A stretch of DNA of 51,979 nucleotides from Rothia nasimurium. GTDB lineage: Bacteria; Actinomycetota; Actinomycetes; Actinomycetales; Micrococcaceae. Where the stretch lies: NCBI RefSeq assembly GCF_004569295.1, contig NZ_SPQC01000018.1, positions 1-51,979 of the forward strand, in the 5' to 3' direction. The position numbers and the translations under genes are program-made. The notes under the pieces were generated by a model. The model worked only from the letters and a program-made list of their open reading frames with translations. It ran no database searches and was not told the origin of the DNA. This document shows positions 1-51,979 of the stretch, in pieces; position 1 is the first letter of the stretch; each line of letters opens with the position of its first letter.

Positions 1-56
1 TCGGCCAGTAGGCGTAGGGCTCTTGTTTTGAGTTCTTGGGGGTATTTGGTGGGCAT
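1..56 (-). mobile_element. IS3-type transposase OrfA, N-terminal fragment at window edge
   Basis: Read on the minus strand from an ATG at 56, the sequence encodes MPTKYPQELKTRALRLLA and runs off the left edge. This resembles the start of the small helix-turn-helix protein (OrfA) of IS3-family elements, which typically begin with a basic (K/R)(Y/F)xxEF/LK..A(V/L)RL stretch. Only 18 residues are visible, so the family call rests on that pattern alone. The element's outer end probably lies between 57 and about 100, just before the surface-protein remnant, but no terminal repeat can be confirmed because the other end is outside the window. Confidence 0.55.
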
Positions 57-83
57 GGGTGAAGTTCCTTTGCTCTTTTTTGT

Positions 84-1067
84 TTGTTTCCAATGTACGG
101 GGTCGGAACTAAACCCAGTACATATCACTCTTTTAGAGATATTTATTATCAGGCCACCTCCGGCATCCAAATGGGTTTATTTGTCACGACCCAATATAGT
201 GGTGGATTTGTTGGTTACCAAGCCTTTCTTGATTCCGCAGGCCATGCAGAAACTACTCCCTTGCAGTATTTTGCTTCTGCACCTAATACCCCTGAGGCTG
301 ATTTAAACTGGAGTGACGCTACCAGCCAGCCTACTAATAACTCCCTATATGCGAATGGTGAGGGGTCTTTTACTCCTGTTACTAATGGAGCGACCGGCGT
401 TGCTGGCACTTACGGCACTAGTAGCGGATTTTGGTTTTCAGTACCTACAAATAATACTGCAACTAGGACTGACTATATTTCTGGGTCTACGGCTACCTTA
501 GCTGCGGGAGCTAGTTTTATTACCCAGGTTGAATTTACTGTTCCGGCAGGTAGTCAAGCAAGCTGGCCAGGATCAAATATGAAAATAAATGGTAGTTTGT
601 GGAATAAGCAACTGACTGGGACTCTAACAGATTAGATAACTCAGAGTACTTATCTTCAGGTAGCTAGTGTTGCTGGAAAGTGGATAGCGCAAGCTCCTAC
701 AAATACGCGCAATACGGATGGTTCTTATACTTTTGTATCAACTATTACCTATACAACAACTAAGACTTTAACCCTTACTCAAAAAGGAAATAAGTATTAG
801 GGTCAGGTTATAATTATGCCTGCGACGATTGCGTTGAATCCATCTTACGGATGGGACTATTTTTCTCTCACCTCGTCTGTCCAGCCGGCAAATATCACTT
901 ATTCTGCTGATGGAGGTACTGTTACTCAAAATATTACTGGGCTAACGATTACTTCGAAGCTTAATCCATAGGAATTATATATAGATAATATTTTAAGCTT
1001 TTTCTATGTAAGACCAGGAAAACTCTTCGATAACCATGGTGTTGCTCTGTGCTGCGAAAAATCCTAG
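84..1067 (+). pseudogene. Decayed secreted/surface protein fragment with in-frame amber stops
   Basis: One reading frame stays coherent for about 980 bases but is cut by TAG at 633, 798 and 969, with a TAG-TAA pair at 1065-1070. Between stops it encodes Thr/Ser/Asn/Gly-rich, beta-strand-like sequence (for example ITYSADGGTVTQNITGL), typical of cell-wall-anchored or secreted adhesin-like proteins. There is no signal peptide: the frame has a TGA at 60 and its TTG start lies inside the probable IS end, so the 5' part was presumably lost to the IS at the left edge. No LPXTG motif is seen. Base composition is clearly more AT-rich than the genes to the right, which suggests acquired DNA. No family can be named. 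Confidence 0.5.
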
Positions 1068-1239
1068 TAATCGTCTGCTTCAAGTTAGTGTAAGGGTCTT
1101 TATTTTGTAAGATATTTTAAACATTAGAAATAAGTGGATTTTGTCAGAGCAGCAAATTCTAGAAGTTTATTTAAACTGTAAATGTACTCTCAAAGAGGCG
1201 ATGGCTTATACTTTTATTTCTGCTTCTGTCTATTGAGGT

Positions 1240-2050
1240 TTATTCAAAAGTTCTTCCATCCACCCAAAACACCCCCCCCGTATCACCGAAAGCACCTGAT
1301 AATACACGCCAAGTGGCCTCCGGAACCCCGAATGTAACACCTGCTAAGTTTTGATATAAGCGGTAAGTCCGCTCCACCACCGACCGCAACCGGTTGAGCA
1401 CCTGATTATTCCGCCTCTGCGGGGCGGTGAACCCAATTCCCTGGCAAGTGTTTAACCGGAGTAATCAGCCCCAAACTCACATAACCCTTACCCTCCAGCG
1501 TCGTCTCATTTGGACACTTCCCTAGCCTGTGAGTCTTGACAGCAGAAGCATTATACTTAGCTCCAGATGCCGGGTCAGCGATAGCAAGGAGCTGGCTGTC
1601 CAGGGCGCAGATGACCTGGTGATTGACCCCGGCGTGTTTGTGTTTGTCAGAGAAATTTGTTTTGCCTAATGAAGCCAGTTCTTGGTGGGAACAAGGGAGC
1701 AATCATCAGGGAACTTGGTGTTTTCAAGGAGGGGATATTCTCGTGGTTTAACTGCTGGTTTTAGGACCTTGAGTAGGGCGTTTTCGATTTTGCTGATAGC
1801 CCTGGTAAGTTGAGCTGGGAGACCTCAAAGTGGTCGGCTAGGGTTTCTATGGGGTGTAATTCTGCCGGTGACGGAGCAAGGTTGCTTTCAATGCTTGGAG
1901 GGCATTGAGTCTGCTGCCCAGGTGAGATGGTAGATGGGGGGGCTGTGAGGAGTTTAGCGAATTGCTGCGTGGTGGTGAGCCCAGTTGTACGCTGGTGTTA
2001 CAACGGTTCTTCCCAGCTGGTTTGAGGTTATTTGTAGAAATTTGACAATC
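1240..2050 (-). pseudogene. DDE-type transposase remnant (DDE_Tnp_4-like), multiple frameshifts
   Basis: The minus strand holds the pieces of one transposase in several frames. An N-terminal part (TTQQFAKLL near 1970) is followed by IETLADHFEVSQ near 1840, AISKIENALLKVLKPAV near 1760, HAGVNHQVICALDSQLLAI near 1630, and C-terminal NQVLNRLRSVVERTYRL near 1370, ending at a TAA at 1240. HAGVNHQVICALD and GxKGYVxLGLITPVK are hallmarks of the DDE superfamily endonuclease group found in many actinobacterial IS elements. At least three frame changes are needed, including one near 1435 and one close to a seven-G run at 1936-1942. It cannot make an active enzyme. Exact outer ends and target duplication were not identifiable. 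1068-1239, to its left, holds nothing recognisable. Confidence 0.72.
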
Positions 2051-2171
2051 AAGGTTGCCTGTTGGGTGAGGGTCGTTGTCTAGTTGGTGGTGGGAGCTTT
2101 TGAATAACCCTCTTAGCTGCAATAAATCTGACTAAATCCTGGGGGTATTTTATATGAGTAAGTCTCTTTAT

Positions 2172-3290
2172 CTACAAGAAGCTGGCATTAAATACTAAAC
2201 CTAGCAGGTAGGTGGCTAGGGCTGCGCCGTAACCGATGGTTAGCTGGCGCAGGCCGCGCTTGAGGGGTGAGGCACCTGAGAGTAGACCCACTACGCCGCC
2301 GGTGACCATCAGGGCAAAGCCCACCAGCAGCATGGAAATCAGCATAGCTGCGCCGCCAGACATGCCGAAAATGTAGGGCAGGATCGGGACGAGGGCGCCG
2401 GATGCAAAGAAGCAGAAGCTTGAGGCGGCAGCCCCCATGTCGCTGCCGAGCGCACCGTGGGCATCCTCGGCGTCCTCCCCCTCAATATCGTCGCGGAAGG
2501 AGAGCGAAGGGTCGCAGTCGCAGGTGAAATAGCCAAAGCGTTCCATGGCGCGGTGGCGGGCGGCCTCCTCGCTCATGCCGCGGGCTTTATAGATTAGTTC
2601 CAGCTCGTTCTGGTTGATGTCTAGCTGATGGGCCACGTCGAGGGTGACCTGGGTGGGGCGGGAGGCATCTAGGAGTTCGCGCTGGGAGCGCACCGAAACA
2701 AACTCACCGGCAGCCATAGACAGGGCGCCTGCAAGTAGGCCGGCAACGCCGGAGAGAAGCACCATGGAGCTGCTGACGCCGGTCGCGCCCACACCCATGA
2801 TGAGGGCAGCGTTTGAGACCAGGCCATCGTTGGCGCCAAAGACGGCGGCGCGGAAGTTACCCGAGAGCTTTTCGCGACCAGAGGTGGAAAGTGCTCGAAT
2901 GATTTCTTCGTGGATTGCCTCGTCAGCTGCCATAGCTTCGGTGGCATCGGGGTCTTCCGCGTAGGGGGAGCGGCCCTCGGCGCGCTGAGCTAGGGCGAGC
3001 ACGAAGACTGAGCCGAAGTTCTTGGCAAGAAGCTCTAGAAAGCGGGCGGAAACGGACGGACGCGGCTCGGGGGTGGCGTGTTCGCCTAGCAGGGTGCGCC
3101 AGTGGTCCTGGTGCCGGAGTTCTGCCTGGGCGACTTCTCTGAGGATTTCTGCTTCTTTTCCCTCAGCCCGGTCGGCCAGAGCGGCATAGATGCGGGCTTC
3201 TGAGATTTCTTCGGCGAGATAGCGACGCCAGCGGCGAATTTGAGCGCGGCTTGGCTGGGTGGAGGGGGCATGGGGGGCGGCTGCTGGCAT
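2172..3290 (-). CDS. Ferritin-like/VIT1-CCC1 family metal transporter (MbfA-like)
   Basis: This 372-residue protein combines two domains. The N-terminal ~130 residues are ferritin-like, with carboxylate/His pairs spaced as in di-iron rubrerythrin helices (AELRHQDH near 56, DEAIHEEI near 124). The rest is a VIT1/CCC1 membrane domain starting at FGANDGLVSNAALIMGV near 150, with about five hydrophobic segments. The architecture matches MbfA proteins, membrane-bound ferritins that export iron in alphaproteobacteria; VIT proteins also move manganese. The ATG start has an AAAGG ribosome site at 3299-3303. It stands alone, divergent from dps, behind a manganese-type riboswitch, so I infer Mn2+ and/or Fe2+ efflux or sequestration. 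The substrate is inference; the family call is firm. Confidence 0.9.
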   Translation of the reverse strand: MPAAAPHAPSTQPSRAQIRRWRRYLAEEISEARIYAALADRAEGKEAEILREVAQAELRHQDHWRTLLGEHATPEPRPSVSARFLELLAKNFGSVFVLALAQRAEGRSPYAEDPDATEAMAADEAIHEEIIRALSTSGREKLSGNFRAAVFGANDGLVSNAALIMGVGATGVSSSMVLLSGVAGLLAGALSMAAGEFVSVRSQRELLDASRPTQVTLDVAHQLDINQNELELIYKARGMSEEAARHRAMERFGYFTCDCDPSLSFRDDIEGEDAEDAHGALGSDMGAAASSFCFFASGALVPILPYIFGMSGGAAMLISMLLVGFALMVTGGVVGLLSGASPLKRGLRQLTIGYGAALATYLLGLVFNASFL

Positions 3291-3310
3291 GGTGTTTACC
3301 TTTGGTCAGG

Positions 3311-3374
3311 AGCCGAAGCGGGGCGAAAATTGCATACACTTCGGCTAAAGAAACTGTAGTTTTCTTAACCGAAG
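3311..3374 (-). promoter_or_regulatory. Riboswitch expression platform with competing hairpins
   Basis: Downstream of the aptamer, the 3' strand of P1 (CTTCGG, 3369-3374) can instead pair with CCGAAG (3339-3344). That same segment, read as AGCCGAAG (3339-3346), can pair with CTTCGGCT (3311-3318) just before the AAAGG ribosome site. The helices are mutually exclusive, as expected for a switching platform. No U-run follows the last hairpin, so translational control seems likelier than termination. The direction of switching cannot be settled by eye. Confidence 0.55.
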
Positions 3375-3497
3375 GTCTCGCTCGCCGCTTGTGAGAAGCG
3401 GTGGTTTACCGGGTGCCGCACCTGGGGTGGGCGAGCCAGTATGTCGATAAACCGCTTTGGCGCTGGGCGCCTGTGGGAACTACTCCCCTTCGTCGCC
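3369..3497 (-). promoter_or_regulatory. yybP-ykoY (Mn2+) riboswitch aptamer
   Basis: The minus strand carries the hallmark pieces of the yybP-ykoY family in order: GAAGGGGAGTAG (3490-3480 region), a GGCGCC-type hairpin, TCGACATACTGG (3446-3435 region), a GGTGCGGCACC hairpin, and closing GCGAGACCTTCGG (3381-3369). The closing P1 helix pairs CGAAGG (3487-3492) with CCTTCG (3370-3375). In known members the GGGGAGUAG and CGACAUACU loops meet to bind Mn2+. The RNA lies in the leader of the ferritin-like/VIT gene and begins a few bases after a plausible promoter. Recognition is by eye, not by covariance model. Confidence 0.86.
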
Positions 3498-3501
3498 TAC
3501 T

Positions 3502-3531
3502 ACTTTATCTACTCAGGTACTTTCTGTGCAA
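3502..3531 (-). promoter_or_regulatory. Promoter for riboswitch and VIT transporter
   Basis: The minus strand reads TTGCAC (3526-3531), an 18-base spacer and TAAAGT (3502-3507). Transcription would start about 7 bases later, just ahead of the GGCGACGAAGG strand that opens the riboswitch P1 helix. The spacing fits; the -10 is only moderately close to consensus. Confidence 0.5.
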
Positions 3532-3605
3532 AGTGATATGTAGCTCTGCGCGGACGCCTGTGGGTGGGGAGCGAGCTGAAGGCAGAAAATTTTTTTGACG
3601 GTTTT

Positions 3606-3633
3606 AATTAGCGCTGGTTCTTTTGCGCTAATT
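3606..3633. promoter_or_regulatory. Inverted repeat AATTAGCGC-N10-GCGCTAATT
   Basis: A perfect 9-bp inverted repeat lies between the divergent VIT and dps genes, about 75 bases upstream of the VIT promoter and 220 upstream of dps. It has no run of T on the exit side of either strand, so it is more likely a protein binding site than a terminator. The regulator is unknown. Confidence 0.35.
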
Positions 3634-3683
3634 CAGATGTGTAGTGTTTGCGGCGGTGTTTATGCTGGTCACCACCACTGAGG

Positions 3684-3702
3684 TTAGGCTTGCATAAGCT
3701 GA
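3684..3702. promoter_or_regulatory. DtxR/IdeR-like iron box upstream of dps
   Basis: The 19-mer starting TTAGGCTTGCATAAG matches the DtxR/IdeR consensus TTAGGTTAGSCTAACCTAA at 14 of 19 positions and has an internal dyad GCTT-N4-AAGC. It overlaps a possible -35 (TTGCAT, 3690-3695). A DtxR-type site before an iron-storage gene makes sense. The assignment rests on consensus matching only. Confidence 0.42.
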
Positions 3703-3737
3703 AATGTAGGTATATTTCCTAGTCATGCCAGGTTTTA

Positions 3738-3762
3738 CTTATTATGATTTATTCATAATAAG
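3738..3762. promoter_or_regulatory. Perfect inverted repeat, probable Fur/PerR-family operator of dps
   Basis: CTTATTATGA, a 5-base centre and TCATAATAAG form a perfect 10-bp inverted repeat 97 bases before the dps ATG. Its AT-rich TTATnATGA / TCATnATAA halves resemble Fur-superfamily (PerR/Fur) sites, and PerR control of dps is common. It lacks a T-run and follows no plus-strand gene, so a terminator is unlikely. Confidence 0.5.
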
Positions 3763-3858
3763 CCTTGAAAAGCTGCAACGAGATGCGTAAGGTTAGATGT
3801 AGACAAGCCGCCAGGCTCTCCCGCATAGCCTGGCACTCTAACGAAAGGAAAGCCTGCT

Positions 3859-4362
3859 ATGAGCAAGTACGCATCATTCACCGTCCCCGGTCTCACCGAA
3901 GAATCAGGCCACCATGTAGCCGACGTTCTGCAGCTTCGCCTGCACGCCCTGAACGACCTGCACCTGGTGCTCAAGCACGCCCACTGGAATGTTGTTGGCC
4001 CCAACTTCATCGCTGTTCACGAAATGCTCGACCCCCAGGTCGACCTGGTGCGCGGCTTCGTCGACGCCATTGCAGAGCGCATGGCCACCATGGGTGTGGC
4101 TCCCAATGGCCTCTCCGGCGACCTGGTCGAAAAGCGCACCTGGGCTGAATACGATGTTGACCGCGCGGACGCTATGACTCACATTCGTGCCCTGAATGAG
4201 GTCTACAACGTTGTAGTTGAAGACCACCGTGCAGCTATTGCCAAGGTGGGCGACATCGACCCCATCACCGAGGATCTGTTGATTGGTCAGACCGCTGAGC
4301 TGGAGCTCTTCCAGTGGTTCCTGCGTGGCCACCTCGAAGACGGTCAGGGCAACCTCAAGTAA
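3859..4362 (+). CDS. dps: DNA starvation/stationary-phase protection protein Dps
   Basis: This 167-residue protein is a Dps-family ferritin, a dodecamer that oxidises Fe2+ with hydrogen peroxide, stores iron and shields DNA. The family's ferroxidase signature is clear: LNDLHLVLKHAHWNVVGP near residues 33-50 (metal-binding His), HEMLDPQVDLVRGFVDAIAER near 55-75 and the following Asp/Glu ligands. The ATG at 3859 has an AAAGGAAAG ribosome site. Length is normal for the family. The upstream region holds a DtxR-like box and a Fur/PerR-like repeat, so iron and peroxide control is inferred. It is divergent from the ferritin-like/VIT transporter, and a hairpin at 4402-4421 separates it from the convergent HAD gene. 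Confidence 0.97.
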   Translation: MSKYASFTVPGLTEESGHHVADVLQLRLHALNDLHLVLKHAHWNVVGPNFIAVHEMLDPQVDLVRGFVDAIAERMATMGVAPNGLSGDLVEKRTWAEYDVDRADAMTHIRALNEVYNVVVEDHRAAIAKVGDIDPITEDLLIGQTAELELFQWFLRGHLEDGQGNLK

Positions 4363-4401
4363 GCCTTAGAGCTTCAAAACTTGAACCACGCACTAAAGGC
4401 G

Positions 4402-4421
4402 GGTCTATCACGCGATAGACC
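4402..4421. terminator. Bidirectional terminator between dps and HAD gene
   Basis: GGTCTATC-ACGC-GATAGACC forms an 8-bp stem with a 4-base loop, extended by imperfect AGGCG/TGTCTT flanks. It lies between two convergent genes and is followed by T-rich sequence on the plus strand. Confidence 0.65.
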
Positions 4422-4448
4422 TGTCTTCTCTATGTGGTAATGCAGCTC

Positions 4449-5108
4449 TTAGCCCTCGATCAGTGCTCGAATCTTATCGAGGGTGAGTTCTGTGTGGGTG
4501 TAGCGGGCGTGGCCCAGGTGCTCGGACACCTCGGTCATGCCGGGCACTATGACCACTTTCATGCCTGCGGCCATAGCACTCTGCGCGCCAGAAGCAGAAT
4601 CCTCTACCGCAACACAGTTGGCGGGGTCTACCCCTAAATTACGGGCTGCAAGCAGGTAGGGCTCGGGGTCGGGCTTAGCGTGAGTGACCTGCTCATCGGT
4701 GACCAGGGTTTTGAAAAGCCCCTCCGGCGCCAGCTTGGCGGTGTTGGCAGCAACCTCGGTGGTCGCGTTGGTGACAATTCCCGCGGAGACGCCAGCCTCA
4801 GCCACCTGCGCCAAGAGCGCCTCAATACCGGGCAGCAGCTCAACACGGGCGTCCTTCAAGAGAACTGACATCTTGGCCTTAAGTCGGTCGTACAGCTCGT
4901 CAGCAGAAACATCTGCACCCAGCTCCTGCATGCGGGCAAAGGTGACTGCGGCAGGTTTGCCCAGGGCCATGAGCGTATCTTGTTCGGTCCAGGAGGCTCC
5001 GAACTCGGCGGTCAGGGCGGTTTTAGCCTCAGCCCAGAGGGGCTCGGTATCTACAAGGGTTCCGTCGTGGTCAAAGAAAATAGCTTCAAGTCTGCTCATA
5101 TATACCAC
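4449..5108 (-). CDS. HAD-superfamily hydrolase (beta-phosphoglucomutase/phosphatase-like)
   Basis: A cytosolic HAD-superfamily enzyme of about 217 residues. Motif I FDHDGTLVDTEP (nucleophile and acid/base Asp) is at the N-terminus, then a helical cap, GIVTNA as motif II, KPDPEPYLLA with the motif III Lys, and VAVEDSASGAQSAMAAGM with the motif IV acidic pair. This order is typical of the phosphoglycolate phosphatase/beta-phosphoglucomutase subgroup, but the cap does not reveal the substrate. The long reading uses GTG at 5108; ATG at 5099 (MSRLEAIFF) is likelier because it sits directly before motif I. Neither start has a strong ribosome site. It is convergent with dps and divergent from the next membrane protein. 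Confidence 0.87.
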   Translation of the reverse strand: MVYMSRLEAIFFDHDGTLVDTEPLWAEAKTALTAEFGASWTEQDTLMALGKPAAVTFARMQELGADVSADELYDRLKAKMSVLLKDARVELLPGIEALLAQVAEAGVSAGIVTNATTEVAANTAKLAPEGLFKTLVTDEQVTHAKPDPEPYLLAARNLGVDPANCVAVEDSASGAQSAMAAGMKVVIVPGMTEVSEHLGHARYTHTELTLDKIRALIEG

Positions 5109-5149
5109 CCTACCCGTCCGCAGAGCTCTGCCCGGTTAAGATAGGTGGG

Positions 5150-5743
5150 GTGAACCAAGAGCACTCTACATCTAGCCCTGACTCTGCTTCTGCCCACCCG
5201 CGTCTACGGCGGCAAGCGAGCCCCGCCCGGCAGGCCTTGGCCTACTTGCTGGTACCCATGGCTTTTATCTCGGCTACCTGGATTACCGCCGGGCGCGCCC
5301 TTTTTGGCGCTGGGGGAGAGCTTGTGCCTATCTATGCGATATCGTTCGGGCCTGCCTTGCTCATTATTCTGCTGGTGGCTGCCCTGTTTTCCTTTAAGGA
5401 AATGGGGCTACAGGCTGCCGGGGTGCGGGCTGGTTTGCCGCCTATCACAGCCCTGGTGGCGGTTTCTACGTGGGTTCTGGCTGGCTTCTTTGGCATGGTT
5501 GCCCCTGATCGGTTGCAGGGAGAGAATATCTCGGCGGCGGCAGCCCTGCTGGGCCCCGACGTCATTGGCCTCTCTGCAGCCTTTGGGAATACCAGCGGAA
5601 TCCTGACCTTTTCATTCGCCATTGCCACTCTACTTCTGGCCATGAGTGACTACCGAAAAGCGCGGGCTCTCACGCGTGGGCTGGACGACGCAACCCGCGA
5701 ACGCCTCGAACGAGAAGAGTCCATGTACGACTTTCTCGACTAG
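5150..5743 (+). CDS. Hypothetical membrane protein, four predicted helices
   Basis: This 197-residue protein has a polar N-terminus rich in Ser/Pro/Arg and about four hydrophobic segments near residues 30-45, 58-85, 100-120 and 145-166. It ends in a charged tail (GLDDATRERLEREESMYDFLD). I do not recognise a family. The start is GTG at 5150, just after a GGTGGGG stretch; the divergent HAD gene starts about 50 bases away. The frame ends cleanly, 18 bases before the convergent amidotransferase remnant. Codon use matches the neighbours, so it is probably real and expressed, but its function is unknown. Confidence 0.68.
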   Translation: MNQEHSTSSPDSASAHPRLRRQASPARQALAYLLVPMAFISATWITAGRALFGAGGELVPIYAISFGPALLIILLVAALFSFKEMGLQAAGVRAGLPPITALVAVSTWVLAGFFGMVAPDRLQGENISAAAALLGPDVIGLSAAFGNTSGILTFSFAIATLLLAMSDYRKARALTRGLDDATRERLEREESMYDFLD

Positions 5744-5760
5744 AAAAGCACCAAAGCTCC

Positions 5761-6185
5761 TTAGAGCCCTAGCTTCTTTAGCCATCCGGTGAGTACCTCG
5801 GTGGCGGCCGCAGTGAGTTTTTCGGCATAAAGGGAGGCTTCGCGGCGAATGACCGCCACATCCTGCTCTGAGGCCCTGATGTAGTCGGCATAGGCGATGA
5901 GCCACTGCTCGATATGGTGGGGGTTGACCTCAAGATGGAACTGGAGGGCCAGCGCGCAGGGGCGCCCCGCTTCTTCAAAGAGGAAGGGGTAGTCCTGGGT
6001 GTCGTTCACGCTGATGGGAGCGCCCAGAATAACCAACAAATCCGCCTCGCGAACCTCGGGGGTGTTGAGGGCGTCAATACCGGCGTCACGGTATTCGACA
6101 GCAAAGCCGCGTTCGGTCAGTAAATCTTCAAAGATGCCTAAATCTTCAAGGCGACGTGGCGAATAGCGTAGGCGGTGAGGGTCAT
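5761..6185 (-). pseudogene. Class I glutamine amidotransferase remnant (frameshift and internal deletion)
   Basis: The minus strand begins MTLTAYAIRHVA at 6185. After a one-base frame change near 6146 it continues as EDLGIFEDLLTERGFAVEYRDAG and EADLLVILGAPISVND, the normal N-terminal half of a GMP-synthase-like amidotransferase. It then jumps from YPFLFEEAGRP straight to ALALQFHLEVNPHHIEQWL. The middle of the domain, including the GICLGxQ nucleophile elbow with the catalytic Cys, is missing (about 100 residues by comparison with the usual ~240). What remains cannot hydrolyse glutamine. The C-terminal helix region (ASLYAEKLTAAATEVLTGWL) is intact. It sits alone between a convergent membrane protein and another broken gene. 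Confidence 0.82.
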
Positions 6186-6303
6186 GGTTCTCCCTGTATG
6201 TGAAGCGATTGACAGATAGCTTACCCGAGGGAGAGGCCTACCTTATAACCGCTGGACGCGAGACTTCGCCCGCCTGCCAGGAGAAGGGCGACCAGTAAGG
6301 CTG

Positions 6304-6901
6304 CTATGAGAAGGGGAGCTCTACACCGATCAGGCCACACTGGAGGAAATAGAGCGGGGCAAAGAAGGCAAGGAAGAGCGGGGCAAGGGCTTTCATGCCG
6401 AGAACCTGAGGCAGAGAGCGGGCCAGGGCTGTGAGTATGATGAGTGGTGTGAACGTCAGGCTAAGCGAGAACAGCCCTAGCCAGAGGGTATAACGGTCGA
6501 CGAAGTGTTCGGTGATGCCGTAGAAGGGGGGGTGAAAATGCCCAGCCGAGATGCTGTTCAGCTAAGGCGGGGAGGGCATAGGTGACGGCAAGGAGGCCGG
6601 GTAAGGTAGATGTAGCGAGGGTTACCCAGCCGTAGGCGGATTTGATAGGACGGTCTTCCCCGGCTTCGGTTGATGGGGTGAGTGTTCGTAGCACCCGACT
6701 GGCAATGAGGTAGAAGATTAGGGCAGCAGGTAGCTGTAGGGCCACAAGGCCCGCAAAGATAGGGCCGATAATCGTGAGATAGGCCGGAGAGAAGAGGAGA
6801 TAGAGGGGTGCTGCCAGGGTGGCGATGGCGGTGAAGAGGAGAGCACCCCAATAGAGCCGGTGCGGGGCGTAGAGGTAGGACGGCGGATGTGAAGAAAACA
6901 T
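6304..6901 (-). pseudogene. Membrane protein interrupted by frameshift in a 7-base homopolymer
   Basis: From the ATG at 6901, preceded by GGAGG six bases upstream, the frame encodes a hydrophobic protein (MFSSHPPSYLY, then segments LYWGALLFTAIATLAAPLYLL and ALQLPAALIFYLIAS) up to GWAFSPP near 6530. There it meets a run of seven G (plus strand) at about 6524-6532. Removing one base of that run continues the frame as FYGITEHFVDRYTLWLGLF, three more hydrophobic stretches and a stop at 6304, giving roughly 198 residues. No family is recognised. The rest is undamaged, so the break may be phase variation, recent loss or a sequencing error. Confidence 0.6.
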
Positions 6902-7037
6902 GGGAGTCCTCCATAGGTTGGTGGTTAGCAACATGAAGGGGGCTTCCTGTTTAAATCTAGTTCAGAAATATTAGGCAGGTCAATGGCTGGCCAATGCTGG
7001 GTGTGAAAAAGTTCTTGTAAATATCTAGTGCAAATAA

Positions 7038-7084
7038 GTTGAGTGTAGTAGACTCAAGTTAAAGCTGAGTGGAATACACTCAAG
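7038..7084. promoter_or_regulatory. Two HAIR boxes (HspR operators) before clpB
   Basis: The HspR consensus CTTGAGT-N7-ACTCAAG is matched by GTTGAGT-N7-ACTCAAG at 7038-7058 and GCTGAGT-N7-ACTCAAG at 7064-7084. The second site ends 38 bases before the clpB ATG. HspR represses dnaK and clpB operons in actinobacteria, so heat induction of clpB by release of HspR is expected. Confidence 0.9.
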
Positions 7085-7122
7085 TATGAACGAACTACCT
7101 ACGCAAAAGGTAAAGGGGAATA

Positions 7123-9711
7123 ATGAACGCACAATTTACAACCAAGAGCCAAGAAGCGCTCTCGGCAGCCAATATGAACGCCCAAACCGCGGGTAACCCC
7201 ACCCTTGACACCTCCCACCTACTCAAGGCCCTCATGGATCAGCGCGAGGGAGTGGCAGTGGCCGTCCTTAAAACCGCAGGTCTCGACGTTGACGCCATCT
7301 CGCTAGCAGCCTCCACCGAGATTTCTAAACTCCCCAAGGTGCAGGGCGCCTCAGCCGCCCAGGCCCAGTCGGGCCGCGCCGTCCTGACCGCCATTCAAAC
7401 CGCCCAAGCTAAGGCAGCCCAGTTCGGGGACACCTACATCTCTACCGAAATCCTGCTGTTGGCGCTCGCAGCGGGGGACGACGCCACCGCCCGCGCCCTA
7501 CAGCAGACCGGGGCCACTGAAAAGACCATTGAAGACACCATTCCGACCGTGAGAGGAGACCGCACCGTGACCACTCCCGACCCCGAAAGCACCTTCGGCG
7601 CTCTAGAACAGTACGGCACCGACCTGACCGCCGTCGCCCGCGAAGGAAAACTTGACCCCGTTATTGGGCGCGATAGCGAAATTCGCCGCGTCATCCAGGT
7701 GCTCTCCCGCCGAACCAAGAACAACCCCGTGCTCATTGGCGAACCCGGCGTCGGTAAAACCGCCGTCGTTGAGGGCCTGGCCCAGCGCATGGTCTCGGGC
7801 GACGTGCCCGAATCCCTGCGCGGTAAGACCCTGGTTTCCCTCGACCTGGGCGCAATGGTCGCCGGTGCCAAGTACCGCGGCGAGTTCGAAGAGCGCCTCA
7901 AGGCTGTGCTGGAAGACATCAAGAAGTCCGAGGGGCAAATCGTCACCTTCATCGATGAGATTCACACAGTTGTTGGGGCAGGTGCCTCCGAAGGGTCCAT
8001 GGACGCCGGCAACATGCTCAAGCCCATGCTAGCCCGTGGCGAGCTGCGCCTAATCGGTGCAACTACCCTCGACGAATACCGCGAAAACATCGAAAAGGAC
8101 GCCGCCTTGGAACGCCGCTTCCAGCAGGTCTACGTGGGTGAACCCAGCGTCGATGACACCATCGGTATTCTGCGCGGCCTTAAAGAACGTTACGAGGCCC
8201 ACCACAAGGTCGCCATTGCAGACTCCGCCCTGGTGGCTGCCGCCAACCTGTCCAACCGCTACATCCCCTCGCGCCAGCTGCCCGACAAGGCCATCGACCT
8301 GATCGACGAGGCAGCCTCCCGTCTGCGTATGGAAATCGACTCGGCTCCCGAAGAAATCGACGCCCTGCGCCGCGCCGTTGACCGCCTGACCATGGAAGAA
8401 CTGGCCCTGGCCAACGAGACCGACCCTGCCTCCGTCGAGCGCCTTGAAGCCCTACGGGCAGACATGGCCGACAAGAAGGAAGAACTGGACGCCCTTAACG
8501 CCCGCTGGGAAGCTGAAAAGGCCGGGCTCAACCGCGTCGGCGACCTCAAAACCCAAATCGACGAGCTGCGTTCCAAGGCAGAAGTCGCCCAGCGCGAAGG
8601 CAACCTGGCTGAAGCCTCCCGCGTGCTCTACGGTGAAATCCCCGCCCTCGAAGCCGAGCTGGCCGCAGCCCAGCAGGCCGAGAGCACCGTGTCCGAAGAG
8701 TCCATGGTCTCTGAAGAAGTAACCGCCGACGATATCGCCGAGGTAATCTCCTCCTGGACCGGCATTCCCGCCGGACGCATGCTCCAGGGCGAATCGGAGA
8801 AGCTCCTGCACATGGAAGACGAGCTGGGCAAGCGCCTTATCGGCCAGCGCCAGGCAGTCACCGCTGTCGCCGATGCCGTCCGCCGCTCCCGCGCAGGCAT
8901 CGCCGACCCCGACCGTCCTATCGGCTCCTTCCTCTTCCTGGGCCCCACCGGCGTCGGTAAAACCGAGCTCGCCAAGGCCCTGGCCGAGTTCCAGTTCGAC
9001 GACGAACGTGCCCTGGTGCGTATCGACATGAGCGAATACGCCGAAAAGCATGCCGTTGCCCGCCTGGTTGGTGCCCCTCCCGGGTACGTCGGCTACGAAG
9101 AGGGCGGCCAGCTCACCGAAGCTGTACGCCGCCGCCCCTACTCAGTCGTGCTCCTCGACGAGGTTGAAAAAGCCCACCCCGAGGTCTTCGACATCCTGCT
9201 CCAGGTACTCGACGACGGACGCCTGACCGATGGCCAGGGCCGCACCGTGGACTTCCGCAACGTCATCCTGATTCTGACCTCCAACCTGGGCTCCCAGTTC
9301 CTGATTGACCAGAACCTCGATGATGAAGCCCGCAAGAGCGCCGTCATGAACACCGTCAACGCCAGCTTCAAGCCGGAATTCCTCAACCGCCTGGATGAGG
9401 TCATCATGTTCGAGCCCCTCTCAGCCGATAACCTGGCCTCTATCGTGGGCCTCCAGATCGCTTCCATGGCCCGCCGACTGGAAGACCGCCGCCTGACCCT
9501 GGACGTCACCCCCGCCGCCACCGAGTGGCTGGGACTTGCCGGCTACGACCCGGCCTACGGTGCGCGTCCGCTCCGCCGCCTCGTGCAGCGCGAAATCGGC
9601 GACCGCCTGGCCAAGGGAATCCTAGCCGGTGCCATCAAGGACGGCGACACCGTGTGCGTGGACGTCAACCCCGACGTCGCCGTGGACGGGCTGGTCGTCA
9701 CCGCCGAGTAA
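7123..9711 (+). CDS. clpB: ATP-dependent disaggregase ClpB
   Basis: An 862-residue Hsp100 chaperone that works with DnaK/DnaJ/GrpE to pull proteins out of aggregates in the cytosol. Domains in order: Clp-N (about 1-145), NBD1 with Walker A GEPGVGKT at 206-213, a long charged coiled-coil middle domain (about 405-530), NBD2 with Walker A GPTGVGKT at 607-614 and Walker [12 protein letters not shown], and a C-terminal D2-small domain ([14 protein letters not shown]). The pore motif [11 protein letters not shown] is present. Length is normal for ClpB, and no ClpP-docking loop is expected. The ATG follows AAAGGGGA. Two HAIR boxes upstream indicate HspR control. The gene is monocistronic and is followed by a long hairpin. 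Confidence 0.98.
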
Positions 9712-9722
9712 AAGCCGGGAAT

Positions 9723-9786
9723 GACCCTATCGTTTCTCCCTTGACCCTACGGATTATCTCGGGGTCAAGAGAGAAACGATAGGGTC
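9723..9786. terminator. Long hairpin terminator after clpB
   Basis: GACCCTATCGTTTCTC (9723-9738) pairs perfectly with GAGAAACGATAGGGTC (9771-9786), and the inner TTGACCC pairs with GGGTCAA, leaving a loop of about 10-12 bases. TTTATCTTTT follows. The stem is much longer than a normal intrinsic terminator and ends about 20 bases before the sirtuin start codon. Confidence 0.8.
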
Positions 9787-9807
9787 TTTATCTTTTAAAC
9801 TGGAAGA

Positions 9808-10809
9808 GTGAACCAGACCCAGCCCCGCCTCGCACCCAACACGCTCGATACCCGCTTTGTCGGGGCGTCCGCGTCCATCACCGCGCACGCCGATATCGCC
9901 GCCACCCACGCGGCGGCCCTGCGATCCATCGACCGGGTGGTGGCTGAAACGGCCCAGCCCACTGACCCGCAGGTAGCGGCGGACGGCGTCCGGCAAATCT
10001 TGCGCGACGGGCAGGTTCTGGTGCTCACCGGGGCAGGAATCTCCACAGGCTCAGGGATCCCTGACTACCGCGGCCCCGCCGGGTCCTTGCGCAACCACCG
10101 GCCTATGACCTACCAGGAATTCCGCTTCGACGAGGTGGCGCGGCAGCGATACTGGGCCCGCTCCTTTGTGGGCTGGCGGCAGATGAACCGGGCCCGCCCC
10201 AATACCGCCCACTACCTACTCGCAGACCTCGAAGCCCAGGGGCGCCTTACCGGGCTGATTACCCAAAACGTGGACGGTCTGCACACCGCAGCTGGCTCCC
10301 GCACAGTCGTTACCCTGCACGGGGACCTCTCCCGCATCGAGTGCCTAGACTGCGGGGCAGACGAGGGACGCACCTCCCTGGACGCCCGCATCGAAGCCGC
10401 CAACCCCGGCTACCTCGAACGCCTTGCCAGCACCACCTTGCAAGTTAACCCCGACGGGGATGCCGACATCGACGCCCGTTTTATCCAAGATTTTCAGATG
10501 GTCGGCTGCCTAGCCTGCGGCTCAACCAAGCTCAAACCCGCAGTGGTCTACTTCGGCGAACCCGTGCCGCCTGCCCGCAAGCAGGCCGTGAAAGAACTGG
10601 GGGAGCAAGCGCGCTCCCTGCTGGTGCTCGGCTCATCCCTGGCCGTGATGAGCTCCTACAAAATCGCCCTCGACTTTGCCCGCGCGGGCAAGCCCATCGC
10701 CGTCATCAACCAGGGCCCGGGCCGGGCGGACGCGCGTGCCACCTACCTCTGGCGCGCCGACGTGACCGACGCCCTCTACGCTGTTACAGCCCCGCATGAA
10801 GGCATCTAA
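9808..10809 (+). CDS. Sir2-family NAD+-dependent protein deacylase (sirtuin)
   Basis: A 333-residue sirtuin, removing acyl groups from lysines at the cost of NAD+. All core motifs are present: GAGISTGSGIPDYRGP near 75-90 (NAD+ pocket), TQNVDGLHTAAGS near 151-163, catalytic His in LHGDL, a zinc site CLDC...CLAC (second pair near 232), PAVVYFGEPVP and GSSLAV. The roughly 60-residue N-terminal extension before the Rossmann core has no recognised domain. The start is GTG at 9808, right after the clpB terminator; a downstream start cannot be excluded, and no strong ribosome site is visible. It is larger than the ~240-residue minimal bacterial CobB and resembles actinobacterial forms. The target is unknown. 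Confidence 0.93.
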   Translation: MNQTQPRLAPNTLDTRFVGASASITAHADIAATHAAALRSIDRVVAETAQPTDPQVAADGVRQILRDGQVLVLTGAGISTGSGIPDYRGPAGSLRNHRPMTYQEFRFDEVARQRYWARSFVGWRQMNRARPNTAHYLLADLEAQGRLTGLITQNVDGLHTAAGSRTVVTLHGDLSRIECLDCGADEGRTSLDARIEAANPGYLERLASTTLQVNPDGDADIDARFIQDFQMVGCLACGSTKLKPAVVYFGEPVPPARKQAVKELGEQARSLLVLGSSLAVMSSYKIALDFARAGKPIAVINQGPGRADARATYLWRADVTDALYAVTAPHEGI

Positions 10810-10875
10810 AACTTTTTCTTCTGTGAGTTTCACCAGGTCAAAGGCACTAAAGGGGCTGTCTGTAGGTGCTCATAA

Positions 10876-10919
10876 GTGAAGGCTAAGTACAACACAGGCT
10901 AAACACAGACTCTGGGAGA
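10876..10919. promoter_or_regulatory. Four tandem 11-bp repeats upstream of DUF4956 gene
   Basis: Units GTGAAGGctaa, GTACAACacag, GCTAAACacag and ACTCTGGgaga follow each other with an 11-base period. A second array at 11687-11730 has the same linkers in the same order. Eleven-base direct repeats with GTTCA(C/A)C-like cores are the form of PhoB/PhoP-type response-regulator boxes. The identity of the regulator is inference. Confidence 0.55.
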
Positions 10920-10969
10920 ACACTGGTTATCAAGCAAAACAAGACCAGATACACCCCTCGGAGAACCCC

Positions 10970-11566
10970 GTGAACACCATCATCACAGCAGCCGCCCTCA
11001 ATCTCGTCGCCATCCTGATTCTGTGCGGCATGTACGTGACCCGCCACCGCCGCCGCGACCTCGTGGTCTCTTACATCATCATCAACGTGGGCGTTTTCGC
11101 CGTCACCGTCGCCCTTGCTAACGCCGACGCCACCAGTGCGGGCATGGGCATGGGCCTCTTTGGCGTACTGTCCATCATCCGCCTGCGCTCCACCGAGCTC
11201 GACCAGCGCGAAGTCGCCTACTACTTTGCAGCCCTCGCCCTGGGCCTGCTCATGGGTATCGGACTCGAACCCATCGGCCTGGCTATCGGCCTCTCAGCCC
11301 TGCTGCTGGCCATCATGTTCGTGGTTGACCACTCCAAGCTCATGACCACCCTGCGCAGCCAGACCATCATCGTCGACCGCGCCATCAGCGACGAAGAAGA
11401 ACTCAAGGCCTACCTCTCAACCCAGCTGGGCTACAGCATCGAGAACGCTACCATCGCCGAGCTTGACCTCATCAACGACAAGACCATCGCCAACATCCGC
11501 TACACCGTGGGGGACTCCAAGAAGACTCTGCCCGCCACCACCGGCTCCCTCACCAGCGTGCGCTAG
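10970..11566 (+). CDS. DUF4956 membrane protein
   Basis: A 198-residue protein with an N-terminal half of about four transmembrane helices (residues 3-23, 33-50, 57-75 and 85-115) and a cytosolic C-terminal domain (about 120-198). The motif GMGMGLFGVLSIIRLRSTELDQREVAYYF fits the DUF4956 family. Such genes are often found next to VTC-domain proteins, as here, and a membrane partner for polymer synthesis or export has been suggested by that context; no function is proven. The start is GTG at 10970, after CGGAGAA. The promoter region carries four 11-bp repeats that recur before the VTC gene, implying shared control. A terminator follows at 11583. Confidence 0.85.
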   Translation: MNTIITAAALNLVAILILCGMYVTRHRRRDLVVSYIIINVGVFAVTVALANADATSAGMGMGLFGVLSIIRLRSTELDQREVAYYFAALALGLLMGIGLEPIGLAIGLSALLLAIMFVVDHSKLMTTLRSQTIIVDRAISDEEELKAYLSTQLGYSIENATIAELDLINDKTIANIRYTVGDSKKTLPATTGSLTSVR

Positions 11567-11582
11567 AGGTTAGTGAGCGAGC

Positions 11583-11638
11583 AGGACGCCCGCACCCGCT
11601 TTACTTGCCAGGGGCAAGAAAGCCGGGGCGGACGTCCT
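11583..11638 (+). terminator. Terminator after DUF4956 gene
   Basis: AGGACG...CCCGC...GCTTT on the left pairs with AAAGC...GGGGCGG...CGTCCT on the right around an inner TTGCC-AGG-GGCAA hairpin, then TTATTTTT follows. Its presence means the VTC gene needs its own promoter. Confidence 0.75.
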
Positions 11639-11686
11639 TATTTTTACCTTTTGACAAGGGGAAATGAAAAAGTTTGGTATGCATAA

Positions 11687-11730
11687 GTTCAAGCTAAGTT
11701 CACCACAGCTTAAACATAGCTTCGCCCACC
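11687..11730. promoter_or_regulatory. Four tandem 11-bp repeats (PHO-box-like) upstream of VTC gene
   Basis: Units GTTCAAGctaa, GTTCACCacag, CTTAAACatag and CTTCGCCcacc have an 11-base period. The second unit equals the GTTCACC heptamer of actinobacterial PhoP boxes. The array matches the one at 10876-10919 unit by unit, apart from scattered substitutions. It lies about 45 bases before the VTC start codon. Confidence 0.58.
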
Positions 11731-11775
11731 AGACTGTTAACAACAGCCAGAACAGAGCACAACAGAAAGACCGCC

Positions 11776-12649
11776 ATGACTGCTACAGCCTTCACTCAGA
11801 ACACAGCCCCCCCTGGTCCCGGCCCACTGGCCCGGCATCAGCCTGGACGAACTGAACGCCAAAGCAGCCATGCAGACCCGCGTCGACCGCAAGTACATCG
11901 TCGACAGCCTCTACGCCGCAGCCGTCCTCTCTAACCTGCCCGCCGATGCGTCCGTACTCGAAATCAACGGCGAACGCGACTTCGCCTACGACTCGGTCTA
12001 CTTCGACACCGAAAACCTCGACTCCTACAAGCTCGCCGCCACCGGCCGCCGCAACCGCTACAAGATCCGCACCCGCTCCTACGTAGACACCGGCGACACC
12101 TTCCTCGAAGTCAAAACCGAAGGCGCCCGGGCGGTCACCGTCAAGGAACGCATCCCCTACCCCGCCGCAGACCGGGCCTACCTCAACGCCGCAGGCCGCG
12201 ACTACGTCGAAGAATCCCTACGCGGTCTCATCGATGCCCCAGCCACCGCCTTCGAGCCCATCCTGACCACCGCCTACCGCCGCACCACCGTGCTGCTACC
12301 GGTATCCGAACACAACCCGGTCGACTCCCGCATGACCATCGACACCCACCTGACCTGGACCCCCATGAGCGAACGAGCCCTGGGGCGCCACTCCCAGTAT
12401 GAAGTCGGCACCGACTACACAGCAGCTGGCATGGTCATCATCGAAACCAAGTCAGGCTCTGCCCCCTCGGTAGCAGACAAACACCTGTGGCGGGCAGGCA
12501 TCCGCCCCTCGAAGATTTCAAAGTTCGCCACCGGCATGGCAGCCCTCAACCCCGATTTGCCCTCCAACAAGTGGAACCGGACCATCGCCCGCAACATGTA
12601 CCTGCAGCCGGTCGAAGCCGAAGCCCGCTTCGCGGCCCTGGCCAGCTAA
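11776..12649 (+). pseudogene. VTC-domain polyphosphate-polymerase-like protein, frameshifted near its N-terminus
   Basis: The 259 residues from 11870 are a VTC domain: TRVDRKYIV, YFDTENLDSYKLAATGRRNRYKIR, TFLEVKTEG with VKERI, and VIIETKSG. These Arg/Lys/Glu-lined strands form the tunnel in yeast Vtc4, which builds polyphosphate from ATP. The protein should begin at ATG 11776 (MTATAFTQNTAP), but that frame passes a run of seven C at about 11806-11812. Losing one C joins it to HWPGISLDELNAKAAMQTRVDRKY, the expected N-terminus. As written, only a shortened product from 11870 is possible, lacking about 31 residues and with no good ribosome site. The catalytic core is intact, so this is a slipped or miscalled base rather than old decay. 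Confidence 0.78.
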
Positions 12650-12749
12650 AACCAGCCAGCTACAACAAACCAGCCCGAGCCCGGTGCCTGCCGGTAGCTA
12701 GACCCACAAACTTTCCATAAATCAAGACCAGAAAACAAAGGAAAAACCC

Positions 12750-14252
12750 ATGAAGATGCCCGCAACCCTCACCAAAGCCCTGACCTCCGTAGCCCTGGTC
12801 GGCACCCTGGCTCTGGCAGGCTGCTCCGCAGGAACCACCGCAAGCTCCAGCACTTCAACCACCACCTCATCAAGCTCAGCTGCGGCAACCGCTGTAGCGA
12901 CCGCGTCCGGAACTACCGTAGCCTCCGTGATCAGCTACGACACCCACTACGACGCAGATGACCTCACCTGGGATGCCTCAACCGAAGTCACCATCGACCT
13001 CTCCAACCCCACCGCCACCGACGGCGTCACCGTTGAAAACGGCGTCATCACCATCACCGCCGCCGGTAACTACCGCCTCACCGGCACCCTGGCCGACGGG
13101 AAGGTTGTGGTCGCCGCCGGTGACGAGGAGGTCGTACGCCTGATCCTCGACAACGCCTCCATCACCAACAGTGACGGGGGCGCCATCGACGCTGAAAGCG
13201 CCAACGAAACCATCATCTACACCGAAGCTGGTACCACTAACACCGTCACCGACGGCTCCACCTACGCAGCCACCGGTGAAGAAGACCCCGACGCCGCCCT
13301 CTATGCCCGCACCGACCTGACCCTGGCCGGTGAAGGCACCCTGACCGTCACCGGTAACTACGGCGACGGCATCGCCAGCGGCGACGGCCTCACCATCGCA
13401 GGCGGCACCATCAACGTCACCGCCGCAGACGACGGCATCAAGGGTAAGGACTACGTCGATATTATCGGCGGTACCATCGACATCACCGCCACCAGCGACG
13501 GCATCAAGGCAACCAACGACACCGACGCCGAACGCGGCTGGGTACGCCTGCTGGATGGCACCGTCACCATCAGCGCAGGTGATGACGGCTTCAAGTCAGA
13601 ACGCGAACTTGAAATCGCCGGTGGCACCCTGACCATCGAAGAATCGGTCGAAGCCATCGAGGGCCAGTACCTAACCATCAGCGGCGGCGTCACTAACGCC
13701 ACCAGCTCCGATGACGGTATCAACGCCACCATCCCCTCCACCGACTCAACCTCAACCACCACCTCCGGCGGCGGTATGAACCAGGTGGTTGACGCGTCCA
13801 TCTCCATCACCGGCGGAGAGCTCACCCTGAACGTTGAGGGCGACGGCATAGACTCCAACGGCACCGCTGAAATTTCGGGCGGCACCGTCATCGTCAACGG
13901 ACCCTCCACCGGCGGCAACGGCGCAACCGACGCCGCGGGCGGCCTGACCATCACCGGCGGCACTCTGATCCAGGGCGACTCCGGCGACATGTTCGAGGGC
14001 ATGGAAGGTGCCTACGCCCAGTTCTCTGCCAGCGTCTCATCGGGTGACACCGTAACCGTCACCAACTCCAGCGGTGAGGTTGTAGCTGAATACACCTCAA
14101 CCAAGACCATCTCCCAGGTAGTTGTCGCCGGTAGCTCCATCACCGAGGGTGAAACCTACACCATCAGCGTCAACGGCTCAGAGGCCGGTACCGCTACCGC
14201 AACCTCCGGCGCTGTCGCAGGTGGTATGGGTGGCTTCGGCGGCCGCCCCTAA
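12750..14252 (+). CDS. Secreted beta-helix lipoprotein (DUF4353, carbohydrate-binding-like)
   Basis: A 500-residue lipoprotein. A basic, hydrophobic signal peptide ends in the lipobox LALAGC near residue 26, followed by a Ser/Thr linker (27-60). The rest consists of repeated parallel-beta-helix rungs with the signature G(D/E)GI, such as GNYGDGIASGDGLTIAGGTI, AADDGIKGKDYVDI and TSDGIKATND, spaced about 20-25 residues apart. This is the DUF4353 pattern, annotated as carbohydrate-binding. Near 350 lies a Ser/Thr-rich insert, and the C-terminus ends GGMGGFGGRP. It should be anchored outside the membrane. It follows the VTC gene by 100 bases with GGAAAAACCC before ATG, so co-transcription is likely. 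Function is unproven; cell-wall or polymer binding is an inference from context. Confidence 0.88.
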   Translation: MKMPATLTKALTSVALVGTLALAGCSAGTTASSSTSTTTSSSSAAATAVATASGTTVASVISYDTHYDADDLTWDASTEVTIDLSNPTATDGVTVENGVITITAAGNYRLTGTLADGKVVVAAGDEEVVRLILDNASITNSDGGAIDAESANETIIYTEAGTTNTVTDGSTYAATGEEDPDAALYARTDLTLAGEGTLTVTGNYGDGIASGDGLTIAGGTINVTAADDGIKGKDYVDIIGGTIDITATSDGIKATNDTDAERGWVRLLDGTVTISAGDDGFKSERELEIAGGTLTIEESVEAIEGQYLTISGGVTNATSSDDGINATIPSTDSTSTTTSGGGMNQVVDASISITGGELTLNVEGDGIDSNGTAEISGGTVIVNGPSTGGNGATDAAGGLTITGGTLIQGDSGDMFEGMEGAYAQFSASVSSGDTVTVTNSSGEVVAEYTSTKTISQVVVAGSSITEGETYTISVNGSEAGTATATSGAVAGGMGGFGGRP

Positions 14253-14318
14253 ACCCCATAGACTCAGCTGGCGATAACGACACTCGCAGCCTAGACCTTC
14301 GCCGGCTGTCCTACCGCC

Positions 14319-14356
14319 GCTCCGCGTCACCTCTTTCTGGTCGGGTGACGCGGAGC
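14319..14356 (+). terminator. Terminator after beta-helix lipoprotein
   Basis: GCTCCGCGTCACC pairs perfectly with GGTGACGCGGAGC around a 12-base loop, followed by TTCTCTTT. Confidence 0.85.
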
Positions 14357-14570
14357 TTCTCTTTGCCAGGAGGGGAGCTACGTGAAATAAAACGACCGTT
14401 CTCTATATTTTTGTGGTTTTAGCAGTTTCTTACATCTCATGTGGCGAACAGGCAAGCAAAGACGCACAAAAACATGTACCCTTAGATACAGAAAAGACTG
14501 AAAGTTTTTCTGGCACACCCCTGCGCGCACGCGGGTGGCCAGATACGAGCGATAAAGAGGGGGTCTCGCC
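14357..14570. other. Non-coding leader region before DUF3073 gene
   Basis: About 210 bases with no supported gene. The first half is AT-rich (AAATAAAACG...TATATTTTTG) and could hold the promoter of the next gene. A GGGGGTCTCGCC stretch precedes its ATG. No repeat, riboswitch or operator was recognised. Confidence 0.4.
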
Positions 14571-14777
14571 ATGGGGCGCGGCCGTCAGAAGGCTAAAGCA
14601 ACTCGGCAGGCACGGGAGATGAAGTACTTCAGCCCCGACACCGACTACACTGCACTTGAGCGGGAGCTCAGCAAGAATGCTGGCTCTCAGTCTAAGTCGT
14701 CCGGTTATCAGTACGATGACGAGGACGACTACGCAGAATACGCAGATAAGTACGCCGACGATTATCAGGAGAAGTAA
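14571..14777 (+). CDS. DUF3073 domain small protein
   Basis: This 68-residue protein starts MGRGRQKAKATRQAREMKYF, continues SPDTDYTALERELS and ends in an acidic Asp/Tyr-rich tail (YDDEDDYAEYADKYADDY). The N-terminal block is the conserved DUF3073 signature found across actinobacteria. It is highly charged, soluble and cytosolic, of unknown function; the basic start and acidic tail may suit nucleic-acid or ribosome contacts, but that is a guess. Length is normal for the family. Its stop codon lies inside the first arm of a terminator at 14776, so it is a separate transcription unit. Confidence 0.93.
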   Translation: MGRGRQKAKATRQAREMKYFSPDTDYTALERELSKNAGSQSKSSGYQYDDEDDYAEYADKYADDYQEK

Positions 14778-14846
14778 CCCGCGTAGCACCACGCGGGTTC
14801 TTCCCGTCTCTTTTTCTAGCCCGCCACCGCCCGCCGGTGGCGGGCT
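14776..14846 (+). terminator. Tandem terminators after DUF3073 gene
   Basis: AACCCGCGT (14776-14784) pairs with ACGCGGGTT (14791-14799). A second stem, AGCCCGCCACC (14818-14828) with GGTGGCGGGCT (14836-14846), is followed by TTTTG. The first hairpin begins within the gene's TAA stop codon. Confidence 0.85.
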
Positions 14847-14962
14847 TTTGTATGGGCGGGGCACGGACGTCCGCGCTCGGCTAGGTACGCTCGGTTGCAG
14901 TCACAGCTGGGGCATAGGTTAGACAAGCCTTTGTCATGGGTTAGCCGCCCATAGTTGAAGGT

Positions 14963-15994
14963 ATGAACAACAGCGTAGACCAGAACATCGAACAGAACCC
15001 GCAGCAGCCCCAGGCTGAGCAGAAGACCAGCTGGGTTAAATCTAAAACCACTCGACGTACCGCCCTGATTGGCGGCCTGGGCCTCTTGGGCACCGCAGGC
15101 CTGGGCGGCGGCTGGGCCTACAACCGCTACCTGCGTGACCACACCGAAATCGCAGACGTAGCCGCCTACGAGGCTCAGGCTGCCTCTAACAGCACCACGA
15201 GCGCCGCGGCGTCCGACACCGAACTGACCAACATGCAGGTGACCGACACCGGCGTCACCGCAGATAACGGCTCTATCGCCCTGAACACCATCGTGCTCAA
15301 CGAGGGCACCAGCGACCAAATCACCGCCTACACCGCGGAGGTCAAGCTGGGGTCAGCGAGCATCCTGCGCTCGGCCTTCGCTAACAACCAGTTCGGCCTG
15401 AACATTGTTGACCTACCCAGCAACATCGGCGCAGAACACAACGCTATCTGGGCTATCAACGGCGACTACTACGGCTTCCGCGAAACCGGCATTGTGGTGC
15501 GTAACGGCGTGGTTTACCGCGACTCTCCTGCCCGCACCGGCCTAGCCTTCTACGCTGACGGCAGCGTCAAAATCTACGACGAAACCGCCACCACCGCCCA
15601 GGCTCTCGTTGATAAGGGCGTGCTCAATACCCTCTCATTCGGCCCGGCACTGGTAGAGAACGGCGCGATTCTCGACGGCATCGAGGACGTCGAAGTCGAC
15701 ACCAACTTCGGTAACCATTCAATCCAGGGCGAGCAGCCTCGCACCGCAGTGGGCGTCATCGGTACCAACCACCTGCTCTTCATGGTGGTTGACGGCCGCT
15801 CAGAGGGCTACTCCCGCGGTGCCACCATGACCGAACTGGCCCAGATGATGATTGACGCCGGCTGCACCACCGCCTACAACATTGACGGTGGCGGCTCATC
15901 GGTCATGATTTTCAACGACTCACTGGTCAACAACCCGCTCGGTAAGGGCGAAGAACGCGAAACCAGCGACATTCTCTACATCGCAGGAGCCTAA
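14963..15994 (+). CDS. Phosphodiester glycosidase (NAGPA-domain) family protein, membrane-anchored
   Basis: A 343-residue protein with a short cytosolic N-terminus, one membrane segment or uncleaved signal (TALIGGLGLLGTAGLGGGWAY, about 35-55, preceded by TTRRTAL) and an extracytoplasmic NAGPA-like domain (about 110-343). Conserved family stretches include NGDYYGFRETGIVVRNG, LAFYADGS, FGPALVENG, PRTAVGVIG and the C-terminal YNIDGGGSSVMIFN. NAGPA domains cleave GlcNAc-phosphodiester bonds, and bacterial members occur in exopolysaccharide and wall teichoic/sugar-phosphate loci. ATG at 14963. The broken glycosyltransferase starts six bases after its stop, so the pair forms an operon. A role in trimming a surface phosphoglycan is inferred. 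Confidence 0.85.
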   Translation: MNNSVDQNIEQNPQQPQAEQKTSWVKSKTTRRTALIGGLGLLGTAGLGGGWAYNRYLRDHTEIADVAAYEAQAASNSTTSAAASDTELTNMQVTDTGVTADNGSIALNTIVLNEGTSDQITAYTAEVKLGSASILRSAFANNQFGLNIVDLPSNIGAEHNAIWAINGDYYGFRETGIVVRNGVVYRDSPARTGLAFYADGSVKIYDETATTAQALVDKGVLNTLSFGPALVENGAILDGIEDVEVDTNFGNHSIQGEQPRTAVGVIGTNHLLFMVVDGRSEGYSRGATMTELAQMMIDAGCTTAYNIDGGGSSVMIFNDSLVNNPLGKGEERETSDILYIAGA

Positions 15995-15999
15995 ACGCC

Positions 16000-17007
16000 A
16001 TGCTGATTCTGATTCCCGCCTACAAGCCCGATACCTCCCTGGTGCGTCTTATCGACGATATAGACGCCCGTGCCCACGCCGAGGGCACCAGTGCCCGCGT
16101 GTTGGTGGTCAACGACGGCTCCGGCTCAGACTTCGCTCCTATCTTTGAGCAGGTCGAACAGCTGGGTGCCCGGCTAGCCCCTGCCCCCTCGGTCGAGCGT
16201 CGTTTTGCCCGGTCCGGGTTGGTATCGGTGACTGTGCTGCACCTGCCCGCTAACGGCGGTAAGGGTGCAGCGCTGCGGGCGGGAATCACCTGGGCTCAGG
16301 CTGAGGCACCCGGTGAGGTTATCGTGACCGCGGACGCTGATGGTCAGCACCCGCCCGCTGATATCCTGGCCGTGGGTAGGGAGGCTGAGGTGCAGGCGTC
16401 CGCCGGGCAAAAAACCCTGGTGATGGGTGTATGAACCATTGCCGACCCCACCGCCCCCGAGACCGGGGTGCCGCTGCGCTCCCGGGTGGGCAACGCCCTG
16501 ACCGCCGCCCTGTTTGGCCTGTCGACCGGGCAGAAACTGGCTGATACCCAGACCGGTCTGCGCGGGCTGACCCCGCAGATTCTGCCCTGGGCGTTCGACC
16601 TGCCCGGTGACCGCTACGAGTACGAGTTCAATATGCTGCTGCGGGCCCCGCGCTTTGGGGTTCAACTGACCCAGGTGCCGATTACTAAGGTGTACGAGCC
16701 GGGTAACCCTACCAGCCACTTCAACCCGGTCCGGGACTCCCTGGGGCGCTACGCGGTACTAGCTGTAGCGATTCTGGCGACAAACACCGCTCTGCTGGAG
16801 GCCCTCACTTAGGTAGGGCTGCCGCTGCTGGCAGCTAAGGTGCTGGTCGAGCTGGTACTCATCTCGGTCAGTTTCGCGGCGCAGCGCCGCTGGGTGTTTG
16901 CCGATCAAGAGCAGGGCACACCGACAAAGAGCGCGGACGCTGCCCTCCCCGCGCCTGCGCCGGGCGAGCAGGCAAGTGAGCAGCAAGCCCTGCTCAAGGT
17001 TGCCTAA
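16000..17007 (+). pseudogene. Family 2 glycosyltransferase with C-terminal membrane segment, two nonsense codons
   Basis: One frame runs from ATG 16000 to TAA 17005 and is interrupted by TGA at 16432 (within VMGV*TIADPTAPETG, expected Arg) and TAG at 16810 (within LLEALT*VGLPLLAAK, expected Trp). Both fit single transitions (CGA to TGA, TGG to TAG). The N-terminal part is a GT2 fold (LILIPAYKPD, LVVNDGSG, ANGGKGAALRAG, VTADADGQHPPADI). The C-terminal part is hydrophobic and ends SFAAQRRWVF, as in GtrA-like flippase tails. An intact enzyme would transfer a sugar to a lipid carrier near the membrane. It lies directly behind the phosphodiester glycosidase. No frameshift is seen, so the damage is recent or suppressed. 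Confidence 0.8.
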
Positions 17008-17025
17008 CCCCTAACAATTGCGGAA

Positions 17026-17067
17026 AACGGTGGTGGGCCCGGTCAAAAGACCGGGCCCACCACCGTT
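17026..17067. terminator. Bidirectional terminator between glycosyltransferase and purM
   Basis: AACGGTGGTGGGCCCGGTC (17026-17044), AAAA loop, and its exact complement (17049-17067) form a 19-bp perfect stem between convergent units. Confidence 0.9.
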
Positions 17068-17086
17068 GTATATGTTCCTGTAGGGC

Positions 17087-18229
17087 CTACTTGTAGGAGC
17101 CCAGCAGCACTGCCGCGCCGCCGTCCACGCCCTTAGCACCCTGCACGTAGTCGGGGTTGCTCTTGTGCTCGCCAGAATCCTTCTGTACGGTACCCAGTAC
17201 CCACGAGGGCAGGCCGCGCTTATTCAGGCGCTCAACAGCCGCATCGGCAACAGAGGGGTCAACCACAGCAATCATGCCCACACCCAGGTTCAGGGTGCGT
17301 TCCAGATCAGCCTGGGGAACAGAACCCAGCTCACCAATCAGCTTGAAGATAGCGGGAATCTCCCAGGTAGAACGCTCCACCACACCCACAGTGCCCACGG
17401 GCAGCACACGGGCCAGGTTAGCGGCCAAGCCGCCACCGGTCACATGCGAGAAGCCGCGCACACCCGAACCGGTCTGGTCGTCCTCACCGTTCACGGGGAA
17501 AGCCTCAATCAGATCCAGGCAGTCAGCGGTGTAAATGCGGGTGGGCTCCAGCAGCTCCTCACCCAGGGTACGGCCCAGTTCGGCCACCTCACGCTCGTAC
17601 TCCCAGCCAGCAACTGAAAGCACCTTGCGCACTAGGGAGTAGCCGTTAGAGTGAATACCGCTGGAGGCCATAGCAATCAGCACATCGCCTTCGCGCACGC
17701 GGTCGGGCCCCAGCAGCTCGTCGGCTTCAACGATGCCGGTAGCGGCACCTGCCACGTCGTACTCGTCCTCAGCCAGCAGACCGGGGTGCTCAGCGGTTTC
17801 GCCACCCACCAGGGCAGTACCAGCCAGGGAGCAGCCCTCAGCCACACCGCGCACAATATCGGCAATGCGCTCGGGCACCACCTTGCCGGTGGCAATGTAG
17901 TCGGTCATAAAGAGGGGGCGGGCACCGGTCACAACGATGTCATCAACGACCATACCCACCAGGTCATGGCCAATGGTGTGGTGGATATCGAGCTTCTGGG
18001 CAATTGCCACCTTAGTGCCCACACCATCGGTGGAGGTCGCCAGGTAGGGCTTACGGTAATCCTTGAGCACAGACAGGTCAAAGAGGCCAGCAAAGCCGCC
18101 CACCCCGCCAACCACACCGGCCCCGTGAGTTGCCTTGACGGCGTCCTTCATCAGCTCAACAGCGCGGTCGCCCGCCTCAACATCTACACCAGCCGAAGCG
18201 TAGGTAACTGCGTTCTGGTTCTCGCTCAT
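17087..18229 (-). CDS. purM: Phosphoribosylformylglycinamidine cyclo-ligase (AIR synthetase) PurM
   Basis: A 380-residue cytosolic enzyme that closes the imidazole ring of purines, converting FGAM and ATP to AIR. Visible family motifs: YASAGVDVEAGDRAVELMK at the N-terminus, GVGGFAGLFDL near 42, STDGVGTKVAIA near 65, HDLVGMVVDDIVVTGA near 89, and GFSHVTGGGLAANLARVLP near 230. Length is typical for actinobacteria. It is translationally coupled to purF: the purF stop TAA is directly followed by the purM ATG with no gap. Both lie on the minus strand. No purine riboswitch or PurR box was seen upstream of the pair. Confidence 0.97.
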   Translation of the reverse strand: MSENQNAVTYASAGVDVEAGDRAVELMKDAVKATHGAGVVGGVGGFAGLFDLSVLKDYRKPYLATSTDGVGTKVAIAQKLDIHHTIGHDLVGMVVDDIVVTGARPLFMTDYIATGKVVPERIADIVRGVAEGCSLAGTALVGGETAEHPGLLAEDEYDVAGAATGIVEADELLGPDRVREGDVLIAMASSGIHSNGYSLVRKVLSVAGWEYEREVAELGRTLGEELLEPTRIYTADCLDLIEAFPVNGEDDQTGSGVRGFSHVTGGGLAANLARVLPVGTVGVVERSTWEIPAIFKLIGELGSVPQADLERTLNLGVGMIAVVDPSVADAAVERLNKRGLPSWVLGTVQKDSGEHKSNPDYVQGAKGVDGGAAVLLGSYK

Positions 18230-19957
18230 TTAGCGGGCCTCTCGGTCAGTGCCGGTAGAATCGGCAGGAATCGTATCTTGGGGAAGGACTAAATCTTCAA
18301 GGTCTGAATCGGGGCCAGGCTCACAAGAACCGGTGCCCGATGACGCTGCCGGGGCACCATCAAACTTATGCTCCAGCGCCTCGGTGCCGGGGCGGGTTTC
18401 GATAGACACCGCCTTGGCCTTAGAAGGCTTATGAGCAACAGGACGCTCCACCGTCACCTCAGCCGCAGTACCGGCCAGCGGGCCTCCCTTGGAATCATCA
18501 AAGATGGACTTGCCACGGCGGTCTTCGCTGGGCAGCTCGATGGGGTACTTACCGGTAAAGCAGGCGGTGCACAGGCGCTCGCGGGGCTGCTCGGTAGCGG
18601 CAATCATGCCCTCTTCTGAGATGAAGCCCAGGGAATCTGCGCCCAGCGACTTACCGATCTCTTCAATGGTCAGGCCGTTAGCAATCAGCTCGGAGCGCGA
18701 GGCAAAGTCGATGCCGTAGAAACAGGGCCACTTGACCGGCGGGGAAGAAATCCGCACGTGTACCTCTTTCGCACCTGCCTCTCGCAGCATACGTACCAGG
18801 GCCCGCTGGGTGTTGCCGCGAACGATAGAATCGTCAATCACGACCAAGCGCTTACCCTCCACCACGGAGCGCAGGGGGTTGAGCTTGAGCCTAATGCCCA
18901 GCTGGCGGATGGTCTGCGAAGGCTGAATGAAGGTGCGGCCCACATAGGCGTTCTTCACCAGGCCGTTGCCGAAGGGAATACCCGACTCCTCAGCGTAACC
19001 AATCGCCGCCGGGGTACCAGATTCGGGGGTAGGCATGACCAGGTCAGCTTCTACCTGGTGCTCACGGGCCAGCTGACGCCCCATCTCAACACGGGACTCG
19101 TAGACGCTACGGCCCGAAATCGTGGTATCGGGGCGGGCCAAGTACACGTACTCAAAGACACAGCCGGCGGGCTTGGCCTCGGCGAAGCGCTGGGACCGCA
19201 GGCCGTCCTCGTCGATCGTGATGAACTCACCGGGCTCTACCTCGCGCACGAAGGAGGCACCGACGATGTCGAGGGCAGCGGTTTCTGAGGCAATAACCCA
19301 GCCGCGGTCAAGGCGGCCCAAGACCAGCGGACGCACGCCCTGGGGGTCGCGCGCAGCGTAGAGGGTGTGCTCGTCCATGAAGACCAGGCAGAAAGCCCCT
19401 GAGAGGGTAGGGAGTAGGTCGAGGGCGGCCTCTTCGAGGCTGTCAAAGTCGTGGTCCTTGAGCAGGGCCGTGACCAGGGCGGTGTCTGTGGTGTTGCCCT
19501 GGGCGAGTTCGCCGCGTTCGGGGCGCTTGCCGCCGTTCTTGGCTAGCAGGCGGTCGTAGAGGTCAGCTGAGTTAACCAGGTTGCCGTTGTGGGCGAGGGC
19601 GAGCGTGCCGTGGGGGGTGTCACCCAGGGTAGGCTGCGCGTTCTGCCAAATGTTGCCACCGGTGGTGGAGTAGCGGCAGTGGCCTACTGCCATGTGGCCG
19701 GTCATTGAGTTGAGGGTGGCCTCGTCAAACACCTGGGATACCAAGCCGATATCTTTGTAGACGTTTAGATGTTTGCCGTCGCTGGTGGCGATACCGGCTG
19801 ACTCCTGGCCACGGTGCTGCAGGGCGTAGAGGCCGTAGTAGGTGAGCTTAGCGATATCTTCGCCGGGGGCCCATACGCCAAAGACGCCGCATTCGTCTTT
19901 AGGGCCGTGGTCAACGGGGTCAAGGTCGAAGGATAGTTTTCCGTCAGGACGAGCCAA
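18230..19957 (-). CDS. purF: Amidophosphoribosyltransferase PurF
   Basis: A 575-residue enzyme for the first committed step of purine synthesis (PRPP and glutamine to phosphoribosylamine). The short propeptide ends before the glutaminase nucleophile Cys23 in DECGVFG. The N-terminal glutaminase domain contains LQHRGQESAGIA and GHCRYSTTGG. The PRTase domain has VVIDDSIVRGNTQ. Cysteines in ACFTGKYP and the CFYGIDF segment fit the Fe-S type seen in Bacillus-like enzymes. About 65 residues beyond the usual end (from near 510) are low-complexity and polar, with no domain. ATG start. purM follows immediately. Confidence 0.97.
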   Translation of the reverse strand: MARPDGKLSFDLDPVDHGPKDECGVFGVWAPGEDIAKLTYYGLYALQHRGQESAGIATSDGKHLNVYKDIGLVSQVFDEATLNSMTGHMAVGHCRYSTTGGNIWQNAQPTLGDTPHGTLALAHNGNLVNSADLYDRLLAKNGGKRPERGELAQGNTTDTALVTALLKDHDFDSLEEAALDLLPTLSGAFCLVFMDEHTLYAARDPQGVRPLVLGRLDRGWVIASETAALDIVGASFVREVEPGEFITIDEDGLRSQRFAEAKPAGCVFEYVYLARPDTTISGRSVYESRVEMGRQLAREHQVEADLVMPTPESGTPAAIGYAEESGIPFGNGLVKNAYVGRTFIQPSQTIRQLGIRLKLNPLRSVVEGKRLVVIDDSIVRGNTQRALVRMLREAGAKEVHVRISSPPVKWPCFYGIDFASRSELIANGLTIEEIGKSLGADSLGFISEEGMIAATEQPRERLCTACFTGKYPIELPSEDRRGKSIFDDSKGGPLAGTAAEVTVERPVAHKPSKAKAVSIETRPGTEALEHKFDGAPAASSGTGSCEPGPDSDLEDLVLPQDTIPADSTGTDREAR

Positions 19958-20070
19958 GGTGGTTTTCCGTCTCTTGTTGTGGGGTGGTTATCTCGCCGTG
20001 CAGCGTGGGGTAGCGCACATGAGCGAGCGAACATTAAAAGTGTACCTGCCCAATGCATAAGTGATAAGTA

Positions 20071-20108
20071 AAGCCCACCGTGTGAACCTTACGGTTGACA
20101 AGTGGGCT
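20071..20108 (-). terminator. Terminator after small membrane protein
   Basis: AAGCCCAC (20071-20078) pairs with GTGGGCTT (20101-20108), with inner TGT-AACC and GGTT-ACA pairing. On the minus strand the stem is followed by TACTTATC. It separates the downstream minus-strand purF promoter from the upstream gene. Confidence 0.65.
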
Positions 20109-20112
20109 TGGT

Positions 20113-20484
20113 TTAGTCTTTGCTGCTGACTGCTTGATAGGTGGTGGTGCGCTTTGCTGAACGCTTATCGAGCAGAAGAGCAATCACAATAGCTACAGCT
20201 GTGCACAGCGCTCCGAAGATAACTGCCATAACCCCGTAAATTGCTTCGAAGGTGTAGCTGGGGTTTTCGGGGCCCAGGGCTGTCACCACGAAAGCTACAA
20301 CCAGCCCCACCAGCAGGCCTGTGATAGCGAAAGCAGGTAGGGAAGGGGCACGGCGCACCGTCAGGTTGGCACGGTCAGGCGCGGATGCCGGCGCGAAGTG
20401 CTGGCCGGGGGCTGCCTGCTTCTCAGCCTCGGTGAGGGGAGCAGCAGGTTCGGTGGGGCGACGGAATCTCGACAGGATGCTCAT
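20113..20484 (-). CDS. Hypothetical membrane protein with two helices
   Basis: About 123 residues when started at MSILSRFRRPTEP (20484); a longer start at 20502 is possible but adds only MIRLLA. The N-terminal 50 residues are polar and Pro/Ala-rich. Two hydrophobic helices follow (SLPAFAITGLLVGLVVAFVVTAL and YGVMAVIFGALCTAVAIVIALLL), then a basic/Ser-Thr tail. The small size and position beside purF resemble a conserved actinobacterial membrane protein of unknown function. No catalytic motif is visible. A separate terminator follows, so it does not form one transcript with purF. Confidence 0.75.
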   Translation of the reverse strand: MSILSRFRRPTEPAAPLTEAEKQAAPGQHFAPASAPDRANLTVRRAPSLPAFAITGLLVGLVVAFVVTALGPENPSYTFEAIYGVMAVIFGALCTAVAIVIALLLDKRSAKRTTTYQAVSSKD

Positions 20485-20539
20485 AGCTAACAACCTTATC
20501 AAGAAGCCGCAGGCAGCGAGGCGTAAACGAGCACCGGGG

Positions 20540-20935
20540 CTAAAGCAACGGCAGGTAGTCGCTCAGATCTGCCCGTAGCCCGGAAGCCGAAATCGCGGGG
20601 GCGGCACTCTGCCAGCTGGCATAACCCAGCGCGATAGCGCACCAGGTCAGCGGGTCAGTCTCAACAACGTTAGGCGGAGTACCGCGAGTATGGCGCGGCC
20701 CGGCAATGCACTGGGTAACGCCCATGGGCGGCACCCGCACCTCCACAGAATTACCCGGGGCAAGGGTCGCCAGCTCCTCGAGCAGAAAACGGACGGACGC
20801 CGCCCTCACACCCCGGGGCAGGGCAGCGAAAGCCGCCGCGCGGGCGTCCTCACCCTCTGTACCCTCAAAAACCTGCCGTACCTGGGCAAGGGCGGCGAGG
20901 CCGTCCGCCTCGGTAATCTTGCGGCGAATCGCCAT
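20540..20935 (-). CDS. Sterol carrier family protein
   Basis: A 131-residue protein ([21 protein letters not shown]...). The core [46 protein letters not shown], described here only by its ends and by the conserved PPNVVETDP and WCAIALGY segments, is that of the actinobacterial sterol-carrier-like family commonly found beside purF. No membrane helix or signal peptide is present. The ligand is unknown. Its ATG overlaps the stop codon of the preceding asparaginase gene by one base (TAATG), so the two are translationally coupled. Confidence 0.85.
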
Positions 20936-21933
20936 TAGAGGAGCCCCTCAAAAGCCGCACCGGGCTCGATAGAACCCACGGGCTGCCCGCCACCGGTGAT
21001 GGGGAAGGCCGTGGCCGCAACCGCCCGGTCAGCAACCTCAGCCTCAAGGAAGCCAGCCGCCTGCAGCGCTCGCACAGCAACAAGAGAAGCCGCCCGGTTA
21101 GAACCGTCTAGCATCTTCAGGGCAGCTGAAGCACCAGAACGCAGGCCAAGAGCGAGCACCCCCTCAGCGCCCCGCTTGACCACAGCATCAAGAGTCTCTG
21201 CCAAAACGGTGTCGGACCCACCGGTCGTGTGAACGTACTCGGGGTAGTCCACCATAGCGGTAGCAACGGTAGCGGCCCGGGCATCAGCCTTAATGTTTTC
21301 AACAGCTGACCCCAGGGTGGAATAAGCACGGGCTAGTCCCACCAACGAAATAGCGGCTACAGGCGCACCGCACCCGTCAATCGTCACATGCTGAGGTGCT
21401 TCGCCGGTGAAGTCCTTGATAGTCTGAAGAACTAGCTCCTGTAAGGGGTGGGCGGGGTCTGTGTAATCTTCAGTGGACCACCCCGACTTCACACAGGCCC
21501 ACAGAAAGGCCGCGTGCTTACCCGAACAGTTAAAGGCAAGTCTCTGCTTGCCATGCCCTGCCTTCACGAGGGCATGATAGCTGGGCACATCAGCAGGCCA
21601 AGCCGGTGGACACAACAGAGCCTCAGCCGTCAGCCCGGCCTCAGCCAGCACCGACTGGGCAACCTTCATATGCTCAAAAGAACCGGTATGGGAACCAGCA
21701 GCCAGCGCAATCTGAGCCCCCTGTAGCTCAGCCCCCGCGTTCATCGACGCAATAGCCTGCAGAGGTTTAAGCGCAGAACGAGCATAGATTAGAGCCTCGG
21801 GGGCTCCTAAACTCAGAGCTGTAGAGCCATCGGGGTTGAGCACCACCAGTGACCCCACATGCCGCGATTCGATGAAATCGCCACGGGTGACGACTGCCAG
21901 CTCTGCTGCCTGCTGCGCGGTAAAAGTCTGCAT
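20935..21933 (-). CDS. L-asparaginase II-family protein
   Basis: A 332-residue protein of the asparaginase_II family (distinct from classic AnsA/AnsB), predicted to hydrolyse L-asparagine to aspartate and ammonia. Family segments: [13 protein letters not shown] near 24, [13 protein letters not shown] near 51, [12 protein letters not shown] near 77, [17 protein letters not shown] near 131 and [13 protein letters not shown] near 185. No signal peptide is seen, so it should be cytosolic. ATG start. It is first in a two-gene unit with the sterol-carrier-family protein. The upstream intergenic region carries copy 1 of the 73-bp dyad repeat. Confidence 0.9.
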
Positions 21934-21970
21934 GCCTTCCAGTCTACTGGGTAGCCCTTACCGTTGAAAT

Positions 21971-22043
21971 GAGTGAAGCCCGCACTTATTCTGATTCATC
22001 CGCAACTAGTTGCGGGGTTATCAGAATAAATGCGGAAAGACAC
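21971..22043. repeat. 73-bp dyad repeat, copy 1
   Basis: This element is 90% identical (66/73) to 26822-26894 in the same orientation. It folds on itself: outer arms CCGCAcTTATTCTGA and TCAGAATAaaTGCGG enclose a perfect palindrome CCGCAACTAGTTGCGG. It begins 22 bases past the licT-type stop codon. The lack of a T-run makes it an atypical terminator. Confidence 0.85.
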
Positions 22044-22065
22044 AACCTAAATGAGTAGGTACTTT

Positions 22066-22941
22066 CTAAGCGGTGGACGGGTCTCCCCACAAATCCTGAG
22101 CCAGGCGAGAAATATGGATGGCGAGATAGGTCTGCTCATCGGCACTGAGCTCAGTGCCAAGATGCATCTCTAAGAGCACCTTGACCTTTCCCGCACAGGT
22201 AAAAGCCTTGGGGTAGCTAGATTTCACGGCCTCATAGATTGCCGGAATAGAACTTTCTGCACCTGCCCCTGCGCCCGTGGCACCGGCGTCCTTTTCCGTA
22301 CGCACAAAGACATACCGCAAGTGGGTCACAAACCTAGCGACCGACATATGGTTCTGATCCAGTGGCCGGTTATAGGCAAAAGAGATAACGCTAAAAATTT
22401 GTGCGAAGACCTCGGTCATACGGTAGGTCTTGTTCAGGTCATCAGCCTCAAACTGGGTATTGACCAGGTGCATCGCAAACGCTGTTGCCTCTTCTGGCTG
22501 CAAGGCAACCCCCAATTTTTGTTGAACCAGCTGCACTGCATACTGGCCAAAACCGTACTCCCGCGGGTAGAGCTGAGCCACCTCGATGGAGAGCGGGAAC
22601 TCCATCGTCTGCCCCTGCTGAGCCCGAACAATCGCATACGACAGGTGATCTGCCAGCGGCAGCACCAGGGAATGCGCCAGATTGAAGCCCAAAACACGCG
22701 AAGCATGTTGCTCCAGTTCAGAGGCCAGGGCAAGGACGTCCGAGGGCAGCTCTGCGAGCATGGCGGCTGCGTAGTCGGTGCCTGGATTCTCAGGAACAAA
22801 GGTTTGCTCCACCTGGGCGGGGTCGATAGCAGCGCCCTTCTTCTTGTTAAAGGCCAGCCCGCGCCCAATTACCACAACATCCTTGTCCTCGGCAGTTCGG
22901 GCAAGCACCACGTTGTTGTTATAGATATGGGCGATTTTCAT
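22066..22941 (-). CDS. licT: BglG/LicT-family PRD transcription antiterminator
   Basis: A 291-residue antiterminator. The N-terminal RNA-binding CAT domain (1-58: KIAHIYNNNVVLA, VVIGRGLAFNKKKG) is followed by PRD1 (about 65-170) and PRD2 (about 172-285), each with the His residues phosphorylated by the PTS (HLSYAI and HLVNTQF; THLRYVFVR and HISRLA). In this family the active dimer binds the RAT hairpin in the leader of the bgl operon and blocks the terminator when beta-glucosides are transported. Both RAT and terminator are visible ahead of bglF here, so autogenous control is expected. It is last in the operon, 31 bases after bglA. The gene symbol is by homology of domain order. Confidence 0.93.
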   Translation of the reverse strand: MKIAHIYNNNVVLARTAEDKDVVVIGRGLAFNKKKGAAIDPAQVEQTFVPENPGTDYAAAMLAELPSDVLALASELEQHASRVLGFNLAHSLVLPLADHLSYAIVRAQQGQTMEFPLSIEVAQLYPREYGFGQYAVQLVQQKLGVALQPEEATAFAMHLVNTQFEADDLNKTYRMTEVFAQIFSVISFAYNRPLDQNHMSVARFVTHLRYVFVRTEKDAGATGAGAGAESSIPAIYEAVKSSYPKAFTCAGKVKVLLEMHLGTELSADEQTYLAIHISRLAQDLWGDPSTA

Positions 22942-22972
22942 GGTGGTTCCTTATAACGTCTTTGCGAAAGGA

Positions 22973-24421
22973 CTAGCTCTGAGGGTAGGTGGGCTTCCAG
23001 TCAGCTGACGGCAGCTCATTGGTGCGGATCAGCTCCTGGTACCAGAAGAAGGAATCCTTGCGGTAGCGGGCCAGATTCTTGAGATCGAACTCGTCGCGGT
23101 TGACGTAGATAAAGCCGTAGCGCTTAGAGATACCCTGGTGGGTAGAAACCAGGTCGATGGCGCTCCAGGGGGAGTAGCCTAGGACCTCAACGCCGTCGCT
23201 AATAGCTAGCTGGGTCTGCTCCAGGTGCTGGCGCAGGTAGTCGATGCGGTAGTCATCGTGTACCCGGCCGTCCTCGGTTAGCTCGTCAAAAGCGCCCCGG
23301 CCGTTCTCGGTCACGATCAGCGGCAGATGGTAGCGGTCCCAAATAGCCCGGTAGGTCATACGCATACCCACGGGATCAATCTCCCAACCGAACTGGGTTT
23401 TACGCAGGTGGGGGTTAGAGACGGCCTTGAAGAAACCCTCCTCGCCCATAGCAATCTGCTGGTCAGCTTCGGCGTCCATATCTGAGGCAGCCTCGCCCCA
23501 GGGGGCATCCGCCATAGTGTGAGTAGCGTAGTAGTTGAAGGCGATGAAGTCAGGCTTGGCAGCCTTAAGAATCTCCATGTCACCCTCAGCAATATCGGGC
23601 TGGGTGCCCTTGGCTTCCATAATGGCCCAGGCCGTTGAATTGTATTCACCGCGGGCCGCTAGATCCAGGTAAAGCCAGTTACGCACGGCATTGTAGTTAT
23701 CGGCGGCAATGACGTCCTCGGGGCGGGAAGAGGCCGGGTAAACGTAGGCGATATTGGGAGCCGGGCCAATCTTAGCCTCGGGGTGCATCTGGTGCAGCAG
23801 CATCATAGTCTTAGCCTGGGCCAAGAACATGTTGTGGTTAATCTGGTTGAGCTCCTTGGCCGGGTTATCGGTCAGGGTCTTGAGAATACCGATAGCAGCA
23901 CCGTGCAAAATCATCATGTTCTGCTCATTGATAGTTAGCCAGTACTTGACCTTGCTACCGTACTCGGTGAACAGCACCTTGGCGTAGTCAACAAAGAGCT
24001 CTGATACCTCACGGTTAGCCCAACCGCCGATTTCATCGAGGGCTGCGGGGGTGTCAAAGTGGAACATGGTCACGATGGGCTCAATCTTGTGGGCCAGCAG
24101 CTCGTCAATCAAATTGTGGTAGAATTGAACGCCTTCGGGGTTCACTTCACCCCGACCGGTAGGCATAATGCGTGACCAGGCAATAGAGAACCGGTAGGCG
24201 CGAAAGCCCATCTCAGCCATGAGAGCTACGTCTTCTTTGAAACGGTGGTAGTGGTCTGCGCCGACCTTGTAGTCGCTGGTTCCCTCGGGAAAGTCTGCGC
24301 GTAGATCTGCCCCGATGGGGCCGCGTCCGCCCTCGTCCCAGGCGCCCTCTACCTGGTAGGCAGAGGTGGACGCTGACCAGAGAAAGTCCTGTGGGAAGGG
24401 CTTGGGCTGCTTGTGGTACAT
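22973..24421 (-). CDS. bglA: 6-phospho-beta-glucosidase, glycoside hydrolase family 1
   Basis: A 482-residue GH1 enzyme splitting phosphorylated beta-glucosides (salicin, arbutin, cellobiose type) delivered by the PTS. The N-terminal FPQDFLWSASTSAYQVEGAW is the GH1 signature. The acid/base Glu is in LTINEQN near 176 and the nucleophile Glu in IVTENGRGAF near 377. The middle AYRFSIAWSRI and the C-terminal YSPWSAIDLVSTHQG are also characteristic. Length is normal. No signal peptide is present, consistent with cytosolic action on 6-phospho substrates. ATG start; GGAAGCACC precedes it. It is the middle gene of the bglF-bglA-licT operon. Confidence 0.95.
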   Translation of the reverse strand: MYHKQPKPFPQDFLWSASTSAYQVEGAWDEGGRGPIGADLRADFPEGTSDYKVGADHYHRFKEDVALMAEMGFRAYRFSIAWSRIMPTGRGEVNPEGVQFYHNLIDELLAHKIEPIVTMFHFDTPAALDEIGGWANREVSELFVDYAKVLFTEYGSKVKYWLTINEQNMMILHGAAIGILKTLTDNPAKELNQINHNMFLAQAKTMMLLHQMHPEAKIGPAPNIAYVYPASSRPEDVIAADNYNAVRNWLYLDLAARGEYNSTAWAIMEAKGTQPDIAEGDMEILKAAKPDFIAFNYYATHTMADAPWGEAASDMDAEADQQIAMGEEGFFKAVSNPHLRKTQFGWEIDPVGMRMTYRAIWDRYHLPLIVTENGRGAFDELTEDGRVHDDYRIDYLRQHLEQTQLAISDGVEVLGYSPWSAIDLVSTHQGISKRYGFIYVNRDEFDLKNLARYRKDSFFWYQELIRTNELPSADWKPTYPQS

Positions 24422-24447
24422 GGTGCTTCCTTACTCTAAAAAGTGGT

Positions 24448-26640
<2,193 letters not shown>

Positions 26641-26649
<9 letters not shown>

Positions 26650-26693
26650 GCCTCCAGTGCAGGTTCTAGGTGAACCTGCCTAAGTAACAACCC
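26641..26693 (-). promoter_or_regulatory. RAT antiterminator site for LicT/BglG, with extended apical stem
   Basis: The minus strand reads GGGTTGTTACT at the 5' side and GGCAAGACCTAAG at the 3' side, the two conserved strands of a ribonucleic antiterminator. Between them lies an extra hairpin CAGGTTC-ACCTA-GAACCTG. Classical RATs are about 30 nt with a short loop, so this one is longer. It overlaps the leader terminator. Confidence 0.88.
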
Positions 26694-26729
26694 TAGGATT
26701 GCCAGTTAGTCATAACTGTTATGTGACCC

Positions 26730-26758
26730 ACTATAGTGCCCGAGGCGTGAGCGCGCAA
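26730..26758 (-). promoter_or_regulatory. bgl operon promoter
   Basis: Minus strand TTGCGC (26753-26758), a 17-base spacer and TATAGT (26730-26735). Transcription would start about 30 bases before the RAT, as expected for an antitermination leader. Confidence 0.7.
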
Positions 26759-26821
26759 GGGGCTATGGGCGATTGATGAGCCGGAGGGAAAACTCCCACT
26801 CGTGAGCTCCTGCTCTGTGTT

Positions 26822-26894
26822 GAGTGAAGCCCACACTTATTCTGATTCATCCGCAACTAGCTGCGGTGTTTTCAGAATAAATGCGGGCTGACAC
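26822..26894. repeat. 73-bp dyad repeat, copy 2
   Basis: The direct copy of 21971-22043, with seven differences. It lies 21 bases after the MMPL stop codon, nearly the same spacing as copy 1 from its upstream gene. The inner palindrome has one change (CTAGTTG to CTAGCTG). Together the copies enclose the entire bgl operon and its promoter. Confidence 0.85.
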
Positions 26895-26915
26895 TGTGTG
26901 TTATAGGCGGAAGCT

Positions 26916-29906
26916 CTATTGATCCTTCTGCTGCTCAGAAATTGCCTTGAGCGCTTCGCGGGCCGCCTTAGCAGCTCGCCGGGCTTCAGCCTGAGCTTCG
27001 TCTGCCGCTGCCAGAGCCTGGTCAGCAGCCACCACAGCTGCCTGAGCCAGAGCAGCTGTGGACTCTACAGCCACTACCTGGGTGGGGTTCACCGGACGCT
27101 CCGGAGCAGCTGGTGCCTGAACCGTAGCAGCTGCTGTGGCGGGCAGAGTCGGGGCGGGCGCCTGCTCCTGAGCCTGTGCCTGGGCTTCGAGCTTGGTGCC
27201 CTCAACATCCAGATCGGGCAGCAGTCGGTCTAGCCAGGCTGGCAGCCACCAGGCTTTTTCACCCAGTAGGTACATGAGAGCCGGAATCAGGGTCATTCGC
27301 ACCACGAAGGCATCGAGAAGGACGCCGGCAGCCAGCACGAAACCGATAGAGGCAATCATGGGGTCACCCGAGAACACGAAGCCGATAAAGACACCGGCCA
27401 TAATGAGTGCTGCAGCGGTAACCACGCGGGCACCGTGGTGGTAGCCCACGATAACTGAGGTCTTCGCGCCGCGTCCATGGGAGTAAGCCTCTCGCATGCC
27501 TGAAACCAAGAAGAGCTGGTAGTCCATGGCAAGGCCAAAGAGAATACCTACAGCCAGAATTGGGAGGAAAGCTAGCAGCGGGCCGGGGGTTGAAACGTTG
27601 AACAGTTCAGCTGCCCAGCCCCACTGGAAGACCGCCGTGGTTGCACCGAGGGCCGCCAGTAGGGAGAAGAGGAAGCCAACGGTAGCGGTCACCGGTACCA
27701 GGATAGAACGGAAGACCAGAATCAGAACCAGGAGCGACAGGCCCATCACCAGAGCGACATAGATGGGGAGAACCTCAGCCAGGTTCTGGGCGATATCGAC
27801 GGCCATGGCAGTCTGGCCAGTGACACCGAAGGTGACGTCGCCATTGTCGGTTGAAATAGTCAGGTCGCGCAGGGTGTGCACCAGATTGGTGGTTGACTCG
27901 GCGTTGGGGCCCTCATCAGGAATCACCTGGTAGAGCAGAGCAGAGTTATCATCAGAAATCATGGCGGGAACGACAGCTGCGACATCGCTCTGCTCCAGAA
28001 GATCTTGACCAACTTCAACCTGCAGAGCCTTAGCCTGCTCCTCAGTTGTACCTTCAGGCAGACGGGCAGCAACTACAACCGGCCCGTTCTTACCCTCGCC
28101 AAAGTTTTCAGCAATGGTGGTGTAAGAGATGTAGGCAGCTGAGTCGGTAGCCTGAGAGGCACCGGTCGGTAGGCCCAGACGCATGTCGGTCATGGGTAGA
28201 GCAACCGTGCCCAAGGCCAAGACAACAGCGGCGACGGTCGCAATCGGCTTCTTAAGAATCAGACCAATCCAACCGCGACGAGCCTCTTCATGGTCAGCTG
28301 CCGCCTGCTTAGCCTCTGCACGAATAGCCGCTGCCTGGGTATCGTCCTCGCTAGCAGCCTGATGGCCAGCAGCGATCTTTGCACGCTGCTTCTTGCTCAG
28401 GACGCGCTCACCCAGTAGAGACATCACAGCGGGAGAGAGGGTAGTAGCTACAGCCACAGCAACGGCAACCGCAAAGGCGCCGGCATTACCCATAACGCCC
28501 AGGAAGGGAATGCCTACAACGTTCAGACCCAGCAGTGCGATAACCACGGTGGCACCCGCGAAGAAGACCGCGCCGCCAGAGGTTCCTGTTGCCAGGGCAA
28601 TCGACTCCTTGACCCCCATGCCCTTAGCAAGGTTGGTGCGGTGACGGTTCAGAATAAAGAGGGTGTAGTCAATACCCACAGCCAGGCCTAACATAGTGCC
28701 CAAAGTGGGGGTTGTGGAGGTCATTTCAATAACGCTTGAGAGCGAGAGCACTGCCAGAGCAGAAGCGCCCACACCAATAATCGCCATGATAATTGGCAGG
28801 CCAGCAGCTACCAGAGTGCCCAGCATCAAGAAGAGCACAATAAAAGCAATGACGATACCAATAGCTTCAGCGGTTGCGTTTAGCTCAGTCTCTACGCCCT
28901 GCATATTCTGGTCATAGGTGACCGTCAGCCCGTTATCAGAGAGCACGCTCAGTTGCTGCGGGGTTTCTTCTAGAGTTTCAGCGGGAATTGAGCCGGTCTC
29001 GGCATCGAAGGTAACGGTGATAATCGCGGTAGAACCGTCATCAGAAATCGCGACGCCGCTCTCAGACATCTGTAGCAGAGTAGCGTTCTGCTCGATAGCG
29101 GTCTTGCCGCTTTCTAGCTGAGCACGTGAATCTTCAAGCTGAGCAAGGCCAGCTTCGTAGTCAGCTCGACCCTGAACAAGCTGAGCCTGAGCCTCGTCTA
29201 GCTGAGTGCGGCCCTGATTGAGCTGTTCAGCTGTTGCATCGAGCTCAGCTCGCTGAGCATCCAGCTGGGCCTGCTGCGCATTAAGTTCACCAAAAGCCTG
29301 CGGCGGGGCGCCTTCACCTTCAAGGCGGGTGCGGTTCTCGTTGAGCTGATTCTGGGCGTCCTCAAGCTGGGCGTAGCCTTCATCGAGCTGCTGCTGGGCT
29401 GCGTCCAGCTCCGCACGGCGGGTATCAAGCCCAGCCTGGCCAGAATCTAGCTGAGCTTTAGCCGCATCAAGCTGCGTCTGACCGTCCGCAAACTGCTGTT
29501 CGCCGCTGGCCAGCTCAGATTCACCTGAAGTGAGCTGAGACTGGGCATCAGCCAGCTGCTGAGCTACAGCGAAGGGATCGCTGACGCTATCGACACCCTC
29601 TACCGTTGCAGCCTCTGCAACGGCACTCGCTACAGCAGCTTTCTGCTCGTCGGTAAAGGCCGAGCCGTCTTCGGTCTGCACAATAGCAGAGCCGGTACCG
29701 GCGTTGAGATTCAGGTTAAAGGTATCGGTCAGCTCTTCCTGAACCAGCTGTGCTTCGGTACCAGGAATAGTGATGGAATCTGTCAACTCGCCTTTAAAGG
29801 ACGCGTATGCGCCACCTGCTAAGGCGATGACGAGTGCCCAGATACCGATGACGGCCCAGGCCCGGCGAGCTGCAAAGCTGCCGATTTTATAGAGGAACTC
29901 AGACAT
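26916..29906 (-). CDS. MMPL/RND-family transporter with long periplasm-side coiled coil
   Basis: A 996-residue inner-membrane exporter of the MMPL (RND) family. Helix 1 is at about 13-35, and a first external loop of about 300 residues follows. Most of that loop (about 110-300) is Gln/Ala/Leu-rich heptads such as AQLDSGQAGLDTRR and RAELDATAEQLNQG, a long coiled coil. Next come a five-helix block with GLAVGIDYTLFILNRHR, a second loop, a second helix block with FGLAMDYQLFLVSGMREA, and an Ala/Pro-rich cytosolic tail (about 900-996). GxxxDY pairs are typical proton-relay sites of the family. It resembles YhgE/Pip-like and MmpL proteins. It is preceded by its TetR regulator with a 37-base gap, so drug or lipid efflux under TetR control is inferred. 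Confidence 0.92.
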   Translation of the reverse strand: MSEFLYKIGSFAARRAWAVIGIWALVIALAGGAYASFKGELTDSITIPGTEAQLVQEELTDTFNLNLNAGTGSAIVQTEDGSAFTDEQKAAVASAVAEAATVEGVDSVSDPFAVAQQLADAQSQLTSGESELASGEQQFADGQTQLDAAKAQLDSGQAGLDTRRAELDAAQQQLDEGYAQLEDAQNQLNENRTRLEGEGAPPQAFGELNAQQAQLDAQRAELDATAEQLNQGRTQLDEAQAQLVQGRADYEAGLAQLEDSRAQLESGKTAIEQNATLLQMSESGVAISDDGSTAIITVTFDAETGSIPAETLEETPQQLSVLSDNGLTVTYDQNMQGVETELNATAEAIGIVIAFIVLFLMLGTLVAAGLPIIMAIIGVGASALAVLSLSSVIEMTSTTPTLGTMLGLAVGIDYTLFILNRHRTNLAKGMGVKESIALATGTSGGAVFFAGATVVIALLGLNVVGIPFLGVMGNAGAFAVAVAVAVATTLSPAVMSLLGERVLSKKQRAKIAAGHQAASEDDTQAAAIRAEAKQAAADHEEARRGWIGLILKKPIATVAAVVLALGTVALPMTDMRLGLPTGASQATDSAAYISYTTIAENFGEGKNGPVVVAARLPEGTTEEQAKALQVEVGQDLLEQSDVAAVVPAMISDDNSALLYQVIPDEGPNAESTTNLVHTLRDLTISTDNGDVTFGVTGQTAMAVDIAQNLAEVLPIYVALVMGLSLLVLILVFRSILVPVTATVGFLFSLLAALGATTAVFQWGWAAELFNVSTPGPLLAFLPILAVGILFGLAMDYQLFLVSGMREAYSHGRGAKTSVIVGYHHGARVVTAAALIMAGVFIGFVFSGDPMIASIGFVLAAGVLLDAFVVRMTLIPALMYLLGEKAWWLPAWLDRLLPDLDVEGTKLEAQAQAQEQAPAPTLPATAAATVQAPAAPERPVNPTQVVAVESTAALAQAAVVAADQALAAADEAQAEARRAAKAAREALKAISEQQKDQ

Positions 29907-29943
29907 GGTCTGTCAGTTTCCCTTTCGTGTGGTTGTGTTTTCT

Positions 29944-30651
29944 CTAAATGGTCTGGTGCGCGCTAACAGAGCCGTCTGCGGTAAATACCGGAACCCCGGC
30001 AGCTACCTGGTTGATGTAAGCGTGGATATGGGGAACGAACATCTGAGGTTCAATCACGAGCTGCCCAGACGGCCTTTCAAAAATATTTTTGTCAAGTTCT
30101 TGCGCGAACCGAACGAAAGCAAAAACGTACCCCATGAGCAGGTTGTAGGAGAAGAGACCAAGCGCTAGTGACTGGTCGATTGATAAATCGGGGTAGAGCC
30201 TGTCAATTTCGCTGCAAAGGGTATTGCAGATATCGCCTAGAGTCAGCGTAACTTCGCGTGCTACAAGGTCAAACTCTTCCTCGACGAGGGCTGCGCCCAG
30301 GGTGATGAAACGGACGAGGTCCTGCTGTACTCGTTCGGTCTCAACCGCTTCGTGAAAATGCTCTACCAAAGCCTGCGGTAGATCTTCGATGGCAAGGCCT
30401 CGGGGAAAGGGAGGCTCATCGATGCAGGGTTCGAGATGGGCAGAGAGCTGGTAAGTGAGGGCGTCTTCAAGTTTTTTGAAGTGGTTGAAGACGGTGCGTT
30501 CTGATACTCCCGCTTGCTCTGCCAGTGTTGAGGCGGTCAGGCCTGTGCGTCCGCTGGTACGAACAATGTGTTCGGCGGCAGCAGCGATTTTGCGTTTGGA
30601 TGCTGTTGATCGGGCCCGGCGCTGGTCGAGGGGTGGCGTGTGTTTGAGCAT
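29944..30651 (-). CDS. TetR/AcrR-family regulator of the MMPL gene
   Basis: About 236 residues from the ATG at 30651. An N-terminal helix-turn-helix (RKIAAAAEHIVRTSGRTGLTASTLAEQAGVSERTVFNHFKKLEDAL) is described by its core LAEQAGVSERTVFNHF near 42-57; the C-terminal ligand domain is all-helical and unassigned. A longer reading from 30735 adds a Cys/Pro-rich stretch with no similarity. At 30651 there is no ribosome site: the operator palindrome starts three bases upstream, which suggests a leaderless mRNA. It likely represses itself and the downstream exporter through that operator. Confidence 0.88.
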   Translation of the reverse strand: MLKHTPPLDQRRARSTASKRKIAAAAEHIVRTSGRTGLTASTLAEQAGVSERTVFNHFKKLEDALTYQLSAHLEPCIDEPPFPRGLAIEDLPQALVEHFHEAVETERVQQDLVRFITLGAALVEEEFDLVAREVTLTLGDICNTLCSEIDRLYPDLSIDQSLALGLFSYNLLMGYVFAFVRFAQELDKNIFERPSGQLVIEPQMFVPHIHAYINQVAAGVPVFTADGSVSAHQTI

Positions 30652-30653
30652 GT

Positions 30654-30689
30654 ATTTACAGTAACTGCAATATTGCAGAAACTGCAAAT
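30654..30689. promoter_or_regulatory. Tandem TetR operators
   Basis: Two adjacent 15-bp dyads, TTACAG-TAA-CTGCAA (30656-30670) and TTGCAG-AAA-CTGCAA (30673-30687), together form a 36-bp near-palindrome matching 15 of 18 paired positions. They abut the TetR start codon. Centre spacing of 17 bases would allow two dimers side by side, as with QacR. Confidence 0.78.
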
Positions 30690-30739
30690 AGTTGAGGTGT
30701 GGGGTTGGGCACGGAACGGGTGCGGGCGTCCGCAAAAAA

Positions 30740-30801
30740 CTACCGGCAAAAAGCGCTCAAACTGCGGTAAAGACTTCATCAAATCGTGACCTTGCCGGTA
30801 G
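30740..30801. promoter_or_regulatory. Split inverted repeat in purD leader
   Basis: CTACCGGCAA (30740-30749) and TTGCCGGTAG (30792-30801) are perfect complements separated by 42 bases, ending nine bases before the purD ATG. It may form a leader stem or mark two operator halves; no known regulator is assigned. Confidence 0.35.
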
Positions 30802-30810
30802 CCTAAAAGA

Positions 30811-32091
30811 ATGAAGGTTTTGGTACTGGGCCCCGGCGGTCGTGAACACGCAATTATTCGAGCACTCCTGAAAGATCCAGCCGTTACCGAGGTGCACTCA
30901 GCTCCCGGCAACGCGGGTATCGCCCAGGACGTCCCCGTGCACGCTATCGATGCAAATAACCCCGAGGCAGCCCTTGCGTTAGCCACTGAGCTGGCTGCTG
31001 ACCTGGTCGTCATCGGCCCCGAAGCCCCCCTGGTCGCAGGCGTCTCAGACACCCTGCGCGATGCCGGGTTCGCTGTTTTCGGTCCGTCCAAGCCCGCTGC
31101 CCTGCTCGAGGGGTCTAAGGCCTTTGCCAAGGAAGTCATGGCCAGCGCCAATGTACCCACCGCTATGGCTAAGGTCGCCACCAACCGCGAAGAAGCTGAA
31201 ACCGCTCTCGCTACTTTCGGCGCCCCCTACGTTGTTAAAGATGACGGTCTGGCTGCCGGTAAGGGCGTTGTTGTCACCGAGGACTTCGATACTGCTCTTG
31301 CTCATGCTGAATCTTGCTTTGCCGCTGGTGGCACTGTAGTCATTGAAGAGTACCTGGACGGCCCTGAAGTTTCTCTCTTTGTGATCTCCGACGGCAGCAC
31401 TTGCCTGCCCCTTTCACCTGCCCAGGACTTCAAGCGCATCTTTGACAACGATGAGGGCCCCAACACTGGCGGTATGGGTGCCTACACCCCCCTGCCCTGG
31501 CTGCCTGAAGGTTTCGTAGAGGAAGTCATTGAACGCGTAGCCCAGCCCACCATCGACGAGATGGCTCGCCGTGGCACACCTTTTGTGGGTGTTCTCTATT
31601 GTGGTCTGGCAGCTACCTCCCGCGGTATCCGCGTAATCGAATTCAATGCCCGCTTTGGCGACCCCGAAACCCAGGCAGTACTGGCTCGTCTACGCACCCC
31701 GTTGGGTGGCGTCCTACTGGCTGCTGCTAAGGGTGAACTGCCTGCTGATCTTGCTCTTGACTGGGACCCCCGCACTGCCGTCGACGTGGTCATGGCCGCA
31801 GAGAACTACCCCGACACTCCCCGCAAGCGCGATGCCATCACCGGCCTGGATGCCGCCAACCAGCGCGAGAACGTGCACGTTGACCACGCAGGTACCGCCC
31901 TCGACGGTGAAGAAATCGTCACCGCCGGTGGCCGTGTGCTGGCTGTCGTCGCCCTGGGCGAGAACCTCACCGAAGCCCGCGAGGCCGCCTACGCCGGCGT
32001 GCGCGACATTGCCTGGAATGGCGCCCAGTACCGTTCAGACATTGCGCTCGCTGCCGCCGAGAATCGTATTCAGATTCCCACCCAGAACTAG
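30811..32091 (+). CDS. purD: Phosphoribosylamine-glycine ligase PurD
   Basis: A 426-residue ATP-grasp enzyme joining glycine to phosphoribosylamine (GAR synthetase). The N-terminus MKVLVLGPGGREHAIIRALL is the family signature. The ATP-grasp part shows GPSKPAALLEGSKAFAKEVM near 88, DDGLAAGKGVVV near 143 and PAQDFKRIFDNDEGPNTGGMG near 203. FNARFGDPETQAVLARL near 275 is the classic PurD motif. ATG start. It lies 85 bases before purC on the same strand with a hairpin between them, and is divergent from the TetR gene. purF and purM lie about 11 kb away on the other strand. Confidence 0.98.
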   Translation: MKVLVLGPGGREHAIIRALLKDPAVTEVHSAPGNAGIAQDVPVHAIDANNPEAALALATELAADLVVIGPEAPLVAGVSDTLRDAGFAVFGPSKPAALLEGSKAFAKEVMASANVPTAMAKVATNREEAETALATFGAPYVVKDDGLAAGKGVVVTEDFDTALAHAESCFAAGGTVVIEEYLDGPEVSLFVISDGSTCLPLSPAQDFKRIFDNDEGPNTGGMGAYTPLPWLPEGFVEEVIERVAQPTIDEMARRGTPFVGVLYCGLAATSRGIRVIEFNARFGDPETQAVLARLRTPLGGVLLAAAKGELPADLALDWDPRTAVDVVMAAENYPDTPRKRDAITGLDAANQRENVHVDHAGTALDGEEIVTAGGRVLAVVALGENLTEAREAAYAGVRDIAWNGAQYRSDIALAAAENRIQIPTQN

Positions 32092-32097
32092 CTTCCT

Positions 32098-32134
32098 GTG
32101 ACTGCCCACCGCACCCGCGTGGGCAGTCACTTTT
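32098..32134 (+). terminator. Hairpin between purD and purC
   Basis: GTGACTGCCCAC (32098-32109) pairs with GTGGGCAGTCAC (32119-32130), followed by TTTTC. It should stop or reduce readthrough from purD into purC. Confidence 0.85.
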
Positions 32135-32176
32135 CTATCACCTCACAGCCCACCTGCACGCCCCCAGGAGAAAATC

Positions 32177-33103
32177 ATGAGCCATACCCCCGTAGACATT
32201 CCCGGCTGGAAGCACGTGTATTCCGGCAAGGTCCGTGACCTCTACATCCCTGACGAGGACACCCAGGACGTCACCGGCCTGAACGTGAAGGACGACGCCG
32301 AACTGCGTGCCGGCTCCGTGATGGTGGTTGCCACCGACCGTATCAGCGCCTTTGACCAGGTGCTTCCCACCGAGATTCCCGATAAGGGCAAGATTCTGAC
32401 CCAGATGTCCCTCTGGTGGTTTGAGCAGCTCAAGGGTGTGCCCAACCACGTGCTGTCTACCGACGTGCCCGAGGTAGTGGCTGGCCGCGCCATGATCTGT
32501 AAGTCTCTGAACATGTTCCCGGTTGAGTGCATCGTGCGTGGCTACCTGACCGGCTCCGGCCTGGCTTCTTACCGCAAGACCGGTAAGGTCAACGAGTTTG
32601 AGCTGCCCGCCGGCCTGGTAGATGGCTCCCGTCTGGAGCCTGCCCTCTTCACACCCACCGGCAAGGCAGAGGTGGGGGAGCACGACGAGCCCATCACCCG
32701 TGAAGAGCTCGACGCTGAGGTGGGGGAGGCTATCGCCGACCGCCTGCAGGAACTGACCCTCTACGTCTACGAGACCGCTGAGAAGATTGCCCGTGAGCGC
32801 GGCATCATTCTGGCCGACACCAAGATTGAGTTCGGTACCGACTCCTACCGCGGTGAAATTACCCTGGGCGATGAGGTACTGACCCCTGATTCATCGCGTT
32901 TCTGGGATGCCAACGACTACGAGCCCGGCCGCGCCCAGGCGTCCTTTGATAAGCAGTACGTGCGCGACTGGCTCAAGAGCGAGGAGTCGGGCTGGGATGG
33001 CACCGGCCCCGTGCCTGAGCTTCCCGCCGAGGTTGTGGAGAAGACCCGCGCCCGCTACGTTGAGGCCTACGAGCGTCTGACCGGGCAGAAGTTCGAGGCT
33101 TAG
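32177..33103 (+). CDS. purC: Phosphoribosylaminoimidazole-succinocarboxamide synthase PurC
   Basis: A 308-residue SAICAR synthetase, condensing CAIR with aspartate using ATP. The N-terminal YSGKVRDLYIP is the signature. VVATDRISAFDQVLPTEIP near 52 and CIVRGYLTGSGLASY near 120 line the substrate pocket. EFGTDSYRGEITLGDEVLTPDSSRFW near 220 is the conserved SAICAR motif, described here by its core LTPDSSRFW. The ATG at 32177 is preceded by AGGAGAAA. The stop codon overlaps that of the convergent regulator gene. Confidence 0.98.
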   Translation: MSHTPVDIPGWKHVYSGKVRDLYIPDEDTQDVTGLNVKDDAELRAGSVMVVATDRISAFDQVLPTEIPDKGKILTQMSLWWFEQLKGVPNHVLSTDVPEVVAGRAMICKSLNMFPVECIVRGYLTGSGLASYRKTGKVNEFELPAGLVDGSRLEPALFTPTGKAEVGEHDEPITREELDAEVGEAIADRLQELTLYVYETAEKIARERGIILADTKIEFGTDSYRGEITLGDEVLTPDSSRFWDANDYEPGRAQASFDKQYVRDWLKSEESGWDGTGPVPELPAEVVEKTRARYVEAYERLTGQKFEA

Positions 33104-33858
33104 ACCTGCGTATCGCGTACCTTCTGGTGGTACTCGTAGTGGGCGGCCCCGATTTCTGAGAGGGCGTAGAACCAACGAATGTGCTCAGCGACTGTTCGCT
33201 GGGCACGTTCTGCATCTCCGGCAATAACCGCCGCGTAGATGGCCCGGTGCTGGTCCTGGAGTTCCCGTTTGGTTGCCTCCCAGTCGTCGAGGTAGGGTAC
33301 GGCCTCTTGCACGTAGCCTACGGTTGCTAGGTGTAGGGAGTCGATGACGGTGTCCATCACGATATTCCCGCTGAGGGTTGATATTTCGTAGTGGAAGCGG
33401 GTGTCGCAGAAGTGGAAGCGGTCGTCGCTAATATCTGCGTGGTCCATTTCTTCGAGGTAGCGGCGGGCTGTGGCTAGGGACGCGGCGTGTTCGGGCTGAT
33501 GGGCTACGTCGGCGGCGTGGGCGGCGGCTTCGCCTTCGAGCAGGACGCGGGTGCTCACGATGTCTGCCACCGGCAGGGTGCGGGTGGCGATGTGCATGCG
33601 CAGGGCCCAGCCGAGGGCATCCGAGGGCTCCGAGACCACGACAGCACCGGCCTTGGGGCCTGAGCCTACACCTGACCGAATGAGCCCCACCGCGGAGAGA
33701 ATACGCAGGGCTTCGCGCACCGAAGCCCGTGAGATGCCGTATTCCTCTGCTAGGGAGCGTTCACCGGGCAGGCGGTCGCCGACGCGCAGCTGGCCGTGGC
33801 GCAACCGGTGTTCGATGGACTCGAGCAGGGCGGTATAGGTGGGCTCTTTTTCTTTCAC
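33100..33858 (-). CDS. lldR: FadR-subfamily GntR regulator, probable lactate regulator LldR
   Basis: A 252-residue repressor with an N-terminal winged helix-turn-helix (RVGDRLPGERSLAEEYGISRASVREALRILSAVGLI, core near 22-55) and a C-terminal FCD ligand domain (about 85-235) with metal-binding His/Asp positions (DDRFHFCDTRFHYEI, and HIRWF near the end). The GTG start at 33858 follows GAAAGACAGCGC. FadR-type regulators beside lactate genes are usually LldR. The palindromic 15-mer TGTGGTCAGACCGTT upstream of both lldP and lutA fits the TNGTNNNACNA LldR pattern, so I infer lactate-relieved repression of both arms. Its stop overlaps the purC stop (33100-33103). Confidence 0.85.
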   Translation of the reverse strand: MKEKEPTYTALLESIEHRLRHGQLRVGDRLPGERSLAEEYGISRASVREALRILSAVGLIRSGVGSGPKAGAVVVSEPSDALGWALRMHIATRTLPVADIVSTRVLLEGEAAAHAADVAHQPEHAASLATARRYLEEMDHADISDDRFHFCDTRFHYEISTLSGNIVMDTVIDSLHLATVGYVQEAVPYLDDWEATKRELQDQHRAIYAAVIAGDAERAQRTVAEHIRWFYALSEIGAAHYEYHQKVRDTQV

Positions 33859-33971
33859 GCGCTGTCTTTCAGATTGAGAGATAACTAGATTAAGGAAAGG
33901 TTAGGCAGGCTCGCAGCGAGCGTGAGCCTGGCATACCTTCTGAATAAACCTTATAGACAAGGTATAGGTAA

Positions 33972-34015
33972 GGGCGGTGCAGTTCCAACGTATGTTACGT
34001 GGGACTGCACCGCCC
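33972..34015. terminator. Bidirectional terminator downstream of lactate permease
   Basis: GGGCGGTGCAGT (33972-33983) pairs with ACTGCACCGCCC (34004-34015), extended by TCC/GGA pairs. TTTG follows on the plus side. It lies 35 bases after the permease stop and before the regulator promoter. Confidence 0.82.
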
Positions 34016-34049
34016 TTTGTGTGCCTAGCTCATAGGTGTGAACCTGTGA

Positions 34050-35744
34050 TTAGTGGCCGGTGAGGTAGGGCTCAACCAGCAGACCGGAGAGAACGGTTGC
34101 CTGGAGGAAGACCAGGGCACAGACGGCCAGCAGCAGGATGAAGGACCAACCGAGAACTGCCTTGAAGATTTCGGACTCCTTGCCTTCCATGTTGACCGAG
34201 GTGGCCGCGATGGCGAGGGACTGGGGCGAAATCATCTTGCCGACCACACCACCGGTAGTGTTAGCTGCCAGCATGAGTTCGGGGTGGGCACCGGTCATGC
34301 CGCCTTCCTGCAGGTGCTCAGCGGCGGTGACCTGGAGCTTGGAGAAGAGGGCGTTGGCTGAGGTGTCGGAGCCGGTGACGGCGGTGCCGACCCAGCCGAG
34401 GACGGGTGCCAGGAAGGCGTAGGCTACGCCGAGGGAGGCGACGTATTCACCGATGGCAACGGTCTGGCCGGAGTAGTTCATGACGAAGGCTAGGGCCAGA
34501 ACCAGGGCGATGGTGGCGGCTGACCAGCGCATCTTGTAGGCTACGGCGCCGATTTCCTTGAAGGCGTCGGCGATGGAGAGCTTGTACTTGCCGTTTTCGT
34601 TGAAGATGGCGTAGAGGATGGCGACCAGGATGCCAGAGATCAGCAGGTAGGTGCCGGGGTTGTTGAGCCAGGACCAGGTGTAGGCGGAATTGACGGGGTC
34701 GCCGGAGGCGGTCAGTAGGCGCTCAGCCAGCAGGGGTATGTCGAACTTGATGGCGGTGGTCTTCATCCAGTCGACGAGCGGGGTGTAGAGGTTGGCGACA
34801 CCGAAGATGATGACAACGACCAGGTAGGGCATGAGGGCCATCCAGATGCGGCGACCGGGCAGGTGCTCAACTTCGAGGGGGGCGGTGATGCCATAGCGTT
34901 CGCGGATACCTTCAACGCCGCGGGGCTTGACGAAGCGCAAGAAGACAACGGCTGCTGCGATGGAGACGATGCAGGCTACGACGTCGGTGAGCTGGTAGAC
35001 GAAGTAGGTTGCTGCCCACCACTGGGCGATGGCGAAGGAGGCGCCGATGACGGCTGCGTGCATCCATGCGTCCTTGAGGCCCTTTACGCCGTCGAGGATC
35101 CAGAGCAGGATGAAGGGCACGAAGAAGGCGATAAAGGGAGCCTGGTGGCCGATGAGGGCTGCGATGACGGTTGCGTCCTTGCCGCCGACTTCACCGGCGG
35201 TGGTGATGGGGATAGCAACGGCGCCGAAGGCTACGGGGGCGGTGTTGGCGATGAGGACGGTGGTGGCAGCCTTGAGGGGCTTGACGCCGAGGGCCAGGAT
35301 CATGGTTGCGGTGATAGCAACGGGGGCACCGAAGCCTGCGAGTGCTTCGAGCAGGCCGCCGAAGCAGAAGGCGATGAGGATGGCCTGAATACGCAGGTCG
35401 CCGCCGCCGATGAGGTCGAAGGTGCGGCGCAGGTCTTCAAAGCGGCCGGAGAGCACGGTGACCTGGTAGAACCAGATGGCCATGAGGATAACCCAGACGA
35501 TGGGGAAGAGGCCGTAGATGCCGCCGCGGAAGGCGGACATACCGGCGAGGTCCCAGGGCATGCCGAAGCCGAAGATGGCAACGAGCAGGGCGACCAGCAG
35601 GGAGACCAGGCCGGCGACGTGGGCGCGGGCCTTGAGGCCGAGCAGCATGATAAAGAATGCCAACAGCGGCAGGGTGGAGACCAGGGCGCTGAGCGCGAGG
35701 CTTCCTCCTACGGCGTCGGTTACAGCGGTATAGGTATTTTCCAC
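34050..35744 (-). CDS. lldP: L-lactate permease (LctP family)
   Basis: A 564-residue transporter with about 13 hydrophobic helices, importing lactate with protons. Family stretches include GGIYGLFPIVWVILMAIWFY near 73, IAFCFGGLLEALAGFGAPVAI near 122, NTAPVAFGAVAIPI near 167 and GSDTSANALFSKLQV near 465. The GTG start has AAGGAG six bases upstream. It is divergent from lutABC across a 516-base gap with two operator-like 15-mers, and convergent with the regulator across a terminator. It supplies the substrate for LutABC. Confidence 0.95.
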   Translation of the reverse strand: MENTYTAVTDAVGGSLALSALVSTLPLLAFFIMLLGLKARAHVAGLVSLLVALLVAIFGFGMPWDLAGMSAFRGGIYGLFPIVWVILMAIWFYQVTVLSGRFEDLRRTFDLIGGGDLRIQAILIAFCFGGLLEALAGFGAPVAITATMILALGVKPLKAATTVLIANTAPVAFGAVAIPITTAGEVGGKDATVIAALIGHQAPFIAFFVPFILLWILDGVKGLKDAWMHAAVIGASFAIAQWWAATYFVYQLTDVVACIVSIAAAVVFLRFVKPRGVEGIRERYGITAPLEVEHLPGRRIWMALMPYLVVVIIFGVANLYTPLVDWMKTTAIKFDIPLLAERLLTASGDPVNSAYTWSWLNNPGTYLLISGILVAILYAIFNENGKYKLSIADAFKEIGAVAYKMRWSAATIALVLALAFVMNYSGQTVAIGEYVASLGVAYAFLAPVLGWVGTAVTGSDTSANALFSKLQVTAAEHLQEGGMTGAHPELMLAANTTGGVVGKMISPQSLAIAATSVNMEGKESEIFKAVLGWSFILLLAVCALVFLQATVLSGLLVEPYLTGH

Positions 35745-35826
35745 CGTATTCTCCTTAGTGATGTGTGGTATGGCTGGGCGTCATATCTGTGGGGCGCTGA
35801 GCCAAAAAATATGAGGCCTAACCTCC

Positions 35827-35841
35827 TGTGGTCAGACCGTT
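35827..35841. promoter_or_regulatory. LldR-like operator, permease side
   Basis: TGTGGTCAGACCGTT contains TGGT-CAG-ACC, a GntR/FadR-type dyad fitting TNGTNNNACNA. It lies 83 bases upstream of the permease start codon. The identical 15-mer occurs at 36048. Confidence 0.7.
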
Positions 35842-36047
35842 GTTTTTCGAGGTCTACGTTACATGAGGTGGTTCACCTTCGCCAAGCTGTGGCCGCATCT
35901 ATTTGCGGTATTTTTTTCACCCCTGTGGTTTTATGGATTTTTCGGGGTTTTTGGGTGCGCTCTTGTGTTGGTATGCGCCTGCTTGTGTGGGTCTTGGGGG
36001 ACGCGGACGCCCACGGCGGGGGAGCGGAGTTCTTTCAGCTTTCTTTA
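35842..36047. other. Divergent intergenic region between lldP and lutA
   Basis: About 200 bases between the two operators. A T/G-rich segment (35900-35990) and an isolated GCGGACGC octamer at 36003 are present. No gene is supported. A weak promoter for lutA may follow at 36070-36100 (TTGCAT, TTAAAG). Nothing else is recognised. Confidence 0.4.
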
Positions 36048-36062
36048 TGTGGTCAGACCGTT
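36048..36062. promoter_or_regulatory. LldR-like operator, lutA side
   Basis: This is an exact second copy of TGTGGTCAGACCGTT, about 200 bases upstream of lutA and just before an AT-rich promoter-like stretch. Confidence 0.7.
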
Positions 36063-36260
36063 AGATTATTTGCATAAGAAAATATGCCCTATTTAAAGTA
36101 TCGAAACACCTACCCCATCGTGTTAAATGAGGGAGTAGGAAAAGAATCTAACAGGCACCTGCCCGCCCTTCCTCTCCCACCCAGCCGCCGGCGTCCGCGC
36201 CCCTGAATCGGTGAGGAAGACGCAGGCTACCCATGCCGCACAGAAGAAGAGAGAACCAAC

Positions 36261-37058
36261 ATGCGTGTCGCACTGTTTTCAACGTGCATCGTCGACGCAA
36301 TGTACCCCAAGGTAGCTAAGGCTACCGTTGACATCCTGGAGCGTCTCGGCCACGAGGTCGTCTTCCCGCAGGGCCAAACCTGCTGCTCCCAGATGCACGT
36401 CAACTCGGGCTACTTCGACGACGCCTACCCCATCGTCAAAACCCACGTACAGGCCTTTGAAGAATGGGACTTCGACGCCATCGTTGCGCCCTCAGGCTCC
36501 TGCGTCGCCTCCCTCGGCCACCAGCAACCCATGATCGCAGAGCGAGCAGGCGACGACGCCACCGCCCGCGCTGCCGCCTCACTGGCTGCCCGCTCCTTCG
36601 AGCTCTCCCAGTTCCTCATCGACGTCTGCGGCATCACCAACGCTGCAGAACAGCTGGGCTCCTACTTCCCCGAGAAGGTCACCTACCACTCATCCTGCCA
36701 CGGCATGCGCCTGCTGGGTCTGGGTACCCGCCAGGAAGACCTGATCCGCACCGTTGAGGGCCTGGAATACACCCAGATTGACGGCCTTGACCAGTGCTGT
36801 GGCTTCGGTGGAACCTTCTCCTTCAAGAACGCAGACACCTCCGGCGCCATGGTTGCCGACAAGGTAGAGAACATTGAAGCAACCGGCGCATCGGTCTGCA
36901 CCGGCGGCGACTCATCCTGCCTGATGAACATCGGCGGCGCTCTCTCCCGCAAGAACTCACCCGTACAGACCGTACACTTCGCCGAGATTCTTGCATCCAC
37001 CAAGGAAAACCCGCTCAAGGTCACCGGCCCCGTAGCTGTTACCGCAGGAGGTAAGTAA
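36261..37058 (+). CDS. lutA: L-lactate oxidation complex subunit LutA (LldE)
   Basis: A 265-residue protein with two cysteine-rich CCG domains: FSTCIVDAMYP and QTCCSQMHVNSGYF in the first, CHGMRLLGL and DQCCGFGGTFS in the second. These ligate Fe-S clusters in the heterodisulfide reductase-like family. With LutB and LutC it oxidises L-lactate to pyruvate at the membrane and replaces LldD-type dehydrogenase. Length is normal for LutA. The ATG at 36261 is preceded by GAGAGAACCAAC. lutB follows four bases after its stop. An LldR-like site lies upstream. Confidence 0.95.
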   Translation: MRVALFSTCIVDAMYPKVAKATVDILERLGHEVVFPQGQTCCSQMHVNSGYFDDAYPIVKTHVQAFEEWDFDAIVAPSGSCVASLGHQQPMIAERAGDDATARAAASLAARSFELSQFLIDVCGITNAAEQLGSYFPEKVTYHSSCHGMRLLGLGTRQEDLIRTVEGLEYTQIDGLDQCCGFGGTFSFKNADTSGAMVADKVENIEATGASVCTGGDSSCLMNIGGALSRKNSPVQTVHFAEILASTKENPLKVTGPVAVTAGGK

Positions 37059-37062
37059 AGCC

Positions 37063-38688
37063 ATGTCAACCACCGCACTCGGTATGCCCAAGGTCCGCCA
37101 CGGCGTCGGCAACATCTTCGAATTCGAGCCCTTCCCCGAATATGCAGAGAAGGAACTCCAGAACGAGCAGCTGCGCGCCAACCTGGGCTTTGCTACCCAC
37201 AAGATCCGTAACAAGCGCGCCGCCGTCATCTCAGAACTGCCCGACTGGCAGGATCTGCGCACCACAGGTTCCATGATCAAGCAGAAGGTCATGGCCAACC
37301 TCGACACCTACCTCGAAGAGTTCGAAAAGAACTTCACCGCCCGCGGTGGACACGTACACTGGGCCCGCGACGCACACGAGGCCAACGAAATCGCCCTCAA
37401 GCTGATCCAGGCAGAAGGCGTCACCGAGGTCAACAAGATCAAGTCAATGGCCACCGCCGAAACCGGCCTCAACGAGTTCCTCGAAGAGCACGGCATCCAC
37501 GCTATTGAAACCGACCTGGCAGAAGAAATCGTCCAGCTGGGCGACAACGACCGCCCCTCCCATATCCTGGTGCCCGCAATTCACCGCAACCGCACCGAGA
37601 TTCGCGACATCTTCCTCAAGAAGATTGAGGGCGTCAACCCCAACCTCACCAACGACCCGGCAGAACTGGCAGAAGCCTCTCGCTTCCGCCTGCGCGAGAA
37701 GTTCCTGACCAACAAGGTCGCCATCTCAGGCGTCAACTTCGGTATCGCCGAAACCGGCACCATGACCATCGTTGAGTCTGAGGGTAACGGCCGTATGTGC
37801 CTGACCCTGCCCGATACCCTAATCACCTTCATGGGCATCGAAAAGCTGCTGCCGACCCTGCAGGACCTCGAGGTCTTCACCCAGCTGCTGCCCCGCTCGT
37901 CCACCGGTGAGCGCATGAACCCCTACACCTCCATGTGGACCGGTGTAACCCCCGGTGACGGCCCCCAGAACCTGCACGTCATCCTCATGGACAACGGCCG
38001 CACCGCAGCCCTGGCCGACCAGGTCGGCCGCCAGGCCCTGCACTGCATCCGCTGCTCAGCCTGCATGAATGTCTGCCCCGTCTACGAACGCGCAGGCGGC
38101 CACGCCTACGGCTCCACTTACCCCGGCCCCATCGGCGCAATTCTCTCCCCCCAGCTGGGCGGTATCGAGAACGAGTACAACTCCACCCTGCCCTACGCGT
38201 CCTCCCTCTGCGGCGCCTGCTACGAAGCCTGCCCCGTCAAGATCAACATCCCCGACGTGCTGGTTCACCTGCGCGGCAAGGCAGTTGACCACGAAAAGGC
38301 CCAGGGCGAGTTCGAAGGCGGCAAGAAGGAACGCCACGTGCAGATGGACGCCATGATGTTCGGCGCCAAGAAGCTCTTCAGCTCAGGTGCCCTTATGGCT
38401 CTGGCCACCAAGGGCCTTCCCGCCTCCAAGCTGATTACCGGCAAGAAGGGCAAGATCACCAAGCTGCCCGGTATCGTCGGCGGCTGGACCGAATACCGCG
38501 ACATCCCGGCACCCCCCAAGTCCTCCTTCCGCAACGAGTGGAAGAAGGAACGCGGTTCTGCCCCCAAGCGTGTAGGCGGCGAACGCGTTGACCTGCAGGC
38601 CATCATTGCCGCTAACCAGGCCAAGATTGCCGAGGCCCACGCCAACGCTGAGACCGCTAACCCCATCGCCCCCAAGGAGGCCAACTAA
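37063..38688 (+). CDS. lutB: L-lactate oxidation complex Fe-S subunit LutB (LldF)
   Basis: A 541-residue subunit. The N-terminal part (about 60-310) is a LUD-type domain (GNGRMCLTLPDTLITFMGIEK). It is followed by two ferredoxin-like clusters, CIRCSACMNVCPVY near 327 and CGACYEACPVKINIP near 384, and a basic C-terminus. This matches LutB proteins that carry electrons from lactate. It overlaps lutC by one base (TAATG), so the subunits are translationally coupled. The C-terminal ~60 residues are Lys/Ala-rich without a recognised fold. The start is ATG at 37063, right after lutA. Confidence 0.96.
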   Translation: MSTTALGMPKVRHGVGNIFEFEPFPEYAEKELQNEQLRANLGFATHKIRNKRAAVISELPDWQDLRTTGSMIKQKVMANLDTYLEEFEKNFTARGGHVHWARDAHEANEIALKLIQAEGVTEVNKIKSMATAETGLNEFLEEHGIHAIETDLAEEIVQLGDNDRPSHILVPAIHRNRTEIRDIFLKKIEGVNPNLTNDPAELAEASRFRLREKFLTNKVAISGVNFGIAETGTMTIVESEGNGRMCLTLPDTLITFMGIEKLLPTLQDLEVFTQLLPRSSTGERMNPYTSMWTGVTPGDGPQNLHVILMDNGRTAALADQVGRQALHCIRCSACMNVCPVYERAGGHAYGSTYPGPIGAILSPQLGGIENEYNSTLPYASSLCGACYEACPVKINIPDVLVHLRGKAVDHEKAQGEFEGGKKERHVQMDAMMFGAKKLFSSGALMALATKGLPASKLITGKKGKITKLPGIVGGWTEYRDIPAPPKSSFRNEWKKERGSAPKRVGGERVDLQAIIAANQAKIAEAHANAETANPIAPKEAN

Positions 38689-39329
38689 TGTCTGATGCAA
38701 AAGCAGAAATCCTGGGCCGCATCCGCGCCTCCCTCTGGGACAATCCCCAGCCGGCTGAGCCCGTCCGCGCCTACCGCCGCGAAAGCGACAAGGGCACCGA
38801 AGAAATTATCGAGATGCTGGTCGACCGCCTGATCGACTACAAGGCTAACGTCTACCACGAGACCGAAGAGACCATCGCCGCTCGCGTAGGCGAACTGCTC
38901 GGTAAGTCCTCCCGCTACGTGGTGCCCACCGGTCTCAAGACCGAGTGGCTGCCCGAAGACACCGCAGCCCGCTCCCGCGTGGTTGACTCCGGTAACGCCA
39001 ACAAGCCCGGTGCCCTCTCCGTACGCGAACTCGACGCCATCGACGCGGTTGTCACCTCTTCAACCGTCTCCTGCGCCGAGACCGGCACCATCGCCCTGAA
39101 CAGCACCGAGACCGAAGGCCGCCGCGCCATCACCCTGGTACCCGACCACCACATCTGCGTGGTCCCCGTCGATACCATCGTCGAGCTGATTCCCGAGACC
39201 GTGGCCCGTCTGAACTTCGACAAGCCCATCACCTGGATCTCAGGCCCCTCAGCGACCTCAGATATCGAGCTGATCCGCGTTGAAGGTGTGCACGGCCCCC
39301 GTACCCTGGACGTCATCATCCTCAAGTAG
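38688..39329 (+). CDS. lutC: L-lactate oxidation complex subunit LutC (LldG)
   Basis: A 213-residue LUD-domain protein, third part of the LutABC lactate utilisation complex. Visible features are AKAEILGRIRASL at the start, an NAGB/RpiA/CoA-transferase-like fold with AVVTSSTVSCAETGTIALNS near 124, and GPSATSDIELIRVEGVHGPRTLDVIIL at the end, described by its core SATSDIELIRVEGVHGP. No cysteine cluster is present, as usual for LutC. The ATG overlaps the lutB stop. A perfect hairpin closes the operon at 39351. Confidence 0.95.
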   Translation: MSDAKAEILGRIRASLWDNPQPAEPVRAYRRESDKGTEEIIEMLVDRLIDYKANVYHETEETIAARVGELLGKSSRYVVPTGLKTEWLPEDTAARSRVVDSGNANKPGALSVRELDAIDAVVTSSTVSCAETGTIALNSTETEGRRAITLVPDHHICVVPVDTIVELIPETVARLNFDKPITWISGPSATSDIELIRVEGVHGPRTLDVIILK

Positions 39330-39350
39330 GCTGAAACCCGCTCTGTGATA

Positions 39351-39386
39351 GAAAGGGCCCCCTTGCTCAGGCAAGGGGGCCCTTTC
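39351..39386. terminator. Terminator of lutABC
   Basis: GAAAGGGCCCCCTTGC (39351-39366), TCAG loop and GCAAGGGGGCCCTTTC (39371-39386) form a 16-bp perfect stem between lutC and the convergent antiporter gene. Confidence 0.92.
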
Positions 39387-39408
39387 TGCCGGGTGCTTTA
39401 GGGGGAGG

Positions 39409-40769
39409 CTAGGAATTCGGACGCTTGATGACGGGAAGAGCGCCCGTTGCCGCCCGCACCGCGGCGGCCCGCTCTAGTTTCTTAGCGCTGCGGCGCTGCC
39501 GCGAGCTTGAGCCGCCAGAGGCACCCGGACGGGGGCCAGCGTCCTTGCGCCCCACTGCCCCGATGGCCGAGGCCCACAAGGGGAAGAGAAGGACGGTCAG
39601 CGCCCCACCTGCCACCAGCAGGGAGGCATTCTGTTCGCTGAGCAGGTCGTTGGCCAGTGCCACCTCGGTAACAGCAACAATGATGGGCAGGCCCGCAGCA
39701 GAGTAGAGCCCCAGCTGGAGCTTTTCCTGCACGGTGGTGAGCCCCGAACCGGTGTCGAAGAACTTTTCAGCGGCAAAGACCGGCAGGCCGCGCACTACCA
39801 GAATGCCGAGCACAATGCCGGCAAGAAGCAACGGCTGCTCCCAGATGACCGACACCTTAATACCCATACCCGAGCTCACGAAGAAGAGGGGAATGAGGAA
39901 GGAAAAGCCCAGGGCCTCAAGACGCTTGGAGAAGGGCTCAAAGGCGCCCTCGGGCGTGAGAGAGCGCAGGATAATGCCGGCGGCAAAAGCACCGAGCACC
40001 ACATCGAGCTCAAAGACCGCGGCGACCATCATGAGGGTAGCCAGAAGGAACATGGCCAGGCGAAGCATGGTCTGGCTGGTGGTGTTAGCCTCAGCCGCCA
40101 TGGTGCGGCGCAGGCCCGGAATATGCTCGAAGAGGCGGTGGGGCACAACCGCTGAAATGACAGCAATGACCATAAAGGCCAGCAGAATCAGCACCGCAAC
40201 CCAGGGGGCGTGCGACGAGAGCAGCAGGGACATCGCAAAGATAGGGAGCACCTCGCCGATAGCCCCGTGCACCATCACCCCGTTGCCGACTTTCGTGCCC
40301 GCTTTACCGTGGCTTTTGAGCAGGGGCAGCAGGGTGCCCAGGCGGTAGAACTCAGGGCAATACCGATGACCGCGTAGGTCGAGAAAGAACCCGAAAACTG
40401 GGAGAGGCTCACCGCCAGAACCAGGCCGAGGGTGAAACTCACCAGCCAGGACCCCACAGCGAAAGCCCCCTGTCGTCCGCGCAGGGCTCCGGCGTTAATT
40501 TCGTAACCAGCCAGCAAAAAGAGCAGGCCCAGACCCAGATCCTTCACCAGAGCAACCCCGCCATCGGTGCTGGCAAGCCCTAGAACCTGCGGGCCGATGA
40601 GTACGCCGAAGATAATCAGGAAGACAACATCTGGAATTTTCTTTTTCACCAGGGCGGACGCCAGGGGCGCTAAAAGCGCCGCAGCGGTAATCCAGAAAAT
40701 AGAAATATACTCGCTGGTCGCCGATGAACTGGCGGCCAGAAGGACGACGTCGGTGGAGTGGGTGCTCAT
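39409..40769 (-). pseudogene. CPA2-type cation/proton antiporter (KefB-like), single-base frameshift
   Basis: Two overlapping frames add up to one transporter of about 450 residues. The first part (from ATG 40769, MSTHSTDVVLL) reaches GIALSSTA. There one C is missing from GCC(C)TGGG at about 40340-40343, after which the expected LGTLLPLLKSHGKAGTKVGNG continues in the other frame into MVHGAIGEVLPIF and the rest. About twelve hydrophobic helices, including LDVVLGAFAAGIILRSLTPEG near 265, support a CPA2 Na+ or K+/H+ antiporter. Helices 1-5 and the remainder are otherwise undamaged. As written no full-length product is made. A GTG/ATG restart at 40278 would give only the C-terminal part. Confidence 0.82.
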
Positions 40770-40883
40770 AGTGACTTTCAAAGAGGTGAGGGGCAACCTA
40801 ACCAGTGTGCCATGTGTGCCCCTGCCCGCGCAGGGTGGCGGGGCAGTGTTAGGCTAAAGCAGGTATTTATTGAGGAGTATTGC

Positions 40884-41897
40884 GTGACCGACCTAAAGAC
40901 CGCAGGCCGTGTTATCGGTATTGACCTGGCTCGCTGTGCTGCCCTGATCAGCATGTTTATCGTCCATGGAGCCCCCGGCGGTGGCCCCGGTGGGGTGCTG
41001 AACCTGAGTGAGTTTCTGACCGCCCCGCTCTTTGCCTTCCTCCTGGGAGCGGGCGCTTTCTTCTCATCTCAGCGTATGAGCTTCCCTGCCCTCTTTGCCT
41101 CCTCGGTGGTGCGGGCTATTGTGCTGGTTGCTCTGGGGCTCTACATCGGTACCTGGGGTGCCCAGGTCGATATCGTGCTGGAGTACCTGGGGTTGCTGAG
41201 CCTGCTCATGGCCCCCCTTGTCTTCCTGCCCTCCTGGGCCCTGTCCCTCCTGGCTGTGGGCAGCTGGTGGTTTGCGGCGTCCGCCCGGACCTACTTCCAG
41301 CCCCATGCTATCCAGGCCTCTCTCGACGGCAGCTACACTGCCTACCTCTACGAGTGGACGTTCACCGGCCAGAACTACCAGGTTTTTACCCTGCTGACCT
41401 ACGCCTGCATCGGTGCGGTGATCGCCTTCCTCATCGAACGCTGGGGTGTCTGGGGTGATGTAGCCCTGGCCCTGCTGGGAAGCCTGGCAACCGGTGGCCT
41501 CTTCTGGTACTCCCGTTTTGCTGTTGCAGAGTTCCTTCCCTACACTTCCAGCCGGCTTGAGATTGCCTTTAGCCTGGCAGCCTGCCTGGCGACCTTGGGC
41601 TGGTGCTGCCTGCTGGCGCGTGCTCTAGCCGGGCGGGAGCACCTGGCCGGTGCCCTGGTGGGAACCGGGCGTATGACCCTTTCCCTTTACGTGCTCCAGA
41701 TTGCCGTGCTGGCCCTGTACGCTAACTACGCCCCAGCCTACGGCCTGCCTGCCTCTGATAACTCTTGGGCCATGATGTTTGGCCTGATTCTGGGTGCCCT
41801 GCTCTTTGCCTGGGTCTGGCAGCGCCTGCTCGGCCAGACTTTCTTATGGCGCGGCCCGCTTGAGACCACCTTAGCCTGGGTCTCTGGCAGGGGATAG
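40884..41897 (+). CDS. Acyltransferase-like membrane protein (HGSNAT/DUF418-like)
   Basis: About 337 residues with ten or so hydrophobic helices. The N-terminal GRVIGIDLARCAALISMFIVHG resembles the first helix of heparan-alpha-glucosaminide N-acetyltransferase-like and DUF418 proteins, with a conserved Asp-Ala/Arg pair and a membrane His. APLFAFLLGAGAFFSSQRM and the C-terminal GTGRMTLSLYVLQIAVLALY also fit this group (loop Arg, Ser, Tyr). Members may acetylate surface sugars. GTG 40884 is chosen over an earlier start because GAGGAG lies seven bases before it and the upstream 42 residues are unrelated. It is monocistronic, and its promoter region abuts the antiporter start. The exact function is unproven. 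Confidence 0.75.
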   Translation: MTDLKTAGRVIGIDLARCAALISMFIVHGAPGGGPGGVLNLSEFLTAPLFAFLLGAGAFFSSQRMSFPALFASSVVRAIVLVALGLYIGTWGAQVDIVLEYLGLLSLLMAPLVFLPSWALSLLAVGSWWFAASARTYFQPHAIQASLDGSYTAYLYEWTFTGQNYQVFTLLTYACIGAVIAFLIERWGVWGDVALALLGSLATGGLFWYSRFAVAEFLPYTSSRLEIAFSLAACLATLGWCCLLARALAGREHLAGALVGTGRMTLSLYVLQIAVLALYANYAPAYGLPASDNSWAMMFGLILGALLFAWVWQRLLGQTFLWRGPLETTLAWVSGRG

Positions 41898-41995
41898 ATC
41901 GCCCTGCTCGTCATATGCTTGGCCTGCTGCTATAGGGCCCGGCTTTACTTTGCCCCAAGGCTACCAACATCACAGCCTGTGTGCCTGCCTGGCTA

Positions 41996-42070
41996 GGCAG
42001 AAAAAGGCTAGTCTATTCAGACTAACTTCTTTTCTGCCATCACTAAACCTATCTGAACTTTATAGATAGG
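41996..42070 (+). promoter_or_regulatory. Structured leader before nhaA (nested dyads)
   Basis: GGCAGAAAA (41996-42004) pairs with TTTTCTGCC (42030-42038), enclosing TAGTCT-ATTC-AGACTA. A second pair CCTATC (42048-42053) and GATAGG (42065-42070) follows. The first could be a terminator or attenuator; the second lies at the start of the coding region. No match to a named nhaA leader RNA can be asserted by eye. Confidence 0.45.
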
Positions 42071-42072
42071 AA

Positions 42073-43977
42073 ATGCAGGGAAACACACCACTACCTGATG
42101 AGCTAAGGACCGTCGTGTCTCAAGAATCAATAATAACCAGTAACTATTTGCGGAAGTACGTTCGACGATATCGTTTTCTGCGAAGTGAAACTAACGCTGC
42201 CCTAGCTCTAGCACTAGCTACTGCTGCAGCTCTTATCTGGGCTAACTTCGGTGGCGAGAGCTACAGCCACTTCTGGCACACTGAAGCCGGGTTCACTATT
42301 GCCAACTTTGACCTTCACTTCACCTTCCATGAATGGGTAGACGAAGGTTTGATGACCTTTTTCTTCTTTATGGTGGGTTTAGATGTCCGACGTGATATCG
42401 CTTTAGGAGAGCTGCGCAATCCCAAACAGGCGGTACTTCCCACAGTTGCAGCTTTGGGCGGCTTGGCTGTTCCTGCCTTAATCTTCTATTTCATGACAAA
42501 CGGTTCAGGCTTTGAATCAGCCTGGGGAATCGTTATCTCCACCGATACAGCTTTTGCACTGGGTATGCTGGCCCTCATTGGCCCCAAAAATGCTCCCCGT
42601 CTGCGAGCCTTTTTATTGGCTTTTGCGGTTATTGATGACATCGGGGCACTGAGTGTTATCGCAATCTTCTACACTGACGATTTGAACCCCACAGGGCTAT
42701 TCTTTGTAGCTCTCGGCCTGGCCGCTATATGGCTAATGGCCCGTCGTGGTGCATGGCAATCTTTCCCCTACATTGTCATTGGTATTTTTACCTGGGCAGC
42801 AATGTATTCATCTGGAATCCATGCAACTTTGGCAGGCGTACTGATCGCTCTGCTGATGCCAGTTTATGCCCCTCGCCGCTCTGACGCCGATGCCGCGAGT
42901 GGCCTCTTTAATCTTTATCGACAAGATCCTGTCCCAGGTACAGCTATGGCTGTCCGTCAAAGCTTGCTATATGCAATCCCGCTTAATCAGCGTCTATCAG
43001 ATTTTTTGCCCTCGTATGTGAATTACTTGGTTGTGCCACTTTTTGCTCTAGCCAACGCGGGTATTGTGATTACAGGTGAGAGCTTTTCAGCAGCAGCTAC
43101 TTCGTCTGTTACTTGGGGTGTTATCTTTGGTCTTGTTCTAGGCAAGCTTTTGGGTGTTGTTCTAGGGGCATGGGCTGTGACTAGGCTGATGCCTTCAAGC
43201 CGTCTCCCCGGTCTCGATATGCCTCGCATCGCAGGTATTGGCGCTCTCTCTGGCATCGGGTTTACGATTTCCTTGCTAGTTGCTGGTATGGCTATTGATG
43301 ATGAAGTGGTCCGTGACCAGGCCCGTATCGGTGTGCTTCTTGCATCTCTCTTTGCCCTTATCCTGGCAACCATCATTTTCCGCTTGGGTGACCGTTTCGC
43401 ACCGCTTGAGCCGCCAGCTGGTGAACGCCTTCCCCGGGCTATCGATCCTGAAAAGGACCATCTTTACGGTGACCCTAACGCAGTGGCTCAGGTAGTTTTT
43501 TATACCGATTACAGCCCCAACAAGGTCGCTAAATTCGCAGGCGCACTCTGGCAGTCCTACAATGAACTAGATAATGATTCGCGAATTTCATATACCGTGC
43601 GTCATAAGACAGAAGGAGCTCTCTCAAACTACCTTGCACTTTCTATCGAAGCCGCTGCGGCACAAGGAAAATTTGGTGAGTACCATAATGCTATCTCGCA
43701 TATTGCTGATGAGGTCGCTAGTTATGACGAGTCTATAGTGAAAGAACTTGCTGATTCTCTGGGACTAGACTTTGTTGCTATGCAGGAGCGTATTAGCAGT
43801 GGTATAGATCAGGCCAGAATTGATCGAGATAATAGCGATTTGCCAGAAGAGCTTCGCGAATCAGCTGATCCTATTCTCTATATCAATGGCCGTCGCGTTG
43901 AAGGTCCCCTTAACACCTGGGTTATCGGTAACCAATTAGCTGAAGAACTAGAGAAGGCTGAGAGCCTCACCAGCTAG
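42073..43977 (+). CDS. nhaA: Na+/H+ antiporter NhaA with cysteine-less thioredoxin-like tail
   Basis: Up to 634 residues. Residues about 25-435 are NhaA, with helices and the ion-binding pair in LLAFAVIDDIGALSVIAIFY, plus DTAFALGMLALIGP near 160. The rest (about 455-625) is a DsbA-like thioredoxin domain, a known NhaA fusion in actinobacteria. Where the catalytic CxxC should be, this copy reads VVFYTDYSPNKVAKF, with no cysteine. The end ILYINGRRVEGP is the conserved cis-Pro loop region. ATG 42073 has a too-close AGGAA; GTG 42115 (VSQESIITSN) with AAGGA six bases upstream is a good alternative. Codon use is more AT-rich than the neighbours, suggesting transfer. Confidence 0.9.
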   Translation: MQGNTPLPDELRTVVSQESIITSNYLRKYVRRYRFLRSETNAALALALATAAALIWANFGGESYSHFWHTEAGFTIANFDLHFTFHEWVDEGLMTFFFFMVGLDVRRDIALGELRNPKQAVLPTVAALGGLAVPALIFYFMTNGSGFESAWGIVISTDTAFALGMLALIGPKNAPRLRAFLLAFAVIDDIGALSVIAIFYTDDLNPTGLFFVALGLAAIWLMARRGAWQSFPYIVIGIFTWAAMYSSGIHATLAGVLIALLMPVYAPRRSDADAASGLFNLYRQDPVPGTAMAVRQSLLYAIPLNQRLSDFLPSYVNYLVVPLFALANAGIVITGESFSAAATSSVTWGVIFGLVLGKLLGVVLGAWAVTRLMPSSRLPGLDMPRIAGIGALSGIGFTISLLVAGMAIDDEVVRDQARIGVLLASLFALILATIIFRLGDRFAPLEPPAGERLPRAIDPEKDHLYGDPNAVAQVVFYTDYSPNKVAKFAGALWQSYNELDNDSRISYTVRHKTEGALSNYLALSIEAAAAQGKFGEYHNAISHIADEVASYDESIVKELADSLGLDFVAMQERISSGIDQARIDRDNSDLPEELRESADPILYINGRRVEGPLNTWVIGNQLAEELEKAESLTS

Positions 43978-43999
43978 GTTATCGTTTGTAAAGATAGAC

Positions 44000-44040
44000 A
44001 TGCGGCGGCCCTCCCTGCCAAGCAGGGAGGGCCGCCGCAT
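44000..44040. terminator. Bidirectional terminator between nhaA and flavin reductase
   Basis: ATGCGGCGGCCCTCCCTGC and its exact complement flank a CAA loop, giving a 19-bp stem between convergent genes. Confidence 0.9.
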
Positions 44041-44053
44041 ACCTAGTGCCGTT

Positions 44054-44614
44054 TTAGGTGCCGAGGAACTTCATATAGTTAGCGACGAACTCGTCAAAGT
44101 TCTTCTGCTGCTCTTCATCTAGTTCTAGCTTGCCGGTACCCCAAGCCTCGCCGGGGATGCGGACGCCCAGGCCCTCGCCCTCCATCAGGTTGGCACGGAC
44201 GTAGGGGACCAGGTGGCGCAGGCTCTCGCGCACGAACTTACCGTAGGTTGAATTAGCAACCGAGGCAATACCGACCTTCTTGCCGTTCAATACGGTGGGG
44301 GACTCGCGGTCGCCCGCGATAACAGCGCGTGATGCCCAGTCAATCAGGTTCTTCAGGCGGGCAGGGTAGGAGCCGTTGTATTTGGGGGAGATCAGAATCA
44401 GGCCGGCGGCGTTAGCGATATCGGCGCGCAGTTTCTGCACAGATTCGGGCGCGGGGAATTCGGAGTTTTGGCTGAGCAGGGGAACTGCCGAGAAATCGTA
44501 GACCTCAGCGCGCTGGCCCTCATTTTCTAGGGCTTCGACGAGCTGCTCGGCGAGCTGGGTGTTGAATGAACCGTCGCGGTCTGAGCCGGAGATAACGAGA
44601 ATTTTCTGTGACAC
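44054..44614 (-). CDS. NADPH-dependent FMN reductase-family protein
   Basis: About 186 residues of a flavodoxin-like fold. KILVISGSDRDGSFNTQLAEQLV at the N-terminus is the phosphate-binding loop (GSxRxxSFN), followed by LISPKYNGSYPARLKNLIDWASR near 85-107, described by the core PKYNGSYPARLKN. These are typical of NADPH:FMN/quinone and azo-reductase-like proteins. It likely reduces FMN, quinones or chromate, but the substrate is not shown. GTG 44614 is chosen because AAAGGACGACCC precedes it; the longer reading to 44719 adds unrelated residues. It lies upstream of the tRNA-Pro gene on the same strand but is separate. Confidence 0.85.
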   Translation of the reverse strand: MSQKILVISGSDRDGSFNTQLAEQLVEALENEGQRAEVYDFSAVPLLSQNSEFPAPESVQKLRADIANAAGLILISPKYNGSYPARLKNLIDWASRAVIAGDRESPTVLNGKKVGIASVANSTYGKFVRESLRHLVPYVRANLMEGEGLGVRIPGEAWGTGKLELDEEQQKNFDEFVANYMKFLGT

Positions 44615-44720
44615 GGGTCGTCCTTTCACTTCTACATTTTTCTTCAGCCTACACCCAATAAACTTTACAAGGCAAGCATCTGTGACGCTGTGTGACCCTA
44701 TGAAAGCAGAAGAGAGCAAG

Positions 44721-44754
44721 AAAAAACCGCCCCCGGCTAGAACCAGGGGCGGTT
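44721..44754 (-). terminator. Terminator after tRNA-Pro
   Basis: On the minus strand AACCGCCCC pairs with GGGGCGGTT around a short loop, followed by TTTTTT. It starts six bases after the tRNA 3' end. Confidence 0.85.
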
Positions 44755-44759
44755 ATGCT

Positions 44760-44836
44760 TGGTCGGGATGACAGGATTTGAACCTGCGGCCTCGTCGTCC
44801 CGAACGACGCGCGCTACCAAGCTGCGCCACATCCCG
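44760..44836 (-). tRNA. tRNA-Pro (CGG), CCA encoded
   Basis: The minus strand forms a 77-nt tRNA: acceptor CGGGATG...CATCCCG with discriminator A and genomic CCA (44760-44762), D-arm GCGCAGCTTGGTAGCGC, anticodon stem CGTCG-TTCGGGA-CGACG with anticodon CGG, and T-arm GCAGGTTCAAATCCTGT. A terminator follows directly, so it is a single-tRNA unit. Confidence 0.96.
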
Positions 44837-44901
44837 ATTGTTGCGTATAACAACCTCTCAAGTATAGCGCGGTGGTCTTAAGCCTGCCAAATCACCCCGA
44901 T

Positions 44902-46719
44902 TTAGCCCTCGGTGCTGTTGTTCTCTTCCCAGGCCCGAGCCATGGCGGCAAAGCGGCCGCCGGCCTCGACCAGGGCGGCGGGGGAGCCGTCCTCCACCAC
45001 GCGTCCGTCCGACACCACCAGCACCCGGTCGGCGGTGAGGACCGTGGAGAGGCGGTGGGCAATCACCACAGAGGTGCGCCCCGCCAGCAGGGACTCAAGC
45101 CCCTGCTGCACCAGCTTTTCGGTGGGAATATCGAGGGAGGCTGTGGCTTCATCGAGAATTAGGGCGGCTGGGTCGGCGAGGAAGGCCCGGGCAAAGGAAA
45201 TGAGCTGACGCTGGCCTGCAGAGACCCGCCCGCCGCGCTTAGAGAGGTTGGTATCGAAACCCTGGGGTAGGCCGGTGATGAAGTCGTAGGCCCCGACCTT
45301 GCGGGCCGCCTCGAACACTTCTTCATCGCTGGCGGCCGGGTTGCCCAGGCGGATATTGTCGGCCACGGTGCCCTTGAAAAGGTAGGCCTCCTGGGTGACC
45401 ATGACGACCTCACGGCGCAGCTGCTCATCGGATAGGTCGCGCAGGTCTACCCCGTCGAGGGTGAGCTGACCGTGGGTGACATCGTAGAAACGGGCAATGA
45501 GCTTGGCGATGGTTGATTTACCGGCGCCGGTTTCTCCCACCAGGGCTAGGCGCTGCCCGGCAGGGATGTCGAGGTTCAGGCGGTGTAGGGTGGGGCGTCC
45601 TTCGACGTACTCAAATTCAACTTCGTCAAAGACCAGATGGCCGCTTGCGGGGGCGGTTCGGCGGGCCGGACGCTCGGGTTCGGCTACCTCGGGCTCTTCG
45701 GCGAGGAAGCCCGACACCTTTTCAAGGGCGGAGACCGCTGACTGGAACATGTTGTAGTAGTCCGAGAACATGAAGATAGGTTCAAAGACCCGGTTGGCGT
45801 AGATGACCAGGGCTAGCAGGGTGCCGGCCTGCATGGACCCGCCCAGAATGGAGTAGCCACCGATGACGAGCACAATGGCAACAAAGGTGTTACCCAGAGC
45901 CTGAAGGGCTGGCATGTAGGTGCCGTGCACCTTGATGGACTGCATGACGTGCACCCGGTAGTCCTCGGCGGCGTCCGCGTAGGCTGCGCGCGAGCTTGCC
46001 TCGGCGCGGAAGGCCTTGACGGCGCGTAGGCCGGTGAAGGTCTCGGCAAAGCGGGAGATGATGCGGGCGGACGCCACCCGCTGGGCCCGGTAGGCCAGTT
46101 CAGATTCGCGGCGGAACCAGACGGTGAGCCAGGCGACGGGAAGCATCATCACCAGCAGGGCGAGGCCAGCCCGCCAGTCCATGAGGCAGAGGGCCACAAT
46201 AGTAAAGGAGATGGAAAGCAGCATAGCTGCAAGCTCAGAAAGCCCCGAGTCGAGGAACTGCCGAATCGTATCGAGGTCGCTGGTGAGGCGAGAGATTACG
46301 CGGCCCGAGGTGTAGGTGTCGTGGAAGCCCACCGAGAGTTTTTGGGCGTGCTCAAACATGCGCTGGCGCAGGTCAAAGAGTACCTTCTGGGAAATCTTGT
46401 AGGTGAGCAGAATATTGGTGTAGGTGGCTAAACCGGCGACGACCGCTGCCGCTACATAGAGGGCCGCCAACACAATCGCGTAGCTGCTGTCTCCAGCCAG
46501 CAGGGGTTCTAGGGCGTCGTTGATAGCCGTAGAAATGAGCCAGGGCATGGCCGTGGTCAGGGCTGTTGCCAGAATCACCAGGAAAAGGGTGAAGAGCAGG
46601 TGGCCCCGTACCGGCCGCAGCACATCGAGTAAGAGCGCCACCGACCGGCGGCGAACAGCCTTAGCCTCGCTCTGAGAGAGCTGAATCTTATCTTCTGAAT
46701 CGGTAATTCTCTGGCTCAT
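44902..46719 (-). CDS. ABC exporter half-transporter, catalytic partner
   Basis: A 605-residue fused protein with a six-helix membrane domain (about 25-325) and an NBD (about 360-600). Walker A is GETGAGKS near 397, then the Q-loop in VMVTQEAYLF, signature VSAGQRQ near 499, Walker B with catalytic Glu ALILDEATAS near 519 and H-loop VVIAHRLS. The site is complete. It overlaps the next gene's 3' end by four bases (ATGA) and thus forms a heterodimeric type IV exporter with it. The C-terminal NBD resembles TM288/BmrD-like partners. Lipid or drug export is inferred. Confidence 0.93.
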   Translation of the reverse strand: MSQRITDSEDKIQLSQSEAKAVRRRSVALLLDVLRPVRGHLLFTLFLVILATALTTAMPWLISTAINDALEPLLAGDSSYAIVLAALYVAAAVVAGLATYTNILLTYKISQKVLFDLRQRMFEHAQKLSVGFHDTYTSGRVISRLTSDLDTIRQFLDSGLSELAAMLLSISFTIVALCLMDWRAGLALLVMMLPVAWLTVWFRRESELAYRAQRVASARIISRFAETFTGLRAVKAFRAEASSRAAYADAAEDYRVHVMQSIKVHGTYMPALQALGNTFVAIVLVIGGYSILGGSMQAGTLLALVIYANRVFEPIFMFSDYYNMFQSAVSALEKVSGFLAEEPEVAEPERPARRTAPASGHLVFDEVEFEYVEGRPTLHRLNLDIPAGQRLALVGETGAGKSTIAKLIARFYDVTHGQLTLDGVDLRDLSDEQLRREVVMVTQEAYLFKGTVADNIRLGNPAASDEEVFEAARKVGAYDFITGLPQGFDTNLSKRGGRVSAGQRQLISFARAFLADPAALILDEATASLDIPTEKLVQQGLESLLAGRTSVVIAHRLSTVLTADRVLVVSDGRVVEDGSPAALVEAGGRFAAMARAWEENNSTEG

Positions 46720-48590
46720 CGCCCGCCCTCCTGCATCTTGCTCTCAACCTCACCGGTGTCCGTCGGCCTTGCGGGAGTGAGCTGGGTGTCGGTGCTCATC
46801 AGGTCGCGGTAGATGGGGTTGCTGAGCAGCTCGGTGTGGGTGCCCACCGCAGCTACCTGCCCCTGCTGCAAGAGCACAACCCGGTCGGCCAGAGCCACCG
46901 TAGAGGGCCTGTGGGCCGTGAGCAGAGTGGTGGTTTCGGTCAGCTCCTGCTTGAGCAGCCCCACCACCTTTTCTTCGGTCGTCACGTCGAGGGCAGAGAG
47001 CGGATCATCGAGCAGGAGGACGGCCGGGCTCGCGGCGATAGCGCGCGCTAATGAGAGGCGCTGGCGCTGGCCGCCAGATAGGCTCATACCTTCTTCACCG
47101 ATGACGGTATCGAGTCCATTTGGGAGCTGGTACACATAGTCAGCGGCAGCCACGGTCAGGGCACGGGTCAGAATGGCCTCTTCCTCAGCCGGGGTAAGTC
47201 CGCTGCGGTCTAGACCCAGCAGGACGTTATTGCGCACGCTCGCCGAAAACAGCAGGGGGTCTTCAAAGGCAATTGCCACCTGGGAACGCAGTTCAGGCAG
47301 GGGAAGGGAGGCGATATCGCGACCGTTCAGGCTGATGCTGCCCGAAGTCGGCTCATAGAGCCTCTGCACCAGCTGAAGGACGGTAGACTTACCCGACCCG
47401 GTCGAACCGACCAGGGCAATAATCTCTCCCGGGCGTACCTGCAGGGAGAAGCCGGTGAGTACCTGCTGCTCCTGCTTCCCGTAGCTGAAGGCGACGTCCT
47501 TAAAATCGAGGCGGGCAGCTGCCGCCTCGGGGCGCTCACGGTGGACGGGCAGCATGTCGATATCTTCACCGGCCTCGCCCACCATGACCTGGCGGTGGCG
47601 GTCCATAGAAACACTCGATGCCAGATACATGGAAATCAGCATGCCCGAGCGCTCCACCTGGGTAAACAGGATGGTGGCGGTTGCGAAATAGCTGGTGAGG
47701 ACACCAACCGTCATGACGCCGGTACTCACCAAGTGCAGGCCCCAAAGCAGGGCCACACAGAGGGAGGCTCCGCTAATGAGGGTGGTCTGCATACGGACCC
47801 GCCCCATGGCCCGGCCTCGGGCAACTTCAAGGTCTAGTAGTTCTTGGGCTTCTTGGCGGAACCCGGCCAGGGCGTGCGGGCCCCGCCCCAAGGCCTTGAG
47901 CACGCGTAGACCTTGCACCGATTCTTCGACGGTTGTTGCCAGGTCGCCGGTGTGTTCTTGGGCCTTGCGGGTCAGGGTGCGGAAGGTCAGCACAAACCGC
48001 CAGACGCAGAAGAGAGTCAGCGGCATGCTGGCCAGGAAGACCAGTCCCAGCTGCCAGGAGCCGGTAAACATGTAGAAACTGCCGACAGTTACCTGTACGG
48101 CTACGGTAATGATTTGAATCAGGCCGAAGGCCGTCCAGCGGCGGATAGTGCCCAAATCGCTCATGACACGGGTCAGGAGTTGGCCCGAGGGCCAGCGGTC
48201 GTGGAAGGCCACGGGGGAGCGCAGTAGACGGTCGAAGAGGTCGATGCGCATGGTGTTTTCTACCGTGCTGGCGGGTTCAATAACCAGTTGCCTGCGTAAG
48301 AAGAAAAGGGCGGACTGGGCTAGACCCAGCGCAAAAACCAGGGCGCCGCCTGCCCAGACTGCCCCCACGGTGGGCTGGTCGGTCAGCATGGCATCGACAA
48401 TCCAGCCCAGTACCTGGGGGATAGAGATAGCGATAATGGCTGCGGTGAGTGCTACGAAAAGCCCGCAGACCCAGCGCGCGCGAATAGGGCGGGAATACTG
48501 CCAGAGGGTGATGTCCTGTTCGGTGCGGGCACCGTGGGGCACAGGGGGAGGTATGGGTATGGGGGAGACGCGCAGTAGTCGAGAAGCCAT
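46716..48590 (-). CDS. ABC exporter half-transporter, degenerate-site partner
   Basis: A 624-residue protein with a membrane domain (about 30-325) and an NBD (about 365-600). Walker A is GSTGSGKS near 394, signature LSGGQRQ near 498, and Walker B is VLLLDDPLSALD, with Asp where the catalytic Glu is expected. The H-loop is LLTAHRPS. The degenerate catalytic residue marks it as the non-hydrolytic half of a heterodimer, as in TM287/288 or BmrCD. The signature, by contrast, is canonical here while its partner has VSAGQ. ATG start at 48590, with a nested inverted repeat 7-42 bases upstream. Confidence 0.93.
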   Translation of the reverse strand: MASRLLRVSPIPIPPPVPHGARTEQDITLWQYSRPIRARWVCGLFVALTAAIIAISIPQVLGWIVDAMLTDQPTVGAVWAGGALVFALGLAQSALFFLRRQLVIEPASTVENTMRIDLFDRLLRSPVAFHDRWPSGQLLTRVMSDLGTIRRWTAFGLIQIITVAVQVTVGSFYMFTGSWQLGLVFLASMPLTLFCVWRFVLTFRTLTRKAQEHTGDLATTVEESVQGLRVLKALGRGPHALAGFRQEAQELLDLEVARGRAMGRVRMQTTLISGASLCVALLWGLHLVSTGVMTVGVLTSYFATATILFTQVERSGMLISMYLASSVSMDRHRQVMVGEAGEDIDMLPVHRERPEAAAARLDFKDVAFSYGKQEQQVLTGFSLQVRPGEIIALVGSTGSGKSTVLQLVQRLYEPTSGSISLNGRDIASLPLPELRSQVAIAFEDPLLFSASVRNNVLLGLDRSGLTPAEEEAILTRALTVAAADYVYQLPNGLDTVIGEEGMSLSGGQRQRLSLARAIAASPAVLLLDDPLSALDVTTEEKVVGLLKQELTETTTLLTAHRPSTVALADRVVLLQQGQVAAVGTHTELLSNPIYRDLMSTDTQLTPARPTDTGEVESKMQEGGR

Positions 48591-48596
48591 AGTAAT

Positions 48597-48632
48597 CTAT
48601 CTTATATTTGCATTCCTGCAAAAACCAGATAG
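48597..48632. promoter_or_regulatory. Nested inverted repeat upstream of ABC exporter
   Basis: CTATCT (48597-48602) and AGATAG (48627-48632) flank TTTGCA-TTCC-TGCAAA (48607-48622). The 36-base dyad lies between the metallophosphoesterase stop and the ABC start. It may be an operator; TTTGCA/TGCAAA loosely resembles the TetR operator arms at 30656-30687. Confidence 0.45.
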
Positions 48633-48633
48633 G

Positions 48634-49587
48634 TTACCGGGTTGTCAGCGTCACCAGTACAGCTTCGGGCGGGCAGAAGAGTCGCACCTGGGCATAGCGT
48701 GAGGTACCCAGGCCAGCCGTTACCTGCACAGGCACGTCCCCCTGGTAGGAGAGACCCTTGGCCCGGGCCGGGGGTAGGTCACAGTTGGACACTAGGGCCC
48801 GCCCACCCGGGAGGCACACCTGCCCACCGTGAGTATGGCCCGCGAAGATAGCCTGGGCGCCGTCGTCCGCAAACCGGTCCAGGGTGCGCAGGTAAGGGGC
48901 ATGGCAGACACCCAGGCGGACGCTCGGGCCCGGCTCCGCGTCGAAAGCGGTGGGGGAGAAACCGGGGTGGCGGTCGTACTCCAGGTGGGGGTCGTCCACC
49001 CCGGAGAACTCTAGGCGCAGCCCTCCCAGGGGGAGCGTCTCATAGCGGTTAATCAGCCCTACCCAGCCGCGGGTATCGAAGGCATCGTGCATCACCTGGG
49101 TGGGGAGTACCGCGCGGGTCTGGTCGTTGGCCTCGTCCCCGGTGTTCTTCTTCCAGAGGTAGCGGGCCGGGTTCTTGGGCACCGGGGCAAAGTAGCAGTT
49201 AGAGCCCGGCACATAGACACCCGGATAATCCAGCAGGAGGTCCAGGGCCTCTAGCAGAGCGGGAAGGCCGTCGAGGTGGGAGAGGTTATCGCCGGTATTG
49301 ATGACCAGGTCAGGCTCTAGCTCGGCCAGAGAATGCATAAAGGCGGTTTTCTGGGTCTGCCCCGGAATCATGTGCATATCCGAGATATGCAGGATCTTGA
49401 AGTCGGGGCTACCTGCCGGCAGAATCGGCAGGGTTTCCCGGCGCACCTGGAAGTTATTGAGCTCAATAAAGTGGGCATAAGCGGCCGTGGCGGCCCCAGC
49501 TACGGCACCCGCTGCCAGAACCGCTGAAAGGGTCTGGGCAAGAGCGCCAGCTGAAGCCGCCACGCCACGAGAATTCTGAGAATTCAA
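48634..49587 (-). CDS. Metallophosphoesterase with N-terminal membrane anchor
   Basis: A 317-residue calcineurin-like phosphoesterase. An N-terminal hydrophobic segment (AGALAQTLSAVLAAGAVAGAATAAY, about 12-36) anchors it. The catalytic motifs follow: LHISDMHM (DxH), INTGDNL (GDxx), GSNCYFAP in place of the usual GN(H/D)D, and AGHTHGGQV (GHxH). Membrane-anchored members occur beside class A penicillin-binding proteins in actinobacteria, as here, nine bases downstream of the PBP stop. The Cys in GSNCYF replaces the common Asp; Asn, the metal bridge, is kept. ATG start. Substrate unknown. Confidence 0.9.
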   Translation of the reverse strand: MNSQNSRGVAASAGALAQTLSAVLAAGAVAGAATAAYAHFIELNNFQVRRETLPILPAGSPDFKILHISDMHMIPGQTQKTAFMHSLAELEPDLVINTGDNLSHLDGLPALLEALDLLLDYPGVYVPGSNCYFAPVPKNPARYLWKKNTGDEANDQTRAVLPTQVMHDAFDTRGWVGLINRYETLPLGGLRLEFSGVDDPHLEYDRHPGFSPTAFDAEPGPSVRLGVCHAPYLRTLDRFADDGAQAIFAGHTHGGQVCLPGGRALVSNCDLPPARAKGLSYQGDVPVQVTAGLGTSRYAQVRLFCPPEAVLVTLTTR

Positions 49588-49595
49588 GGGAGTCC

Positions 49596-51725
49596 TTACT
49601 GGTTAGTACCAAGAACCGTGTTCGAGGGGGTATCGAACTTATCGGTGTTGTAGTTCTTAGCCTGGGCCTGCATGAATTTCTGCCATTGGGCACCTGCGTA
49701 GGTGGCACCGTCCACGTAGTCCAGAACCTTACCGTTGATGGAAAGGCCGTTGAGGGAACGTGAACCGTTCTCCATGTTGCCTACCCATGATGCGGTGGAG
49801 AGGCCGCGGGTGTAGCCCACCATCCAGGTCTGGGTTGAGTTGTTGGTGGTACCGGTCTTAGCGGCGGACGCATCGGCCAAGCCGATACCGCGCTGGTAAC
49901 CTGAGCCGTCTACCAGAACCTGCTTGAGTACGTAGCTCACACCGTTGGCAACGTCTTCTTCAAGTACGCGCTCACAGGTGGACTCGTAGGCCTTAACTTC
50001 GGTGTCGTTCTTGCTGACGGTTTCAAGTGAACGGGGCTCACAGTAGGTGCCGCCGCTAGCAAAAGTGGCGTAGGCCGAAGCCATAATCAGGGGGGTGGTA
50101 CCCTGGTCCCAACCACCCAGAAGGTAGGAGGGGCGGGTGATGGTGTAGGGGTCTGCCCCATTACCGTCGGTGATACGGAGCTTGGCACGTAGGTCGTTGA
50201 GGGCACATGCATCGGTCACCGACGCCATCTTGATGGCGTAGGAGTTAATGGAGTTCTTCAGGCCGTAGGCCACGGTGCCCCAGCTCTGGTTACCACCTTC
50301 AGCGTTGGTGAAGACGTAGCCATCAGCATCTTCGGAGGTAACAAAGCCGCCGTCCTCGCACTTAGCAGGCCACTGGAAGCTCTTGGGGTAGCTGAGGGAA
50401 GTGCCATCAATGGTGGCGTTGACGCCCTTGCCGTCCTTAATCCACTGGGCCAGAATCACGGACTTGAAGGTTGAGCCGGGCTGGAAGCCTGCGGTGCCAC
50501 CGTGGGAGACACCCACGTTGAAGTTGAAGTAGTTATCCGCAAAGTCAGTCTGGTCAGAGTCACCGTAACCGGAGTTCTGAGCCATGGCAATAATCTTGCC
50601 GGTGCCGGGTTCAACAGAAACCAGAGATGCGCTAACGCGGTCGGGATTGTTGCTTGAGGGCTGGGTAGTCTCAACCTGGGTCTTGGCGTCCTTCTGAGCG
50701 TCAGCATCAACGGTAGTAACGATCTTGTAGCCACCGCGGTAGAGGGCATTCGCACGGTCGTCCTCGGTGGCACCATAGGTCTCGTCGTTCAGGAAATCAT
50801 AGATAGCGTAGTAGCAGAAATGCGCAAAGTCGCCGGCGGTTGAGCAGCCCATGGGGGTGGTGTGAATATCGAGAGTAATCTCTTCATTCAGGGCGTCCGA
50901 GTACTCGTCCTCGGTAATCTTGCCGTCGCGGAGCATGGTGCCCAGCACTACATCGCGGCGTTGCTTAGACAGCTCGGGGTTAACATCGGGGCGGTAGACG
51001 TTGGGTGAAACCACCATGCCCGCCAGAATCGCCGACTGGGAGATACTGAGCTCTGAGGCTGAGATGCCCCAGTAGTAGTAGGCTGCGGCCTCTACACCGT
51101 AGTTGGAACCGCCCAGGTTGATGATGTTGAGGTAGCCCTCAAGAATCTGGTCCTTAGAGAGGTTCTGCTCCATCGAGATAGCCAGCTTCATTTCCTTGAT
51201 CTTATCAAGGTAGTCCTTATTAGCACCCAGGGTACTGGCCTCGGTACCTGCCTGTTCAGCTGCGTCAATGAGCAGATTATTGACGTACTGCTGGGTCAGG
51301 GTAGAAGCGCCCTGACGGGTCTCAGGGTTAATGACGTTGTTGACCAGGGCGCGGGCGATACCCATGGGGGAAACCGCACCGTGCTCGTAGAAGTTACGGT
51401 CTTCGGACGAAAGAATCGCGTCCTTCATGTGCTGGGAAATATCATTCAGCGCCACCTCGGTGCGGTTCTGAGAGTAGTAGGACGCCAGCTCAGTCTTGCC
51501 GTCATTCGCGTAGATAACGGACGGCTGAGAGAGCGGTCCGTCGCTGAGGGAAGCGGGCAGACTCTTAAACCAGTTCATTGATGCATTGATAGATGCACTC
51601 AGGGCCGTGGTGGGCGGCACCATAATCAGCGCCGCAATAAAACCGGCAATGATGCTCAGCGCAACAAACTGAACAAGGTCGCCGGGGCTACGGCGCCTCT
51701 TTCGCACATTCTTTGAAGAAGCCAT
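49596..51725 (-). CDS. Class A penicillin-binding protein (glycosyltransferase GT51 plus transpeptidase)
   Basis: A 709-residue bifunctional peptidoglycan synthase. There is one membrane helix near 18-40 (FVALSIIAGFIAALIMV), a GT51 domain (about 60-265) with SEDRNFYEHGAVSPMGIARA and RQGASTLTQQYVNN, and a transpeptidase domain (about 330-690) with the active Ser in PGSTFKS near 422, SIN near 494 and KTGTTNNS near 615. No PASTA domain is present. It polymerises and cross-links glycan outside the membrane. ATG start. It is first in a probable operon with the metallophosphoesterase. Confidence 0.95.
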   Translation of the reverse strand: MASSKNVRKRRRSPGDLVQFVALSIIAGFIAALIMVPPTTALSASINASMNWFKSLPASLSDGPLSQPSVIYANDGKTELASYYSQNRTEVALNDISQHMKDAILSSEDRNFYEHGAVSPMGIARALVNNVINPETRQGASTLTQQYVNNLLIDAAEQAGTEASTLGANKDYLDKIKEMKLAISMEQNLSKDQILEGYLNIINLGGSNYGVEAAAYYYWGISASELSISQSAILAGMVVSPNVYRPDVNPELSKQRRDVVLGTMLRDGKITEDEYSDALNEEITLDIHTTPMGCSTAGDFAHFCYYAIYDFLNDETYGATEDDRANALYRGGYKIVTTVDADAQKDAKTQVETTQPSSNNPDRVSASLVSVEPGTGKIIAMAQNSGYGDSDQTDFADNYFNFNVGVSHGGTAGFQPGSTFKSVILAQWIKDGKGVNATIDGTSLSYPKSFQWPAKCEDGGFVTSEDADGYVFTNAEGGNQSWGTVAYGLKNSINSYAIKMASVTDACALNDLRAKLRITDGNGADPYTITRPSYLLGGWDQGTTPLIMASAYATFASGGTYCEPRSLETVSKNDTEVKAYESTCERVLEEDVANGVSYVLKQVLVDGSGYQRGIGLADASAAKTGTTNNSTQTWMVGYTRGLSTASWVGNMENGSRSLNGLSINGKVLDYVDGATYAGAQWQKFMQAQAKNYNTDKFDTPSNTVLGTNQ

Positions 51726-51846
51726 TGCATCAGTTTATCGGCTCAGGGCGAAAAGCGCACCGGCGTGCATGTCACAGCCACCCAAGAAAAACCTGTGAGA
51801 GGTGTAAGAGTCGTCTTTTTAGCCCCGGTGGTCTAGGCTTGGTGCT

Positions 51847-51979
51847 ATGGAAAAATGGGAATACGCAACAGTGCCCCTGATGATTCACGCAACCAAGCAG
51901 ATCCTCGATAACTGGGGTGAAGACGGCTGGGAGCTCGTTACCGTGCTCCCCGGCGCCCCCGCCCCCAGCGGCGCCACCC
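51847..51979 (+). CDS. DUF4177-family small protein, cut by window edge
   Basis: ATG 51847 opens MEKWEYATVPLMIHATKQI, then LDNWGEDGWELVTVLPGAP, and runs off the window after about 44 codons. WEYxTVPL at the start and GEDGWELVxV are the DUF4177 signature: small proteins conserved in actinobacteria near PBP and WhiB genes. No function is known. It is divergent from the PBP gene across 121 bases with no recognised operator. Confidence 0.82.
   Translation, partial: MEKWEYATVPLMIHATKQILDNWGEDGWELVTVLPGAPAPSGAT

Follow-up and report, generated by a model that had tools for sequence, protein, structure and literature searches.

Which metal is sensed, and which is exported, when a gene resembling those of bacterial iron exporters stands behind an RNA of the manganese-riboswitch type? 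This question is raised by a minus-strand gene in a stretch of Rothia nasimurium DNA of 51,979 nucleotides, the whole of which is referred to here as the window. A sequence-only reading of the window had proposed an MbfA-like gene preceded by a Mn2+ (yybP-ykoY) riboswitch. The identity of the gene was borne out by Pfam, which places a VIT domain (PF01988, E 1.2e-54, residues 146-364) after a ferritin-like domain (PF02915, E 4.2e-6, residues 26-70). MbfA of Bradyrhizobium and Agrobacterium has the same N-terminal ferritin-like and C-terminal VIT-like domains, but there it is under Irr and, according to a review, limited to alpha-proteobacteria (PMC7762939), whereas the present fusion belongs to an actinobacterial family and is preceded by an RNA switch. 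The only solved relative found by sequence is VIT1 (PDB 6iu3, E 3.4e-11), and the match is without the ferritin-like domain. We take this structure to be the VIT1 of Eucalyptus, a plant vacuolar transporter.

The predicted aptamer runs on the minus strand from CGAAGGGGAGUAG to GCGAGACCUUCG (3492-3370), and the start codon of the VIT gene (3290) lies 79 nt downstream of its end. The extent of 3311-3531 given earlier contains this aptamer but is too wide for it, the rest being promoter and part of the leader. The three aptamer signatures are present in the order in which they had been read, namely GGGGAGTAG at 3488-3480, CGACATACT at 3446-3438 and GCGAGACC at 3381-3374, and so is the P1 helix formed by CGAAGG (3492-3487) and CCTTCG (3375-3370). 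The helices P1, P2, P3 and P4 make a four-way junction with the internal loops L1 and L3, in which the support is lowest for P2. Details of all the features are presented in Table 1.

Table 1. Features of the VIT-fusion gene, its promoter and its leader (positions of the window).
Feature	Position	Strand	Basis
-35-like hexamer TTGCAC	3526..3531	-	read from sequence; 18 nt from -10
-10 hexamer TAAAGT, ends 9 nt before aptamer	3502..3507	-	leader comparison
Mn2+ (yybP-ykoY type) riboswitch aptamer (predicted)	3370..3492	-	R1 103 bits, covariation, R1 matches to E. coli mntP and alx leaders
P1.1 5' strand CGAAGG, partner 3370-3375	3487..3492	-	hand-drawn structure and RNAalifold
L1 5' side GGAGUAG	3480..3486	-	aligned R1 matches
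P1.2 5' strand UUC, partner GAG 3381-3383	3477..3479	-	alignment, covariation
P2 hairpin GGCGC CCA GCGCC	3459..3471	-	weakest helix
P3.1 5' strand GGUUUAUCG, partner 3403-3411	3445..3453	-	alignment, RNAalifold
L3 one-sided bulge ACAUACU; A at 3442 is the counterpart of X. oryzae A48	3438..3444	-	comparison with PMC6754395 and aligned matches
P3.2 5' strand GG, partner CC 3412-3413	3436..3437	-	alignment, sequence reading
P3.2 CC and P3.1 3' strand CGGUAAACC	3403..3413	-	alignment, sequence reading
P4 hairpin CCGCUU...AAGCGG	3385..3401	-	alignment, RNAalifold
P1.2 3' strand GAG and L1 3' side CGAGA	3376..3383	-	aligned R1 matches
P1.1 3' strand CCUUCG, common to anti-P1 hairpin	3370..3375	-	fold prediction
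Anti-P1 hairpin CUUCGGUUAAGAAA...UUUCUUUAGCCGAAG, exclusive with P1.1	3339..3374	-	predicted pairing
CUUCGGCU, possible partner of freed anti-P1 arm AGCCGAAG	3311..3318	-	predicted in P1-formed fold; inference
Shine-Dalgarno-like AAAGG	3299..3303	-	sequence reading
VIT-family transporter, N-terminal ferritin-like/rubrerythrin domain (MbfA-like), 372 aa	2172..3290	-	Pfam

A set of 30 VIT-fusion loci, own genome included, was taken, and the complete motif was present upstream of the gene in 14 of them. Thirteen of these leaders were aligned with MAFFT and 11, among them the leader of the window, were modelled to give the covariance model R1. In the 13 leaders the hand-drawn structure leaves 88.1% of the cells paired against 76.8 +/- 1.2% in shuffles; none of the 500 shuffles was as high, and likewise none was as good in the covariation score. 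Seventeen of the 33 pairs are changed on both sides, and sliding of the pairing partners lowers the paired cells to 36-51%. Unguided RNAalifold on the same leaders recovers P1, P3 and P4 and does not recover P2, for which the paired cells amount to 55.7% in these leaders and to 83.5% in the model-fitted alignment of R1 matches. P1.1 displays little covariation of its own because it is nearly invariant. In an alignment of 100 R1 matches, a set of our own choice in which E. coli mntP is included, 28 of the 33 pairs have changes on both sides and 95.7% of the cells are paired, a value which leans towards R1 because the alignment was fitted to the model. On the window itself R1 scores 103 bits (E 1.4e-23), and the runner-up place in the window scores 11 bits.

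The loops are conserved as well. Each position of L1 (GGAGUAG with CGAGA) is kept in at least 94 of the 100 aligned matches, and the window agrees with the consensus. In the X. oryzae aptamer, the N7 of A48 in L3 (ACA48UACU) contacts Mn2+, the equivalent in L. lactis being A41 (PMC6754395). The same position is an A in all 100 aligned matches and in 27 of 27 VIT leaders, 21 of which carry ACAUACU as their L3; the L3 of E. coli mntP is ACAUACU, as in the window. The training set of R1 was free of E. coli sequence, and the model matches the leader of E. coli K-12 mntP from end to end (33.6 bits; E 4.1e-7 in 13 kb; 116 nt before the annotated gene) and, weakly, the leader of E. coli alx (19.1 bits, E 0.0014, 81 nt before the annotated gene), both of which have been reported as Mn-sensing riboswitches (PMC9603457). 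We regard the fold of the aptamer, its conserved loops, its kinship to known Mn2+ riboswitches and, as set out below, its position right behind a -10 box and its association with the gene as shown by computation.

The Rfam model of the class gave a different picture. The RF00080 scan by which the sequence-only reading was to stand or fall yields no gathering hit at the aptamer (Rfam 15); under relaxed limits a fragment (model positions 49-83 of 177) reaches 7.7 bits against a cut-off of 45, and by this cut-off the aptamer is not a member of RF00080. Full or nearly full-length hits of 25.5-32.4 bits, overlapping the R1 matches, were obtained with RF00080 in five of 20 related loci (L100, L073, L107, L097 and L104), and a fragment only in L099, giving six of the 20 with sub-threshold hits; in another 13 related loci it finds nothing. 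We judge the miss to be a limitation of the model because RF00080 reaches its cut-off in none of 148 genomes of the class and yet five of the 20 related loci give overlapping sub-threshold hits. R1 has matches at E <= 0.001 in 122 of 374 class genomes (a draw which overlaps those of the family and the order), as against nine of 148 for RF00080 at E <= 0.01, a comparison that is rough because the draws differ in size.

Compared with the members of RF00080 (E. coli mntP and alx, L. lactis, X. oryzae), the window has the four-way junction, the P1.1 switch helix and the GGAGUAG/CGAGA of L1 in common, its L3 equals those of X. oryzae and E. coli mntP, and in either case the RNA opens the mRNA of a metal transporter; it differs in its low score to the model and in having a VIT/ferritin-like fusion as the downstream gene. 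From its fold, loops and homology we would call the aptamer a divergent member of the yybP-ykoY class that falls outside the present Rfam model. The counts of R1 and RF00080 in the class suggest that an actinobacterial branch of this major class of riboswitches escapes that model. Actinobacterial members in themselves are already known, since a leader of this kind precedes terC (cg2157) in Corynebacterium glutamicum, where the transcript has been observed; that leader differs from ours in scoring 49.13 bits to RF00080 and in having TerC, not VIT, as its target (PMC3890552). A literature search, with the gene tables of the key riboswitch surveys outside its reach, found no VIT gene as a yybP-ykoY target.

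Two other candidates were rejected. A match to RT-2 RNA (RF03077) at 3384-3534 of the minus strand reaches 19.5 bits, short of its cut-off of 40, and was ascribed to chance, and the sole RF00080 hit in the own genome (C58, 23.6 bits) is confined to model positions 51-81 and falls within a same-strand ORF of 218 aa. In the same genome, the leader of terC (G000:C32; L206, 2362-2463, minus strand; GGGAGUAUCCC...GGGAGAGAC, some 35 nt upstream of the probable ATG) resembles another divergent Mn2+ riboswitch; its R1 score is no more than 16.0 bits (E 0.0024 in a search without filters), and RF00080 finds nothing there.

A promoter directly before the aptamer had been proposed, and comparison of the leaders agrees with this. 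In all of the 31 leaders considered (30 before intact VIT genes and L035 before a broken VIT), TANNNT ends 5-10 nt upstream of the aptamer, compared to 0-4 leaders in windows of the same width further upstream. With an end at 4-10 nt the hexamer is also seen in 76 of 107 leaders, these being the ones with enough upstream sequence among 115 other loci. A consensus scanner applied to 3250-3860 reported no minus-strand promoter and no terminator. The conserved -10 box just before the aptamer makes it most likely that the mRNA of the VIT gene begins at the aptamer.

Hairpins competing with P1 had been taken for a translational platform, and the two parts of that claim fared differently. The anti-P1 helix is supported by fold prediction. 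Its pairing in the leader of the window is predicted at 0.98 against a mean of 0.28 in 20 shuffles, and over the 31 leaders the mean is 0.69 against 0.36 shuffled (p = 4e-7, with the leaders treated as unrelated). The predicted pairing is 0.5 or higher in 25 of the 31 leaders, the shuffled mean itself reaching 0.5 in four, and is below 0.5 in the other six (L006, L016, L018, L044, L046 and L057), in some of them no higher than in the shuffles; P1.1 is thus predicted to compete with downstream structure in the window and in 25 of the 31 leaders. For the translational part the predictions are divided. With P1 formed, the predicted exposure of the Shine-Dalgarno sequence goes up in 14 leaders, down in seven and stays the same in 10, the mean unpaired value being 0.36 with P1 formed and 0.31 with P1 barred (p = 0.066, with the leaders treated as unrelated), and in the window it falls from 0.47 to 0.36 with the aptamer forced, in energy models which take in neither Mn2+ nor tertiary contacts. 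A U-rich run is visible by eye after the anti-P1 hairpin of L004, where the scanner finds no terminator.

For the distribution of the RNA, positions were taken from the R1 coordinates, the motif regex having missed 50 of 152 loci, and the R1 counts are lower bounds because searches over 40 genomes use stricter filters. At E <= 0.01, matches are present in 53 of 149 genomes of the family and in 50 of 347 of the order, in draws which overlap. The association with VIT recurs in the family, where 46 of the 57 matches are placed 62-236 nt upstream of the matched VIT coding stretch, on the same strand. The other 11 comprise six before a Na/Ca-exchanger gene, two before TerC, two before a broken or cut VIT (L070 before a broken one, L071 before a VIT-like leader truncated where the contig stops) and a weak one (G126:C1:1235930, 29.4 bits), which is left out of the gene assignment. 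In L070 the riboswitch (3802-3929, 105 bits) is retained before a VIT remnant of about 32 residues, and a complete VIT gene at another place in that genome lacks an R1 match.

The next gene was examined at 115 other loci: every one of the 41 order-level places beyond the family, 65 from the class and nine from the family; loci were fetched for 37 of the 92 class matches that still lacked one. BLAST assigns the next gene as MntP-like in 17 loci (5 weak), as a Na/Ca exchanger in 16 (2 weak), as TerC in 11 and as VIT in one. Sixty-eight of the remaining 70 form one cluster, counted as GDT1-like, of which both Pfam-checked members are GDT1 (GDT1/UPF0016); the other two are a broken VIT and the gene of L101, which has no Pfam hit. 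Among the weak calls put to Pfam, one MntP-like protein turned out to be GDT1 and one exchanger Na_Ca_ex; this check covered eight downstream proteins, none of them from the 12 strong MntP calls. The gene yrbG also belongs to the exchanger family. In Vibrio vulnificus yrbG has been noted under a yybP-ykoY riboswitch, in a source which names GDT1, MntP and TerC as Mn2+ efflux or detoxification families (PMC13274385). In L063-L066 the RNA is followed by a Na/Ca-exchanger gene and then by a gene for a DtxR/MntR-type regulator (Pfam-checked in L063), an arrangement that suggests a small manganese operon. In L101, the R1 match (1501-1616, 75.5 bits) precedes an ORF of 476 aa without any Pfam hit, possibly another type of transporter.

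The riboswitch is not a constant companion of the gene. The closest relatives with names are Rothia nasimurium, other Rothia and Kocuria, which accords with the Micrococcaceae of the earlier reading. Among 20 named relatives the RNA is present upstream of VIT in 13, and no R1 match is found upstream in R. aeria (L224), R. mucilaginosa (L227), two Kocuria (L223, L225), two species-unnamed Rothia (L222, L226) and the R. nasimurium locus L212. In the last of these, another strain of the species, the VIT protein is 91% identical, and no trace of an aptamer is seen by eye upstream (700-1230). An R1 match directly before VIT is absent in 103 of the 149 family genomes, some with near-identical VIT proteins, and riboswitch control of VIT is therefore dispensable. 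In a tree of the VIT proteins (67 rows with long branches; L035, of 32 aa, left out), the switch-bearing ones are scattered and at least nine changes are forced, which we read as old presence followed by repeated loss.

Within the family, the VIT fusion occurs in 148 of 149 genomes, MntP in one and GDT1 in none, although no genes follow R1 more often than these two in the 106 loci from order and class. In the family their place seems to be taken by the VIT fusion. The absence of these two is not tied to the switch, because switch-less family genomes lack both too (with one MntP exception). The own genome of the window has genes for TerC and for a CDF transporter, so the VIT protein need not be its Mn2+ exporter. 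Mn is among the metals carried by plant VIT1 and yeast CCC1 (PMC11922923).

On the other side of the VIT gene's promoter lies a divergently transcribed Dps-like gene (3859). The region between the two genes contains a perfect inverted repeat at 3738-3762, CTTATTATGA-TTTAT-TCATAATAAG, which is largely kept in L003 and looks like an operator. Upstream of the Dps-like gene, at 3679-3697, a DtxR/IdeR-like box TGAGGTTAGGCTTGCATAA agrees with the consensus at 15 of 19 positions (16 of 19 in L003). The idea of a DtxR/IdeR iron box replacing the switch found no support: in 36 switch-less VIT loci the best box scores 13/19 (3 loci), a value exceeding the shuffle maximum by no more than one, and the better boxes of this type belong to L002 and L003, both of which bear the switch.

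Taken together, the fold and loops, the matches to E. coli mntP and alx, the -10 box, the occurrence before VIT in 46 of 149 genomes and the Mn-exporter families behind the RNA elsewhere uphold the main proposal of the sequence-only reading, and we consider it very probable that a Mn2+ riboswitch controls the ferritin-like/VIT gene. Mn2+ as the ligand and ON as the direction are taken by analogy from the known class, and from these we infer manganese control of the VIT transporter. The mRNA of the VIT gene would start at this divergent Mn2+ riboswitch of the yybP-ykoY type, which would be the first structure on the transcript. At high Mn2+, the ion between L1 and L3 would dock the four-way junction and stabilise P1.1; at low Mn2+, the downstream anti-P1 hairpin would capture the 3' strand of P1.1 and expression would be off. 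Since Mn2+ is expected to stabilise P1.1 and its scarcity to free the strand for anti-P1, the RNA is most likely an ON switch for the VIT fusion, which would act as a membrane exporter relieving Mn2+ excess. Control may act at translation, or else through intrinsic or Rho-dependent termination.

The exported metal is the point at which the readings diverge. The aptamer might sense Mn2+ while the VIT fusion exports iron, so that a rise in Mn2+ would set off iron export and reset the Fe/Mn balance, for example in concert with the divergent Dps gene during oxidative stress. Both the ferritin-like domain and the descriptions of MbfA proteins as iron exporters with a ferroxidase domain point to iron (PMC7762939), and the Dps-like gene and the DtxR/IdeR-like box between the two genes speak for the same division of labour. 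However, the same RNA precedes GDT1, MntP and TerC in the class, all of them named in connection with Mn2+ efflux or detoxification (PMC13274385), and two of these families are nearly absent where VIT carries the RNA; we hold iron export to be rather unlikely, and Mn2+ as the metal exported by the VIT fusion to be modestly favoured.

It is improbable that in this lineage an RNA of the same architecture has shifted its specificity towards Fe2+ or some other divalent metal. Such a shift would suit a target resembling iron exporters and a sequence beyond the reach of RF00080, but the loops of the metal site are unchanged in the VIT leaders and the L3 is that of E. coli mntP. Hardly credible is a conserved structured leader with some other role, such as mRNA stability or protein binding, and no metal sensing. 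The divided predictions of Shine-Dalgarno exposure would be compatible with it, but R1 matches two known Mn2+ riboswitches, metal-transporter genes stand behind nearly all examined copies, and P1 and anti-P1 are predicted to be mutually exclusive.

With Mn2+ as the sensed and the exported metal, the VIT fusion would be a manganese exporter of the family which, under an inherited Mn2+ riboswitch, took over the job of GDT1 and MntP, a proposal for and against which we find the balance even. If true, the Mn2+ exporters under riboswitch control would include one more type, and a ferritin-like domain would take part in the handling of manganese. Riboswitches reveal the purpose of transporters, and a Mn2+ riboswitch before VIT in 46 genomes, in a family where MntP and GDT1 are almost absent, predicts a manganese function, which suggests that the VIT transporter serves as a manganese safety valve in these bacteria.
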